NCBI RefSeq assembly: GCF_024345795.1
Contig: NZ_JAGQBU010000019.1
Span: 1 to 55,856 of the forward strand
Reading direction: 5' to 3'
Length of the DNA stretch: 55,856 bases
Source of the DNA: Synechococcus sp. J7-Johnson
GTDB lineage: Bacteria; Cyanobacteriota; Cyanobacteriia; PCC-6307; Cyanobiaceae
Shown: positions 1-55,856 of the stretch, piece by piece
Position numbering within the stretch: the first letter of the stretch is position 1
Layout: every line of letters starts with the position of its first letter
The notes under the pieces: generated by a model
What the model was told of the DNA's origin: nothing
The model's database searches: none
Seen by the model: only the letters and a program-made list of their open reading frames with translations
Program-made: the position numbers and the translations under genes

Positions 1-229
1 TCGACTGGCGAACGAGCCTGCTGCTGGAGCCCAGGCTGCCCGCCAATCAACTCATCAGTTTCTGGCCATCTTGCATGACTCTGACTATGCTGGCTTTGAA
101 TCTGCCGCGCAGCGGCTTAGTCCAACTCAGCTGCTTGAGCCAGCTTGGTCAAGGAACATCATTTGGTCACCATTTGCTGTAAGCGATAAGCAAGGCGATC
201 AGACTTTTTGGGTTGTCGTCCCTCCTTCC
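1..229. other. Leading stretch with no convincing gene
   Basis: No ORF here has recognisable protein features. An open frame begins at 71, but its first 53 codons look non-coding, and the signal peptide of the next gene starts at 230. The stretch may carry that gene's promoter, though I see no clear -10/-35 pair. Confidence 0.4.
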
Positions 230-616
230 ATGCGTGCCCCCCACCTGACGATGCATCCGTGCTTGTCACTGCTGGGTGCGGCAATACTCGGTGCCTCCTG
301 TCTGGTGGCATCGACCACACCAGCCTGGGCAAATCCCGCCACTCCCACGAAGCAGCTGGAAGGAACCGCCACACCAGGAAGTGAGAAGCAATCCCCCTAC
401 GCCGCGGCCAAAGAAGCCCCCACACCTGTGGAGCCGATGGAAGGCACCCAGGCGCCTGGGAGCGAAAAGGAATCGCCCTATGCAGCTCCCAAGGAGAGTA
501 TTGCCTCTGCACCCATGGTCGAAACCGGCAAACTCTGGGGCCTGCTGGTGCCGATCGTGCTAGCCACAGGCAGCTACCTGGTGCTGCGTAGCCGGGAAGG
601 CAACGAAGACGCCTGA
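230..616 (+). CDS. Small exported/membrane protein with two 19-residue repeats
   Basis: A 128-aa protein of unknown function. It has an N-terminal signal peptide (hydrophobic core about residues 11-28, likely cleavage after AWA at 34). Two near-identical repeats follow, EGTATPGSEKQSPYAAAKE (44-62) and EGTQAPGSEKESPYAAPKE (71-89), and then one C-terminal membrane segment (about 103-119) with a short charged tail. The Pro/Ala/Glu-rich repeats would lie outside the cytoplasm or in the lumen. The frame is open upstream to 71, but the signal peptide supports a start at 230 (or ATG 251). It converges on aqpZ, with the two stop codons only a few bases apart. No family was recognised. Confidence 0.6.
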   Translation: MRAPHLTMHPCLSLLGAAILGASCLVASTTPAWANPATPTKQLEGTATPGSEKQSPYAAAKEAPTPVEPMEGTQAPGSEKESPYAAPKESIASAPMVETGKLWGLLVPIVLATGSYLVLRSREGNEDA

Positions 617-620
617 GTGC

Positions 621-1361
621 TCAGTCGCTGGGACCTTCTAGAAGGTGGCGGTGCACCCAGCCGGCCAAAAGGGCACCCGCAATGGGCGCCAGCCAGAACA
701 GCCACAGCTGGCCCACGGCATCACCTCCCACCCAGAAGGCCACGCCGGTGCTGCGGGCGGGGTTCACTGAGGTGTTGGTGACCGGAATGCTGATCAGGTG
801 GATCAGCACCAGCGACAGACCGATCGGAACGCCGGCCAGGTCTTTGATCGCATCCCGGTGGGTGGTGCCAAGAATCACCAGCAGGAAAATGAAGGTCAGA
901 ACCACTTCGATCACCAGCGCCGGCAGCAATCCGTAGCCACCGGGGGAGTGGGCCCCGAATCCGTTAGTGGCCAGGGGGTTGCTGCCGGTCAGCGCGAAGC
1001 CGGGTCGACCACTGGCAATGCCGAAGAGCAGTCCGCCGGCGATCAGGCCCCCCAGCACCTGAGCGACGATGTAGGGAAGCAGCTGTGAGCCTGGATGGCG
1101 GCCACTCGCCCAGAGGCCGAAGGTGACGGCGGGATTGATGTGGCAGCCAGAGATATGGCCGATGGTGTAAGCCATCGTGAGCAGGGTGAGTCCGAAGGCC
1201 AGCGACACCCCCAGGAAACCAAGACCCAGAGGATTGGCCTCGGCCTGGGCGTAGGGGAAGACAGCAGCCAGCACAGCACTGCCGCAGCCGCCGAACACCA
1301 GCCAGAAGGTGCCGATCAGTTCAGCGAGGAACTTCCTCGACATGGGCACAGGCGAAGCCAT
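621..1361 (-). CDS. aqpZ: Aquaporin Z (water channel)
   Basis: A 246-aa inner-membrane channel of the MIP family. Both pore motifs are present: [13 protein letters not shown] (NPA at 76-78) and [10 protein letters not shown] (NPA at 200-202). The selectivity-filter positions match a water-specific AqpZ: Phe near 56, His188 in IHLISIPVT, the Thr/Asn segment, and Arg203. Six hydrophobic helices are visible. The start could also be Met7 (1343); neither ATG has a clear Shine-Dalgarno. It lies 104 bp downstream of murE in the same direction, so it may be co-transcribed or have its own promoter. Family knowledge suggests roles in osmotic response and cell expansion. Confidence 0.93.
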
Positions 1362-1465
1362 AGGAAGGTGGAACGAAGATCTGGATCCTGGACAAGGTAC
1401 GGGCCAGGACGCCGTGCGGATACCTGAGCGGCCACTTCCAGGCGCTGATCTGCACTTCCCTACCC

Positions 1466-2992
1466 TCAGCCGAGCCTGGAGCGCAGCGCCTGCTCAGCCT
1501 GCTCCCGGTCGTCGAAGTGGATCTTGGTGGTGCCCAGGATCTGGTAATCCTCATGGCCCTTGCCCGCGATCAGCACCAGATCGGCCGGGCCAGCCGCGGC
1601 GATGGCAGCCGCGATCGCCGCGGCCCGATCCACCTCCACCAGCAGCTCGGTGCCGGTGGGAATGCCCGCCACCACGTCGTCAAGGATGCGCTGGGGATCC
1701 TCTGTGCGGGGGTTGTCGGAGGTCACCACCACCCGGTCGGCCAGCCGCGCGGCGATCGCAGCCATCTGGGGGCGCTTGCCCCGGTCGCGGTCGCCGCCGC
1801 AGCCGAACACACAGACCAGCTGGCCCTGGGCGAAAGGCCGGCAGGCCGCCAGGGCATTCTCCAGACCATCGGGGGTGTGGGCATAGTCGACCAGCACCGC
1901 CGGCAACTCAGTGGCCTCGGGCAGCAGCACCCGCTCCATCCGGCCGGGCACGCCCCGGAAACTGGGGATCGCCTCCAGCAGCTGATCCAGGGGCAATCCC
2001 TGCTGCTGCAGTACCCCCACCGCCTGAAGCAGGTTCATCAGGTTGAAGCGGCCCACCAGGGGTGAGCGGAATGTCCCGCGCCCCAGGGGCGTGATCAGGG
2101 TGCCGCTCACCCCATCGGCGGCGAAGACCAGATCTTCAAGCCGTAGCTCGGCCAGATCCTCGGGGCGCACTCCAGCACCAGGCGCAGCCAGGGAACTGCG
2201 CCAGAGACCCTCCCCAAGCGGCCCCGAGAGCCGCTCGGCCAGCCGCGCGCCCCAGGGGTCGTCGATGTTCACCACCGCCGTGCCATCCAGGCGCTCCGGC
2301 GAGAACAGACGCGCCTTCGCCTCGAAGTAGGCCACCATCGAGGGGTGGTAGTCGAGGTGGTCCTGGGTGAGGTTGGTGAACACTGCACCGGCGAAATGGC
2401 AGCCGGCCACCCGGCGCTGGTCGAGGGCGTGGGAGCTCACCTCCATGGCAGCCAGCTGGGCTCCGGCCTCCACAGCACTGGCCAGCTGACCATGCAGCAC
2501 ATCGGCGAAGGCCGTGGTGTGCGACGCCTTGACGCTGTGCCCCGGCCAGCGGTTGATCAAGGTGCCGAACAGGGCCGTCGCCTGGCCGCAGCCGGCACTG
2601 AGGTGCTCGATCAAGTAAGTGGTGGTGGTCTTGCCGTTGGTGCCGGTGACACCGATCAGAACAAGCCGACGGCTGGGGTCGTGCCAGAACGAAGCCGCCA
2701 GCCGGCCGGCCCATTCCGCCACCGGCTCCTGCAGAACCAGCACAGGATCGGTTGGCGCCGGGGGGCACTGGGCCGCCGCCGCCGGCCCGATCAGCGCCGC
2801 CACCGCTCCCTGCTTCAGGGCGGCGGCCCAGAAGCTGCCCCCATCCACCTGCCCCCCCGGCAGACCGATGAACAGCGTGCCGGCCGCGACGCTGCGGGAA
2901 TCACAGCTCAGGCCGGTGACAACAGCATCAGGCAGCTGGGCAGGAATCGCCACAGCACAGTCCTGAAGGAGGGAATGGAGCAGCTGGGGCAT
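1466..2992 (-). CDS. murE: UDP-MurNAc-tripeptide synthetase (meso-DAP ligase)
   Basis: Adds meso-diaminopimelate to UDP-MurNAc-L-Ala-D-Glu in cytoplasmic peptidoglycan synthesis. At 508 aa it has the normal length and the three Mur-ligase domains. Visible features are the ATP loop [12 protein letters not shown] (114-125), the carbamylated Lys in YFEAKARLF (Lys226), the central [10 protein letters not shown] motif and DNPRTEDP (426-433). DNPR marks the meso-DAP-using rather than the Lys-using type, which fits dapB at 46 kb. It sits downstream of the glutaredoxin-like gene (51-bp gap) and upstream of aqpZ on the same strand. Confidence 0.96.
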
Positions 2993-3043
2993 CAGGAGGT
3001 CGTCCCCAGGGACGGGGGCCGGCGCGGTTGGATTTGGGCTGTT

Positions 3044-3367
3044 TTAGGCGCATGGAGGCGGGCCAGGCAGCTCCACCAGACACTTCCGCAGCCAGCGCTG
3101 CAGGCCATCGCCCGCCAGCCGCGGCCCCACCCTCGGCAGGAGCTCAGGCCGCCCCTGCCGCACCACCGCCAGCAGTGGCACCTCCAGGCCGTAGCGGGCC
3201 TGGAGCTGGGGATCGTGATCCACATTCACCACCTCCAGTGGCGGAGGTGGCTCCAGGGCCCGCAGGCGTTCTTCCAAGCCATCGCACAGGCAGCAGCCGT
3301 CCCGGCTGTAGAGCAGCAGAGCCGGCCAGGGGGGCACGGGCAGGTTCACTCGGGCACCGGATCGCAA
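3044..3367 (-). CDS. Glutaredoxin-like protein (DUF836 type)
   Basis: A 107-aa thioredoxin-fold protein. The redox motif lies in [12 protein letters not shown], with Cys25 and Cys28 as the CxxC pair plus an extra Cys26. A downstream cis-Pro region ([10 protein letters not shown]) matches the glutaredoxin-like DUF836 family. The start at 3367 overlaps the 3' end of yidD by 22 bp, which suggests translational coupling. The substrate is unknown. The C-terminus ([12 protein letters not shown]) carries two more Cys residues of unclear meaning. Confidence 0.75.
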
Positions 3368-3642
3368 CCGCAGGGGGTGAATGGATGGCAGCGCAGCAGG
3401 CGCCTCAGGGTGAGCCAGCCACCCCGCCAGGGGCCATGGCGCTGGATCGCCTCAAGGCCATAGGCGCTGCAGCTGGGAATGAACCGGCAGCGGGGCCCCA
3501 GCAGGGGCGATAGCCAGCGGCGGTAGCCAGTGATCAGGGCGATCAGGGCAAGCTGCAGCGCCTGGCTGAGGCCGGAGAAGCCAACGGATAGGATCGACAA
3601 CTGGCGTTGCACGACCGGAAGCCTGGAGGACGCCTCCAGCAT
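3346..3642 (-). CDS. yidD: Membrane protein insertion efficiency factor YidD
   Basis: About 98 aa. It has the YidD core: a hydrophobic/amphipathic N-terminal helix ([18 protein letters not shown]), then the Cys-rich signature [15 protein letters not shown] and the C-terminal [16 protein letters not shown]. The family assists YidC/Sec-dependent membrane insertion at the inner leaflet. The reading frame is open well upstream on this strand, but homology begins about here; I chose the ATG at 3642. It is first in a leftward group with the glutaredoxin-like gene (22-bp overlap) and murE, and is divergent from rpsD. Confidence 0.9.
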
Positions 3643-3714
3643 GCTCCCCGGCAGGTCCGGCCCACGGGCTGGCCTGCGCTTCGTTCCAGAACCCCGTCCT
3701 CTGTTTCTGTCTGC

Positions 3715-4323
3715 ATGTCTCGCTACCGCGGTCCTCGCCTGAGGGTGACGCGGCGCTTGGGAGACCTTCCCGGTCTCACCCGTAAGTCCGCCAAGCGGGC
3801 TTATCCCCCCGGTCAGCACGGCCAAGCCCGTCGCAAGCGCTCCGAATACGCCATCCGCCTCGAAGAAAAGCAGAAGCTTCGCTTCAACTACGGCATCTCC
3901 GAGCGCCAGCTCGTGCGCTACGTGAAGAAAGCGCGCGCCCAGGAGGGTTCCACTGGAACCAACCTGCTGAAGCTGCTGGAGAACCGCCTCGACAACATCT
4001 GCTTCCGCCTCGGCTTCGGCCCCACGGTGCCAGGTGCCCGCCAGCTGGTGAACCACGGCCACATCACCGTGAACGGCCGTGTGGTCGATGTGCCCAGCTA
4101 CCAGTGCCGTGCCGGCGACGTGATCGTCGTGCGCGAACGCAAGGCCAGTCGCCAGCTCGCTGAAGGCAACCTGGAGTTTCCAGGTCTGGCCAACATCCCC
4201 CCCAACCTCGAGCTCGACAAGAACAAGTTCACCGCCAAGGTCAACGGGCGGATCGAGCGCGAATGGGTCGCCCTGGAGATCAACGAACTGCTGGTGGTTG
4301 AGTTCTACAGCCGCAAGGTCTGA
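3715..4323 (+). CDS. rpsD: 30S ribosomal protein S4
   Basis: A 202-aa primary 16S rRNA-binding protein of the small subunit. The N-terminus [16 protein letters not shown] and the S4 domain ([15 protein letters not shown] through [18 protein letters not shown]) are canonical for cyanobacteria. The frame is open upstream to 3607, but the family start is the ATG at 3715. It is a single-gene unit here, followed by a GC-rich hairpin at 4378-4412, and diverges from yidD with a short 72-bp spacer that must hold both promoters. Confidence 0.98.
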
Positions 4324-4377
4324 GTTCACGCCCGTCTGATCTGGCCCATCCAGGGACCAGCCAGGCCCAACAGCCAC

Positions 4378-4416
4378 CCCCCGGCACAGAGCCCATTGCT
4401 CCTTGCCGGGGGCTTT
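4378..4416 (+). terminator. Hairpin terminator after rpsD
   Basis: A nine-base stem, CCCCCGGCA (4378-4386) with TGCCGGGGG (4404-4412), has a 17-nt loop and is followed by cttt. The T tract is weak. It sits between the convergent rpsD and the leftward Asp-box gene. Confidence 0.55.
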
Positions 4417-4417
4417 G

Positions 4418-5629
4418 TCATGTTCCAGTGATTGGCACCAACGCTGCCTCGATGTAGGAGTGCGGCCTCTGCTCGGTGGCCAGGTAGTAGAGCACCAGCA
4501 GCTCCCCACGGTGATTCTCGACCATCTGGGGATAACCCATGTCGTAGCTGAAGGGGTTGTCGCGGATCACCACCTCGGGTCCCCAGGTGCGGCCACGATC
4601 GCCGCTTAGGCGCAGCAGCAGCTGCTGCCGGCTGCGGTTGGCATAGGCGCAGGCCAGGCGTCCGTCGCGCAGCCGCACCAGTGCGCCGGGATTGCCGTTG
4701 TGGATTCCCGTCTGTGCGACACGGCCGAGCGACGACCAGCTGCTGCCGCCATCCTCGGAGGCGTAAGCCTCGATCCAGTTGGGCTTGTCCTCGCCGGCGC
4801 GTGGATCCTTGCGTCGCAGCACCGTGATCAGCGCGCCGCCACCCAGAGACACCAGGGACGGCATCACGGCGCGGTAGGGATCGCGCCAGGGAACCACCCA
4901 GGCGACAAAGCTGAACCGGCGACCACCGTCCTCGGTGATGGCCACGAAGGTCTTGTCGAGACGGCTGGAATGGCGGCCCAGCCGTGGATCCTGGGCGGAG
5001 AGGAAGACCTGGGCAGAGCGTTCGCCGGTGATCCGGTAGCAGGTGCGGGAGGTGAGCACCAGCCCCTTGAGCGCGGGCTCGCTCTCGAGGCCTTTGAAAG
5101 GGAACGGCCCGCGCCAGGACAGACCACGATCCGAGGACACGAAGAAACCGCCCAGCCGCTCCTCGCCTGAGCCGGAGTCTCCCGCCACCACCCGCAGCGC
5201 CAGATCAGAATCATCGAAGCGGATCGGGGCTTCCAGCTGTTGCGGGGCTCCGGCTCGGCCCACGAACGGGGTCGGCATCTCCGACACCCAGCTCAGGCCT
5301 CCATCGCGGGAACGGGCCAGCCGGTTGGTCTGGGGGCTGCCGATGCGGTGCCCCTCCTTCTCAACCCACGGCCCCTCGCTGTAGCCCACCAAGACTTCGC
5401 GGCCACCGTCCCATGACCAGCAGCCGTTGTTGGCCGGCCAGGCCAGAAAACGGCCTTCCTCGCCGGCCGCCACAGCAAAACGGATGCCGGTGACCCGGGG
5501 CTGGGCCGCTAGCCGGGGGGAGAACGCCAGCATCGACCCGGCGGTCAGGCCACCAAGCCTGCGCAGCAGAACCCTCCTGGACAGAATCCCGCCGGCACCG
5601 GCGGGAGCGTCGCGCCGCGCTGACACCAC
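4418..5629 (-). CDS. Tat-exported Asp-box (sialidase/BNR-fold) protein
   Basis: A 403-aa predicted exported beta-propeller of the exo-alpha-sialidase/BNR superfamily. The N-terminus has a twin-arginine signal (SRRVLL at 17-22, hydrophobic stretch, LAA near 40-42). Five Asp boxes of the type SxDxGxxW follow: SRDGGLSW (107-114), SSDRGLSW (165-172), TEDGGRRF (232-239), SEDGGSSW (291-298) and SGDRGRTW (342-349). The segment [17 protein letters not shown] resembles the last propeller blades. I do not see the classic FRIP motif, so true sialidase activity is unproven; another glycosidase or glycan-binding role is possible. It starts 5 bp after the trpC stop, last in that leftward run. Confidence 0.75.
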
Positions 5630-5634
5630 CGGCC

Positions 5635-6519
5635 TCAGATCCCGATCAGGGTCTCCAGGGCAGCCGTCACATCGGCCTGGCGCATCAGAGCCTCGCCCAC
5701 CAGCACCGCATCGGCGCCGGCGCCCATCACCCGATCGAGATCATCCCGGCTGCCCAGCCCAGACTCGCTCACCAGCAGGGCGCCCTTCTGGCGCAGACGC
5801 TCCCCGTAACGGGCCATCAATTCCTCGGTGGTGGCCAGGTCGGTGTGGAAGCTGGTGAGATCGCGGTTGTTGATGCCGACCATCTCCACCCCCTCAAGCG
5901 CCAGCGCCCGCTCCATCTCGGCGCCGTCGTGCACCTCCAGCAGCACCGCCAGGCCAAGGGCATGGGCCACCTTCAGCAGGTAGGAGAGGTCCTGGTCGGA
6001 GAGGATGGCGGCGATCAGCAGGGCGGCATCGGCCCCGGCGGCGCGGGCCTGATACAGCTGGTATGGAGTGAGGATGAAGTCCTTGCAAAGCAGGGGCAGC
6101 TCCACCGCCTGGCGCACCTCAACCAGCACCTCGAACCCCCCCTGGAAGAAGGCCTTGTCGGTGAGCACCGAAAGGCAGCTCGCCCCGCCCGCCTGGTAGG
6201 CGCGGGCGATGGCCACGGGATCGAAGTCTTCGCGGATGACCCCCTTGCTAGGGCTTGCCTTCTTCACCTCGGCGATCACGGCCGGTTTGCGGCAACTGGC
6301 CCGCAGGGCCGCCACGAAGTTGCGGCAGGAGGGGAGATCAGCCACCTGCAATTTGAGCTTCTCGAGGGGCACGCGTTCGCGCGAGGCAGTCAGCTCACGA
6401 TCCTTCTCCCAGAGAATCTCTTCGAGGATGTGGCGCGGGGCCGCCTCCTCATGGGGAATGCCGAATTGCAGGTGGGCCACCCGCACGGGCAGGTTGGGCG
6501 GGCGACGACGGATCTCCAA
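5635..6519 (-). CDS. trpC: Indole-3-glycerol phosphate synthase
   Basis: A 294-aa TIM-barrel enzyme converting CdRP to indole-3-glycerol phosphate in tryptophan synthesis. Diagnostic segments are [13 protein letters not shown] (catalytic Lys), [23 protein letters not shown] and [11 protein letters not shown]. Length is usual for cyanobacterial TrpC, which has an N-terminal extension ([19 protein letters not shown]). It is downstream of lpdA on the same strand (62-bp gap) and almost abuts the Asp-box gene. No trp attenuator was seen. Confidence 0.97.
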
Positions 6520-6581
6520 GGACTGGCGGCAGTGGACGCATGAAGTGATCGTAGGAGCGGCGGGCCGTCAGACAGGGTTGA

Positions 6582-8030
6582 TCAGACCAGGGTCGCGGCC
6601 GCCTGCTTGTAGGCCACCTCGACCACTTCACTCAGGGTGGGGTGGGTGTGCACCTCATGGGCCAGCTCGCGCACGCTCTGGCGGCGGGCCACGGCATTGG
6701 CGATCTCCTGAATCAGGTCGGCGGCATGGAGCCCGTAGATATGGGCTCCGAGCACCTCACCGCTGGAGCGGTTGAACAGCAGCTTCATCAGGCCATCGCT
6801 TTCGAGCTCCGCCAGCGCCTTGGAATTGGCCTTGAAATAGCTGCGCACGAGCCCGAGCTCAAAGCCATCGGCGGCAGCGAGCTCCTTGGCGTCGGCTTCA
6901 CTCAGGCCCACGGAGCTGATCTCAGGATGGGTGAAGGTGGCCGCCGGAATCGAGCGGTAATCAATCAGGCGCTGGTGGCCCAGGATGTTGTCCACAGCCA
7001 CGCCCCCCTGGGCGGCGGCGGTGTGGGCCAGCATCATCTTGCCGGTCACATCGCCCACGGCCCAGAGATGGGGCACTGGGTTGCCATCCACCAGCACGCG
7101 CATCGCCTCATCCACCGGAATGAAGCCGCGGTTTGTGGTCACACCGACGCTGGCCAGGTTGAGGTCCTTGCTCACGGGCACCCGGCCGGTGGCCACCAGC
7201 ACCGCATCCACCTCCAGGATCTCCACCGGCTCGCGGCTCGCCATCTCCACCAGCTCGATCCGCACCGGTGATCCAGGTGTGACCGACTTGGCGAGCACGC
7301 CGGAGCGGGCGTCAATGTCGCGGCCATCGATCAAGTTGCGAGCGGCGATCTTGGCGATGTCGGGATCGAAGGTGGGCATCACCCGATCAAGGGCCTCGAT
7401 CATCGTGACCTCACAGCCAAGGGCGGTGTAGACGTCGGCGAACTCCAGACCGATGTAGCCGCTGCCGATGATCGCGATCCAGCGCGGCAGCCACTCCAGG
7501 CTGATGGCTTCATCACTGGTGAAAACGGTGCGCCCGTCGGTTTCGATGCCGGGGGGGACGAAGGGGTCGGAACCGGTGGCGATGATCACGTCACGGGCTG
7601 AATACACCCGCTCGATGCCGCTGGCTTCTCGCACCGCCACCCGCTGGGAGCCCTCCAACCGTCCCTTGCCGCGCAGGATCGTGGCACCGGCCCGCTCCAG
7701 TGTCTTGGTGAGGTTGGTGCGGATCGTGGCCACCAGCTGGTTGGCATGGTCGGCGATCTTCTGGCGCTCGAAGCGCACCGGAGCCGCATGGATGCCGAAG
7801 CCGCGCAGGTGCTCGACGTCCGCCAGTTCCCGCACCCGGCCGCTGGCGGCCAACAGGGCCTTGGAGGGCACGCAGCCCCGGTTCACGCAGGTGCCGCCCA
7901 TGTCGCGCGACTCCACGATCGCGGTGCGCAGGCCATGGTCGGCGGCGTGCTTGGCGGCGTCAAAGCCGCCATAACCGGCACCGATCACGATCAGATCGAA
8001 GTCAAAGCTGGCTGCGCTGGCGTCGCTCAC
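6582..8030 (-). CDS. lpdA: Dihydrolipoyl dehydrogenase (E3)
   Basis: A 482-aa flavoprotein disulfide reductase that reoxidises lipoamide in 2-oxoacid dehydrogenase and/or glycine-cleavage complexes. Features are the FAD-binding LIVIGAGYGGFDAA, redox disulfide GGTCVNRGCVPSK (Cys48/Cys53), NAD-binding IAIIGSGYIGLEFADV, second FAD motif LWAVGDVTGKMMLAH, and the C-terminal HTHPTLSE catalytic His-Glu. The start ATG overlaps the trmH-type stop by 4 bp. Confidence 0.96.
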   Translation of the reverse strand: MSDASAASFDFDLIVIGAGYGGFDAAKHAADHGLRTAIVESRDMGGTCVNRGCVPSKALLAASGRVRELADVEHLRGFGIHAAPVRFERQKIADHANQLVATIRTNLTKTLERAGATILRGKGRLEGSQRVAVREASGIERVYSARDVIIATGSDPFVPPGIETDGRTVFTSDEAISLEWLPRWIAIIGSGYIGLEFADVYTALGCEVTMIEALDRVMPTFDPDIAKIAARNLIDGRDIDARSGVLAKSVTPGSPVRIELVEMASREPVEILEVDAVLVATGRVPVSKDLNLASVGVTTNRGFIPVDEAMRVLVDGNPVPHLWAVGDVTGKMMLAHTAAAQGGVAVDNILGHQRLIDYRSIPAATFTHPEISSVGLSEADAKELAAADGFELGLVRSYFKANSKALAELESDGLMKLLFNRSSGEVLGAHIYGLHAADLIQEIANAVARRQSVRELAHEVHTHPTLSEVVEVAYKQAAATLV

Positions 8031-8899
8031 CTGGGCTGCTGCGGTTGTTGCCCCGCATTCTCCCCCGTCAGCTGACGCCAGCGCTCCAGCAACAGCGGTG
8101 CGGCGGCCACCGCCACATTGAGGGATTCCACCGCCGCACTGTGGGGAATGGTGACCCGGTGGCTGCTGACCGCCAGCAGATCCGGAGCGAGGCCCGCTCC
8201 CTCATTGCCGAGCAGAAGCACCGTGGGACGGGTCCAATCGAGCTGCCAGTAGGGCATCCCGCCGGCAACCACCGAGGCCACCACCTGGGCGCCGTTCGTG
8301 CGGGCGGACTCAAGGCGCGGCAGCAGCCGCTCGAACCGGCGGCAGGGCATGGCCAGGGCCGCGCCGGCCGAAGCGCGCAGCACCTTCGGCTGAAAGGGGT
8401 CGGCCCCCTCCGCCAGCCAGATCTCCTCCACCCCAGCCGCCAAAGCAGTCCGCATCAAGGTGCCGAGGTTGCCGGGGTCCTGAAGGCGATCGAGCGCCAG
8501 CACGAACTCGACGCGGGGGGAGGCCGGCAGCTCCGGCCACGGCAGCGTCAGCAGCACCCCATCGGGATGGGCGGTGGTGGCCATCGCCTCCAGCACCGGC
8601 TCAGCGACCGGTTGCAGCACGGAGGCCACCCGGGAGTGGGTCTCCAGAAGTGAGCGGTGACGCTCGATCCAGCCAGGAGTTGCCAGCACCTGCCGGGGTG
8701 GCAGGCCCAGGCGCAGGGCCTCCTCCAGCAGATGGGTACCCTCCAGCAGCAGCAGGCCCTGATCCCTGCGGCCGCGGGGCTGATGAAGGGCGCGACAGAG
8801 GCCCACGAGTGGATTACGGCGGCTCTTGATCAGCTCAGCTGTCTGGGTCACCGCAGCGGTCCCTTCGCTGGCCTCAGAACGACTGTCGGCGGCGCACAT
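8027..8899 (-). CDS. TrmH/SpoU-family RNA 2'-O-methyltransferase
   Basis: A 290-aa SPOUT methyltransferase with an N-terminal SpoU substrate-binding part (LLLLEGTHLLEEAL) and the three knot motifs: ALDRLQDPGNLGTLMRTA, LLLGNEGAGL and IPHSAAVESLNVAVAAA. It methylates ribose 2'-OH of rRNA or tRNA; the exact target cannot be read from sequence. It overlaps the upstream 82-aa gene by 26 bp and lpdA by 4 bp, consistent with one leftward operon. Confidence 0.92.
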   Translation of the reverse strand: MCAADSRSEASEGTAAVTQTAELIKSRRNPLVGLCRALHQPRGRRDQGLLLLEGTHLLEEALRLGLPPRQVLATPGWIERHRSLLETHSRVASVLQPVAEPVLEAMATTAHPDGVLLTLPWPELPASPRVEFVLALDRLQDPGNLGTLMRTALAAGVEEIWLAEGADPFQPKVLRASAGAALAMPCRRFERLLPRLESARTNGAQVVASVVAGGMPYWQLDWTRPTVLLLGNEGAGLAPDLLAVSSHRVTIPHSAAVESLNVAVAAAPLLLERWRQLTGENAGQQPQQPR

Positions 8900-9122
8900 G
8901 CATGGGGGCCTGGATCAGGATCCCGGCATCCTCAAGATCGATGCCGCGGATCGAAGCCACCTCACCCTCAATGCCCTCGCTTCTGAGGTTGTCCACCAAA
9001 CGACTCACAACAATGTCTTCGATGGTGGATTCATCCATGCCATCGGGGGTGAGACTTTCCAGAAATTTGCCGATCTTCTTGGCAACAACCTCAGAAGAAT
9101 TCGTGATCTTGATGACAATCAT
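8874..9122 (-). CDS. Conserved cyanobacterial protein of unknown function (82 aa)
   Basis: A soluble 82-aa protein with no signal peptide or membrane segment. The N-terminus MIVIKITNSSEVVAKKIGKF and the acidic middle (ESTIEDIVVSRLVDNL) predict a compact alpha/beta fold. I recall similar small proteins in other cyanobacteria but know no function. It is first of the leftward group leading to trmH, lpdA, trpC and the Asp-box gene, just downstream of tRNA-Leu(CAG). The 26-bp overlap with the methyltransferase gene hints at a shared role in RNA or translation, as inference only. Confidence 0.75.
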   Translation of the reverse strand: MIVIKITNSSEVVAKKIGKFLESLTPDGMDESTIEDIVVSRLVDNLRSEGIEGEVASIRGIDLEDAGILIQAPMHVRRRQSF

Positions 9123-9199
9123 GGGTGATGCGGCACCACGGCTGGAAACACTTGCCCCGGCAAGGGGGAGAGGGGAGCGTGGGCTGAACTGGGGGAAAG

Positions 9200-9283
9200 T
9201 GCGGATGGGGAGACTTGAACTCCCACGACATTGCTGCCACTAGTACCTGAAACTAGCGCGTCTACCAATTCCGCCACATCCGC
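9200..9283 (-). tRNA. tRNA-Leu (anticodon CAG)
   Basis: Acceptor stem GCGGATG pairs with CATCCGC (9201-9207 on the plus strand), discriminator A at 9200. D-arm contains GGAATTGGTAGACG. The anticodon stem CTAGT/ACTAG encloses the loop TTCAGGT, giving CAG. A long type-II variable arm, as in Leu tRNAs, and the T-arm GGGAGTTCAAGTCTCCC are present. CCA is not encoded. Confidence 0.95.
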
Positions 9284-9479
9284 TGGCAGTGCCGCCAAAG
9301 CGACCCGAAAATCTTAAATCACGGAGGGCCGACCCCTCCTGACTCCGGGCCCTGAGCTGAAGACTGCTTGTGGTGATCAGCCAGAGTTGCTACCAACCAT
9401 GACAGTTCCACGGGCGGACGCCTAGACGGTCGCTGTCTTGGTTGTCAAGATTCTGGGACCAAAAGACGGACCGAGCGCC

Positions 9480-10781
9480 ATGACACTGACCGTCGTACCG
9501 ACACCAATCTCCATCGTTGCCCCTCAGTTGGAGATCACGGGTGGACGACGGTTGTCCGGTGAGGTTCGGGTCAGCGGAGCCAAGAACTCCGCCCTGGTGC
9601 TGATGGCGGCCTGCCTGCTCAGTCGCGACACCCTGCGGCTGACCAACGTGCCCCCCCTGACCGACATCGCCGGGATGGGCGAGATCCTCACCGCGCTGGG
9701 TGTGCGCGTCAGACGTGGCCCGGACTGGGTTGAGCTCGACGCCAGCCACCTGAGCCAATCGACTCCCCCCTACGAGCTGGTCAACAGCCTGCGGGCGAGC
9801 TTCTTCTGCATCGGCCCCCTGCTTGCCCGGCTGGGCATGGCCAAGGTGCCCCTTCCAGGCGGCTGCAAGATCGGCTCCAGGCCCGTGATCGAGCATGTCA
9901 AGGGCCTCAAGACCCTCGGCGCCCAGGTGAGCATCGAGCATGGTGTGGTCTCGGCCGCTGTGCCGGGCCGCAGCCAAAGGCTCACCGGTGGACGTATCCA
10001 CCTCGAATGCCCCAGCGTCGGCGCCACCGAAACCCTGATGATGGCGGCCGCCCTGGCGGATGGCGAAACCGTTATCGAGAACGCCGCCCTCGAGCCTGAG
10101 GTGGTTGATCTGGCCGGTATGCTCAACGCCATGGGCGGAAGAGTCAGGGGTGCCGGCACCCCCACGATCGTCATTGATGGCGTCGAGCGGATGCACGGCG
10201 CCGATTACGCCGTGATCCCCGACCGCATCGAAGCCGGCACCTTCCTGTTGGCCGCCGCCATCACCCGCTCTGCCCTGCGCGTCACCCCGGTGATTCCCGA
10301 TCACCTCGGTGCCGTGCTCACCAAGCTGGTTGATGCGGGCTGCGAGCTGATTCCCGACGGCGAAGGAATGACCCTGCGCGTCTCACACGTCCAGGCCGTG
10401 GACCTGCGCACCCAACCCTTCCCAGGCTTCCCCACCGATCTGCAGGCCCCGTTCATGAGCGTGCTGGCCACCGCCCAGGGCACCAGCATGGTTGTGGAGA
10501 ACATCTTCGAGAACCGCCTTCAGCACGTTGCTGAGCTGCAGCGGATGGGCGCCGACATCCGCATGCAAGGCAACACTGCCCTGGTGGAGGGAGTGGCCCG
10601 CCTCAGCGGCGCTCCCGTACAGGGCACTGATCTGCGCGCCTCGGCCGCCATGGTGCTGGCCGGCCTGGCCGCTGATGGCATCACCACCGTTCAGGGCCTG
10701 GAGTTCCTCGATCGGGGCTACGCCGATTTCGAAGGCAAGCTCAACGCGGTCGGTGCCTCGATCCGGCGCCTGGAGCCTTGA
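9480..10781 (+). CDS. murA: UDP-GlcNAc 1-carboxyvinyltransferase
   Basis: Catalyses the first committed step of peptidoglycan synthesis, transfer of enolpyruvate from PEP to UDP-GlcNAc (the fosfomycin target). About 433 aa from the ATG at 9480; an upstream in-frame start at 9438 adds a non-conserved tail. Motifs are [20 protein letters not shown] (KN pair for substrate), [12 protein letters not shown] (catalytic loop Cys retained) and [14 protein letters not shown]. The C-terminal [16 protein letters not shown] region is normal. It is flanked by two oppositely oriented tRNA-Leu genes. Confidence 0.97.
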
Positions 10782-10813
10782 GCCTCTTCCTGCCCAAGTA
10801 AGCTGACTCCCGC

Positions 10814-10895
10814 GGGAGCGTGCCGGAATTGGTAGACGGACTCGACTCAAAATCGAGCGCCCTCGGGCATGTGGGTTCAAGTCCCACCGCTCCCA
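10814..10895 (+). tRNA. tRNA-Leu (anticodon CAA)
   Basis: Acceptor GGGAGCG (10814-10820) pairs with CGCTCCC (10888-10894), discriminator A at 10895. Anticodon stem CTCGA/TCGAG holds the loop CTCAAAA, giving CAA. The type-II variable arm GCCCTCGGGC is present and the T-arm is GTGGGTTCAAGTCCCAC. CCA is not encoded. The gene lies 32 bp after murA and just before argD. Confidence 0.95.
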
Positions 10896-10975
10896 TCAAC
10901 CTGCCTCGGGCCAGCCAGCCTGCCGCTGAGTCACAGAGTCCGCTGACGGTGTCCCACACCTCGCTTTCAGCGGTG

Positions 10976-12181
10976 ATGGACACCTACGCCCGGCTGCCCC
11001 TGGAGCTTGTCAAAGGCCGGGGGGTGTGGGTGCGCGACCGGCAGGGGCGCCGTTACCTCGACTGTGTAGCCGGGATTGCCACTTGCACTCTCGGCCACAG
11101 CGATGGGGTGATGCGCCGGGCTCTGAGCAAACAACTGGGCCGACTTCAGCACGTTTCCAACCTCTACCGGATTCCCGAGCAGGAGGAACTAGCCCGCTGG
11201 ATCGTGGGGCGCAGCTGCGCAGATCGTGTCTTCTTCTGCAATTCCGGCGCCGAAGCCAACGAAGCAGCCATCAAGCTGGCCCGTAAGCACGGCCATCAGG
11301 TCCGCGGAATCGAGCGCCCGCTGATCCTCACGGCCCAGGCCAGTTTTCATGGCCGCACCCTCGCCACCGTGAGTGCCACCGGCCAGCCCAAGTACCACCA
11401 GGGCTTCGAGCCGATGGTGGAGGGCTTTCACTTCTTCCCCTACAACGACACCTCCGCTTTTGAAGCGCTGCTGAGCCGCAGCGAAGCCGACGGTCCCCGC
11501 GTGGCGGCCGTGATGCTGGAGCCCCTGCAGGGAGAAGGGGGCGTCAACCCCGGTGATCCGGCCTTCTTCCAGCGAGTGCGTCAGCTCTGCGACCAGCACC
11601 GCATCCTGCTGATCTTCGATGAGGTGCAGATCGGCATGGGCCGCAGCGGTTGCCTCTGGGGTTACGAAAAGCTGGGCGTCGAGCCTGATGCCTTCACCAC
11701 GGCCAAGGGACTGGGCGGGGGCTTCCCGATCGGCGCCCTGGCCGTGAAGCAGGCCTTCGATCACTTCCGTCCCGGCGACCACGCCAGCACCTTCGGGGGC
11801 AACCCCATGGCCTGCCGTGCCGCCCTCACCGTGGCCCAGGAGCTGGAGAGGCGACTGCTGGTGCCCCACGTGCAGCGGATGGGCGAGCTGCTGCAGCAGT
11901 TGCTGGCTGAGCTGGTGAGCCGCCACCCCCAGCTCCTGGAGGGGGTGCGTGGCTGGGGCCTGCTCCAGGGACTGGTGTTGCGCCCGGATGCGCCCACCGC
12001 TCCCCAGATCGTGCTGTCGGCGATCGAGAAGGGTTTGCTGGTGGTGCCCGCCGGTCCAAGGGTGGTGCGGCTGGTGCCACCCCTGGTGATCAAGCCCCGC
12101 CAGCTTCGCCAGGCCGTGGCGCTGCTGGAGCAGTCCCTGCTATCGATCCTTGGGGAGCCATCGATTCATTCGCCGACCTGA
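10976..12181 (+). CDS. argD: Acetylornithine aminotransferase
   Basis: A 401-aa class-III PLP aminotransferase of arginine synthesis. Visible features are FCNSGAEANEAAIKLAR (88-103), SFHGRTLATVSATGQ, IFDEVQIGMGR (Asp215 holding the PLP pyridine N), TTAKGLGGGFPIGA (Lys244 Schiff base) and STFGGNPMACRAAL. The frame is open back into the tRNA, so the first codons are uncertain: ATG 10976 fits the family, GTG 10949 is the alternative. The 3' end overlaps the probable N-terminal coding part of folC. A succinyl- or GABA-aminotransferase role cannot be ruled out by motifs alone. Confidence 0.92.
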   Translation: MDTYARLPLELVKGRGVWVRDRQGRRYLDCVAGIATCTLGHSDGVMRRALSKQLGRLQHVSNLYRIPEQEELARWIVGRSCADRVFFCNSGAEANEAAIKLARKHGHQVRGIERPLILTAQASFHGRTLATVSATGQPKYHQGFEPMVEGFHFFPYNDTSAFEALLSRSEADGPRVAAVMLEPLQGEGGVNPGDPAFFQRVRQLCDQHRILLIFDEVQIGMGRSGCLWGYEKLGVEPDAFTTAKGLGGGFPIGALAVKQAFDHFRPGDHASTFGGNPMACRAALTVAQELERRLLVPHVQRMGELLQQLLAELVSRHPQLLEGVRGWGLLQGLVLRPDAPTAPQIVLSAIEKGLLVVPAGPRVVRLVPPLVIKPRQLRQAVALLEQSLLSILGEPSIHSPT

Positions 12182-12225
12182 TCGAGCCGTTCAGCCGGCG
12201 TGGCGTTGATCTGGGCCTGGAGCGT

Positions 12226-13404
12226 ATGCGCAGCGCCCTGGCGGAACTGGGCCATCCCGAGCGCCGCTTCGCGGCGGTGCAGGTGGCGGGCACCAACGGC
12301 AAGGGATCGATCTGCACCTTGGTGCACTCGGCCCTGCTGGCCAGTGGCCTGCGCGCCGGGCTTTACACCTCTCCCCACCTGGTGAGCTGGTGTGAGCGGA
12401 TCCGGTTGGGAGACCAACCGATCGCTGCCCCAGAGCTGCGCAGGCTGCTGAGCGATCTGCAGCCCCTGGCCCGCCGCTACGATCTCACTCCCTTCGAGCT
12501 GGTGACCCTGGCGGCCTTCCAGGCCTTCGCCGACGCCGGCCTCGATCTGGTGGTGCTGGAAGTGGGCCTGGGGGGAAGGCTGGATGCCACCACCGTCCAT
12601 CCCGAGCGCCCGGTGCTGGGATTCGCCGCGATCGGCATGGACCATGCGGAGGTGCTCGGCTCCACCATCGCGGCCATCGCAGCGGAGAAAGCGGGGATCC
12701 TGAGCCCGGGCAGCCTGGCAGTGAGCGGCCCCCAGGAGCCAGAGGCCGCTTACGTGCTGCGCCGGCGCGCCGTTGAAAGCGGCAGCACCTTGCTCTGGGT
12801 CGACCCGCTCAGCACGAACGGAGGGGATCTGGTGGCCGGCCACCTGCGCTGGCGCAGTGGTCTGCCCGGCCTGGTCCAGCGCCACAACGCAGCCGTGGCC
12901 CTCGGCCTGGTGCGTGCCCTGCGCCAGCAGGGCTGGAGAATCCCCGATCAGGCGATCGTTGAGGGGTTCGAAAACGCCCGCTGGCCGGCACGGCTGCAAC
13001 CGGTGCTCTGGCAGGGGCAGCCCCTGTTGCTGGATGGTGCCCACAACCTGCCGGCGATCCAGGCACTGCGGCAGGAACTGGATCAGGTCGAGACCGCCGG
13101 GCAACGACGCTGCTGGGTGCTGGGGGTGCTGGCCAACAAGCCGGCGCCGGCGATGGTCCGGGCCCTGCTGGCCCCATCCGATCGGGCCTGGCTGGTACCG
13201 GTGCCTGATCATCCCTGCTGGAGCCTGGAGGCGCTGCTGTCAGCGGCACCCGAGCTGAGCGGACGCCTGGAGGCGAGCGCCTCGCTTACTGAGGCACTCG
13301 GCGCCGCCACAGCCAGTGCCGGCGGACAGACGGTGGTCGTGGCGGGATCGCTTTACCTGATCGGTGCCCTGATCCGTTCAGGCAGCCTCCAGGAATCGGG
13401 GTGA
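12226..13404 (+). CDS. folC: Folylpolyglutamate/dihydrofolate synthase
   Basis: Mur-ligase-like enzyme adding Glu to folates. It has the ATP loop VQVAGTNGKGSIC (18-30 from Met12226), YTSPHLVSWCERI, EVGLGGRLDATT, GMDHAEVLG and the LLLDGAHNLPAI domain junction. The first ATG (12226) is probably not the true start: the frame upstream (SFADLIEPFSRRGVDLGLER, codons from about 12166) looks like the normal N-terminal helix of FolC, yet contains no ATG, GTG or TTG back into argD. A non-standard start (ATC near 12163 or CTG 12178) is possible. The stop overlaps a GTG start of the next gene. Confidence 0.93.
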   Translation: MRSALAELGHPERRFAAVQVAGTNGKGSICTLVHSALLASGLRAGLYTSPHLVSWCERIRLGDQPIAAPELRRLLSDLQPLARRYDLTPFELVTLAAFQAFADAGLDLVVLEVGLGGRLDATTVHPERPVLGFAAIGMDHAEVLGSTIAAIAAEKAGILSPGSLAVSGPQEPEAAYVLRRRAVESGSTLLWVDPLSTNGGDLVAGHLRWRSGLPGLVQRHNAAVALGLVRALRQQGWRIPDQAIVEGFENARWPARLQPVLWQGQPLLLDGAHNLPAIQALRQELDQVETAGQRRCWVLGVLANKPAPAMVRALLAPSDRAWLVPVPDHPCWSLEALLSAAPELSGRLEASASLTEALGAATASAGGQTVVVAGSLYLIGALIRSGSLQESG

Positions 13405-13442
13405 TCCAGGAGAGAGTGGAGAGAGCACCCCGCAGCAGCGTC

Positions 13443-14072
13443 ATGACCCCTGCCACGCGCCTGATTCAGCCCCGGGGGATACACGACCAGCACCACCACC
13501 AAATCCAGCACCGACGCCACCAACGTGGCTGGCCTGGGGCTCTTACTCTTGTGGCTCTGGCCCTGCTGGCGACCTCACTGCTGGGCGGTCCCTGGATTTC
13601 TGCCGCCCTCGCTCTCGAGTCCAGCGGCGGAATGGGGGGAGTGCAGGATCTTGCCCTGGTTCAGGAGCGGGTCGATTACACCCTCACCAATCAGGACGGC
13701 AAGGATTTCAGCGGGCAGCAGCTGGCCAACAGCTCCTTCGCCGGGGTGACGGCCCGGGATGCCGATTTCAGTGGCGCGGATCTGCATGGGTCGATCCTCA
13801 CCCAGGCCTCCTTTCTGCGCTCCGATTTCAGCGGCGCCGACCTCTCCGATGCCCTGATGGACCGGGCTGACTTCAGCGGCACCGACCTGAGCGGAGCCCT
13901 GCTGCGGGGCGTGATCGCCGCCGGCAGCAGCTTCAGCGATGCCGTGATCGATGACGCCGACTTCAGCGACGCCCTGCTTGATCGCTCCGATCAGCGCGTC
14001 CTCTGCCGCCGGGCCCAGGGCACCAATCCCACCACGGGAGTCAGCACCCGCCTGAGCCTCGACTGCCCGTAG
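13443..14072 (+). CDS. Exported pentapeptide-repeat protein
   Basis: About 209 aa. A His/Gln/Arg-rich N-terminus precedes a hydrophobic signal segment (ALTLVALALLATSLLGG), suggesting export to the lumen or periplasm. The body has consecutive A(D/N)LXX-type pentapeptides: DADFSGADLHGSILTQASFL, RSDFSGADLSDALMDRADFS, then GTDLSGALLRG and further units, forming a short right-handed beta-helix. Two C-terminal Cys residues (VLCRRAQG and SLDCP) could form a disulfide, as in thylakoid-lumen pentapeptide proteins (family knowledge). A GTG at 13401 overlapping the folC stop is an alternative start. Confidence 0.8.
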   Translation: MTPATRLIQPRGIHDQHHHQIQHRRHQRGWPGALTLVALALLATSLLGGPWISAALALESSGGMGGVQDLALVQERVDYTLTNQDGKDFSGQQLANSSFAGVTARDADFSGADLHGSILTQASFLRSDFSGADLSDALMDRADFSGTDLSGALLRGVIAAGSSFSDAVIDDADFSDALLDRSDQRVLCRRAQGTNPTTGVSTRLSLDCP

Positions 14073-14077
14073 GCCAT

Positions 14078-15658
14078 TCAGCGTTCGCTCCAGCCCCGCA
14101 ACTTGCCGGGGTTGAGCAGACCCGCCGGGTCATAGGTGTGTTTGGCCGCCACCTGGTCGGCGTCGATCACCCCCAGACCCCCGTCCTCCACCGTGAACAC
14201 GTGGGGGTTGAACAGCAAGGCCCCCTGCTGCCGCGCCTGCTCCATCAGCTCCAGCAGCGCCTCGGGGCCGCGCCAGCGCACCAGAGGCAGGGCTGCAAGC
14301 CGCTGGCAGCCCTGCTGGCGGACGGCTTCAAGATGCCAGAGCAGATCATCCCCCCAGCGTTGCTTGAGGGCTTCGAGCGCCGGGGCCTCCGGTTGGGGGA
14401 GGAGCATCTGCAGGTAGGTCCAGCCGGGGTCATGGGCCCGCATGTGCAGGGTGGTGTGGTTCCAGCAGAGTTCCCGCAGGGGCACGCCGCGGCATCCCCG
14501 CTCCGGCGCCTGCCAGACCAGCCGTCCGCCCATCGCCCCAAGCAGCGGCTCCAGCGCCGGCAGGGCATCGGCTGCAGCCAGCAGCAGCAGGCGATGGCCA
14601 TGGCCCCCCGGGCAGGGCAGATTTCTCGCTACCGCCGCTTCCAGCAGGCAGAGGCCGTTCAGGAGCAGGGCCGTGGCGGGCAGGGCGCCGATCGCCGCGA
14701 CCGCTTCCGTCCAGCTGCTGAAGTCGACCACCAGCTGCTGCCAGGGCACCGCCGCTGCCGTGGCCACGGTCACCGCTGTGAGGATTCCGTTGCTGCCGTA
14801 GGCATGGTTGAGGGGGGCACTGGCGCTGGCATCGAGCTGCAGCAACCTGGGCTCCGGCTCCACCGTGACCACCTCCAGGCCCAGCAGATTGCCGGGGTCG
14901 CGCAGGAAGCCCCAGCGCACCGAGCCGATGCCGCCTGAACCTCCGGCGATGAACCCTCCCAGGCTGGCGCTGCGGCGGGTGCTGGGTGTGAGGCGCAACT
15001 CCCGCCCATGGGGGGCGAGCTGCTGCTCCAGGTCGGCCAGCAGGCAGCCCGCCTCCGCGGTCAGCACCCCACTGAGGGAATCCAGCTGCCGCACCCGGTT
15101 GAGGCCGCTGAGGTCGAGCACCACCCCCCCGGCCAGGGGGACGCACTGGCCGTAGTTGCCGGTGCCGCTTCCCCTCAGCGTGATCGGCACCCCATGACGG
15201 GCGCAGGCTCCTGCCACCAGCTGCACCTGCTCGGTGCTGCTGGCCTTGACCACCAGTTGGGCCAGCCTGTCCTGCAGCAGGGGCGTCAGCACCGGGGAGT
15301 AGCTGGAGAAATCCCGGGAGAGCCGCTCCAGCTCAGACCCGGAGCGAATCATCACCAGACCCTTGCCGGCTTCCCCGGCAGAGGCGGCGGCTGCGGAACT
15401 CAGCTCGGCCACCAGAGCCTCGAGCTGTGCTTGCGTAGGCGGCGCAGGGAGATCGTCTGGCAGCTGGGTGGCAATGGCCAGGGCAGGTGGCCTGGTGACA
15501 GGATCGAGGGGCAAAGCAACCGAAGCGGCGAACGGCAGGCAGGGGGCCTCACCTCCATCCGGTCTACTCAGCCCCGCTGGGCATAGCCGCGGCCATCGCC
15601 TCCAGCCATCATCTCCAGTTGTGCTGCCAGCTGCGGCGGCGCCGGAGCAGGCAGCCAC
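14078..15658 (-). CDS. FAD-linked oxidase (GlcD-like, PCMH FAD-binding)
   Basis: Up to 526 aa. The PCMH-type FAD-binding domain is clear: LVVKASSTEQVQLVAGACA, HGVPITLRGSGTGNYGQCVP (flavin loop), TAEAGCLLADLEQQL, LRLTPSTRRSASLGGFIAGG and GSVRWGFLRDPGNLLG. The C-terminal cap ends in ADQVAAKHTYDPAGLLNPGK, typical of glycolate/D-lactate oxidase relatives. The substrate is unknown. The start is uncertain: GTG 15658 would overlap the upstream amidohydrolase by 91 bp, and the first ~45 residues look unlike a folded domain; TTG 15514 is an alternative. It converges on the pentapeptide gene. Confidence 0.82.
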   Translation of the reverse strand: MAACSGAAAAGSTTGDDGWRRWPRLCPAGLSRPDGGEAPCLPFAASVALPLDPVTRPPALAIATQLPDDLPAPPTQAQLEALVAELSSAAAASAGEAGKGLVMIRSGSELERLSRDFSSYSPVLTPLLQDRLAQLVVKASSTEQVQLVAGACARHGVPITLRGSGTGNYGQCVPLAGGVVLDLSGLNRVRQLDSLSGVLTAEAGCLLADLEQQLAPHGRELRLTPSTRRSASLGGFIAGGSGGIGSVRWGFLRDPGNLLGLEVVTVEPEPRLLQLDASASAPLNHAYGSNGILTAVTVATAAAVPWQQLVVDFSSWTEAVAAIGALPATALLLNGLCLLEAAVARNLPCPGGHGHRLLLLAAADALPALEPLLGAMGGRLVWQAPERGCRGVPLRELCWNHTTLHMRAHDPGWTYLQMLLPQPEAPALEALKQRWGDDLLWHLEAVRQQGCQRLAALPLVRWRGPEALLELMEQARQQGALLFNPHVFTVEDGGLGVIDADQVAAKHTYDPAGLLNPGKLRGWSER

Positions 15659-16899
15659 TGGCCAGCGCGCAGCACCCGCCGCTGGGGAGAGCGGGCCAGC
15701 AGCTCACTCCAGCTGCCGGCGGCGATCACCACCAGATCAGCGGGTGCCCCGGGGCGCAGCACCCCGTCCCACTCCAGACCCATCAACCGGGAGGCGGAGG
15801 TGGTGAACGGGGCCAGCCCCTGCCTCTGCCAGGGAGCCAGATGGGCCGCCGGCAGGCAGAAGCGCAGCAGCTCCAGTGGATCGAAATCCCCGCCCGGATG
15901 CCAGGGATCCTGAACGTTGTCGCCCCCCACCGCCACCGTGACGCCGGCGCGCTGCAGCTGGCGGATCGGGGCCAGGGGCCGGGTGGCCGGGGTGTCTTCA
16001 GCGTGATGTCCCAGCAGCCAGAGGTTGGTGGGGGGCAGGGCCACCACCGAAAGGGACGCGTCCGCCATTGCCTCGGCGAGCCGGTTCAGGCGCGGTGCCC
16101 TCAACTGCGACATCGAGCAGCTGTGGCTGCAGGTGACCGGCACGCCGATGCGGTGCCGTCGCACCAGCCTGGCCACCAGGGCCACTCCCGCCCCGCCCCC
16201 CTCGCCGCTTTCATCGACGTGCAGATCCACCGGAGCTCCCAGGCTGTCGGCCAGCTGGAGCAGGGCCAGCAGCCCTTCGCCATCGGCACCGCTGGGGGCC
16301 AGGGGGGCGCCCAGCACACCGCCCAGCAGCACCGATCCCTGCGGGCCGCGGCTGACGAGCCGGCGGGCCAGGGCGCCTCCCGCGGCCGTGCCCCAGTGCT
16401 GCACAGGCACCAGAGCCACCAGCTGCAGCGCCAGCCGTGGCGCCCAGCGGCGTTGCAGCTGCAGCAATCCCTCCCATCCCGGCTCGGCACCGGGACCGAG
16501 GCTGTCGATGTGGCTGCGCACGGCTCTCAGGCCGTAGCGCCACGCCCGCTCCAGGGCTCGCTCACCCCGCTCCAACACCTGCTCGAGGTTGCGTTCCTGG
16601 TGCTCGGCCAGATTTGCCGCCAGAGCCCCTTGCATCGTGCCCGCCGGGTTCGGGTGCCGCTCCCAGCTGAACGCCTTGTCGAGGTGGGCATGGGGCTCCA
16701 CCAGGGGGGTCAGTGCCAGCGGCAACTGCTCCCCATTAGCGCGTAGATGGCTCTCGATCGCCGTGATCCGCCCGTGCTGGTGGATCAGACGCACGGCCAC
16801 CAGACCAGCCGCATCCGCCGGGGGCAGATCATGGCGCTGGGGATCGATCAGGGCACGCGGCAGCAGCAGTGGCGGCAGCGACTCAACCGCGCTCACCAC
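15568..16899 (-). CDS. Amidohydrolase, cytosine-deaminase-like
   Basis: A 443-aa metal-dependent hydrolase of the CodA/AtzB-like branch. Metal ligands and signatures are PLVEPHAHLDKAFSW (HxH), VRSHIDSLGPG, VDLHVDESGEGGG, VTCSHSCSM and VAVGGDNVQDPWHPGGDFD, closely paralleling E. coli cytosine deaminase (GHDDVFDPWYP at the last site). The reaction is probably deamination of a pyrimidine or related ring; the actual substrate is not deducible. The 3' end overlaps the FAD oxidase frame, and the start overlaps the DUF4359-like gene by 7 bp, so the three genes look like one leftward operon. Confidence 0.85.
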   Translation of the reverse strand: MVSAVESLPPLLLPRALIDPQRHDLPPADAAGLVAVRLIHQHGRITAIESHLRANGEQLPLALTPLVEPHAHLDKAFSWERHPNPAGTMQGALAANLAEHQERNLEQVLERGERALERAWRYGLRAVRSHIDSLGPGAEPGWEGLLQLQRRWAPRLALQLVALVPVQHWGTAAGGALARRLVSRGPQGSVLLGGVLGAPLAPSGADGEGLLALLQLADSLGAPVDLHVDESGEGGGAGVALVARLVRRHRIGVPVTCSHSCSMSQLRAPRLNRLAEAMADASLSVVALPPTNLWLLGHHAEDTPATRPLAPIRQLQRAGVTVAVGGDNVQDPWHPGGDFDPLELLRFCLPAAHLAPWQRQGLAPFTTSASRLMGLEWDGVLRPGAPADLVVIAAGSWSELLARSPQRRVLRAGQWLPAPAPPQLAAQLEMMAGGDGRGYAQRG

Positions 16900-17342
16900 G
16901 GCCCACGATCGGCTGAGGCGCTCTCTGGGTCGTTGTCGCTGGAGGTGTCCAGGATCTTCAAGCGCCCGGCGGCCGCCACCGTGAGCACGCGATAAAGAGG
17001 GAGCTCGAGAAACGGCAGCACCGAAGGGCCTCCGATCTGGGTGCGGTAGAGGCTGAACAATCCGAAGTTCTGCCGCCGGGTGCTGCGCCGGGCCAGGTCA
17101 CCGAGCACCTTGTGCTGACTGCGAATCAACTCAGGACAGTTCTGGATCGCCAGCTTGAGGGGCATCGGCAGGCGATTGACGCATACCTCCTCCACCGCCA
17201 GTTCAGCCAGCTGGTCACCCGCGAAGCTCTCGAACTCATCCAGACCGGGATTGGTGAAGACCAGGGCAACCCCGCTTACCCCTCCCGCCACGGCCAGAGC
17301 GGTACACCAGCGGGCAAGGCGAACTGAGGAGGCGGGCCGCAA
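16893..17342 (-). CDS. DUF4359-like exported/anchored protein
   Basis: A 149-aa protein with one N-terminal hydrophobic segment (WCTALAVAGGVSGVALVF), then TNPGLDEFESFAGDQLAEL and two conserved Cys (EEVCVNR, IQNCPEL). This arrangement matches my memory of the cyanobacterial DUF4359 family, whose function is unknown. The body ends with QNFGLFSLYRTQIG and a hydrophobic C-terminal patch. It is first of the leftward three-gene group with the amidohydrolase and FAD oxidase, and divergent from tRNA-His. Confidence 0.65.
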   Translation of the reverse strand: MRPASSVRLARWCTALAVAGGVSGVALVFTNPGLDEFESFAGDQLAELAVEEVCVNRLPMPLKLAIQNCPELIRSQHKVLGDLARRSTRRQNFGLFSLYRTQIGGPSVLPFLELPLYRVLTVAAAGRLKILDTSSDNDPESASADRGPW

Positions 17343-17384
17343 GGCGAGGGTGCAAGGCTGCTTGATACATTGGCAAAGACCACG

Positions 17385-17457
17385 GCGGGCGTCGCCAAGT
17401 GGTTAAGGCAGCGGCTTGTGGTGCCGCCATCCGGGGGTTCGAATCCCCTCGCTCGCC
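17385..17457 (+). tRNA. tRNA-His (anticodon GTG)
   Basis: Acceptor GCGGGCG (17385-17391) pairs with CGCTCGC (17450-17456). The loop TTGTGGT gives anticodon GTG. The hallmark extra G(-1) is encoded at 17384 opposite C73 (17457). T-arm is GGGGGTTCGAATCCCCT. It is followed by a strong hairpin (17465-17492). The antisense strand of 17403-17457 encodes the last residues of dgcN. Confidence 0.96.
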
Positions 17458-18518
17458 CTGATTGAAGCCAGCAGTCGATCGGCTGCTGGCTTATTCCTTA
17501 CCGGATCGGCGCAGGGGAGGCCCAGGGAGTCGCTGATGGTTCCGCAGGCCCTGGTGGCGCTGTCCTCTGCCAATCCAGCGGTGTTCAGGGCCACGGCCCT
17601 TACCCGGGGCGGTGGAGTGCCCTTCGGCCGGCCTAGGGCCGCCAACCCTTCCAGAACGCCGATCAGCTCTGCCAGGGGTGGTAGCACAACCTGGGGATGC
17701 TTGTTCACATGGCTCTGGCCAGCCCGATGGACCAGCAGCAGTGCCGTGGGCTGGCTGCCGCGGATCAGGGGCAAGGTGGCTGTTGAGCCGGGATGGCAGA
17801 GGGAGCCCTGACCCTCCACGAACAGCAGACTCGCCTCGGTGCAGGCTGGGTCAGAGGCCGCCTCCAGCAGGGCCCGCTCCACCGCACCGGCGGCATAGTC
17901 GACACGAACGGCATCCAGGGGGACGCCCCTGCCGCTGATCAGGATGCCGGCCTGGCCGGTGCCGACGAACCGGCCATCCAGCCCGGCCCTGTGGGCGGCC
18001 GCGGTGAGCTCCAGACAGGCGCTCATCTTGCCCACTGCCATGTCGGTGCCCACCGCCAGCAGCCGCTCGCCGGGCAGCGCTGCCGCACGGGCCACGGCCA
18101 CCTGCAGACCTGGGGGCTCCTGACGCAGATCCCAGATCCACTGCCCAGGCCTCCGCAGGGCAGCCAGCTCAGGATCGGAGGCCAGGGGGGTGTGCAGACC
18201 GCTGGCCAGGTGAAGCCCGGCTCGCAGGGCAGCCGCCAGATCGGCCTTCAGCTCCGGCGGCAGCTGTCCACCGGATGGGGCCAGCCCCACCACCGCCACC
18301 TCCGGCCGGAAAGCCAGGGCGGCGTTGAGGTCGGCCACGATGGGTACCGACCGGGGGATGCCGGTGATGGCCTCCAGCTCAGCGCCGGCATGGGCCGGAT
18401 CCACCACGGCCACCACAGGACCGTGCCGGTAGCGCAACATCGCCAGGCCCGTCTTGCCCGAAAGGTTGTCGAGGCCGCCGTGGAGCAGCAGCACCACTGG
18501 AGCATCGGCGCTCAGCAC
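17403..18518 (-). CDS. dgcN: DUF1611 / DgcN-type protein (D-glutamate N-acetyltransferase family)
   Basis: A 371-aa P-loop protein of the DUF1611 family. The C-terminal half holds the family signatures: LLAVGTDMAVGKMSACLEL (nucleotide loop with GKM), VGTGQAGILISGRGVPLDAV, VDYAAGAVE and LFVEGQGSLCHPG. Family knowledge: DgcN has been linked to N-acetylation of D-glutamate, working with the racemase DgcA, the gene directly upstream here. The start ATG overlaps the dgcA stop by 7 bp. The last ~17 residues (IRTPGWRHHKPLP end) are encoded antisense to tRNA-His because no stop codon occurs earlier; the domain itself seems to end near DPVRNKPAADRLL. Confidence 0.8.
   Translation of the reverse strand: MLSADAPVVLLLHGGLDNLSGKTGLAMLRYRHGPVVAVVDPAHAGAELEAITGIPRSVPIVADLNAALAFRPEVAVVGLAPSGGQLPPELKADLAAALRAGLHLASGLHTPLASDPELAALRRPGQWIWDLRQEPPGLQVAVARAAALPGERLLAVGTDMAVGKMSACLELTAAAHRAGLDGRFVGTGQAGILISGRGVPLDAVRVDYAAGAVERALLEAASDPACTEASLLFVEGQGSLCHPGSTATLPLIRGSQPTALLLVHRAGQSHVNKHPQVVLPPLAELIGVLEGLAALGRPKGTPPPRVRAVALNTAGLAEDSATRACGTISDSLGLPCADPVRNKPAADRLLASIRASEGIRTPGWRHHKPLP
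17465..17500 (+). terminator. Hairpin terminator after tRNA-His
   Basis: A perfect 10-bp stem, AAGCCAGCAG (17465-17474) with CTGCTGGCTT (17483-17492), has loop TCGATCGG and is followed by attcctta. It lies within the 3' coding end of dgcN on the other strand, so it also constrains that protein's tail. Confidence 0.6.
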
Positions 18519-19633
18519 GGGGCGGGCGCAGCAGCGGAGCCGGACAGCTCAATCACCCCCAGGCCGGGACGGCTGGAGGGCAACAGCCTGTCGCCCTGGA
18601 GTTCGGGGCCCTCGAAGGGGTCGTCGATCAGGTTCAGGTGGCTGTCGAGGTCGGGCCAGCGCACCAGCGGCAGCAGCTGGGAGGCAGCCCCGTTGAGCAG
18701 GGCGCTGTCGGAGTAGCAGCCCAGCATCAGATCCAGCCCGAGGCTCCGGGCGGTCTGGGCCATCAGCAGGGCCTCGGTGAGGCCGCCACTCTTGAGCAGC
18801 TTGATGTTGACCGCATCCACGTGGGGGGCAAGGCGCAGCAGGTCGGCCAGGTTCCAGCAGCTCTCATCTGCCACCAAGGGGATCGGGCAACTCAGATCAA
18901 GGGCCTCGAAGCTGGCTGCATCGGCGTCGGGGTCAAGCTGGGCGGGCAGCGGCTGCTCCACCAGCACCACCCCCTGCTCCGCCAGCCAGGGGATCAACTG
19001 CTGAGCTGTGGCCAGGTCCCAGCCGCCATTGGCATCCACCTGCAGCTCACTGACCGTGCCGGCCTGCTCCTGCAGCCGCCGCCCCACCGCCGACACCAGA
19101 GCACGGTCGTGGCCTGGGCCATCAGGACTGCCCAGCTTGAGTTTCACCCGCTGGGGCCAGCAGCCCAGGCGCTCCTGCCACAGATCCAGCCTGGCCAGCA
19201 CCCGCTCCACTTCGCCCAGGCCGAGGGTGACGCTGGTGGGACTGCAGGCGGCCCGATCCAGGCCCCAAAGGCGCCAGAGGGGCTGACCCAGCTTCTGGCC
19301 CCACCAGTCGTGCAGGGCCAGGTCGATGGCGCAGCGGGCCGGGGGCGACAGTGGGGCAAGCCACGGCTCGAGGGCCTGAAAGGCCGGCAGGTCCTCGCCG
19401 AGAGCCAGACCCTCGACTGAGGCGAAGCGCGGCAGCAGTGCCTCCAGCTCCGCAGCGACAGCCTCGATGGCGTAGGCGCGGTGGCCGGTCTCGAAGCCAC
19501 CGGTTTCGCCGCGCCCCACCAGCCCCTCGTGCTCCAGCTCGACCACCAGCCGCCGCACCGATGCCGTGGTGCCCCGGCTGATCGCCAGGGGCACCGCTTT
19601 GGTAAGCGTGATCCAGTTAAGGCGTACCTGCAT
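18512..19633 (-). CDS. dgcA: Dipeptide epimerase / N-acetyl-D-Glu racemase (enolase superfamily)
   Basis: About 373 aa of the MLE/enolase superfamily. Catalytic marks are [13 protein letters not shown] (KxK), [10 protein letters not shown] (metal Asp), VVLVEQPLP (metal Glu), LVADESCW (Asp-Glu) and [11 protein letters not shown] (second catalytic Lys). These fit L-Ala-D/L-Glu epimerases and the DgcA racemase. Paired with dgcN (7-bp overlap), it probably acts on D-Glu-containing muropeptide fragments or N-acetyl-Glu. Start codons lie in a palindrome: ATG 19633 (MQVRLNW) or ATG 19651 ([11 protein letters not shown]). It is head-to-head with miaB. Confidence 0.85.
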
Positions 19634-19670
19634 CCCACAAGTTTCGGCCATGGTCGAAACTTGTGGGATG
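19631..19670. promoter_or_regulatory. 40-bp near-perfect palindrome holding both divergent start codons
   Basis: Arms CATCCCACAAGTTTCG (19631-19646) and CGAAACTTGTGGGATG (19655-19670) are perfect 16-bp inverted repeats. The spacer GCCATGGT adds a central CCATGG, leaving one mismatched pair in 40 bp. On the plus strand it contains ATG 19650 and ATG 19668 in the miaB frame; on the minus strand ATG 19651 and ATG 19633 in the dgcA frame. It could be an operator for a dimeric regulator or a hairpin in both 5' leaders. Confidence 0.8.
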
Positions 19671-21098
19671 AGCGTTACCACCACAACGGCGAGTGCCACA
19701 GCATCGGCATCGGCCCCAGTTCTGGCCGGGCGGCGCGGCAGCTACTGGATCACCACCTTCGGCTGCCAGATGAATAAAGCCGATTCCGAGCGCATGGCCG
19801 GAATCCTCGAAAGCATGGGCTACCAGCCCGGAAGCGATGAGCACAGCGCTGATCTGGTGCTCTACAACACCTGCACGATTCGCGACAACGCTGAGCAGAA
19901 GGTCTACAGCTACCTGGGTCGTCAGGCCCAGCGCAAACGGACCAACCCCCACCTCACCCTGGTGGTGGCTGGTTGCGTGGCCCAGCAGGAGGGAGAGTCG
20001 CTGCTGAGGCGGGTGCCCGAGCTCGACCTGGTGATGGGTCCCCAGCACGCCAACCGGCTGGGCACCCTGCTGGAGCAGGTGGCCAGCGGTCAGCAGGTGG
20101 TGGCCACCGGTGAGCACCACATCCTCGAAGACATCACCACCGCCCGCCGCGATTCCCAGGTGTGCGCCTGGGTGAACGTGATCTACGGCTGCAACGAGCG
20201 CTGCACCTATTGCGTGGTTCCTTCGGTGCGTGGCGCCGAACAGAGCCGTCGCCCAGAGGCGATCCGGCTGGAGATGGAGGGGCTGGCGGAGCGCGGATTC
20301 AAGGAGGTCACCCTGCTGGGCCAGAACATCGATGCCTATGGCCGCGACTTGCCCGGCATCACCCCGGAGGGCCGCCGTCAGCACACCCTCACCGACCTGC
20401 TCCAGCACGTCCACGACGTGGAGGGAATCGAGCGGATCCGCTTCGCCACCAGCCATCCCCGCTACTTCACCGAGCGCCTGATCGAGGCCTGCGCCGAGCT
20501 GCCCAAGCTGTGCGAGCACTTCCACATCCCCTTCCAGAGCGGTGATGACGACGTGCTGAAGGCGATGGCGCGCGGCTACACGGTGGAGCGTTATCGGCGC
20601 ATCCTCGAGCGCATACGCAGTCGCATGCCTGATGCGGCAATCAGCGCTGATGTGATCGTGGGCTTCCCCGGCGAAACCGACGCCCAGTACCGGCGCACGC
20701 TTGCGTTGATCGAGGAGATCGGCTTCGACCAGGTGAACACCGCCGCCTACTCGCCCAGGCCCCATACCCCTGCCGCGGACTGGCCCGATCAGCTGAGCGA
20801 GGCCGTGAAGGTGGAGCGGCTCCAGGAGATCAACGCCCTGGTGGAGCGCACAGCCCGCCTGCGCAGTGAGCGTTACCGGGGGCGGATCGAGCAGGTGCTG
20901 GTGGAAGGCAGCAACCCCCGTGATCCCAGCCAGTTCATGGGCCGCACGCGCACCAATCGGCTGACGTTCTTCCCCGCCAAGGACCAGGCCAGCCACAACG
21001 GCGAACCTCAGGGCGGCGCCATCCAGCCGGGGGATCTGGTGAACGTGAGGATCGATGAGGTGCGCGCCTTCTCCCTCAGCGGTGTTGCGGTGGGCTGA
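19650..21098 (+). CDS. miaB: tRNA-2-methylthio-N6-dimethylallyladenosine synthase
   Basis: Radical-SAM methylthiotransferase acting on i6A37 of tRNAs. Domains are an N-terminal UPF0004 cluster domain ([18 protein letters not shown], Cys39; CTIRDN Cys75; VAGCVAQ Cys109), the SAM cluster [13 protein letters not shown] (Cys181/185/188), and a C-terminal TRAM domain (QVLVEG...[11 protein letters not shown]). At 482 aa from ATG 19650 (476 from 19668) it has normal length. Both ATGs lie in the palindrome shared with dgcA, and the first seven residues MVETCGM mirror dgcA's MAETCGM. A longer frame back to 19566 is antisense to dgcA and unlikely. Confidence 0.96.
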
Positions 21099-21148
21099 GG
21101 AGTGGTGGCGCTGATACGTTTGGCGCCGATCCGGATCTGACCGACCCC

Positions 21149-22270
21149 ATGCCCTGCCCCCCCCGCTGCGTCGGCCTGGTGTTCGGGGGGGCATCCGATG
21201 AGCACGCTGTCTCGATCCGCTCGGCCATCACCGTGGTGGCAGGCCTCAGGGACGACGAGAACCTCCTGCGCTATCTGGTTAGGCCGTTCTACATCGATCG
21301 CCAGGGCCGCTGGTGGGGCCCAGAGCTGGCCGAGACCGTTCTCTCCAGCGCTGAACCGGCCTCCGACGAGCAGCTGCTCGACACCGCAACACATCGACCC
21401 CTGGAGGGGCCTGGCTTCAAGGGCCTTCCAACCCAGGCCGCTGGCGTTGACGTGTGGTTTCCGGTGCTGCACGGGCCCAACGGCGAGGACGGCACCATCC
21501 AGGGGCTGTTCACCTTGATGCAGGTGCCCTTCGTGGGCTCTGGCGTGCTCGGCTCAGCCCTCGGCATGGACAAACAGGCCATGAAGGCCGCCTTCGCCGC
21601 CGCAGGCCTGCCCCAGGTGCCCTACGCCGGCGTGCAGGCAGCAGACCTGCGCCAGGACCCGGAGGGGCTTCTGCAGCGCCTGGAGCGCGATCTGGGCTAC
21701 CCCTGCTTCGTCAAGCCGGCCAACATGGGCTCCTCGGTGGGCATCAGCAAGGCCAGCGACCGCACCTCCCTGCTGCAGGGGCTTGAACTGGCTGCTGACC
21801 TCGATCCACGGCTGGTGGTGGAGCAGGGGGTCACGGCCAGGGAACTGGAGTGCGCCGTGCTCGGTCAGGGGCCCGGAGGCCGGGGCGGCCTGCAGGCCTC
21901 AGTGGTGGGGGAGATTTGCTTTTCTGCTGACTGGTACGACTACGAGACGAAATACACAGCAGGGCTCAGCTCCACCGTGATCCCCGCCGAGCTGCCCGAA
22001 GCCGTGAGCGAGAGCCTGCGCGCCATGGCGCTTCAGGCCTGTGCCGCTGTCGCTGCCGAGGGGCTGGCGCGGGTGGATTTCTTCTACGACGAAGCGGCAC
22101 AGCAACTCTGGCTGAACGAGATCAACACCATGCCCGGCTTCACCAGCCAGAGCATGTATCCGATGCTGTGGGCCGCCAGCGGTGTACCACTGGCCGACCT
22201 CGTGCACCAGTTGGTGGAGAGCGCGGGAGAATGGGAACGTGAATCATCTCGAGAGGACCCGGCGGAATGA
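21149..22270 (+). CDS. ddl: D-alanine--D-alanine ligase
   Basis: A 373-aa ATP-grasp ligase making D-Ala-D-Ala for peptidoglycan. Motifs are [57 protein letters not shown], a YDYETKYT omega-loop segment, and RVDFFYD...[17 protein letters not shown]. It sits 50 bp after miaB and overlaps the next small gene by 4 bp, beginning a ddl-unknown-ftsQ-ftsZ wall/division cluster of the classic dcw type. Confidence 0.97.
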
Positions 22271-22677
22271 GTCACGGCTTGCTCTGGCTGCCCCTGCTGG
22301 TGGTTTTTGTGCTGCTCACGGCCCTCGGCTGGCTTGAGCGCCGCCGTCAACGACTCTTCCGCGACTGGGCGGCCGGCTCGGAACTCTCGAAACTCGATGG
22401 CTGCGGTGCGGCGCGGCTCGCCGAAGGGGTCCTGACCTGGAGCACCTTTGAGGCCGGGGTGCTCAAGCCCCAGGGATCGTTCGTCATCAGCAAGCTCGAA
22501 CTGCTTGAGCTGATGTCCCTGGGCTCGGGTGATGCTCCCCTTACCGATGAAAGCCAGGGCAGTTGCCGTGTTCGGCTGGTGGGCGATGGCCAGCAAAAAG
22601 ACCTGCCCTTCTCCGATGCCGAGCGGGCCCGGCGCTGGATGGATGAGCTGATGGCCCGATCCCGTTGTGAGCTGTGA
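22267..22677 (+). CDS. Small membrane protein of the ddl-ftsQ interval
   Basis: A 136-aa protein with one N-terminal membrane helix ([19 protein letters not shown]) followed by a basic stretch (ERRRQRLF) and a soluble domain ([20 protein letters not shown] and the C-terminal [16 protein letters not shown]). Its start overlaps the ddl stop (ATGA) and its stop overlaps the ftsQ GTG start, so it is translationally linked to both. I recall similar genes at this locus in picocyanobacteria, with no known function. A role near the divisome is inference from position. Confidence 0.7.
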
Positions 22678-23513
22678 GTCCAGGTCCTCAGGCGCCAGGG
22701 GTTGAGCGACGGCGGCAACTGCGGTTGCAGCGCCGGCAGGAACGCCTGCGCAACTTCTGGAGGCTTGTGGTCTTCTCGGCGGCAGCCGCGGGCCTTGGCT
22801 ACGGACTGTTGCGCCAGGGCTGGAGCCTCAGCGGCCCGTCCCAGGTGGAGGTGAGCGGCAGCGAGCGGGTGAGCCGTGAACAGGTCATCACCGCAGCTGA
22901 ACTGCGCTTCCCCATGCCCCTGCTGACCCTCGACCCCCGACGGCTGCGCTCCGAACTCCTCGGCGCCCTTCCGGTGGAGCAGGTGACGGTGCAGCGACTG
23001 ATCCTGCCACCCCGCCTGCGCATCGAGCTGATGGACCGCCAGGTGGTGGCGCGGGCGGAGCGGCGTACAGCCAAGGGGAACGAGCAGGGCTACATCGACC
23101 GCCTCGGCAATTGGATAAGCAGCAGCCAGAAGGCGATCGGATCCAGCGGCAGCCAGCCCGAAACGGACATCCGGGTGCAGGGCTGGCAGGCCCGGTTCAA
23201 GCCGACCATCGTGCAGCTCATCGACCGCCGCAACGACCTGGGCAGCCCCCTCCAGACGATCCGATTCGAACCCGACGGCACCCTTTTTCTGACCACCGGC
23301 ACTCTGGGGGAGGTAAAGCTCGGTGGACCTGACGGCGATCTCGTGCGCCGTCTCGACGTGTTGCGTTACTTGTCCGGAGAACTGCCGAAGCGGGTCAAGG
23401 GCCAGGGGGTGCGCTCAATCGACCTGAGCGACCCGAACCAACCCGAACTGGGGCTGCCAGCTGCGGCTGTCGATTCCGCTCAGCCGAAACGACCAGGGCA
23501 AGGAGTGGACTGA
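22674..23513 (+). CDS. ftsQ: Cell division protein FtsQ (POTRA domain)
   Basis: A 279-aa bitopic membrane protein of the divisome. It has a basic N-terminal tail (RRQLRLQRRQERLRN), one membrane helix (LVVFSAAAAGLGYGLL), then a POTRA domain (VEVSGSERVSREQVITAAEL, PRRLRSELLGALPVEQVTVQ) and the FtsQ/DivIB C-terminal part (GYIDRLGNWI...). Start GTG 22674 overlaps the preceding stop. A 120-bp gap separates it from ftsZ. Confidence 0.9.
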   Translation: MSPGPQAPGVERRRQLRLQRRQERLRNFWRLVVFSAAAAGLGYGLLRQGWSLSGPSQVEVSGSERVSREQVITAAELRFPMPLLTLDPRRLRSELLGALPVEQVTVQRLILPPRLRIELMDRQVVARAERRTAKGNEQGYIDRLGNWISSSQKAIGSSGSQPETDIRVQGWQARFKPTIVQLIDRRNDLGSPLQTIRFEPDGTLFLTTGTLGEVKLGGPDGDLVRRLDVLRYLSGELPKRVKGQGVRSIDLSDPNQPELGLPAAAVDSAQPKRPGQGVD

Positions 23514-23633
23514 TGCGCTGGGGGCCGCAAGCTCCCGAATGGAGCGCAAACCCTCACCGGAGCATTGCGAGAAAACCGATTTCACGCAAAAGTGCCGCAT
23601 CGCACAGGATTTTTCCAGCCCGCCACCGACATA

Positions 23634-24833
23634 ATGCTGCCCGAGATGAGTGCCAACGGTTCCCCGGGCGGCCAGCTCACCGCAGGAATCCTCCCCATCC
23701 CACCAGACGCCTTACTCGGATCCCCATTGACCTCCTCGCATTCCAGTAACGGCATTGTTCCCAGCCAGAGCGCCAGGATCGAAGTGATCGGCGTAGGCGG
23801 TGGCGGAAGCAACGCGGTCAATCGGATGATCGCCTCGGATCTCGAAGGGGTCGGCTACTGGGTGCTCAACACCGACGCCCAGGCCCTGTTGCAATCGGCC
23901 GCCCAGCGACGGGTGCAGCTCGGCCAGAAGCTCACCCGGGGTCTGGGGGCTGGCGGCAACCCGATGATCGGTCAGAAGGCGGCCGAAGAATCCCGCAACG
24001 ACCTGCAGGCAGCCCTCGAGGGGGCCGACCTGGTGTTCATCGCCGCCGGCATGGGGGGCGGCACCGGCACCGGCGCGGCCCCGATCCTCGCGGAGGTGGC
24101 CAAGGAATGCGGTGCCCTCACCGTGGGCATCGTCACCAAGCCCTTCAGCTTTGAAGGACGCAAGCGCATGAAGCAGGCCGAGGAAGGCATCGCCCGGCTG
24201 GCGGAGCACGTCGACACCCTGATCGTGATCCCCAACGACCGCCTGCGTGATGCCATCTCCGGCGCTCCCCTCCAGGAGGCCTTCCGCGCCGCCGACGATG
24301 TGCTCCGTCAGGGCGTCAAAGGGATCAGCGACATCATCACCCGTCCTGGCCTGGTCAACGTCGACTTTGCCGATGTGCGCTCGGTCATGACCCTGGCGGG
24401 CACGGCCCTGCTGGGCATTGGCGTGGGCTCAGGTCGCTCACGGGCCGTGGAAGCAGCCCAAGCCGCCATCAGCAGCCCTCTCCTGGAAGCAGCCCGGATC
24501 GACGGGGCCAAGGGCTGCGTGATCAATATCAGCGGCGGCAAGGACATGACCCTAGAGGACATGACCACGGCCTCCGAGGTGATCTACGACGTGGTCGACC
24601 CCGACGCCAACATCATTGTGGGCGCCGTTGTGGATGAGAAGCTCGAAGGTGAGATCCACGTGACCGTGATCGCCACAGGCTTCGAGGCAGGCAGCACCTA
24701 CCGCATCGAGCGCCCCCGCGAGAAATTTGCCGCCAGCCCCGAGCTCACCCACACCGAAGCCGAAGCCGACCAGCGCGGCGCCAAGATTCCCCCCTTCCTG
24801 CTCAACCGCCAGAGCCGCTCCACCAACCCCTGA
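23634..24833 (+). CDS. ftsZ: Cell division GTPase FtsZ
   Basis: A 399-aa tubulin homologue forming the Z ring. Visible are [17 protein letters not shown], the tubulin signature [23 protein letters not shown] and the C-terminal tail IPPFLLNRQ that binds FtsA/ZipN-type anchors. The N-terminal extension of ~40 residues ([20 protein letters not shown]) is usual in cyanobacteria. ATG 23634 is chosen; 23646 is also possible, and the frame back to 23565 has no support. Followed by a bulged hairpin with a T5 tract. Confidence 0.97.
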
Positions 24834-24839
24834 ACCGGC

Positions 24840-24870
24840 AGCTCTACCAGGCCTGGAGGCTCAAGTTTTT
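24840..24870 (+). terminator. Probable terminator of ftsZ
   Basis: AGCTCTACCA (24840-24849) can pair with TGGAGGCT, with two single-base bulges and loop GGCC. The hairpin is followed by caag and TTTTT (24866-24870). Confidence 0.5.
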
Positions 24871-24875
24871 GAAGT

Positions 24876-24969
24876 GGGTGACCCGGATTCCACGCCTGCC
24901 TGGAGCATCCCATGTGGCTGCTACCTTCCGGTCCTGACCAGATTTGGGCGTCCGGGCCGCGTGGGTCCG
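24876..24969 (-). ncRNA. ffs: Signal recognition particle RNA (small bacterial 4.5S type)
   Basis: Reading the minus strand, the universally conserved SRP Alu-less apical domain is present: GGTCAGGACCGGAAGGTAGC with downstream AGCC. The flanks GACCCACGC and GCGT...GGGTC pair to close the helix, giving an RNA of about 94 nt. The ends are approximate. It lies between ftsZ and panB, opposite to both. Confidence 0.9.
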
Positions 24970-25013
24970 AGTCGGTTCAATGGTAGCAATGGAAGCCCGA
25001 GAGGTTTCTGCCC

Positions 25014-25856
25014 GTGCCCCTGAGACCCGGTGATCTGGTAGCCCGCAAACAGGCGGGGCGGCCGATCCTGATGCTCACCGCCTGGGATGCCCTCTCAGGG
25101 GCGCTTGTGGAGGAGGCCGGTGCCGAGGTGGTGCTGGTGGGCGACTCCCTGGCGATGGTGGTGCTCGGCCATGCCACAACCCTGCCGGTGACCCTGGCGG
25201 AGATGATCGGGCATACCCAGGCCGTGGCCCGGGGTCTGCGGCGGCCCCGGGGCCAGCAACCGCTGCTGATCTGCGATCTGCCCTTCCTCAGCTACCAGTG
25301 CGGCACTGATCAGGCGGTGGCTGCCGCTGGGCGGGTGCTCAAGGAAAGCGCGGCTGCCGCCGTGAAGCTGGAGGGCGGTGAGCCGGAAACCGTGGCCGTG
25401 ATCGACCGGCTGGTGCGCAGCGGGATCCCGGTGATGGGCCACCTCGGCCTGACCCCGCAGTCGGTGCACCGGCTGGGCTATCGGCGCCAGGCCAGGGACC
25501 CGATCAGCCAGGAGCGTCTGCGGCGCCAGGCGCTGGATCTGGAGGCCGCCGGCTGCTTCGCCCTGGTGCTTGAACACGTGCCGGCGGATCTGGCCGGCAG
25601 CCTGCGCCGGCAGCTGGCCATTCCGGTGATCGGGATCGGCGCCGGCGACGACTGCGACGGCCAGGTCCGTGTCACGGCGGACCTCCTGGGCCTGACACCG
25701 AGCCAACCTCCCTTCAGCGCGCCGCTGCTGGCTGGCCGCGAGCTTTGCGTGGACGCCCTCAGGGGCTGGATGCAATCGGCGACTCGGCCAGATGCACCTC
25801 TTGAGGTTGATGGGCGTCCCACCAGGCCAGCAACTCCCTCAGCACCGCATTGCTGA
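25014..25856 (+). CDS. panB: 3-methyl-2-oxobutanoate hydroxymethyltransferase
   Basis: Makes ketopantoate from 2-oxoisovalerate and methylene-THF, the first step of pantothenate synthesis. A 280-aa TIM barrel starting at GTG 25014. Signatures are [40 protein letters not shown] (metal Asp), [31 protein letters not shown] and [18 protein letters not shown]. The last 98 bp run antisense over the 3' end of hemW, an unusually long convergent overlap. Confidence 0.96.
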
Positions 25857-26979
25857 GAGCCAGCCCCTGGGGATCCGCCAGCCGCCAGCGCCGGCCCTCC
25901 ACCAGCAGCAGGCCCCGCTCGCGCCAGAGGGCCATCCAGCCATGCAACGACGTGCAGTCAGCCGTGCTCAGACCCGCGGCCCGGGCGAGACGCTCCAGGT
26001 TCACCCCTTCGCGCCGGCGCAGACCCACCATCAGCCATTCATCGAACGGCGGCCGCCCTGCCGGCTGGCTGGCCGCTCTGGTCTGCAGCCAGGCGGCATA
26101 GGCCTCACGGGTACGGGGCCTGGCCAGGCGCTGTCCGTATGGAGCCGACGTGGCCCCCAGGCCAAAACCCCACCAACCGGCCCCACTCCAGTAGACGCGG
26201 TTGTGGCGGGAGGCGTGCCCGGGCCGGGCGTAGTTGGAAATCTCGTAGCGGCCGTAGCCGGCGCTGCGCAGCTGCTCCCCGGTGAGGTCCATCAGGTCGG
26301 CCCCGAGATCCGGATCCGGCAGGGGCAGCTGCCCGCGCTGCTGCAGGCGCTCGAACACGGTGCCGGGCTCCACGATCAGGTCGTAGACGGAGAGATGGGG
26401 CGGCTCCAGTTCCAGGGCCTGCCGCAGCTGCTGCCGCCAGTGGGACAGATCCTGCTCGGGAAGCCCCTGGATCAGATCCAGACTCCAGCTGGCCAGATCA
26501 CCGGCGGCAAGGGCCTGGCGCAGCCAGCCGGCGGCCTGGAGCAGGTCCTGACGGCGATGGCGGCGCCCCAGTCGCTCCAGCACCCCATCATCGAAGCTCT
26601 GTCCCCCCAGGCTCACCCGATTGATGCCCAGAGCCAGCATCCCCTCCAGCCGCGGACGATCGAAGCTGGCCGGATCCATCTCCAGGGTGATCTCAGCCCC
26701 GGGGGCGAAGCCGAATCGCTGCCGCAGGCCATCCAGAACCCCTTCCATCTGCCTGGGCGTGAGCAGCGAGGGGGTGCCGCCGCCGATGTAGACGGTGGAG
26801 AGCGGCGCAGGGTTCGGGCTGGCGGCGATCTCAGCCTGCAGCAGGGGCAGATAGGCGGCGATCGAGCCGGAATTGGCCCCGTCGGCATGGTCCCCAAGTG
26901 GCACCACCGCGAAGTCGCAGTAGAAGCACCTGCGTTGGCAGAAGGGGATGTGGAGGTAGGCGGCGCGGGGTGCGGTCAC
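25759..26979 (-). CDS. hemW: Radical SAM heme chaperone HemW (HemN-like)
   Basis: A 406-aa radical-SAM protein. It has [17 protein letters not shown] (CxxxCxxC, Cys14/18/21), [38 protein letters not shown] and the HemN C-terminal domain ([21 protein letters not shown]). Cyanobacterial proteins of this type are better regarded as heme chaperones (HemW) than true coproporphyrinogen dehydrogenases. Its 3' end overlaps panB by 98 bp on the opposite strand. Confidence 0.92.
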
Positions 26980-27120
26980 GGGCTGGCGTGGACTTGGGCG
27001 CGGCCGCCTTCAGGTTTCGCCACATGTCCGTAGGCAAATGTACGGATACCTTTCCCGGCCAGATGGAGTGGGATCAGCCATGCTGCGAGTTCCCTGTTCT
27101 AGGCAGCCCATAACCCATCC

Positions 27121-28233
27121 ATGGTGGACCCGATCATCCTGCTGCTGTTCCTGATCTCCGGCGCAGCCACCGGCTGGCTGGGGGTGGATCTGCTGCCGGA
27201 GAACCTGCTGATCGAGGTGACCAACCTCGAGGGCCTGCGCTGGGTGCTGGGCGGCTTCGGGGCCTTCTTCGGGCTGCTGGCCGGATTCTTCTTCCAGCTG
27301 CTGCGGCGGCGCCTGATGCGTCAGGTGCGCTCGATGCCCACCGACCTGCTGGTGAGCCGTGCGGTGGGGCTGATCCTGGGCCTGCTTGTGGCCAATCTGC
27401 TGTTGGCACCGATCCTGCTGCTGCCGCTGCCCTGGGAAGTGATTTTCGTGAAGCCGCTGGCGGCAGTGCTCAGCAACGTGTTCTTCGGGGTGTTGGGTTA
27501 CAACCTCGCCGAGGTTCACGGCCGCACGCTGCTGCGGCTGTTCAACCCTTCCAGCACCGAGGCGCTGCTGGTCGCCGAAGGGGTTCTGCAGCCAGCCACC
27601 GCCAAGATTCTCGACACCAGCGTGATCATCGACGGAAGAATCCGCGGGCTGCTGGAGTCGGGCTTGCTGGAAGGCCAGGTGATCGTGGCCCAGGCCGTGA
27701 TCGATGAGCTGCAGCAGCTGGCCGATTCGGGCAATGCCGAGAAGCGGGGCAAGGGCCGGCGCGGCCTGAACCTGTTGGCAGCCCTGCGTGAAACCTATGG
27801 CCGCCGCCTGGTGGTGAACAGCACCCGCTACGAGGGCAACGGCGCCGACGACAAGCTGCTCAAGCTCACCGCCGACACCGGCGGCACCCTGCTCACAGCC
27901 GACTACAACCTGGCCAAGGTGGCTGAGGTGCAGGCCCTCAAGGTGATGAATCTGAGCGCCCTGGTGATCGCCCTGCGGCCCGAGGTGCAGCCCGGTGATG
28001 CCCTGCAGCTCAAGATCGTTCGCGAGGGCAAGGAGGCCAACCAGGGCGTGGGTTACCTGGAGGACGGCACGATGGTTGTGGTGGAATCCGCCCGGGCCCG
28101 CATCGGCCAGCGGCTGCCCGTGACCGTGACCGGCGCCCTCCAGACCCCAGCTGGGCGCATGGTCTTCGCCCGCTGCGACCAGGAGGGGCCGAAACAGCCC
28201 GCCCAGGTCCAGCAGTCGGCTGGCCCCCGCTAG
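27121..28233 (+). CDS. Membrane-anchored PIN-TRAM protein (YacL-like)
   Basis: A 370-aa protein. The N-terminal part has about four membrane helices (PIILLLFLISGAATGWLGV, VLGGFGAFFGLLAGFFFQLL, AVGLILGLLVANLLLAPILL and VLSNVFFGVLGYNL). A PIN nuclease-like domain follows with acidic residues in KILDTSVIIDGRI, VIDELQQLAD, GADDKLLKLTAD and LLTADYNLAKVA, then a C-terminal TRAM domain (IVREGKEANQGVGYLEDGTM). The YacL group is widespread in Gram-positives and cyanobacteria. RNase activity is plausible but unproven. Confidence 0.88.
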   Translation: MVDPIILLLFLISGAATGWLGVDLLPENLLIEVTNLEGLRWVLGGFGAFFGLLAGFFFQLLRRRLMRQVRSMPTDLLVSRAVGLILGLLVANLLLAPILLLPLPWEVIFVKPLAAVLSNVFFGVLGYNLAEVHGRTLLRLFNPSSTEALLVAEGVLQPATAKILDTSVIIDGRIRGLLESGLLEGQVIVAQAVIDELQQLADSGNAEKRGKGRRGLNLLAALRETYGRRLVVNSTRYEGNGADDKLLKLTADTGGTLLTADYNLAKVAEVQALKVMNLSALVIALRPEVQPGDALQLKIVREGKEANQGVGYLEDGTMVVVESARARIGQRLPVTVTGALQTPAGRMVFARCDQEGPKQPAQVQQSAGPR

Positions 28234-28265
28234 GCTCCCTTTCAGGCCCTGTAGAGCGTTTCCAG

Positions 28266-28940
28266 ATGTCGGTGTCGGCCCCTTACTACGGCGATTCCGC
28301 CGTGATGCGCACACCGCCGCCCGATCTGCCGTCGCTGATGCTGAAGGAGCGGATCGTGTACCTCGGTCTGCCCCTCTTCTCCGACGACGAAGCCAAGCGT
28401 CAGATGGGGATCGATGTGACCGAGCTGATCATTGCCCAGCTCCTCTATCTCGAATTCGACAATCCCGAGAAGCCGATCTTCTTCTACATCAACTCCACCG
28501 GCACCAGCTGGTACTCAGGCGATGCCATCGGCTTCGAAACCGAGGCCTTCGCCATCTGCGACACGATCCGATACGTGAAGCCACCGGTGCACACCATCTG
28601 CATCGGCCAGGCAATGGGAACGGCCGCCATGATTCTCTCGGCGGGTACCAAGGGCCATCGGGCCGCCCTCCCCCACGCCTCGATCGTGCTGCACCAGCCC
28701 CGCTCCGGAGCCCGCGGCCAGGCCAGCGACATTCAGATCCGCGCCCAGGAAGTCCTGCACAACAAGCGGGTCATGCTGGAGATGCTCTCCGAGAACACCG
28801 GGCGCAGTGTGGAGCAGCTCTCGAAGGATTCCGACCGCATGACCTACCTCACGCCCAGGGAGGCACTGGAGTACGGACTGATCGACCGGATCCTCACCAG
28901 CCAGAAGCCCCTGCCGGTCCCCCTGGCCGGTTCGGTCTGA
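28266..28940 (+). CDS. clpR: ClpR, catalytically inactive ClpP paralogue
   Basis: A 224-aa ClpP-fold subunit. The nucleophile region reads CIGQAMGTAAMIL, with Gly118 where ClpP has the catalytic Ser, and DSDRMTYLTP has Met192 where the Asp should be. His143 in LHQP is kept. It therefore cannot cleave but should assemble with ClpP3 (gene 83 bp downstream) into the mixed ClpP3/R barrel known in cyanobacteria and plastids. An N-terminal extension and INSTGTSWYSGDAIGFE loop differ from true ClpP. Confidence 0.93.
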   Translation: MSVSAPYYGDSAVMRTPPPDLPSLMLKERIVYLGLPLFSDDEAKRQMGIDVTELIIAQLLYLEFDNPEKPIFFYINSTGTSWYSGDAIGFETEAFAICDTIRYVKPPVHTICIGQAMGTAAMILSAGTKGHRAALPHASIVLHQPRSGARGQASDIQIRAQEVLHNKRVMLEMLSENTGRSVEQLSKDSDRMTYLTPREALEYGLIDRILTSQKPLPVPLAGSV

Positions 28941-29023
28941 ACCTGGCCCGCTGAGCTCGCTGATCCAAGCCAGCTCGCTGCTCGTCTTTCATTGCGTCAA
29001 CACCCCGTTTCACACCCACCGCC

Positions 29024-29626
29024 ATGCCCATCGGCACCCCCAGCGTTCCCTATCGCCTGCCCGGCAGCCAGTACGAGCGCTGGGTCGACATCTACACCCG
29101 CCTCGGCGTGGAGCGCATCCTTTTCCTCGGCTCGGAGGTGAACGACAGCGTCGCCAACAGCCTTGTCGCCCAGATGCTGTACCTCGATTCCGACGACAGC
29201 AGCAAGCCGATCTATCTCTACATCAATTCCCCAGGGGGGTCTGTCACGGCCGGGCTGGCGATCTACGACACGATCCAGTACGTCAAGTCGGATGTGATCA
29301 CCATCTGTGTGGGGCTTGCGGCCAGCATGGGTGCCTTCCTGCTGGCGGCGGGCACCAAGGGCAAGCGCCTGGCCCTGCCGCACGCGCGGATCATGATTCA
29401 CCAGCCTCTTGGCGGCACCAGCCAGCGACAGGCCAGTGACATCGAGATCGAGGCCCGCGAGATCCTGCGCATCAAGGACATGCTCAACCAGAGCCTGGCC
29501 GACATGTGTGGTCAGAGCCTCGAGAAGGTGACCAAGGACACCGACCGCGATTACTTCCTCAGCGCTGCTGAGGCCAAGGACTACGGCCTGATCGACCGGG
29601 TGATCTCCCACCCCGGCGAAGCCTAA
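29024..29626 (+). CDS. clpP: ATP-dependent Clp protease proteolytic subunit ClpP3
   Basis: A 200-aa serine protease subunit. The triad is intact: Ser101 in [11 protein letters not shown], His126 in IMIHQPLGG, Asp176 in TDRDYFLSA. It follows clpR in the arrangement typical of cyanobacterial clpR-clpP3, so the two subunits probably form one heteromeric tetradecamer working with ClpC. The spacer to ilvC is 50 bp. Confidence 0.94.
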
Positions 29627-29646
29627 GCGGTCAGGCGCGACCGTAA

Positions 29647-30672
<1,026 letters not shown>

Positions 30673-30722
30673 AGCCGAATCATCCCTACGGGACAAGCGT
30701 AGCTCCCAGGCTGAGCTTGCCT

Positions 30723-31802
30723 GTGCTGGCCTGGGGCAGTGCCCAGGCCAGCACCAGCCTCACCCTGGCCGCCGCCGCCTGGATGGTGAGTGGCCTGAGC
30801 CCTTCACCCCTGGTGAACAGCATGCTGCCGGCCCTGGTCACCCTGCCGGTGCTGCTTCCCCTGATCCACCGTCCCCTGGCCGGGGTGATACTGCAACTCC
30901 TGGCTGTGCTGGTGCTGCTGGGACTGGGGGTGGGCACCAGCCCGGCCGTGGGCGCCCCAACGCCCGAACTCTCGATCCCCGTGCTGCTGGCCATGGCCTC
31001 GGTGCTGGCCGTCGCGGTGGGCGCCCAGATGACGGTTCTGCCCGTGCAGCGGACCCTGCTGGCAGTGCACCAGCTGCCAATGGGACAGCTGCGGCGTGTC
31101 GGCGAATTCGGTGCCCTGCTTGGCCATGGACTCACGGCGCTGCTGTTTCCGATCGGCCGCGCCCTGCTCCAGTTCAGCCAGGCCCTGGTGCTGCTCCTGC
31201 CAGCGCTACCTCTGGCCCGCCAGGCCCGGGGGGAGGCTCGCCGCCAGGCCGCAGGTGCAGGAGCCCCGCCTGCGCCTGTGCCGTTCAGCTGGCGCTGCGC
31301 CATGCAGGGTGTGCTGTTCGGCGGGCTCTTCGGACTGCTGCCTCTGTGGGTTCGCCAGGTGGAAGCCGGCACCTGTCTGGATTTCGGCTTAGTGCTGGCC
31401 GCCTATGGACTGGGGCGCTGCCTTGGCGGGGACTGGGGTCTGGCTTGGTGGCCGATGGCCCGGCAGCTGGTGGGAACTCGCCGCGAGGGGGCCTTCCGCT
31501 ATCTGGTCATGGCCCTGCTGCTGGGAGCTACCCGCTGGCTGCCGGGCTGGGGATCGCTGCTGCTTTTTCTGCCGATGGGCGGCCTGGCCCAGGCCAGCGA
31601 CCTGGATCAGGTCAGGGGTCTGACAGACCTGGGCGATGAGCCCCTTAGCTGGCAGAGCCTGGCGCGATCGGGGGCGATCGGCGGCCTGATCGGCAGCCTG
31701 GCCATGGGGCTGGTTGCCCAGCTGCTCGGCCTGCCCGTTGCCCTCCCCCTTCAGCTTGGCCTCTTCATCGGCGCGGCCCTGGTGCTGCCGCCGAGGCCGT
31801 GA
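30723..31802 (+). CDS. Polytopic membrane protein, MFS-like, function unknown
   Basis: About 359 aa with many hydrophobic segments (STSLTLAAAAWMVSGLS, LLPLIHRPLAGVILQLLAVL, HGLTALLFPIGRALLQF and others), arranged like a small major-facilitator-type transporter but with no signature I can assign. No ATG fits the N-terminus; GTG 30723 or TTG 30717 is likely, since homology-like sequence starts there (VLAWGSAQASTSLTLAAA). It is 50 bp after ilvC and its stop overlaps the cobD GTG start, so it is coupled to cobD. A role in cobalamin precursor transport is only a guess. Confidence 0.65.
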   Translation: MLAWGSAQASTSLTLAAAAWMVSGLSPSPLVNSMLPALVTLPVLLPLIHRPLAGVILQLLAVLVLLGLGVGTSPAVGAPTPELSIPVLLAMASVLAVAVGAQMTVLPVQRTLLAVHQLPMGQLRRVGEFGALLGHGLTALLFPIGRALLQFSQALVLLLPALPLARQARGEARRQAAGAGAPPAPVPFSWRCAMQGVLFGGLFGLLPLWVRQVEAGTCLDFGLVLAAYGLGRCLGGDWGLAWWPMARQLVGTRREGAFRYLVMALLLGATRWLPGWGSLLLFLPMGGLAQASDLDQVRGLTDLGDEPLSWQSLARSGAIGGLIGSLAMGLVAQLLGLPVALPLQLGLFIGAALVLPPRP

Positions 31803-32893
31803 TCTCAGCGGCAGGAGCGTTTCAGCTCTGGCTCCTGGTGCTGCTGGCCGCCGGCCTGGATCGGCTGGTGGGGGATCCGATCAGCTGGCCCCATCCGGTG
31901 CAGGCAATGGGCTGGGCGATCCAGTGGCTGCGCGCGGCCGGGGAGCGCTGGGCCGGAGATCACCCCCGCCGGCTGCGGCTGCTGGGACTGGGCCTCACCA
32001 GCCTGGTGGTGGGCTTCAGCGGCCTGGCCGGCTGGATGATTGAGCAACTGGCACTTGGCTCAAGTTCACTCCTGCCCCTGCCGGCCCCAGTGGTCTGGCT
32101 CGGGTTGCCCGGACTGGTGGTGGCCCTGGCCAGCGCCCTGGCCGCCGGCAGCCTGGAGAAGGCCGTGCGCGCGGTGCTGGAAGCGGTCAGCGGCCCGCAG
32201 CCACCAGATGCCGAGGAGGATGGTGAGTTGAGGGAGGCGCGCCGGCGGCTGGCCTGGATCGTGGGCCGGGATGTGGACCAGCTCAGCCGGGCGGAACTGA
32301 TGCGAGGGGCAGCAGAGACTGCCGCGGAAAATGCTGTCGATGGCCTCTTTGGCCCGCTGTTCTGGATGCTGGTGGGCGCGGGGATCTGGGCGGCCCTGGG
32401 GGTTGCTGATGGGGCTCCCGGCCCCCTGAGCCTGGCCTGGATGTACAAGGCCTCCAGCACGCTCGATTCCATGCTCGGCTACCGCCGCGGCCGCCTGCTC
32501 TGGCTGGGTACCGCCGGCGCCCGCCTCGATGACCTGCTCACCTGGCTACCCGCCCGGCTGGTGGCGTTCACGCTGCCAGCCGTCGCGGGCCGGCTCTGGC
32601 GAGGCCTTGAGCTGGGGCGGGAAGCGTTGCGCCAGGGGCGGGGCGATCCCTCTCCCAACGCCGGGGTGTCGATGGCGGCCTTTGCCCTGGCGGGCCTGGT
32701 TCAGCTGGGGGGCTTGAACCACTACGGAGGCGTGGCCAGGACCAAACCGATCCTCGGCCGGGGTTATCCAGCAGCCGATGCCACTGCCGTGGCCCTGATC
32801 CTGACGCTGAGCGCCCGCCTGGAGGCACTCTGGCTGGCCCTGAGCCTGCCCATGCTGCTCTGGCTGAGCCAGCTGCGCGGGCTGGCTTACTGA
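31799..32893 (+). CDS. cobD: Adenosylcobinamide-phosphate synthase CobD/CbiB
   Basis: A 364-aa membrane enzyme attaching the aminopropanol arm to adenosylcobyric acid. Characteristic segments are LDRLVGDPISWPHPVQAMG, AAETAAENAVDGLFGPLFW, AWMYKASSTLDSMLGYR, ARLDDLLTWLPARL, RGDPSPNAGVSMAAFA and RTKPILGRGYPAADA. The GTG start overlaps the preceding stop (GTGA). Picocyanobacteria make pseudocobalamin, and this gene fits that pathway. Confidence 0.94.
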   Translation: MISAAGAFQLWLLVLLAAGLDRLVGDPISWPHPVQAMGWAIQWLRAAGERWAGDHPRRLRLLGLGLTSLVVGFSGLAGWMIEQLALGSSSLLPLPAPVVWLGLPGLVVALASALAAGSLEKAVRAVLEAVSGPQPPDAEEDGELREARRRLAWIVGRDVDQLSRAELMRGAAETAAENAVDGLFGPLFWMLVGAGIWAALGVADGAPGPLSLAWMYKASSTLDSMLGYRRGRLLWLGTAGARLDDLLTWLPARLVAFTLPAVAGRLWRGLELGREALRQGRGDPSPNAGVSMAAFALAGLVQLGGLNHYGGVARTKPILGRGYPAADATAVALILTLSARLEALWLALSLPMLLWLSQLRGLAY

Positions 32894-32903
32894 GGCGAGG
32901 GGC

Positions 32904-33665
32904 TCAGTAGGCGCCGCGATCACGCGGGTAGAGGATCACCCCCACCGTGCGCAGAATGATCGCCAGATCCAGCTGGACCGTGCGACGGCGGGCGTAGCTG
33001 ACATCAAGCTGGACCCGGGCCTTGTAGCTGAGGTTGTTGCGCCCCGACACCTGCCAGAGGCCGGTGAGTCCAGGACGGACCGCCAGCACCTCATCCATCT
33101 GGCGGCCGTAGCGCTCCAGTTCATCCCAGACGATCGGCCGCGGCCCGACCACGCTCATCTGGCCCTTGAGCACGTTGATGAACTGGGGCAGCTCATCGAG
33201 ACTGGAGCGGCGCAGGAAGCCCCCGATCGGGGTGATGCGTGGGTCGGCCTTGAGCTTGAAGTCTTTTTTGAACTCCGCCTTGAGTTCCGGCGACTGCTCC
33301 AGCAAGGTCTTGAGGATGCGGTCGGCGTCCTTGCGCATCGTGCGGAACTTGATGCAGCCGAAACCCTTGTAGCCGCGGCCGATCCGGCGCTGCACATAGA
33401 ACACCGGCCCGGGCGAGCTGAGCTTCACCAGTACAGCCAGCAGCAGCAGCAGGGGACTGCCCAGGGCCAGAACCGCCAGGGAGAAGACAATGTCGCCACT
33501 GCGCTTGAGCACGCGGGAGCGCTTCGACTGCGCCCGGATCAACTGCTCGGCCGTGGGCACCGCGGGGGTCATCGAATCAGCGACCGCGGGCAGGGGAACC
33601 AGGTGCAGGGGCCGGGCAACTGGGCCGGCAACTTGGTAAGCGCTGAGTGACGTTCCGGACATCAA
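32904..33665 (-). CDS. Undecaprenyl-phosphate sugar phosphotransferase
   Basis: A 253-aa monotopic/bitopic polyisoprenyl-phosphate hexose-1-phosphate transferase (WbaP/ExoY C-terminal type). It has one hydrophobic segment (IVFSLAVLALGSPLLLLLAV), then SSPGPVFYVQRRIGRGYKGF, IKFRTMRKDAD, LRRSSLDELPQFINVLKGQM, VGPRPIVWDELERYG and RPGLTGLWQVSGRNNL. It starts assembly of an exopolysaccharide or O-antigen-like repeat on the lipid carrier. It lies in tandem with the GT4 gene upstream, and converges on cobD. Confidence 0.93.
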   Translation of the reverse strand: MMSGTSLSAYQVAGPVARPLHLVPLPAVADSMTPAVPTAEQLIRAQSKRSRVLKRSGDIVFSLAVLALGSPLLLLLAVLVKLSSPGPVFYVQRRIGRGYKGFGCIKFRTMRKDADRILKTLLEQSPELKAEFKKDFKLKADPRITPIGGFLRRSSLDELPQFINVLKGQMSVVGPRPIVWDELERYGRQMDEVLAVRPGLTGLWQVSGRNNLSYKARVQLDVSYARRRTVQLDLAIILRTVGVILYPRDRGAY

Positions 33666-33706
33666 CGCCCCCGAAGTGTCGGAATACTAAAAATCGTTTG
33701 GTTCAC

Positions 33707-34918
33707 TCACCAGCTTTCGCGGTCACTCACCCCAGAGGCACAGCGCTGCAGACGCCGCTGATGCCCCTGCCAGCGACGCTCCAGAACCACCTGCAGCCTC
33801 TGGCGGAACCGTTCCGGCGAAAAGCGCTCGGCCCACTGGCGCTGGCGCTCCGCCGGCAGACGGTGCCACAACTGTCCCTGCTCGAAATGCTCCATGGCCT
33901 GGACCAGGGCTGCGGCGCTCTGCTGTTCGAACAGCAGGCCGGTGGGATGGGAGGTGCCTGAAGCCAGGCAGCGGACCGTGTCGAGCAGCCCACCCTGACC
34001 GAGGCCGATCACAGGAGCCCCCGCGGCCATGGCCTCCACCGGGGCGATGCCGAAATCCTCCAGACCGGCGTAGAGATAGGCCCTGCAGCGCCCCATCAGA
34101 TCCGTTACCCGCTCGGCAGAGCATGACCCCAGCAGGGTCACGGTGGGGCCGGCCAGGGCCTGCAGGCGGCTCCGCTCCGGACCGTCGCCAACCACCAGCA
34201 GGGGCAGCCCCAGGCGGTTGCAGGCCTCGATCACCAGATCCACCCGCTTGTAGGGCACCAGGCGGCAGAGGGAGAGGTAGAAGTCTTCCCGGGGCAGGTC
34301 CGGGCGGAAGCGGTCCACCTCCACCGGCGGATGCAGCACCTGGCTGGAACGGCGCCAGCAGCGCCAGATCCGCCGCGCCGTGAAGCTGGAGTTGGCCAGC
34401 AGATGGTCGACCCGGGCACTGCTGCTCACATCCCACTGACGCAGCTGATGCAGCTGCCAGCGCACCCACGGTCCCAGTGGTCCGCGGGCGATGGCGGAAC
34501 CGGCAAGGTATGCATGCATCTGGTCCCAGGCGTAGCGGACCGGTGTGTGCACATAGCTGATGTGGAGCTGGTCCGGGCCGGTGAGCACCCCCTTGGCCAC
34601 CAGGTGATTGCTGCTTAGCACCAGGGGATAACCGGCCAGATCCAGCTGCTCGATGGCCAGGGGAAGCAGCGGCAGGTAGTGCTGCACATGGCTCACCCCC
34701 CAGGGCAGGCGCTGGATGAAGCTGGTCTGGATGCGCCGACCCTGCAGCCAGCTGCCCGGCCGGTCACTTTCCCCATCCACAAGTGCAAAGAGGCTGGCTG
34801 CGGGGCGACCCGCACCAAGCAGCCGATCGATCTGCTGCACCACCAGTTCAGAGCCCCCAACCGAGCGGGGCGTGAACCACTCATGCACTAGGGCAATCCG
34901 GCTGGGGAGTCCTGACAT
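33707..34918 (-). CDS. Glycosyltransferase family 4
   Basis: A 403-aa GT-B glycosyltransferase. The N-terminal domain begins IALVHEWFTPRSVGGSELVV; the C-terminal nucleotide-sugar domain has LVPYKRVDLVIEACNRLGLP, LLVVGDGPERSRL and YAGLEDFGIAPVEAMAAGAP (Ex7E motif). The retaining mechanism and substrate (often mannose) are family inference. It is 41 bp upstream of the sugar phosphotransferase on the same strand, so the two probably build the same surface polysaccharide. Confidence 0.92.
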   Translation of the reverse strand: MSGLPSRIALVHEWFTPRSVGGSELVVQQIDRLLGAGRPAASLFALVDGESDRPGSWLQGRRIQTSFIQRLPWGVSHVQHYLPLLPLAIEQLDLAGYPLVLSSNHLVAKGVLTGPDQLHISYVHTPVRYAWDQMHAYLAGSAIARGPLGPWVRWQLHQLRQWDVSSSARVDHLLANSSFTARRIWRCWRRSSQVLHPPVEVDRFRPDLPREDFYLSLCRLVPYKRVDLVIEACNRLGLPLLVVGDGPERSRLQALAGPTVTLLGSCSAERVTDLMGRCRAYLYAGLEDFGIAPVEAMAAGAPVIGLGQGGLLDTVRCLASGTSHPTGLLFEQQSAAALVQAMEHFEQGQLWHRLPAERQRQWAERFSPERFRQRLQVVLERRWQGHQRRLQRCASGVSDRESW

Positions 34919-35021
34919 GGCGGCAGGGTAGGGCCCGCGGCCGCGCCATCACATCACGAAAACTCTCAGCTGATTGCGTGCCCAGGCCTGGATCTGGATG
35001 CTGAACGGAGCTCAGCCAGCC

Positions 35022-35264
35022 ATGCCGATCCGCGACCTGCTCGAAGACGCCCTCGAGGAACCCTCGATCGGGCTCACCCCATGCTTCAGCTGGCATGCCA
35101 CCCCCGTGGGAATCGCCGCCCTCTGGCGTGCTGGCGCAGCACCCTCAATCCCCCCTTATGAGGCCGCCCTCAAGGAAGGGCTGGATGTGGGGCTGGATCT
35201 CAGCCGTGAGGAACGGGAGTTCCACCAGTTGCGCATGGGCCTGGTGCTGCTGTTCCATTCCTGA
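35022..35264 (+). CDS. Small conserved protein, unknown (80 aa)
   Basis: About 80 aa from ATG 35022 (MPIRDLLEDALEEPSIGLTP). Soluble with acidic ends; no motif recognised. The segment SWHATPVGIAALWRAG may be a short helix. An upstream ATG (34998) in frame would add MLNGAQPA. The next gene starts 13 bp later, suggesting co-transcription in the small-gene patch 35-36.9 kb. Confidence 0.6.
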   Translation: MPIRDLLEDALEEPSIGLTPCFSWHATPVGIAALWRAGAAPSIPPYEAALKEGLDVGLDLSREEREFHQLRMGLVLLFHS

Positions 35265-35277
35265 TGATCCTGAACCG

Positions 35278-35529
35278 ATGAGCGATGTCCCCGACAACAC
35301 CGCCCCAGCGCCAGGGGCGGTGTCGATCTGGCAGCTCAAACCCTGGTGGTGCCAGCCCTGGTCGATCCTGCTCACCGGTGTGCTCATGATCACCGGCAGC
35401 TGGTTCTGGCTCGGACGCTGGTGGCTTACCGTTCCGCTCGCCACAGGCGTGCTGCTGTGGTGGTGGCTGTTCCTGGTGCTGATGCCCCGTCAGCTCAGCG
35501 GCCTGTCAGGGCCGGATCACATCGGTTGA
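35278..35529 (+). CDS. Small two-helix membrane protein (DUF6737-like)
   Basis: An 83-aa protein. A short hydrophilic N-terminus leads into IWQLKPWWCQPWSILLTGV and a second Trp-rich helix (ATGVLLWWWLFLVLMP). The motif KPWWCQPWSI is one I associate with a cyanobacterial uncharacterised family (DUF6737), but the identification is tentative. No function is known. Confidence 0.65.
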   Translation: MSDVPDNTAPAPGAVSIWQLKPWWCQPWSILLTGVLMITGSWFWLGRWWLTVPLATGVLLWWWLFLVLMPRQLSGLSGPDHIG

Positions 35530-35636
35530 AATGCAACCGATCCAACAGCGTCAGCGCCAGCCTTTCCGTTGGATGGTGACCCCAGCACGATTCTGAGGGC
35601 GTACGCCATTCCGTTCCTTCCCACCCGCGAGTCCCC

Positions 35637-35846
35637 ATGAGCTACGAACCCGGTACCAGTGAATGCCGGTTGCTGATCGACAGCAAGGACCAGATCGAGG
35701 CGGTTCTCGCCAACCTGGCCAAGCTTGAGAACACCGATCACATCCGCATGCAGCTGCTGGCGGTCTACAACCAGCTGGAGGGCCTCCACGACCTCAGGCG
35801 GACCAAGCCAGCCGCTGCGTCCCCCGGCATGGATGGAAACGCCTGA
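35637..35846 (+). CDS. Small conserved protein, unknown (69 aa)
   Basis: A 69-aa helical soluble protein (DQIEAVLANLAKLENTDHIR, MQLLAVYNQLEGLHDLRR), probably a two-helix hairpin. No family recognised. Its last 53 bp overlap the 3' end of the convergent minus-strand gene at 35794. Confidence 0.6.
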   Translation: MSYEPGTSECRLLIDSKDQIEAVLANLAKLENTDHIRMQLLAVYNQLEGLHDLRRTKPAAASPGMDGNA

Positions 35847-36198
35847 GGAACCCGTCCAGCTCGATCGGTCCGCAACGCCGCCGCCAGCCCTGCTCAGCGA
35901 TCGGATGCCGCCAGGCGGTGATCCGCAGCGCCCAGCGCCCCTGAGGCCTGTAAACGATCAGATAGCGGTAGCGGCAATCATGGCGAAACTCCGGAGATCC
36001 CAGGGGTTCAGCCTGGAGATGGCAGCGCAGGAAACCGGCCACCAGCCCGCCGGGACCGTTCCCATCGGCCTGGCAGGCCTCGAGGGCTGCGCCCAGCCTC
36101 AGGGCCGCCCCGGCCGGATCCCCCTGATGAGGGAGATAGAGATGAACAGGTCCCCAGCCGGGAAAACCCAGGAAGGAATACACCGCGGGGATGTCCAT
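35794..36198 (-). CDS. Conserved hypothetical protein (134 aa)
   Basis: A soluble 134-aa protein with several aromatic/His positions (YSFLGFPGWGPVHLYLPHQG, CRYRYLIVYRPQGRWALRI). The regular hydrophobic pattern and a compact C-terminal end (IELDGFLRRFHP) argue for a real gene, but I recognise no family. It diverges from the exported protein at 36191 with a slight overlap of their 5' ends, so one of the starts may be off. Confidence 0.5.
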   Translation of the reverse strand: MDIPAVYSFLGFPGWGPVHLYLPHQGDPAGAALRLGAALEACQADGNGPGGLVAGFLRCHLQAEPLGSPEFRHDCRYRYLIVYRPQGRWALRITAWRHPIAEQGWRRRCGPIELDGFLRRFHPCRGTQRLAWSA

Positions 36199-36706
36199 GG
36201 CAACGGCTCAAAAAGGTCCGCTTCCCCAATGCCCCCGCTGTCCCATCGGGCGCTGGTGCAGCCGCTCCCTGGGGGCCTTTCTGTTGCTGGCCCTGCTCGG
36301 CGGTGCCGGACTGGCCCTGGCCCAGCAGCGCCGGAACGACAGCCTGGGCCTGGCGTCACTTTTACGGGTGGGTGAACCGATCATCGCGGCCGACAAACGA
36401 TTGCTGCAGCTGGGCTGGCGGCCCGCTCCGGCCGCAAGCGCGGATGCTCTTGACCAGGAGCGCTCCGGCAGCTCTCTGGCCAGCCTCAGTGGCTGCGCCG
36501 GCACGGGGCTGGGCTATTGCCGCTTCGACTACCGCAGGGGCGGGGCCAGGCTGGCGGTGATCACCGTTCCAGCCGCGCCGGGCAGCCCTGGCGGGCCGCA
36601 GGTGCTGCGCTGGGTGGATGACGCCAGCGGCCAGCGCTGGGGGCTGTGTCAGAACGACTCCTCCGGGGAGTTGGTCCCCTGCGACTCTCAGCAGCCCAAG
36701 GATTGA
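36197..36706 (+). CDS. Membrane-anchored/exported protein, unknown
   Basis: About 169 aa. The N-terminus has CPRCPIGRWC (two closely spaced Cys pairs, possibly metal-binding or redox) before a hydrophobic segment (LGAFLLLALLGGAGLALAQ). The outer domain includes LSGCAGTGLGYCRFDYRRGG and a Cys-containing end (WGLCQNDSSGELVPCD), suggesting disulfides. Alternative start ATG 36191. No family recognised. Confidence 0.55.
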   Translation: MATAQKGPLPQCPRCPIGRWCSRSLGAFLLLALLGGAGLALAQQRRNDSLGLASLLRVGEPIIAADKRLLQLGWRPAPAASADALDQERSGSSLASLSGCAGTGLGYCRFDYRRGGARLAVITVPAAPGSPGGPQVLRWVDDASGQRWGLCQNDSSGELVPCDSQQPKD

Positions 36707-36767
36707 CCCAAGTGCCCCATGGCCGGACCAGCCGATAGGTTTGGGCCGTTGCCGCCGCCACAGGCTG

Positions 36768-36878
36768 ATGGGTTTGGAGAACAAGCAACGTCCCCCCTGG
36801 CTGAACTGGTTGTTCCTGCTGATCTTCCTCTTCAGCAGCTGGCAATTGGCAGGCTTCTGGTTCGAGCGGCTCCACTGA
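36768..36878 (+). CDS. Very small single-helix membrane protein (36 aa)
   Basis: ATG 36768 opens a 36-codon frame: a short polar start (MGLENKQRPPW) and one strong membrane helix (LNWLFLLIFLFSSWQLAGF). Size and composition resemble small thylakoid or envelope proteins, but I cannot assign a family. The frame extends upstream without protein-like sequence. The stop is 6 bp from the convergent gene at 36885. Confidence 0.4.
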   Translation: MGLENKQRPPWLNWLFLLIFLFSSWQLAGFWFERLH

Positions 36879-36884
36879 GCCGCC

Positions 36885-37247
36885 CTACTGATCGTCGAGG
36901 GCCTGCCTGAGACGCGAGAGCAGTGTGCGGCGGGCCACCTCCGGGCTCAGGCCCTGGTCGCTGGCGTGCTCCACCCAGTTCTGGGCACCCCGGATCAGGG
37001 CCTCAAGGTCCTGGGCTCCCGAACGCAGAGCCTGAAAGGAGGCCATCAGCTCCTGGTCGAGGGCCTGGGCTGGATCCCCGCAGACGATGTACTGGCGACC
37101 ATCGATGCCCGTGTAGAGCAGGCTGCCCTCAGGACCCCGCAAGGGAGCCGTGGCGGGAACGGTCAGGGCTTCCTCGGATCCCTCGCCGGACCGGGAGGGC
37201 TGGGAGGAGTCCGGGCCAGGGCCCGGGTCGTCGTCGGAGCTGGTCAT
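36885..37247 (-). CDS. Conserved picocyanobacterial protein (120 aa)
   Basis: A 120-aa soluble protein with a Pro/Ser/Asp-rich, probably disordered N-terminus (1-35) and an ordered part: LLYTGIDGRQYIVCGDPAQA, then helices (ELMASFQALRSGAQDLEALI, VARRTLLSRLRQALDD). Function unknown. It is followed on the same strand by no close gene; ppk2 lies upstream, 34 bp away. Confidence 0.6.
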   Translation of the reverse strand: MTSSDDDPGPGPDSSQPSRSGEGSEEALTVPATAPLRGPEGSLLYTGIDGRQYIVCGDPAQALDQELMASFQALRSGAQDLEALIRGAQNWVEHASDQGLSPEVARRTLLSRLRQALDDQ

Positions 37248-37281
37248 GGCCAGGGGGCAATGGGGCGGAAGGGCTGGGGAT

Positions 37282-38289
37282 TCAGTGATAGGCGTTGGGA
37301 ACGAAGAACTGCTCGTTCATCGGCGGGCGATGGTAATCACCGACAGTCTTGCGCGGAGGCAGTTCAATTGGTGCAGGCGTCATGTCCTCGTAGGGGATCT
37401 TGGAGAGCAGATGGCGAATACAGTTGAGGCGGGCCCGGCGCTTGTCATCTGCCTCGACGGTGAACCACGGCGCCTCCGGGATGTTGGTGTGAGCGAACAT
37501 CTGGTCTTTGGCCTTGGAGAACTCCACCCATCGGTCACGTGACTCGAGATCCATCGGTGAAAGCTTCCAGCGACGGGCCGGATCACCCAGCCGGGAGCGG
37601 AAACGGACTTCCTGCTCCTCGTCGCTGACTGAGAACCAGTATTTGAGCAGAACAATTCCCGAACGCACCAGCATGCGCTCGAACTGGGGGGCCGATTGCA
37701 TGAACTCCTCAACCTGAGATTCCGTGCAGAAGCCCATCACCCGCTCCACACCAGCTCGGTTGTACCAGCTGCGATCGAACATGACGATTTCTCCGGCTGC
37801 CGGGAAGTGCTCCACGTAGCGCTGGAAATACCACTGGGTGCGCTGCTGATCCGAGGGCGTACCCAAGGCGACCACATTGCAGCCCCGGGGATTGAGCGGT
37901 TCGGTGATGCGCTTGATCGCACCACCCTTGCCGGCGGCATCACGGCCTTCAAAGAGAATAATCAGGCGAAAGCCAACGTGCTTCACCCAGTACTGCATCT
38001 TCACCAGTTCGACCTGGAGTTTCTCCAGCTCTTTCTCGTAGAACTTGCGGCTCAGTTTGACAGTTTTATCTTCGGGGGGGGCTCCCAGATCGTCTTCACT
38101 TTCCCCGAGCAGATGGGAGGGGTGGTAGCGATCATTCTCACCGTTGGGGGGGAATGGGGAATGGGAACCGGCCACGGCGGGTACCAGGCCGGAGTCTCCA
38201 TGGCTACCTTTCTTTTTCTTGGTCTTGGCGGAGCCGTGCTTGGCGGAGCTGCCCTTTTTACCCTCACTCTTGCTCTTGTCTTTAGCCAT
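37282..38289 (-). CDS. ppk2: Polyphosphate kinase 2
   Basis: About 335 aa. PPK2 transfers phosphate between polyphosphate and nucleotides. It has Walker A ILFEGRDAAGKGGAI, Walker B MFDRSWYNRAGVERVMGF, the lid region QRTQWYFQRYVEHFP and LSPMDLESRDRWVEF. The first ~45 residues are an unusual Lys/Ser-rich tail (KDKSKSEGKKGSSAKHGSAK...), likely disordered. ATG 38289 chosen (MAKDKSKS); upstream ATGs 38334 and 38409 overlap the histidine kinase end. The single-domain architecture points to a short PPK2; class I versus III is not certain. Confidence 0.93.
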   Translation of the reverse strand: MAKDKSKSEGKKGSSAKHGSAKTKKKKGSHGDSGLVPAVAGSHSPFPPNGENDRYHPSHLLGESEDDLGAPPEDKTVKLSRKFYEKELEKLQVELVKMQYWVKHVGFRLIILFEGRDAAGKGGAIKRITEPLNPRGCNVVALGTPSDQQRTQWYFQRYVEHFPAAGEIVMFDRSWYNRAGVERVMGFCTESQVEEFMQSAPQFERMLVRSGIVLLKYWFSVSDEEQEVRFRSRLGDPARRWKLSPMDLESRDRWVEFSKAKDQMFAHTNIPEAPWFTVEADDKRRARLNCIRHLLSKIPYEDMTPAPIELPPRKTVGDYHRPPMNEQFFVPNAYH

Positions 38290-38354
38290 CAAGCTCAGCT
38301 CCGAACCCCCAACGATCCTCTTGTCTAGAGGCATCCTCCTGAACAGGGTGTGGG

Positions 38355-39719
38355 TTAAGGACAGATTGTTGAGGCCCTGACACGTCCAGCCACCAGGGAA
38401 TGGCCGCACAGGCTGACGCAGAACGTGCCGGGAGCCTCCTGGGGCGAGAGATCCACCAGGGGCTCACCCCCCAGCCGCAATTCACCGCCATGGGTGCGGG
38501 CCACCCGCTGGGCGATTGCCAGACCCAAGCCGCAGTGGCCGTGGCCGCTGCGAGCCTCGTCAAGGCGCTGGAAGGGCATCAGCGCCTGGGAGCGCTGATT
38601 CTCGGCGATACCCTCCCCCTGATCCCACACCTGTAACTCGAAACCGTCCTGCTGCCAGGCACGCAGCACCAGCCTCACCGGCGGCTGCCCATAGCTGAGG
38701 GCATTATCGATCAGATTGGCCACGGCTCGGCCCAGGGCTATCGGCTGAACCGTGGCCGTGACCGGGTCCAGATCCAGCTCCACCGGCTGGCCGTCATAAC
38801 GGGCGGCCAGCTCCGCCAGCAGCTCCGCGAGGGGCACGCTCACCGCTGGCTCCTCTCCCCCGCCTCCGGCGAAGAGCAGGAACTGACCAGTGATCCGCTC
38901 CAGATCATCGAGATCGGCACCGGCCCGGGCGCTGGCGGAGGCATCCCCCAGCATCGACAGTCGCAGCCGCAGTCGCGTGAGCGGGGTCTTGAGGTCGTGG
39001 GCGATCCCTGCAAGCATCGTGCCTCGCTCCCGTTCACTCTCCTCTAGGCGCAGGATCATGGCGTTGAAGCGCTGAGCCAGGCGGCGCACTTCGGGAGCGC
39101 CCCGCTGGGGCATCGGCTCCGGCTGAGCCTCGAGGCCCACCCGCGCCAGGGCTCTCTCCAGCTGCCGCAGCGGCCGCTGCACCTCCAGCAGCAGGAACAG
39201 TGCCCCCGCCATCAAACTGCCACTCGCCAGCGAGAGGGTGATCAGCAGCGGGTCGGGTGGCCAGCCGAAACGGGGGCGGATGGAGGCATAGAGCCAGACC
39301 GGCTCCAGGGGTGAGGCCAGCTCGATCCAGACACCACGGGCCGCACCATGGTTCGGCACCACCTCGGGGCAGCGGGGCAGACGGCGGCAGAGCTCCAGCT
39401 GGAGCTGGTCGGCCTGCCGCTCGAGGCGGACATCGTCTCCCTGGCCGAGCAGGCCCCAGCTGCGGGGACGCCGCGGTGGCTGGCCAACACCCAGCTGCAG
39501 CCCGCTGAGCTGGGAGACCGTGGCCGGCGGGAAGCGCTCCAACGCCAGCTCCGAAAGCCTCAGGTTCAGGGCCACCTGGGGAGCCATCTGCGCGATCTGG
39601 GCCTGGCCGATCCGGGTACCGAGCAGGACCTGAAGCAGCACCAGGCTGAGGGCCCATCCCCCCAGAAAAAACACCCCGAGACGCAACGACAGGGCAGCTG
39701 GGCGCATCGCGGGGGCCAT
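38355..39719 (-). CDS. EnvZ-type sensor histidine kinase
   Basis: A 454-aa membrane kinase. Order: helix 1 (LGVFFLGGWALSLVLLQVLL, 14-33), extracytoplasmic sensor (~35-155), helix 2 (~159-178), HAMP, HisKA with GIAHDLKTPLTRL (His241), then the ATPase domain with VANLIDNALSYGQP, DQGEGI and HGHCGLGLAIAQRV. It starts 3 bp after the response-regulator stop, so the pair is one operon. The sensor domain has few Cys and no recognised ligand motif. Confidence 0.93.
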   Translation of the reverse strand: MAPAMRPAALSLRLGVFFLGGWALSLVLLQVLLGTRIGQAQIAQMAPQVALNLRLSELALERFPPATVSQLSGLQLGVGQPPRRPRSWGLLGQGDDVRLERQADQLQLELCRRLPRCPEVVPNHGAARGVWIELASPLEPVWLYASIRPRFGWPPDPLLITLSLASGSLMAGALFLLLEVQRPLRQLERALARVGLEAQPEPMPQRGAPEVRRLAQRFNAMILRLEESERERGTMLAGIAHDLKTPLTRLRLRLSMLGDASASARAGADLDDLERITGQFLLFAGGGGEEPAVSVPLAELLAELAARYDGQPVELDLDPVTATVQPIALGRAVANLIDNALSYGQPPVRLVLRAWQQDGFELQVWDQGEGIAENQRSQALMPFQRLDEARSGHGHCGLGLAIAQRVARTHGGELRLGGEPLVDLSPQEAPGTFCVSLCGHSLVAGRVRASTICP

Positions 39720-39722
39720 GGC

Positions 39723-40448
39723 TCAGCGGTTGCGGGGCTGGCCGTCAGGGACAAAGACGTAGCCATAGCCCCAGACCGTCTGGAGGTAGCGCGGCCGGCT
39801 CGGATCGGGCTCCACCAGCCGCCTCACCCGCGACACCTGCACGTCCATGCTGCGGGTGTCGGTGTCGCTGGCGGGACCCCGGGCCAGCTCGATCAGCCGC
39901 TCCCGCGAAAGGGGGCGGTGCGGATGCTGCACGAAGGCGGCCAGCAGGCTGAATTCACCGCTGGTGATCGTCACCGCCTGATTCTGCCGCTCCAGCGTGC
40001 GGGCGGAGAGATCCAGCACGTTGTCGCCGAACTGCACCAGCTCGCCATCGGCGAGGGGAGTGCCGGCCGGCAGGGAACCGCGGCGGCGCAGCACCGCTTC
40101 GATGCGGGCCATCAGCTCCCGGGGCAGGAACGGCTTGGCCAGATAGTCGTCGGCGCCCTGTTCAAGGCCGATGATCCGGTCAACCGCCTCGCCCCGGGCC
40201 GTGAGCATCACGATGGGCAGATCGTCGCTGGCGTCGCGCAGGCGACGCAGCAGGGTGAGGCCGTCGTCGCCCGGCATCATCAGATCAAGCACGACCAGAT
40301 CGGGACGCTGGAACTCCAGCCGGGCCATCAGCTGGCGGCCGTCGGTGAGGCAGCGCACCTCATAGCCCTGGTCGGTCAGGTATGTACCCAACAACTGGCG
40401 CAATTCTGGGTCGTCATCGACGACCCAGATCGTGTGGGTTCGGCTCAA
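39723..40448 (-). CDS. OmpR/PhoB-family response regulator
   Basis: About 241 aa. The receiver domain has VVDDDPELRQLL (acidic pocket), LVVLDLMMPGDDG (phospho-Asp55), MLTARG and AKPFLPREL. The winged-helix DNA-binding domain ends in RVRRLVEPDPSRPRYLQTVW and GYGYVFVPDG. No ATG fits the N-terminus: TTG 40448 gives a family-like start, GTG 40520 is an alternative, and ATG 40619 would add a non-conserved 57-residue tail. Partner of the EnvZ-type kinase; divergent from the EF-hand gene. Confidence 0.9.
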   Translation of the reverse strand: MSRTHTIWVVDDDPELRQLLGTYLTDQGYEVRCLTDGRQLMARLEFQRPDLVVLDLMMPGDDGLTLLRRLRDASDDLPIVMLTARGEAVDRIIGLEQGADDYLAKPFLPRELMARIEAVLRRRGSLPAGTPLADGELVQFGDNVLDLSARTLERQNQAVTITSGEFSLLAAFVQHPHRPLSRERLIELARGPASDTDTRSMDVQVSRVRRLVEPDPSRPRYLQTVWGYGYVFVPDGQPRNR

Positions 40449-40517
40449 GGCGGGGGCCGCAGCTGGCCTGACTGTATGGAGCGGAACCCACCGCGCCCAG
40501 GGGCAGACCCCACGGGG

Positions 40518-40533
40518 CACCTTGCCAAAGGTG
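40518..40533. promoter_or_regulatory. Inverted repeat CACCTT-N4-AAGGTG
   Basis: CACCTT (40518-40523) GCCA AAGGTG (40528-40533), in the spacer between the response-regulator gene and the EF-hand gene. A related repeat occurs about 93 bp away (40611). Possible operator; nothing in the sequence identifies the binding protein. Confidence 0.4.
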
Positions 40534-40610
40534 ACTGCCCGGCCCTGCAGACAGGTCCGGTCATGTCTTGGCCCCTGAAGCCGCCGCCGCAGAGGCTGAC
40601 CTGGCCCGCT

Positions 40611-40625
40611 CACCTCCATAAGGTG
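40611..40625. promoter_or_regulatory. Inverted repeat CACCT-N5-AGGTG
   Basis: CACCT (40611-40615) CCATA AGGTG (40621-40625), ending 6 bp before the EF-hand ATG. AAGGTG could equally serve as its ribosome-binding site, in which case the repeat could form a small hairpin that masks it. Confidence 0.4.
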
Positions 40626-40631
40626 ATTGCC

Positions 40632-41141
40632 ATGGCGTCGCCCACCAGCTCCAGAACGAGGCCCAACCTGGCTCAGGGCAGCAGCACAAGCCGCAGAGGG
40701 TTATTGATGCTGGCCTCCCTGCTGCTGCTCAGCCAGGCTGGGCCAGGCCTCGCCCAGGACGCCCGCTCGCTGCAGCTGTACCACCAGCAGAAGCAGGCCT
40801 GGTTCGAGCGGCTGGACCGCAACCGCGACGGCAGAGTGACTCCCCAGGAAAGCCGGGGCCAGCCCTATCTGGAAACCAATTTTCAGCGGCTGGATCAGCG
40901 GGGCCGGGGCTACCTGCTGCCCACCGACCTGAGTCCCCGCCAGCCGGCCTTCCTGGGGGTGAGGCTGCATACGGTGTTCACCCAGGCCGACCGCAACGGT
41001 GACGGCCAGCTCAGCCGCAAAGAGGCACGTTCCTTTCCCTGGCTGAACCGGCGGTTCTCCAAGATCGACCTGAACAGCAACGGTTCCATCAGCCTGCAGG
41101 AATTATGGGAGTCGCGGCGGTCGCTGGCGCCCCGGCCCTGA
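40632..41141 (+). CDS. Exported EF-hand calcium-binding protein
   Basis: A 169-aa protein. The N-terminus TSRRGLLMLASLLLLSQAGP is a signal peptide with a twin-arginine-like SRRGLL, cleaved near GLAQ (~42). Four EF-hand loops follow: DRNRDGRVTPQE (62-73), the degenerate DQRGRGYLLPTD (88-99), DRNGDGQLSRKE (120-131) and DLNSNGSISLQE (146-157). Likely a periplasmic or lumenal Ca-binding protein. It is divergent from the two-component operon, 183 bp apart. A much longer upstream frame (to 39348) is a shadow. Confidence 0.85.
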   Translation: MASPTSSRTRPNLAQGSSTSRRGLLMLASLLLLSQAGPGLAQDARSLQLYHQQKQAWFERLDRNRDGRVTPQESRGQPYLETNFQRLDQRGRGYLLPTDLSPRQPAFLGVRLHTVFTQADRNGDGQLSRKEARSFPWLNRRFSKIDLNSNGSISLQELWESRRSLAPRP

Positions 41142-41143
41142 GC

Positions 41144-41596
41144 TCAGCGCTCGGGGCGATCCGGCGGCCGGATACGCACCACCGACCAGACGACTCGAGC
41201 CAGACCCGCCGGCAGCGCCATAACCCCGCCCAGCCCCGGCATGGCCAGGCGCAGCAGGCGGAACGCCCCGTTGATCAGCAACAGCAGTGCGGCGATCGCC
41301 AGCCCCAGCAGCAGCAACACCCCAAAAGCCTGCAGCAGGCCCAGCAACAGGCTGATCAGACCCATGCCGATCTGGCTCAGCCCCCGGATCAGGGCGCTGA
41401 TCACCTTGCTGATCACCAGCAGCGAATCCAGGCGGTTGGGGAGCTGCATCAGCAGCAGCAGCAGCCCCGTTCCCGCCGCCCCGTTCAGCAGAGCCAGGCC
41501 CCCCTCCCGCCAGGCCGATCCACTCCGCCGCTGGCGCGAGAACACCTTGCGAGGCAACGGGATTTTGCGGCCTGGATCGGGCAGGTGAGTCTTCAT
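41144..41596 (-). CDS. Membrane protein of unknown function (150 aa)
   Basis: A basic N-terminus (RKIPLPRKVFSRQRR) and two long hydrophobic regions (SLLLGLLQAFGVLLLLGLAI and LLLLINGAFRLLRLAMPGL), plus a weaker one at residues 36-50. C-terminus RIRPPDRPER. No family recognised. Its stop nearly touches the convergent EF-hand gene. Upstream on the same strand is the 80-aa unknown. Confidence 0.55.
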   Translation of the reverse strand: MKTHLPDPGRKIPLPRKVFSRQRRSGSAWREGGLALLNGAAGTGLLLLLMQLPNRLDSLLVISKVISALIRGLSQIGMGLISLLLGLLQAFGVLLLLGLAIAALLLLINGAFRLLRLAMPGLGGVMALPAGLARVVWSVVRIRPPDRPER

Positions 41597-41608
41597 GGCG
41601 GCGGCTTC

Positions 41609-41851
41609 TCAATCGAGCCTGTAGCCCGCGCCGCGCATCCAACGCTCGAACTCCAGCAGCACCAGTTCATTGGGGCAATCCACCAGGCTGAGACCCGCCA
41701 CGGTGCAATCCCCCTGTCCGCCGTGGTGGAGAGAGAGGTGAAAATCCTTGCCGCTGAGGCCACAGACCTCGGGATCACTGCGCACGACCACATCCAGGGA
41801 GGCCCCCAGCCGATTCACCCGTCGGCGCAGTTCAGACCAGCTGGTGGTCAT
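41609..41851 (-). CDS. Small conserved cyanobacterial protein (80 aa)
   Basis: An 80-aa soluble protein; MTTSWSELRRRVNRLGASLD leads to two Cys (EVCGLSG, GDCTVAG) and ends VLLEFERWMRGAGYRLD. I recall similar short proteins in cyanobacteria but know no function. It is 12 bp upstream of the membrane-protein gene and likely co-transcribed with it. Confidence 0.6.
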   Translation of the reverse strand: MTTSWSELRRRVNRLGASLDVVVRSDPEVCGLSGKDFHLSLHHGGQGDCTVAGLSLVDCPNELVLLEFERWMRGAGYRLD

Positions 41852-41985
41852 GGCTTCGTCGTCATCGCAGCAGGACCATGGAGCGCAGGATCATCGGCAG
41901 CCGAATCAACGCCAACAGAATCATCCCCAGAGGACTCTCCCATTGAGTGTGGCCACAGGTTCCCGATCGTCAATGGGGCAGTCAC

Positions 41986-42624
41986 CTAGCGGGGAGGGGT
42001 GAGGGGAGAGGTCGGCGTGGCTGCGGGGCTGGCAGCCGGTGTGGCCGTGGGGCGCGGCAGAGGCACCATCAGGCCCAGAGCAGCGGTGATCGCCAGGGCG
42101 GCCAGACCGGCGGCAGGGGGGGCCAGGCGCTGGCGCAGGGGCACACGCTCCAGGATTTCGCGGCGGGGGAGGGGGCGATCGGGAGGCAGGCTGAACCCCA
42201 GCTGAACGCGGGGATCGAGCCGGAGCTGATCCAGACAGCGCACCAGGTCCGCCAGCTCGGCGTCGTCGAAGCTGAGCTCCAGGGGCTGGGTGTCGGGCTG
42301 GCTGCTGAGCAGGCGCAGGCGGTGGGCCGGGCGGTTGCGCAGGCCAGCCCTCGTCGAGGAGATCGGCTCCATCTGCACCGGATCCGTCGCCAGCCCCATC
42401 GGCCGCGGCACGGAACTCACCAGGTGACGGGCATAGGGCAGCACCGCGGCCAGCAGGGCCTGGAGGTGATCGCGTTTGCCTTCCAGAGTGGGATGACCGG
42501 CCAGATCAAGCTCCCAGGCCGAGAGGATGCCGATCACCTCAGGGCCATGACCGGCGGACAGATCCGGGAGTCCATCGATGCGCAGACGGCAGCTGGTCTG
42601 CTCGAAGCGATAACTGAGTTTCAT
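41986..42624 (-). CDS. DUF4335 protein
   Basis: A 212-aa protein of the cyanobacterial DUF4335 family: [20 protein letters not shown], an ordered N-terminal domain, then a C-terminal hydrophobic helix ([19 protein letters not shown]) and a Pro/Ala/Thr-rich tail, so probably tail-anchored. Its start overlaps the DUF3038 stop by 4 bp. The two families commonly neighbour each other in cyanobacteria (family knowledge). Function unknown. Confidence 0.8.
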
Positions 42625-43202
42625 GCCGCGGCATCCATCAGGCTGGCCTTGAGACGATCGAAGCCACCCCGGCCGGAGCCAAAGGCCAGAGCCTGCACCA
42701 ACTGCCGCTGCAGACGGGGACCCTCCTGGGGATCCAGCAACTTCTGCACACCGCCGCGACGGGGATTAAGGCGCTCGCGCACCAGCTCATCGAGCCGGCT
42801 GCGGAACAGCTGCCAGCGCTGCTGGGTGACCGGTTCAGGCTCGGAGGCCGAGAGCAGTTGGCGCAACATCGGATAGAGCCGATCGGCCATTGCACAGAGC
42901 AGGCTGATCAGGGCATCGGTTTCAGCTTCGCTGAGCACGCCCCGCCGGCAGGCCAGCCTCAGTGGGTTGTAGCAGCGCCGCTTCCAGAGCTCGACACGAT
43001 TGGGGAAAAGGGAGCCGAAGCCGAGCTGGTTTGCCATCCAGACCATGGCTTCGCCGCCGTTGAGATCAAGGGCTTCGACGCTGAGCAGCATCAGGTCGAG
43101 CCGCTCGAGTCCTCGGCGCGAGAGGCGGGCAGAAGGCCGTGGCGGTGGGGACTGCTCCACGGCGGCTTCAACGTTTGGAGCGGTGATCGTGACGTCGGCC
43201 AT
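42621..43202 (-). CDS. DUF3038 protein
   Basis: A 193-aa, mostly helical soluble protein. [40 protein letters not shown] and the [20 protein letters not shown] region match my memory of DUF3038. It is first in a two-gene unit with DUF4335 (ATGA overlap), divergent from apt. Function unknown; the tight coupling suggests the products interact. Confidence 0.8.
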
Positions 43203-43253
43203 GGCTGCGATGATGCCAGCGCCTGCGCCGATCCGTCACCCGATCGCTCTTTC

Positions 43254-43811
43254 ATGGCCCTGAGCACCGCATCCCCCGAGTTGGGCGAGCCCATTGATCT
43301 GCGGGAGCTGGTCAGGGATGTGCCCGATTTCCCCAAGCCCGGCATCCTCTTCCGCGACCTGACCCCGCTGATGCGTGACCCACGCGGCTGGAAGGAAGTG
43401 GTGCGCCAGCTGTCGGAACTCTGCGAACAGCTGCGCCCCGATCTGATCGTGGGTATCGAATCCCGGGGCTTCATCGTGGGAACTGCCCTGGCCACGGCCG
43501 TGGAAATCGGCTTCGTGCCGGTGCGCAAGCCCGGCAAGCTGCCCGGCCAGGTGCATGCCGTGGAGTACGCCCTGGAATACGGCCACGACCGCCTCGAAAT
43601 CCAGCACGATGCTCTTTCAGGCGGCCCGCGGGTATTGATCGTCGACGACCTGCTGGCCACCGGCGGAACCGCCGCGGCCTGCGCCCAGCTGGTGCTCGAA
43701 GCCGGCGGCGACCTCTGCGGCTATGGCTTCGTGGCTGAGCTGGCGGGCCTGGGCGGACGGGCACGCCTGCCGGGGGAGCACCCGGTGGAATCCCTGATCA
43801 TCTACGCCTGA
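43254..43811 (+). CDS. apt: Adenine phosphoribosyltransferase
   Basis: A 185-aa purine-salvage enzyme. Family segments are [66 protein letters not shown] (PRPP loop) and [13 protein letters not shown]. The start is ATG 43254 ([11 protein letters not shown]); the open frame upstream to 42858 is antisense to DUF3038. The promoter must lie within the 51-bp spacer or in the divergent coding region. Confidence 0.95.
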
Positions 43812-43827
43812 GCTGGGTTGTCGGCGA

Positions 43828-44040
43828 TCAGGTCTGCTGGTCCTGCCAGGCCAGCACCTGATCGAATTGATCCAGGCTGATCAACCCGAAGCGCCAGAGG
43901 ATCACCGGCAGGGGAGCCTGCTCCTGATCGGCCTGGCGAATCCCCAGCGCCAGGGCGCTCTCGCTCAGACCCTGCTCATGGCGCAGATAACGCACCAGGG
44001 CGGAGGAGGGAATCGGCTGGGGCGAGGTGCTGATCACCAT
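43828..44040 (-). CDS. DUF2949 protein
   Basis: A 70-aa protein with the DUF2949 pattern: LVRYLRHEQGLSESALALGI, RQADQEQAPLPVILWRFGLI, SLDQFDQVLAWQDQ. Probably a small helical domain; function unknown. It lies alone on the minus strand between apt and the monooxygenase. Confidence 0.8.
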   Translation of the reverse strand: MVISTSPQPIPSSALVRYLRHEQGLSESALALGIRQADQEQAPLPVILWRFGLISLDQFDQVLAWQDQQT

Positions 44041-44088
44041 CGGATCACTCGAATGCTCAGACTCAATGGGGTCTATGCCGGGCTGTCC

Positions 44089-45336
44089 TCACTCTGACCA
44101 GAGAGCCGCGAGGCGGCAAGGACCCAGGGTCATGGCCTTGAGGCTGAGGTGCCTCAAAGTGCTGGAGCGGCCCATCAGGCCGAGAGCCAGGCGGCGGCCC
44201 CTCAGCAGCAGCGGCTGCCGGTTGGAGAAGATCCGCACCAGCAAGTCGGTGCTCAGCAGGGTGAGCAGCACATCAGGCCAGCGGCGGCGTCCATAGGCTG
44301 CGGCCACCGCGGCAGGCGACAGTTGTCCAGCGGCCGCCCGCAGGGCCTGACGCTGCAGTTCTTCCACATCCCGCCAGCAGAGATTCATCCCCTGGCCGCC
44401 TACGGGATGGCAGCGATGGGCCGCCTCCCCCACCAGCGCCAGCGAGCCGCGGTGGAAGCTGCGGGCCAGCTCGAGGGCCACTGGGAAGGCCCGGGGCCGC
44501 TCGAGCAGGGCCTCGGGCTGCAGGCTGTCCGGAAGCGTGGCGGCGAGGGCATCGAGGAAGGCCACGGGATCAAGCGCTTCCAGCTGTCGCAGCCGCCCGG
44601 CAGGAGCACTCCAGACCAGCTGGGCGGTGCCGTCGCCGAGGGGGAGCACTGCGAATGGACCCTCGCGACGAAACAGCTCCCAGGCCTGATCGGGGGCCGA
44701 GCTGCGCAGGCGCACCTGAGCCGTGAGGCAGCCCTGGCCATAGGGCAGACGCCAGTGCCCTATCCCCGCCGACTCCCGGGTGGGAGAGGAGCTGCCATCG
44801 GCGGCAACCACCAGATCAGGCGGGCCAAGACAGTCGGGATCAAGGGATGGCGCACCAAGGGATTCGTCCTCCCCCAGCCTGAGGCTGATGGCGGGGTGAG
44901 CCTCGAGGCGCTCGAGCAGAGATCGCATCAGCAGCTGATGCTGCAGGATCCAGCCCACGGCACCCGCCTCGGCGGGGCTGGCGGAGCCGAAGCCCACCTC
45001 GGCCGGGCCGAAACCGATCGCTCGCCCCGCCTCCAGATCACAGAGCCGCAGCGAGCGGAAAGGAATCGCCAGCTCCGCCAGCTGCTGCCAGAGGCCCAGG
45101 CGTTGCAGAAACAGGCGACTGGAATGGCTGAGGGCATAAGCGCGACGGCGGGCCTGCAGCTGAGCACCGCTGAGCGGATCAGTGAGCTGCACCCGCCAGC
45201 CCGCCTGGGCCAGGGCCAGGGCCGCCAGGGCACCGGTGGGTCCCCCGCCGAGCACGTGGGCCCGAGGCATGGTCGGCCACTCAGAAATCAGAGGACCAGT
45301 TGGGGCCGCCGCAGGGGCCGGGGCAAGAACGCTCAT
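44089..45336 (-). CDS. UbiH/VisC-type FAD-dependent monooxygenase
   Basis: About 415 aa of the PHBH-fold aromatic hydroxylase family. FAD-binding AHVLGGGPTGALAALALAQA at the N-terminus, then AYALSHSSRLFLQRLGLW, the DLVVAADGSSSPTRE motif, and LALVGEAAHRCHPVGGQGMN (second FAD motif). The substrate is unknown; a quinone or ring hydroxylation is typical. Start ATG 45336, or 45270 just before the Rossmann loop; ATG 45354 would lie at the edge of the hli terminator and is less likely. Confidence 0.88.
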   Translation of the reverse strand: MSVLAPAPAAAPTGPLISEWPTMPRAHVLGGGPTGALAALALAQAGWRVQLTDPLSGAQLQARRRAYALSHSSRLFLQRLGLWQQLAELAIPFRSLRLCDLEAGRAIGFGPAEVGFGSASPAEAGAVGWILQHQLLMRSLLERLEAHPAISLRLGEDESLGAPSLDPDCLGPPDLVVAADGSSSPTRESAGIGHWRLPYGQGCLTAQVRLRSSAPDQAWELFRREGPFAVLPLGDGTAQLVWSAPAGRLRQLEALDPVAFLDALAATLPDSLQPEALLERPRAFPVALELARSFHRGSLALVGEAAHRCHPVGGQGMNLCWRDVEELQRQALRAAAGQLSPAAVAAAYGRRRWPDVLLTLLSTDLLVRIFSNRQPLLLRGRRLALGLMGRSSTLRHLSLKAMTLGPCRLAALWSE

Positions 45337-45352
45337 GGGCTCAACTGCGGCC

Positions 45353-45386
45353 ACAAAAAAGCCGCAACAGAAATTCTGCTGCGGCC
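45353..45386 (-). terminator. Rho-independent terminator of hli
   Basis: On the minus strand GCCGCAGCAGA (45386-45376) pairs with TCTGTTGCGGC (45371-45361), with one wobble and a 4-nt loop, followed by TTTTTT (45360-45355). This is the clearest intrinsic terminator in the window. Confidence 0.85.
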
Positions 45387-45410
45387 AGAAGTGGAATGCG
45401 AAGAAAGGGC

Positions 45411-45695
45411 TCAGCCGATGCCGAGCAGGCCGCGAGTGAAGGCCTCACCGCCCAGGGCGAACTCGGTGGCCAGCAGGGCGATGAAGCCGAGCATCGCCAT
45501 GCGGCCATTCAGCTTCTCGGCGCGCTCGTGGAAACCCCAGCCGCTCTCGGCGCTCACCACTTCCATACGGGGCTCGGTGGCGAAGGCATTGAGGCGGCCA
45601 CCGTCTTCGGTGGTGACGGTGGCGCCGCGGATGGTGGCGCGCTCGCTGGCGTTCACAGGAGCCGAGCTGGGGGCGGTGGCGGTGGCTTGGGCCAT
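45411..45695 (-). CDS. hli: High-light-inducible (HLIP/CAB-like) protein
   Basis: A 94-aa protein. The C-terminal HLIP helix carries the Chl-binding signature [15 protein letters not shown] followed by [12 protein letters not shown], preceded by a long Ala/Thr-rich soluble N-terminus ([20 protein letters not shown]). HLIPs bind pigment and protect photosystem assembly under excess light. The start ATG 45695 has a strong Shine-Dalgarno (AGGAG, 5 nt upstream). The promoter has HLR1-like units and the gene has its own terminator, so it is monocistronic. Confidence 0.93.
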
Positions 45696-45719
45696 GGGGT
45701 CTCCTGGGTTGATGAATTG

Positions 45720-45747
45720 AATGTAACACATTGTTGCGGAACGTAAA
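45720..45747 (-). promoter_or_regulatory. Triple HLR1-like array over the hli promoter
   Basis: On the minus strand three 8-bp units are spaced by 2 bp: TTTACGTT (45747-45740), GCAACAAT (45737-45730) and GTTACATT (45727-45720). Against the HLR1 consensus (G/T)TTACA(T/A)(T/A) they match 7, 6 and 8 of 8. A weak -35 (TTTACG) and -10 (TACATT), 16 bp apart, coincide with the outer units, so a bound RpaB-type regulator would cover the core promoter. Confidence 0.55.
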
Positions 45748-45795
45748 CGTCCGCTGGCGGAAGCAGCTCCAGGGCGAGCCCGGTTGAGAGCCGCT

Positions 45796-46440
45796 TCAGC
45801 GCAGGCGTCGCAGGCAGAGCTCCTCGAATGCGGGCCGCAGCAGGTAGGGGTACTCACCCACCCAGGCCTTGAGCTGCGGGATCCAGGCGTCGCTCATGGC
45901 ATCGATCCGCGAAAAATCAGGCCGTTCGCTCAGCACCAGACCTCGAATGACCATGCCGCGGCGGATCGTCTGGTGCTTCTTCTCCATCGGGAAGCGCACT
46001 GAGCCCAGGTAGCCGTCGTCGTCTTCCAGCTCCAGCGACAGCCAGGTGCGGCGGTTCTCCACCAGCTCCAGACGGCCGCGCTGATCCGCCTGCTCCTTGC
46101 GTTGCTCCACCAGCTCCTTGGTGAACAGATCACCCACCCGCGCCTCGAAGATCGCCGCCCGCGGGTAGCGCCGCAGGGTGGCGTTGCGTCGTCCCGCTTC
46201 CAGGATCGGGCCCCAGAGCACGTAGAGCAGCAGGACAAAACCCGCCACCAGCCAGACCGAACCGAAGCGATAGGAGAACTGGCTCTGGGCGATCAGCAGC
46301 GAGATCACCCCGCCGATCACCGAGATCAGCACCCGCTGCAGGATCTTCTGGGGATTGCCGCTGCAGAAACTGAACTGGGGCCCGGTGGCCACCGCCGGAA
46401 TCAGGCGCTGCAGTTCACCTGGCTTGAGTGGGATCAGCAT
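45796..46440 (-). CDS. Conserved cyanobacterial membrane protein (214 aa)
   Basis: A 214-aa protein with two membrane helices near the N-terminus ([36 protein letters not shown]) and a basic soluble domain ([40 protein letters not shown]). Relatives in cyanobacteria are sometimes labelled as transport permeases, which the sequence does not support. It starts 4 bp after the dapB stop and is thus probably co-transcribed with dapB. Function unknown. Confidence 0.7.
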
Positions 46441-46444
46441 CGCT

Positions 46445-47302
46445 TCAGATCAGGCGCTCGAGCCCGTACACCAGACCGTGGAGCTGGCGCACCCGGCGCA
46501 GAGTCAGCAGCACGCCGGGCATGTAGGCGGAGCGTTCGATCGTGTCGTGGCGCAGGGTGTAGGTCTCCCCTGGGGCGCCGAACATCACCTCCTGGTGGGC
46601 CACCAGCCCGGGCAGCCGCAGCGAATGCAGCCGCAGACCACTCTCCCGCTGACCACCGCGACAGCCCGCCAGCGTTTCGTGCTCCTCCACCTGGGGCTCG
46701 TTGAACGTCTTGCCCAGCTCCTCGATCAGCTCGGCAGTCTTGATGCAGGTGCCGCTGGGGGCATCGGCCTTGCGGTTGTGGTGCAGTTCTGTGAGCTCGG
46801 CGAAGTCGTAGAAGCGGGCGGCGGCGGCGGCGGCCTGCTGCAGCAGCACCATGCCCACCGAGAAGTTGGGAATAACGGCACCGCCGATGCCGGCCTTCTC
46901 GGCAAACACCGCCAGCTCGCCCAGTTGCTTGGGGCTCAGACCAGTGGTGCCGATCACCGGGTGGACTCCATAAGCGATCGCAGCACGGGTGTGCTCGTGG
47001 ACCACCGAGGGATGGGTGAAGTCGACCAGCACCGCGCCAGCTCCTGGGCCATCACTTCGCACCGCCTGGCTGGCCTGGCAGAGGCAACCCTCGAAGTCTG
47101 CGGTGATCGCCACCTCGAGTTCCCCCAGACCCAGCTCCAGCCCCACGTCCGCCCCCTCCTTACCGGGAGTGGTGTCGATCGCGCCGAGTAGGCGGCAATC
47201 CCCAGCTGCGGTGACGGCTTTGACCACTTCAGCCCCCATCCGGCCCAGGGCACCGGCCACCACCACCGGGATCGAAGCAGGGAGCGCATCGGTGGGGTGC
47301 AT
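46445..47302 (-). CDS. dapB: 4-hydroxy-tetrahydrodipicolinate reductase
   Basis: A 285-aa enzyme of lysine/DAP synthesis. NAD(P) loop [54 protein letters not shown], the catalytic segment [20 protein letters not shown], and the end [20 protein letters not shown]. Start ATG 47302; the frame is open upstream but non-conserved. It supplies meso-DAP used by MurE at the start of this window. Divergent from chlH. Confidence 0.96.
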
Positions 47303-47444
47303 GGGCCGGGCGTGATCTCGACGTGAGGGGAGCCTATGGCGGCGATTCCGGCCCCGGCCAGGCTCCTGTAACGCCTTGGGGCGCAAAGTCGCGCGGCTGG
47401 GGCAGGTTTCGTAGGCTCCTTCACATTGCTAAACCCCAGCGCCG

Positions 47445-50400
47445 ATGTTCACGCAGGTACGCTCCGCCAACCGCCGGGTCACCCCTGGCAACGGCGAGGC
47501 TCCCGCCGGCAGTGAGGGTCGGGCCGTGATGCGTGCGGTGTACGTGGTGCTCGAGCCCCAGTACCAGAACGCGCTGACACAGGCGGCCACCAGCCTCAAC
47601 GCCACCAACCCGGCCCTGGCGGTGGATCTGAGCGGCTACCTGATCGAGGAGTTGCGCGATCCAGAGAATTACGCCGCCTTCTGCGCCGATGTGGCCGAAG
47701 CCGATGTGTTCATCGCCTCGCTGATCTTCATCGAAGACCTGGCCCAGAAAGTGGTGGAGGCTGTGGCACCCCACCGGGACCGACTCAAGGCCGCCGTGGT
47801 GTTCCCCTCCATGCCGGAGGTGATGCGGCTCAACAAGCTCGGCACATTTTCCATGGCCCAGCTGGGCCAGAGCAAGAGCGCCATCGCCAGCTTCATGAAG
47901 AAGCGGAAGGAAGCCAATGGCGCCGGCTTCCAGGACGCCATGTTGAAACTGCTCAACACCCTGCCCACGGTTCTCAAGTACCTACCGGTTGAGAAGGCGC
48001 AGGATGCGCGCTCGTTCATGCTCAGCTTTCAGTATTGGTTGGGTGGAACGCCGGACAACCTGCGCAACTTCCTATTGATGCTGGCTGATAAGTATGTGTT
48101 CCCCCGGGGCGACAGCGGCCGACCCGAACTGCAGGTGGCCGAACCTGTTGTGTTTCCGGATCTGGGCCTGTGGCACCCCATGGCTCCCGGGATGTTCGAG
48201 GACCTCAAGGAATACCTGAACTGGAACTCCAGCCGCGCCGACCTCAGCGAGAAGGCCAAAAGCGGCCCGGTGATCGGTCTGGTGCTGCAGCGCAGCCACA
48301 TCGTCACCGGCGATGAGGCCCACTACGTGGCGGTTATCCAGGAGCTGGAATACCGCGGCGCCACTGTGATCCCGGTGTTCTGCGGTGGGCTCGATTTCTC
48401 CAAACCGGTCAAGGCCTTCTTCTACGACCCGCTCGACCCCGACCAACCGATCGTGGATGGGGTGGTGAGCCTCACCGGCTTTGCCTTGATCGGTGGTCCG
48501 GCCCGCCAGGACCATCCCCGCGCCATCGAGGCTCTCTCGAAGCTGAACCGGCCCTACATGGTGGCCCTGCCACTGGTGTTCCAGACCACCCAGGAATGGG
48601 AGGAGAGCGATCTGGGGCTGCACCCGGTGCAGGTGGCACTGCAGATCGCCATTCCCGAGCTCGATGGCGCCATCGAGCCGATCGTGCTCAGCGGCCGCGA
48701 CGACGCCACCGGCAAAGCCCACACCCTCCAGGACCGGGTGGAGGCGATCGCCGAGCGGGTGATCCGCTGGGCCTTGCTGCGCACCAAACCCCGCATCGAG
48801 AAGAAGCTGGCGATCACGGTGTTCAGCTTCCCGCCCGACAAGGGCAACGTGGGCACCGCCGCCTACCTGGATGTGTTCGGCTCGATCCACCGGGTGCTTG
48901 AGGAGATGAAGCGCAAGGGTTACGACGTCCAGAACCTGCCGCGGGATTCCAAAGCATTGATGGAGGCTGTGATCAACGACCCGGAGGCCCTCCAAGGGGC
49001 ACCGGAGCTGGCGATCGCGCACCGGATGAGCGTGGAGGAATACGAGCGGCTCACCCCCTATTCCGAGCGGCTCGAAGAAAACTGGGGCAAGCCTCCCGGC
49101 AACCTCAACTCAGACGGCACCAACCTGCTGATCTACGGCCGTCACTTCGGCAACGTGTTCGTTGGGGTGCAGCCCACCTTCGGCTACGAAGGCGATCCGA
49201 TGCGGCTACTCTATTCTCGCAGCGCCAGCCCCCACCACGGCTTCGCCGCTTACTACACCTATCTGGAGAAGGTGTGGGGTGCCGACGCGGTGCTGCATTT
49301 CGGCACCCACGGCTCGCTGGAGTTCATGCCCGGCAAGCAGATGGGCATGAGTGACACCTGCTACCCCGATTCCCTGATCGGCGCCCTGCCGAACCTCTAT
49401 TACTACGCGGCCAACAATCCCTCGGAGGCCACGATCGCCAAGCGGAGGGGTTACGCCGCCACGATCAGTTACCTCACACCACCGGCCGAAAACGCTGGCC
49501 TTTACAGGGGCCTCAAGGAACTGGGCGAACTCGTGGGCTCCTACCAGCAGCTGCGTGAGAGCAGCCGTGGGGTGCAGATCGTCAACGCGATCGTCGAAAC
49601 GGCCCGCCAGTGCAACCTCGACAAGGACGTGGTCCTGCCGGAGGTGGACGCCAGCGAGCTCGACCTAGATGGCCGTGACGGGGTGGTGGGTGCTCTTTAC
49701 AGCCAGCTGATGGAGATCGAGAGCCGGCTGCTGCCCTGCGGCCTGCACACGATCGGCAAGCCGCCCACCGCCGAGGAGGCGATTGCCACCCTGGTGAACA
49801 TCGCCGCCCTGGAGCGGGAAGAGGAGGGCTACCGCAGCCTGCCGGCTCTGCTGGCCGAAAGCCTGGGCCGCACGATCGATGAGGTGTATCGCGGCAACGA
49901 CGCCGGGGTGCTGGTCGATGTGGAGCTGAACCAACGGATCACTGAGGCCTGCCGCGCCGCCGTGGCCTCGATGGTGCGCGCGGTAACGGGCAGTGACGGT
50001 CGGGTGGATCTCAAGGGGCGCTTCGGCTGGTTCTTCGCCCTGCTGGAGCGCTTCGGCTACGAGCGACCCAGCCCCTGGCTGAGTTCCTGCCGTGCCTCGG
50101 GCTTCGCCGCAGTGGAGCCCACCGAGCTCGACAAACTGTTCGGCTACCTCCGCTTCTGCCTGGAGCAGATCTGCGCCGACATGGAGATGGAAAGCCTGCT
50201 GCGGGCGCTTGATGGCGAATACGTGATTCCCGGCCCCGGTGGCGATCCGATCCGCAACCCAGGTGTGCTGCCCAGCGGCAAGAACATCCACGCCCTCGAC
50301 CCCCAGGCGATCCCCACCCGCGCCGCCATCGCCGCGGCCAAGGTGGTGGTGGATCGGTTGATCGAGCGTCAGAAGGCTGAGCAGGGCACCTGGCCGGAAA

Positions 50401-51476
50401 CGATCGCCTGCGTGCTCTGGGGCACCGACAACATCAAGACCTACGGCGAATCGCTTGCCCAGATTCTCTGGTTCATCGGAGTGCGCCCCGTGCCCGATTC
50501 GCTCGGGCGAGTCAACAAGCTGGAGCTGATCACGCTCGAAGAGCTGGGCCGTCCCCGCATCGACGTGGTGGTGAACTGCTCCGGTGTGTTCCGCGATCTG
50601 TTCATCAACCAGATGGGCCTGATTGACCAGGGCGTGAAGATGGCGGCTGAGGCCGAGGAGCCTCTGGAGCTGAACTTCGTGCGCAAGCACTCCCAGGAGC
50701 AGGCGGCGGCACAGGGCATCAGCCTGCGCGAGGCCGCCACCCGGGTGTTCTCCAATGCCAGCGGCAGCTACAGCTCGAACGTGAACCTGGCGGTGGAGAA
50801 CAGCACCTGGGAGGAGGAGGGCGACCTGCAGGAGATGTATCTGTCGCGCAAGACCTTCGCCTTCAACGCCGACAACCCCGGTGAGATGAACCAGAACCGT
50901 GAGGTGTTCGAATCGGCGATGAAAACCGCCGATGTGACCTTCCAGAACCTGGATTCGGCTGAGATTTCGCTCACAGATGTGAGCCACTATTTCGATTCCG
51001 ATCCCACCAAGCTGATTGCCGGCCTGCGCGACGACGGCAAAGCCCCCACCAGCTACATCGCCGACACCACCACCGCCAATGCCCAGGTGCGGAGCTTGAG
51101 CGAAACGATCCGCCTGGATTCCCGCACCAAGCTGCTCAATCCCAAGTGGTACGAGGGCATGCTCAATTCCGGCTACGAGGGTGTGCGCGAGGTGGCCAAG
51201 CGGCTCAACTTCACCCTGGGCTGGAGCGCCACCAGCGGCGCCGTTGATAACTTCGTGTATGAGGAGGCCAATGACACCTTCATCAAGGATCCCGAGATGC
51301 GCAAGCGTCTGATGGAGCTCAACCCCCACAGCTTCCGCCGCATCGTGGGCACCCTGCTGGAAGTGAACGGCCGCGGCTACTGGGACACCAGCGATGAGAA
51401 CATCGCCCAGCTGCAGGAGATCTATCAGGAGATCGAAGACCGGATTGAAGGTGTCACCACTGCTGAAGCCAGTTGA
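47445..51476 (+). CDS. chlH: Magnesium chelatase subunit H
   Basis: A 1343-aa porphyrin-binding subunit of Mg-chelatase, the entry enzyme of chlorophyll synthesis, acting with ChlI and ChlD. The N-terminal DUF3479-type region ([18 protein letters not shown]) is followed by the CobN/ChlH core: [80 protein letters not shown] and the C-terminal [20 protein letters not shown]. Full length, no frameshift. A large antisense frame (49665-51329) is a shadow. Confidence 0.98.
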
Positions 51477-51482
51477 TCACTG

Positions 51483-51511
51483 AACCCGTTCGGCATCACG
51501 CCGGACGGGTT
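51483..51511 (+). terminator. Hairpin after chlH
   Basis: AACCCGTTCGGC (51483-51494) pairs with GCCGGACGGGTT (51500-51511), one wobble pair, loop ATCAC, starting 7 bp after the stop. No clear T tract follows, so termination efficiency is uncertain. Confidence 0.5.
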
Positions 51512-51610
51512 GATGCTGGGATGGCTCCGGAGCTCGTGGAGCCGTTTGATCTGCTGCGATTGGCCCGGGCGTTGCGATCCTGAGAGGGTCCTTCCGTTGA
51601 AGGGGTGACC

Positions 51611-53803
51611 ATGCACGAGCGCGGATCCTCGAGCCAGGAGAAGTCTCTGGAGCTGCTGGCCGAACTCACCACGGCCGAGAAGCTGGAGCTGCTCGACGGT
51701 GACACACCGTTCTGGTCCGGCATGGCGGACATCGCCCTCCATCAGGCCTCCCACCGCCATCCCTGGCCGGCGGCGCAGGTGCCCCGTCTTGGCCTGGCGG
51801 GCCTTCAGTTCGTCGATGGCCCCCGCGGCGTGGTGCTCGAGGGTGGAGCCACCACATTCCCCGTGCCGATGGCCCGGGGGGCCTGCTGGGATCCCGACCT
51901 GGAGCAACGCATCGGGGAGGCCATCGCTCGTGAAGCCCGATCCTTCGGCGCCAACTGGGTGGCCGGGGTCTGCATCAACCTCCTGCGCCACCCCGGCTGG
52001 GGCAGGGCCCAGGAGACCTATGGGGAGGACCCGGTGCACGTGGGAGCCCTGGGAGCCGCCATGACCCGTGGGTTGGAACGCCATGCGGTGGCCTGCGTCA
52101 AGCACTTCGCCCTCAACTCGATCGACAGCTCCCGGTTCCTGGTCGACGTGCAGGTCAGCGAGCGGGTGCTGCATGAGCTCTATCTCCCCCACTTCCGTGA
52201 CTGCGTGGAAGCCGGAGCCGGTTCGATGATGAGCGCCTACAACCAGGTCAACGGCCACTGGTGCGGCCAGCACCCGGAGCTGCTGCGACGGATCCTCAAG
52301 CAGCGCTGGGGATTCCGCGGATTCGTGGTCTGCGATTTCATCTTCGGCGTGCGTGATGGCGTCGCCGCCGTACTGGCGGGCCAGGACCTGGAAATGCCGT
52401 TCGGGATGGTGTTCGCAGGATGCCTGCCGGAGGCCGTCGCCGACGGCCGGGTGCCGATGGGCTGCATCGATGAGGCCGTGCTGCGACTGCTGCAGGTGCA
52501 GCTGAGGGTGCCCGCAGGTGCTTACCCGGCGTCGCTTCGCTCCTGCGAGACACACCGTGCCCTGGCCCGCGAGGCGGCCACCAGCTCGATTGTGCTGCTG
52601 CGCAACGAGGGGCAGGTGCTGCCCTTCAAAGGCCTGAGCTCCCTGGCGGTGATAGGCCGGCTGGCGTCGATACCGAACCTGGGGGATCGGGGATCCTCGG
52701 ACACCCGGCCTCTGCCGGGAACGGTGGTGACACCGCTCGATGGGCTGCGGGCCGCGGCTCCCGACCTGCGCATCGAGCAGGCCAGCGGCAGCAGCCCCCT
52801 GGCAGCGGCCGCGCTGGCGGCCCGCTGCGACGCCGCTGTGGTGGTGGCCGGCCTGGACTGGCGCCTGGAGGGGGAGCACATCCATCCGGGCGATATCGCC
52901 CCGATCCTGCGCCTGATTCCTCCACCCGACTGGCTGCTGCGCCTGGTGGGGCGGCGCAGGCTGATGCCGTTCTGGCGACCCCTGGCCCATCTGCTCGCCT
53001 GGATCACCAGCTACGCCTCAGCCCGGCAGGGCGGCGACTTTGCCGCCGGTGATCGCACCGATCTGAACCTGCCCGCGGATCAGGTGGCCCTGATCCGCCA
53101 GGTCGCCAGCGCCAATCCACGCACCGTGGTGGTGCTGATGGGCGGTGGCGGCATGCTGATCGAGGACTGGCGGCAGCTGGTTCCGGGCCTGCTGCTGCTC
53201 TGGTATCCCGGAGAGCAAGGGGGTGCTGCCCTGGCTGATGTACTGCTCGGTCGGGTGTCACCTTCCGGCCGCCTGCCCTTTTCCATGCCCACTCAGGCCT
53301 GCCACCTGCCGCCCTTCGAACCCCGAGCGCGGCGGGTCGTCTACGACTTCTGGCATGGCTACCGGCGCCTCCAGCGTGACGGCAATGCCGCGGCGTTTCC
53401 GTTCGGCTTCGGGCTCTCCTACAGCCAGTTCACGGCTTCCGAGCTGACGGCCGAGTTCCAGCGCGCTGATGGCCGGATCGATCACCTGCAGACGAGCGTC
53501 ACGATCACCAACACCGGCGAGATGGAGGCGGCCGAGGTGGTGCAGATTTATCTGGAACCCCCAGCCCGGGAGCTGGAGCGACCGGCTCGAACCCTGGTGG
53601 CGTTCCAGCGCCTGCACCTGGCCGCCGGGGAAGCGAGGCGCATCACGCTGACGGTCCCTCTGCGCGCCCTCGCCAGGTTCGATCCAGCCCAGGATGGCTT
53701 CGTGACCGAAGAGGGCACCCACAGGCTGGTGGTGGCCAGGCACGTGGAGGACGTCGGCCTGGCGGTTGCGCTGGAGATGGAGGCGGCGCGGGTGAGCAAC
53801 TGA
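51611..53803 (+). CDS. Glycoside hydrolase family 3 (beta-glucosidase-like)
   Basis: About 730 aa. The N-terminal TIM barrel has LAGLQFVDGPRGVVLEGGAT, HPGWGRAQETYGEDP, CVKHFALNSIDSSRF and GFRGFVVCDFIFGVRDG (nucleophile Asp242; most relatives read SDW, here CDF). The alpha/beta domain follows (SSLAVIGRLASIPNLGDRGS...), with YPGEQGGAALADVLLG, and a C-terminal fibronectin-III-like domain (VTITNTGEMEAAEVVQIYLE). No signal peptide, so probably cytoplasmic. Start ATG 51611; a GTG six bases earlier is possible. The substrate (beta-glucoside, compatible-solute glycoside or cell-wall sugar) is unknown. Confidence 0.9.
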   Translation: MHERGSSSQEKSLELLAELTTAEKLELLDGDTPFWSGMADIALHQASHRHPWPAAQVPRLGLAGLQFVDGPRGVVLEGGATTFPVPMARGACWDPDLEQRIGEAIAREARSFGANWVAGVCINLLRHPGWGRAQETYGEDPVHVGALGAAMTRGLERHAVACVKHFALNSIDSSRFLVDVQVSERVLHELYLPHFRDCVEAGAGSMMSAYNQVNGHWCGQHPELLRRILKQRWGFRGFVVCDFIFGVRDGVAAVLAGQDLEMPFGMVFAGCLPEAVADGRVPMGCIDEAVLRLLQVQLRVPAGAYPASLRSCETHRALAREAATSSIVLLRNEGQVLPFKGLSSLAVIGRLASIPNLGDRGSSDTRPLPGTVVTPLDGLRAAAPDLRIEQASGSSPLAAAALAARCDAAVVVAGLDWRLEGEHIHPGDIAPILRLIPPPDWLLRLVGRRRLMPFWRPLAHLLAWITSYASARQGGDFAAGDRTDLNLPADQVALIRQVASANPRTVVVLMGGGGMLIEDWRQLVPGLLLLWYPGEQGGAALADVLLGRVSPSGRLPFSMPTQACHLPPFEPRARRVVYDFWHGYRRLQRDGNAAAFPFGFGLSYSQFTASELTAEFQRADGRIDHLQTSVTITNTGEMEAAEVVQIYLEPPARELERPARTLVAFQRLHLAAGEARRITLTVPLRALARFDPAQDGFVTEEGTHRLVVARHVEDVGLAVALEMEAARVSN

Positions 53804-53836
53804 AATGTGAGTTACCCACAACGACGGAATTGGCCA

Positions 53837-54970
53837 TCAGCGGGTGCTGAACGTGCGTCCCTTCCACTGCACCTTGCCGCGCTCGAGGTTGAGGATCGCC
53901 AGCAGAAACACCCCGAGAAAGAACAGCACCGGAATGGGAAACAGCAGGTTGATCCAGGCGAAGCGACCCACGGGGCGGGTGATCACCAGCAGCTGGAGCG
54001 CATAGGCCCCGTAGACCAGCGCATTGCTGAGCACGGCGCGATCACCCACCAGCGGCCAGCCCAGCAACGAGGCCGGCAGGCACCACGCGGCCCAGAACAG
54101 GCCGGAGAGCCAGAGCAGCACGGCCAGCATCCAGCTCCAGCGCACCTCACCGGCAGCGGTGGCGAAATTTTTGTTGAACCCCACCACCATGTCGCGCAGT
54201 CCGCCCGGGTACATGCGGTAAGCGATCCGGCCGAAGCCGAGAAAAGCGCTCACCGGCAGATCGGCCCGTTCGTAGGCATGGGCGAGGAACCAGTCTTCAA
54301 CCACCTTGCCGGCAACGGCCGCGTGACCGCCGCTGCGGTCGTAGTCGGCGCGGCTGGTGGCCAGCGCCGGCCCGAAGGCCACGCCGCAACCTGGCCCCAA
54401 GGGCACGGCCATCAGCCCCACCATGTTGAACAGCAGCGAGAGCTGTTCGTAGGGCTTCTCTGTGCGGTGGTATGGCTGCACCGACACCAGTCCACCGAGC
54501 TGCTGGTGCGCCGCCACCAGGCACTCCAGGAAGTCAGGACCGGGTTCGGTGTCGGCATCGAGGAACACCAACAGCTCACCGCGGCTGGCCAGCACACCGT
54601 TGTGCAGCGCCCAGGTCTTGCCGCACCAGCCCTGGGGCAATGGCAGCGAGGCGAGCACGGCCACCGGCAGGCCAGACCGGGGCTCAGCGGCGATGGCGGC
54701 CGTGCGATCACTGGAGTGGTCATCCACCACGATCACCTCCAGGGGCTTGAGGCTCTGGCGAGCAAGCCCATCGAGCAGATGGGGAAGCGTCGACTCCTCG
54801 TTGCGAGCGGGGATCAACACCGAAACTGTGGGCGGCTCAACAGGTGAGGCGGCTGGGAGGAGGGGTAGGCGCAGGCCCAGGACCCAGCCCAGCAGCCAGC
54901 GCACCAGCATGGAAACGCCAACCCAGCCCATCTTGCGCACCAGTCCTGCAACCACTAACGCTATGGGCAA
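53837..54970 (-). CDS. Membrane glycosyltransferase family 2 (carotenoid/hopanoid-type)
   Basis: A 377-aa processive-like GT2. N-terminal membrane anchor (LVRWLLGWVLGLRLPLLPA), GT-A domain with VSVLIPARNEESTLPHLLDG, VIVVDDHSSDRT, LLVFLDADTEPGPDFL, then three or four C-terminal helices and the tail ERGKVQWKGRTFSTR. The KVQWKGR ending is seen in CruG-like carotenoid and HpnB-like enzymes (family knowledge). The acceptor may be a myxoxanthophyll-type carotenoid or another lipid. It converges on the GH3 gene and is followed upstream by the alpha/beta hydrolase. Confidence 0.85.
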   Translation of the reverse strand: MPIALVVAGLVRKMGWVGVSMLVRWLLGWVLGLRLPLLPAASPVEPPTVSVLIPARNEESTLPHLLDGLARQSLKPLEVIVVDDHSSDRTAAIAAEPRSGLPVAVLASLPLPQGWCGKTWALHNGVLASRGELLVFLDADTEPGPDFLECLVAAHQQLGGLVSVQPYHRTEKPYEQLSLLFNMVGLMAVPLGPGCGVAFGPALATSRADYDRSGGHAAVAGKVVEDWFLAHAYERADLPVSAFLGFGRIAYRMYPGGLRDMVVGFNKNFATAAGEVRWSWMLAVLLWLSGLFWAAWCLPASLLGWPLVGDRAVLSNALVYGAYALQLLVITRPVGRFAWINLLFPIPVLFFLGVFLLAILNLERGKVQWKGRTFSTR

Positions 54971-54990
54971 CAGGCCTCAGGCGCACGGGA

Positions 54991-55608
54991 TCACGGCCTG
55001 AGCAATTCCCTGGTCAGTGGCCCGATGGCAGCCGGATCACGCAACAGCTGGGGGTGTGTCGCCACTGGCAGCTCCGTGCGGGCGCCGATGGGCAGCACGG
55101 CGCGCCATCCCGGCAGCACGGCCAGATCAATGGCGGAATAGAAGCTGTGGCACTCGATCCGGTGCAGGGTGTCGAGGCTGCCGTTCAGGCGCTCCAGCAG
55201 GCCGCTGCCCCACTTCAGACCAGCGATGCCCTTGAAGACGCGCCCAGGCCAGGGCTGGGCCGTGAGCGTTCCCTGCTGGGGACTGCCCACGCTGATGAAG
55301 CGCCGTGTGCGCTGGTGCCCTCCCATCAGCTGAATCCAGGTGCGGGCAATGACGCCCCCAATCGAAAAGCCCAGCAGGTCGATCGGCTCCTCCAGCCCCA
55401 GAGTCGCCCGGATGTGGCCACCGAGCAGCTCAGCAGCCTGTTCGATCGGGGTGAGTCCGAGGCGCAGGGGCAGGGCAGGGATCAGCAGATGGGGCCGTCG
55501 TTCTCCCAGCTCACGCCTGAGTTTGTTGAACACCGCTGGGCTGTCGAGCAGCCCATGAACCAGAACCAGGGGGGGACTCGGAATCGGAGAACGTGCTGAT
55601 ACCACCAA
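54991..55608 (-). CDS. Alpha/beta hydrolase (lipase/esterase-like)
   Basis: A 205-aa hydrolase: PPLVLVHGLLDSPAVFNKLR (oxyanion strand), IDLLGFSIGGVIARTWIQL (nucleophile elbow GFSIGG, Ser), then ISVGSPQQGT. A late His is plausible in VATHPQLL. Shorter than typical lipases; similar to triacylglycerol-lipase-like/PGAP1-type proteins of cyanobacteria. It sits 20 bp upstream of the GT2 gene, so likely co-transcribed. The start is the ATG/GTG at 55608. Confidence 0.8.
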   Translation of the reverse strand: MVVSARSPIPSPPLVLVHGLLDSPAVFNKLRRELGERRPHLLIPALPLRLGLTPIEQAAELLGGHIRATLGLEEPIDLLGFSIGGVIARTWIQLMGGHQRTRRFISVGSPQQGTLTAQPWPGRVFKGIAGLKWGSGLLERLNGSLDTLHRIECHSFYSAIDLAVLPGWRAVLPIGARTELPVATHPQLLRDPAAIGPLTRELLRP

Positions 55609-55856
55609 CCAATTAAAACCAGCTGCGGCTCCAATTGAGAGCCGTGGTGACCGACCGCCCTGGTCAGCGTCACGTCGCGGCAGTCATGAGCAGTTTCCCG
55701 CCAGCAATCAACAACACAGCGGCGAGGATGCAGGGCTGATTCAAAGTCTTAACTCGAGCTTGGTTCTGGCTTCCTCGTCGCCATCGCCAGTAGCGCCGTG
55801 ATGTCGTGAGTTACGGCCTGCATTCCGGCTCGAATCGACTGAAATCCAGCCAGTCG
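55609..55856. other. Trailing stretch with no convincing gene
   Basis: About 250 bp with no protein-like frame. It may carry the promoter of the hydrolase gene (leftward). I see no tRNA, repeat or clear terminator here. Confidence 0.4.

Follow-up and report, generated by a model that had tools for sequence, protein, structure and literature searches.

An OmpR-type two-component system divergent from an EF-hand protein gene in picocyanobacteria: conservation of the pair and a candidate operator in the shared spacer

Genes of the locus

The window, that is, the whole stretch of 55,856 nucleotides analysed here, is a contig (NZ_JAGQBU010000019.1) of the 3.0-Mb assembly of Synechococcus sp. J7-Johnson. 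The genes considered lie as follows:

37282–38289, minus strand: PPK2 polyphosphate kinase (PPK2, 5.4e-104), start uncertain, downstream of the histidine kinase
38355–39719, minus strand: membrane histidine kinase with periplasmic domain, HAMP, HisKA and HATPase_c (Pfam)
39723–40448, minus strand: OmpR-type response regulator (receiver and winged helix), TTG start at 40448, stop at 39723
40632–41141, plus strand: EF-hand protein of 169 aa, with three canonical loops and one degenerate loop (Pfam, loop positions)

The regulator has the architecture of the OmpR subfamily (Response_reg, 1.3e-32; Trans_reg_C, 3.9e-21), and against the NCBIfam OmpR equivalog NF007005 it scores 326.3 bits, slightly below the cut-off of 331; the regulators of relatives fall on both sides of that line, L081 and L115 above it, L077 and L098 narrowly below. 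The kinase gene is separated from it by 3 bp and lies just beyond the interval of the first-pass annotation, which had described a two-component operon divergent from the EF-hand gene; both regulator and kinase are confirmed. Among the families listed, the kinase scores highest against the NCBIfam EnvZ equivalog NF007004, at 172.4 bits far below the cut-off of 415. Its structure model has a mean pLDDT of 78.6, and the matches listed in a whole-model fold comparison come from the catalytic domains.

The divergent gene had been described as encoding an exported protein with four EF-hand loops. Three of these are canonical, beginning at residues 62, 120, and 146, and the protein matches Pfam EF-hand_5 over three stretches (62.6 bits against a cut-off of 25.9); the fourth, at residue 88, is degenerate. 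The N-terminus is signal-like, with a hydrophobic stretch followed by “...GLAQDAR,” and judged from this sequence the protein is probably exported. The structure model (mean pLDDT 79.1) gives calmodulin-like matches of a merely generic kind, with Z of 8.0–8.9 among those listed. Two NCBIfam matches, XopAW and deiodinase, score far below their cut-offs and are read as general EF-hand similarity.

Conservation of the gene pair

The pairing of regulator and EF-hand gene is genuine, and its deep conservation extends over many picocyanobacteria of fresh and marine waters. A search with the EF-hand protein (E ≤ 0.001) gave a match in 36 of 149 relatives, one per genome, and in 35 of them the gene is divergent from the regulator; in the 36th (G010) it lies at a contig end and is not evaluable. 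The two genes are thus neighbours at all 35 evaluable loci, as the reading of the first-pass annotation required. In 30 EF-bearing loci, the window included, the regulator is divergent and adjoining in every case, with 77–100% identity; the same layout recurs in five of six further loci, the contig of G010 beginning at the EF-hand gene itself. By regulator, the nearest named relatives among the matches listed are Synechococcus sp. 1G10, WH 5701, and CS-1329, and Cyanobium sp. CZS48M. In a tree of 81 rows, the 30 cyanobacterial regulators that face EF-hand genes fall into a single clade (SH-aLRT 98), with the other cyanobacterial regulators outside it.

The two-component system is more widespread than its partner: the regulator is found in 44 of the 149 relatives (E ≤ 1e-60) and the kinase in 46 (E ≤ 1e-35), and nine genomes have a regulator and no EF-hand match. 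There the regulator follows the gene for a 263-aa predicted exported protein (for which, in L053, there is no Pfam family), follows a cysK-like or other gene, or faces a peroxidase-type gene or what is left of one, these names being taken from sequence. Since at the evaluable loci of this set the EF-hand gene occurs only with the system, and the system occurs also without the EF-hand gene, the protein looks like an output or accessory of the system rather than its essential sensor.

Palindromes in the spacer

Seven features between or around the two starts bear on how the pair may be regulated (palindromes carry no strand):

40471–40480, minus strand: regulator promoter −10 region TCCATACAGT, hexamer TACAGT
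40518–40533: palindrome 1, CACCTTGCCAAAGGTG, kept in 1 of 59 spacers
40531–40535, minus strand: GTCAC facing the regulator, candidate autoregulatory half-site, 57 bp before the CATA of the regulator −10
40550–40569, plus strand: operator-like box GACAGGTCCGGTCATGTCTT, GATCYGGTCACAG-like, facing the EF-hand gene (matrix score, fixed spacing)
40611–40625: palindrome 2, CACCTCCATAAGGTG, in 3 of 59 spacers from two genomes, overlapping the EF-hand −10
40615–40624, plus strand: EF-hand promoter −10 region TCCATAAGGT, with hexamer TAAGGT at 40619–40624, 7 nt before the ATG
40621–40625: AGGTG, considered as a Shine-Dalgarno sequence; less likely, as it overlaps the conserved −10 hexamer 6–7 nt before the ATG

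The first-pass annotation had taken the paired CACCT/AGGTG repeats to be the binding sites of the regulator. Both strings are present in the DNA exactly as it gave them, and in a single sequence two such palindromes within 100 bp are more than chance would provide, because CACCT-N4-6-AGGTG occurs 3 times in the whole window where 0.16 are expected; the longer form CACCTT-N4-AAGGTG has 3 places in the 3.0-Mb assembly, and its reversed-pattern control has 0. Against this stand the relatives, compared over 59 homologous spacers, each at most about 260 bp long (50 after dereplication). Palindrome 1 is absent from the other 58 of the 59, and palindrome 2 is found in the window and in 1G10 (fetched twice). 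Even within the genus, 8 of 9 members lack palindrome 1 and 7 of 9 lack palindrome 2; the pieces that all nine keep are CTTGCCAAAG[GA]TGACT and TCCATA[AG]GGTG, the left arms being variable. The repeats were to be present in relatives that keep the gene pair, and they are absent there; the palindromes therefore fail as operators, and we regard that role for them as barely credible.

A conserved box in fixed register with the EF-hand promoter

What is conserved in the spacer is a different element. A matrix built from 42 sites, with the window and two near relatives left out, ranks 40550–40569 first in the window at 18.8 bits, the next site reaching 12.2; the consensus over 45 sites is approximately GACGGATCCGGTCACAGCTT. 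GTCAY lies 56/57 or 45–47 bp before the CATA of the EF-hand −10 in all 45 spacers with such a −10, where first-order shuffles give 2.5, a comparison in which the allowed distances were set after viewing the same spacers and the relatives are not independent. Additional GTCAY boxes stand 35/36 bp (14 spacers) and 24/25 bp (10 spacers) before the −10, and by this spacing the EF-facing boxes are placed on one face of the helix, in fixed phase to the −10. Part of the 50 dereplicated cyanobacterial spacers have GTCAY/GACAT pairs at steps of 11 bp (12 spacers), 21 bp (14), and 32 bp (14), while the window has a single clear EF-facing box and no repeat array. Over the dereplicated set, GTCA[CT] is found in 47 of 50 spacers against 17.4 expected from shuffling, GTCACA in 33 against 2.5, and TCCATA in 40 against 1.6.

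The −10 caller found an EF-hand −10 in 45 of the 50 spacers and none in L025, L041, L045, L057, and L064. L025 and L057 do carry GTCAC; the spacers of L041 and L045, which are Synechococcus lacustris-like, have no GTCAY box; and L064 is not evaluable, its EF-hand gene lying beyond the 260 bp analysed. In all 45 the hexamer TANNNT is followed by the ATG after 6 nt (37 spacers) or 7 nt (8, the window included), counting L005 by its second ATG and including L062, L063, and L065, which encode fewer than 100 aa. As background, TANNNT is found at such a distance in 6 of 372 long frames (at least 200 aa, first ATG taken as start) from the window and the named loci L034–L076. With the −10 only 6–7 nt before the ATG, a leaderless EF-hand mRNA is predicted. 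Leaderless mRNAs are reported as known but few in cyanobacteria (PMC6091082, PMC5607370), with 19 such start sites in UTEX 2973 (PMC6091082) and a likely presence in Prochlorococcus MED4 (PMC5607370), and the gene would offer a clean test case for leaderless expression of an exported protein.

In the nine genomes of the genus, GGTCAY-N40-52-CCATANNNT has 24 matches. Nine of these fall at the EF-hand promoter, a single match in each genome; among the other 15 are two pairs alike, from two genomes each, and the reversed-pattern control gives 19 matches. Because the EF-hand promoter is the one match shared by 9 of 9 genomes, the local target is the sole recurrent one at that stringency. Taken with the divergent layout, these patterns make it probable, in our view, that the regulator activates the EF-hand gene through the conserved box.

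On the other side of the spacer, TATGGA, which marks the regulator −10, is found in 32 of the 50 dereplicated spacers against 1.6 expected. The regulator-facing GTCAC of the window is overlapped by palindrome 1. An inverted GTCAY lies 55–57 bp from the CATA of the regulator −10 in 10 spacers and at 66 and 68 bp in L013 and L014, all 12 belonging to the window's genus or its closest allies; the spacing of such boxes to the regulator −10 is more variable than that to the EF-hand −10 (41–42, 62–63, 73–74, 84–86 bp, and others). The EF-facing matrix has no good match at 40531–40535 in the window, which makes the autoregulatory site a weak claim. Of the earlier proposal that the regulator controls both the EF-hand gene and itself, the first half thus probably stands, by way of a different site, and the second is the weaker, with an inverted GTCAY in 12 spacers and no matrix match: in the window's genus the regulator may act on its own promoter through this second, inverted box.

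Loci with a peroxidase partner and ownership of the box

In a related regulator lineage the divergent gene encodes an animal-type haem peroxidase (Pfam, 435–441 bits) in all three loci tested (L073, L075, and L091). Its C-terminal RTX calcium-binding repeat is marginal, above the Pfam cut-off in two of the three (23.4 against 23; the third, 16.9). Upstream of the peroxidase gene the same three loci have GTCAC/GACAC pairs 21 bp apart, the step found also in part of the EF-hand spacers. L074, which groups with this lineage, lacks the box pair, and it has no long frame for a peroxidase. The position of the peroxidase group in the tree is unsure because of a very long branch (L091) and many open forks. 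In L155 (G030), L156 (G054), L158 (G075), and L154 (G026) the peroxidase is less clear, the gene being short or cut by the end of the contig or stretch. In 11 further EF-less cyanobacterial loci, GTCACA is absent from all 11 upstream regions, searched within 1,050 bp (797 in L071).

This distribution bears on whether the box might be the site of a different regulator, such as a Crp-type protein. In favour of that, TCACA is similar to a Crp half-site, and one box of L091 reads GTCACA-G-TGTGAC, as does one of G030. The TGTGA partner is, however, absent from the 45-site matrix, boxes at helical steps fit the binding mode of the OmpR family, and the boxes track the divergent target of the regulator, being absent at 11 of 11 loci that have neither an EF-hand nor a peroxidase partner. 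We consider a Crp-type owner quite improbable and continue with the OmpR-type regulator as the protein that would bind the box.

Proteobacterial relatives

The best 80 regulator loci in named genomes comprise 44 cyanobacterial and 36 proteobacterial ones. A quick 81-row tree places the cyanobacterial regulators within proteobacterial OmpR-type proteins, which suggests transfer from proteobacteria; the tree has several long branches, and no single branch separates the chosen outgroup from the rest.

A similar pairing is found in proteobacteria. The Novimethylophilus EF-hand protein as query has a match in 70 of 100 relatives, and an OmpR-type regulator, 53–61% identical, is divergent from the EF-hand gene in 29 of 31 proteobacterial loci, mostly those of Novimethylophilus relatives, with Methylobacillus and a gammaproteobacterial MAG among the 31; at L117 and L119 there is no such divergent regulator. 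The layout is the same as in the window, but the three sampled regulators do not come out in the tree as sisters of the EF-facing clade of cyanobacteria, and the boxes differ, being T[TA]ACA repeats about 10 bp apart. These are found 9–12 bp apart in 25 of the 29 spacers, exactly 10 bp in 24 of the 25 pairs (0.4 expected), and since they stand closer to the regulator than to the EF-hand gene, control of the EF-hand gene is not indicated there. We stop short of calling the EF-hand proteins of cyanobacteria and proteobacteria orthologous, because their best similarity is confined to 53–57 residues of EF-hand and the tree does not join the regulators.

In Chromobacteriaceae (L098, L100, and L101), OmpR-type relatives are divergent from small, probably exported proteins. 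Two of these were tested: that of L101 matches Metal_resist below the cut-off, and that of L098 matches FlxA just above it.

Signal of the kinase and the calcium question

A PhoQ-like divalent-cation sensor has an acidic periplasmic patch. The periplasmic segment of the kinase (residues ~33–157) has 11 D/E against 14 K/R and hence no acidic excess, and the best-scoring named families of both regulator and kinase, OmpR and EnvZ, are osmolarity and envelope systems. The calcium or divalent-cation response that the first-pass annotation had suggested is not borne out by either observation, and calcium sensing by the system stays a live but conjectural idea. The calcium theme gets slight indirect support from the related lineage that faces a peroxidase with a marginal RTX repeat.

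The same family scores favour a response to salinity, osmotic, or envelope change, with calcium merely stabilizing or buffering the output protein. A rise of envZ at low salinity is reported in Synechococcus LTW-R (PMC7771541), and envZ and ompR are reported in Ca. Synechococcus feldmannii and free-living relatives (PMC6506613), both being likenesses by gene name only. Such a response leaves unexplained why a related lineage faces a protein with a marginal calcium-binding repeat, and we give it a little less than an even chance.

Two further possibilities give calcium a more active part. In the first, the EF-hand protein would be a periplasmic accessory modulator of the kinase, akin to CpxP of Escherichia coli; produced when the system is activated, it would report calcium to the kinase and damp or sharpen the signal. 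The gene cpxP is divergent from cpxRA; CpxP is not known to be an EF-hand protein. The divergent layout and signal-like N-terminus at our locus are as in cpxP-cpxRA, and EF-hand homologues occur beside the system only, at 35 of 35 evaluable loci in the set. The most induced promoter of the Cpx system is reported to be that of the periplasmic accessory protein (PMC4817254, PMC4160245), and CpxP is reported to interact with CpxA (PMC4160245). The families differ, however: for the window's protein Pfam at E ≤ 0.001 gives EF-hand families alone, and CpxP/Spy is not found. Furthermore, the periplasmic residues C111, C117, W131, and W142 are invariant in 30 aligned kinases whether EF-facing or not, so they are kept in EF-less lineages as well, and the persistence of regulator and kinase without an EF-hand gene implies that the protein is dispensable for the system. 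Modulation of this kind is, we believe, doubtful.

The second is a calcium-gated feedback loop, in which the exported EF-hand protein, expressed from a leaderless mRNA under the divergent OmpR-type system, would inform the kinase in turn of calcium in the periplasm or at the surface. Its appeal is that such regulators are repeatedly paired with calcium-binding exported proteins: EF-hand proteins in picocyanobacteria and in Novimethylophilus relatives, and a peroxidase with a possible RTX repeat. On present evidence we think the complete loop unlikely.

Proposed mechanism and relation to known systems

The gene arrangement, its conservation, and the geometry of box and promoter can be read from the aligned loci; from them we infer binding of the box, activation, a leaderless start, export, and calcium binding, in the following order. 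The kinase would sense an envelope, osmotic, or ionic cue and phosphorylate the OmpR-type regulator, which would bind the GATCYGGTCACAG-like box, in many relatives together with further GTCAY boxes at steps of ~10.5 or 21 bp. Once bound, the regulator would activate the EF-hand gene, with the mRNA beginning at or next to the ATG. The exported product would then bind calcium through its EF-hands, either in the periplasm or on the cell surface, and serve as an effector, a buffer, or a modulator. In the window's genus the regulator may also reach its own promoter by way of the second, inverted box.

BfmR of Pseudomonas aeruginosa belongs to the OmpR family, and CSE of Anabaena is a small, cytosolic protein with two EF-hands. 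BfmR is reported to bind the efhP promoter and activate it 11,268-fold (PMC8025907), and EfhP to bind calcium at 13.7 μM (PMC9132961). What parallels the circuit proposed here is that a two-component regulator strongly drives an EF-hand gene (PA4107) close to its own operon, as judged by locus number (PMC8025907). As the differences, efhP heads a separate operon, pa4107-4106-4105, and is not directly divergent from bfmR, and EfhP has two EF-hands; the two pairs are compared as analogues. A comparable activation in the window is consistent with the conserved promoter geometry, a correspondence at the level of sequence. CSE is reported as a cyanobacterial calcium-binding protein (PMC7065334), but both protein and context are unlike those of the window's EF-hand gene. 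The window's regulator shares its response-regulator architecture with OmpR, as the 326.3 bits against the OmpR model reflect, whereas the pair as a whole falls below the curated OmpR and EnvZ cut-offs and has an EF-hand partner. In the literature, as far as its partial coverage extends, we found nothing joining an EF-hand with OmpR and EnvZ, or with OmpR in Synechococcus two-component systems.

To our knowledge, few calcium-signalling circuits have been defined in bacteria. With a conserved regulator/EF-hand pair whose operator and promoter can be predicted, this locus allows one to ask whether picocyanobacteria, which are abundant, sense calcium or ions at the envelope.

Neighbouring genes and variant loci

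The PPK2 gene follows the kinase in 14 of the 29 named EF-bearing loci, where several of the rest do not extend far enough to judge, and it is possibly a member of the operon with regulator and kinase. Two small genes (41147–41596 and 41612–41851), for which there is no Pfam family, are convergent with the EF-hand gene; the 80-aa neighbour within 41147–41851 is 68–100% identical in the relatives where it is present.

Some loci depart from the common form. In one Cyanobium-type group (L164, L165, L167, L062, L063, and L065) the EF-hand protein is short, 87–98 aa, and comprises the N-terminal EF-hand region only. In L025 (G061, 527–1248) a frameshift or an error of sequencing divides the regulator gene into two frames that overlap. 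Finally, in L039, L042, and L046 the kinase is set apart from the regulator, by ~1.6, 3.7, and 1.6 kb in the downstream direction, respectively, as if by insertion between the two genes.
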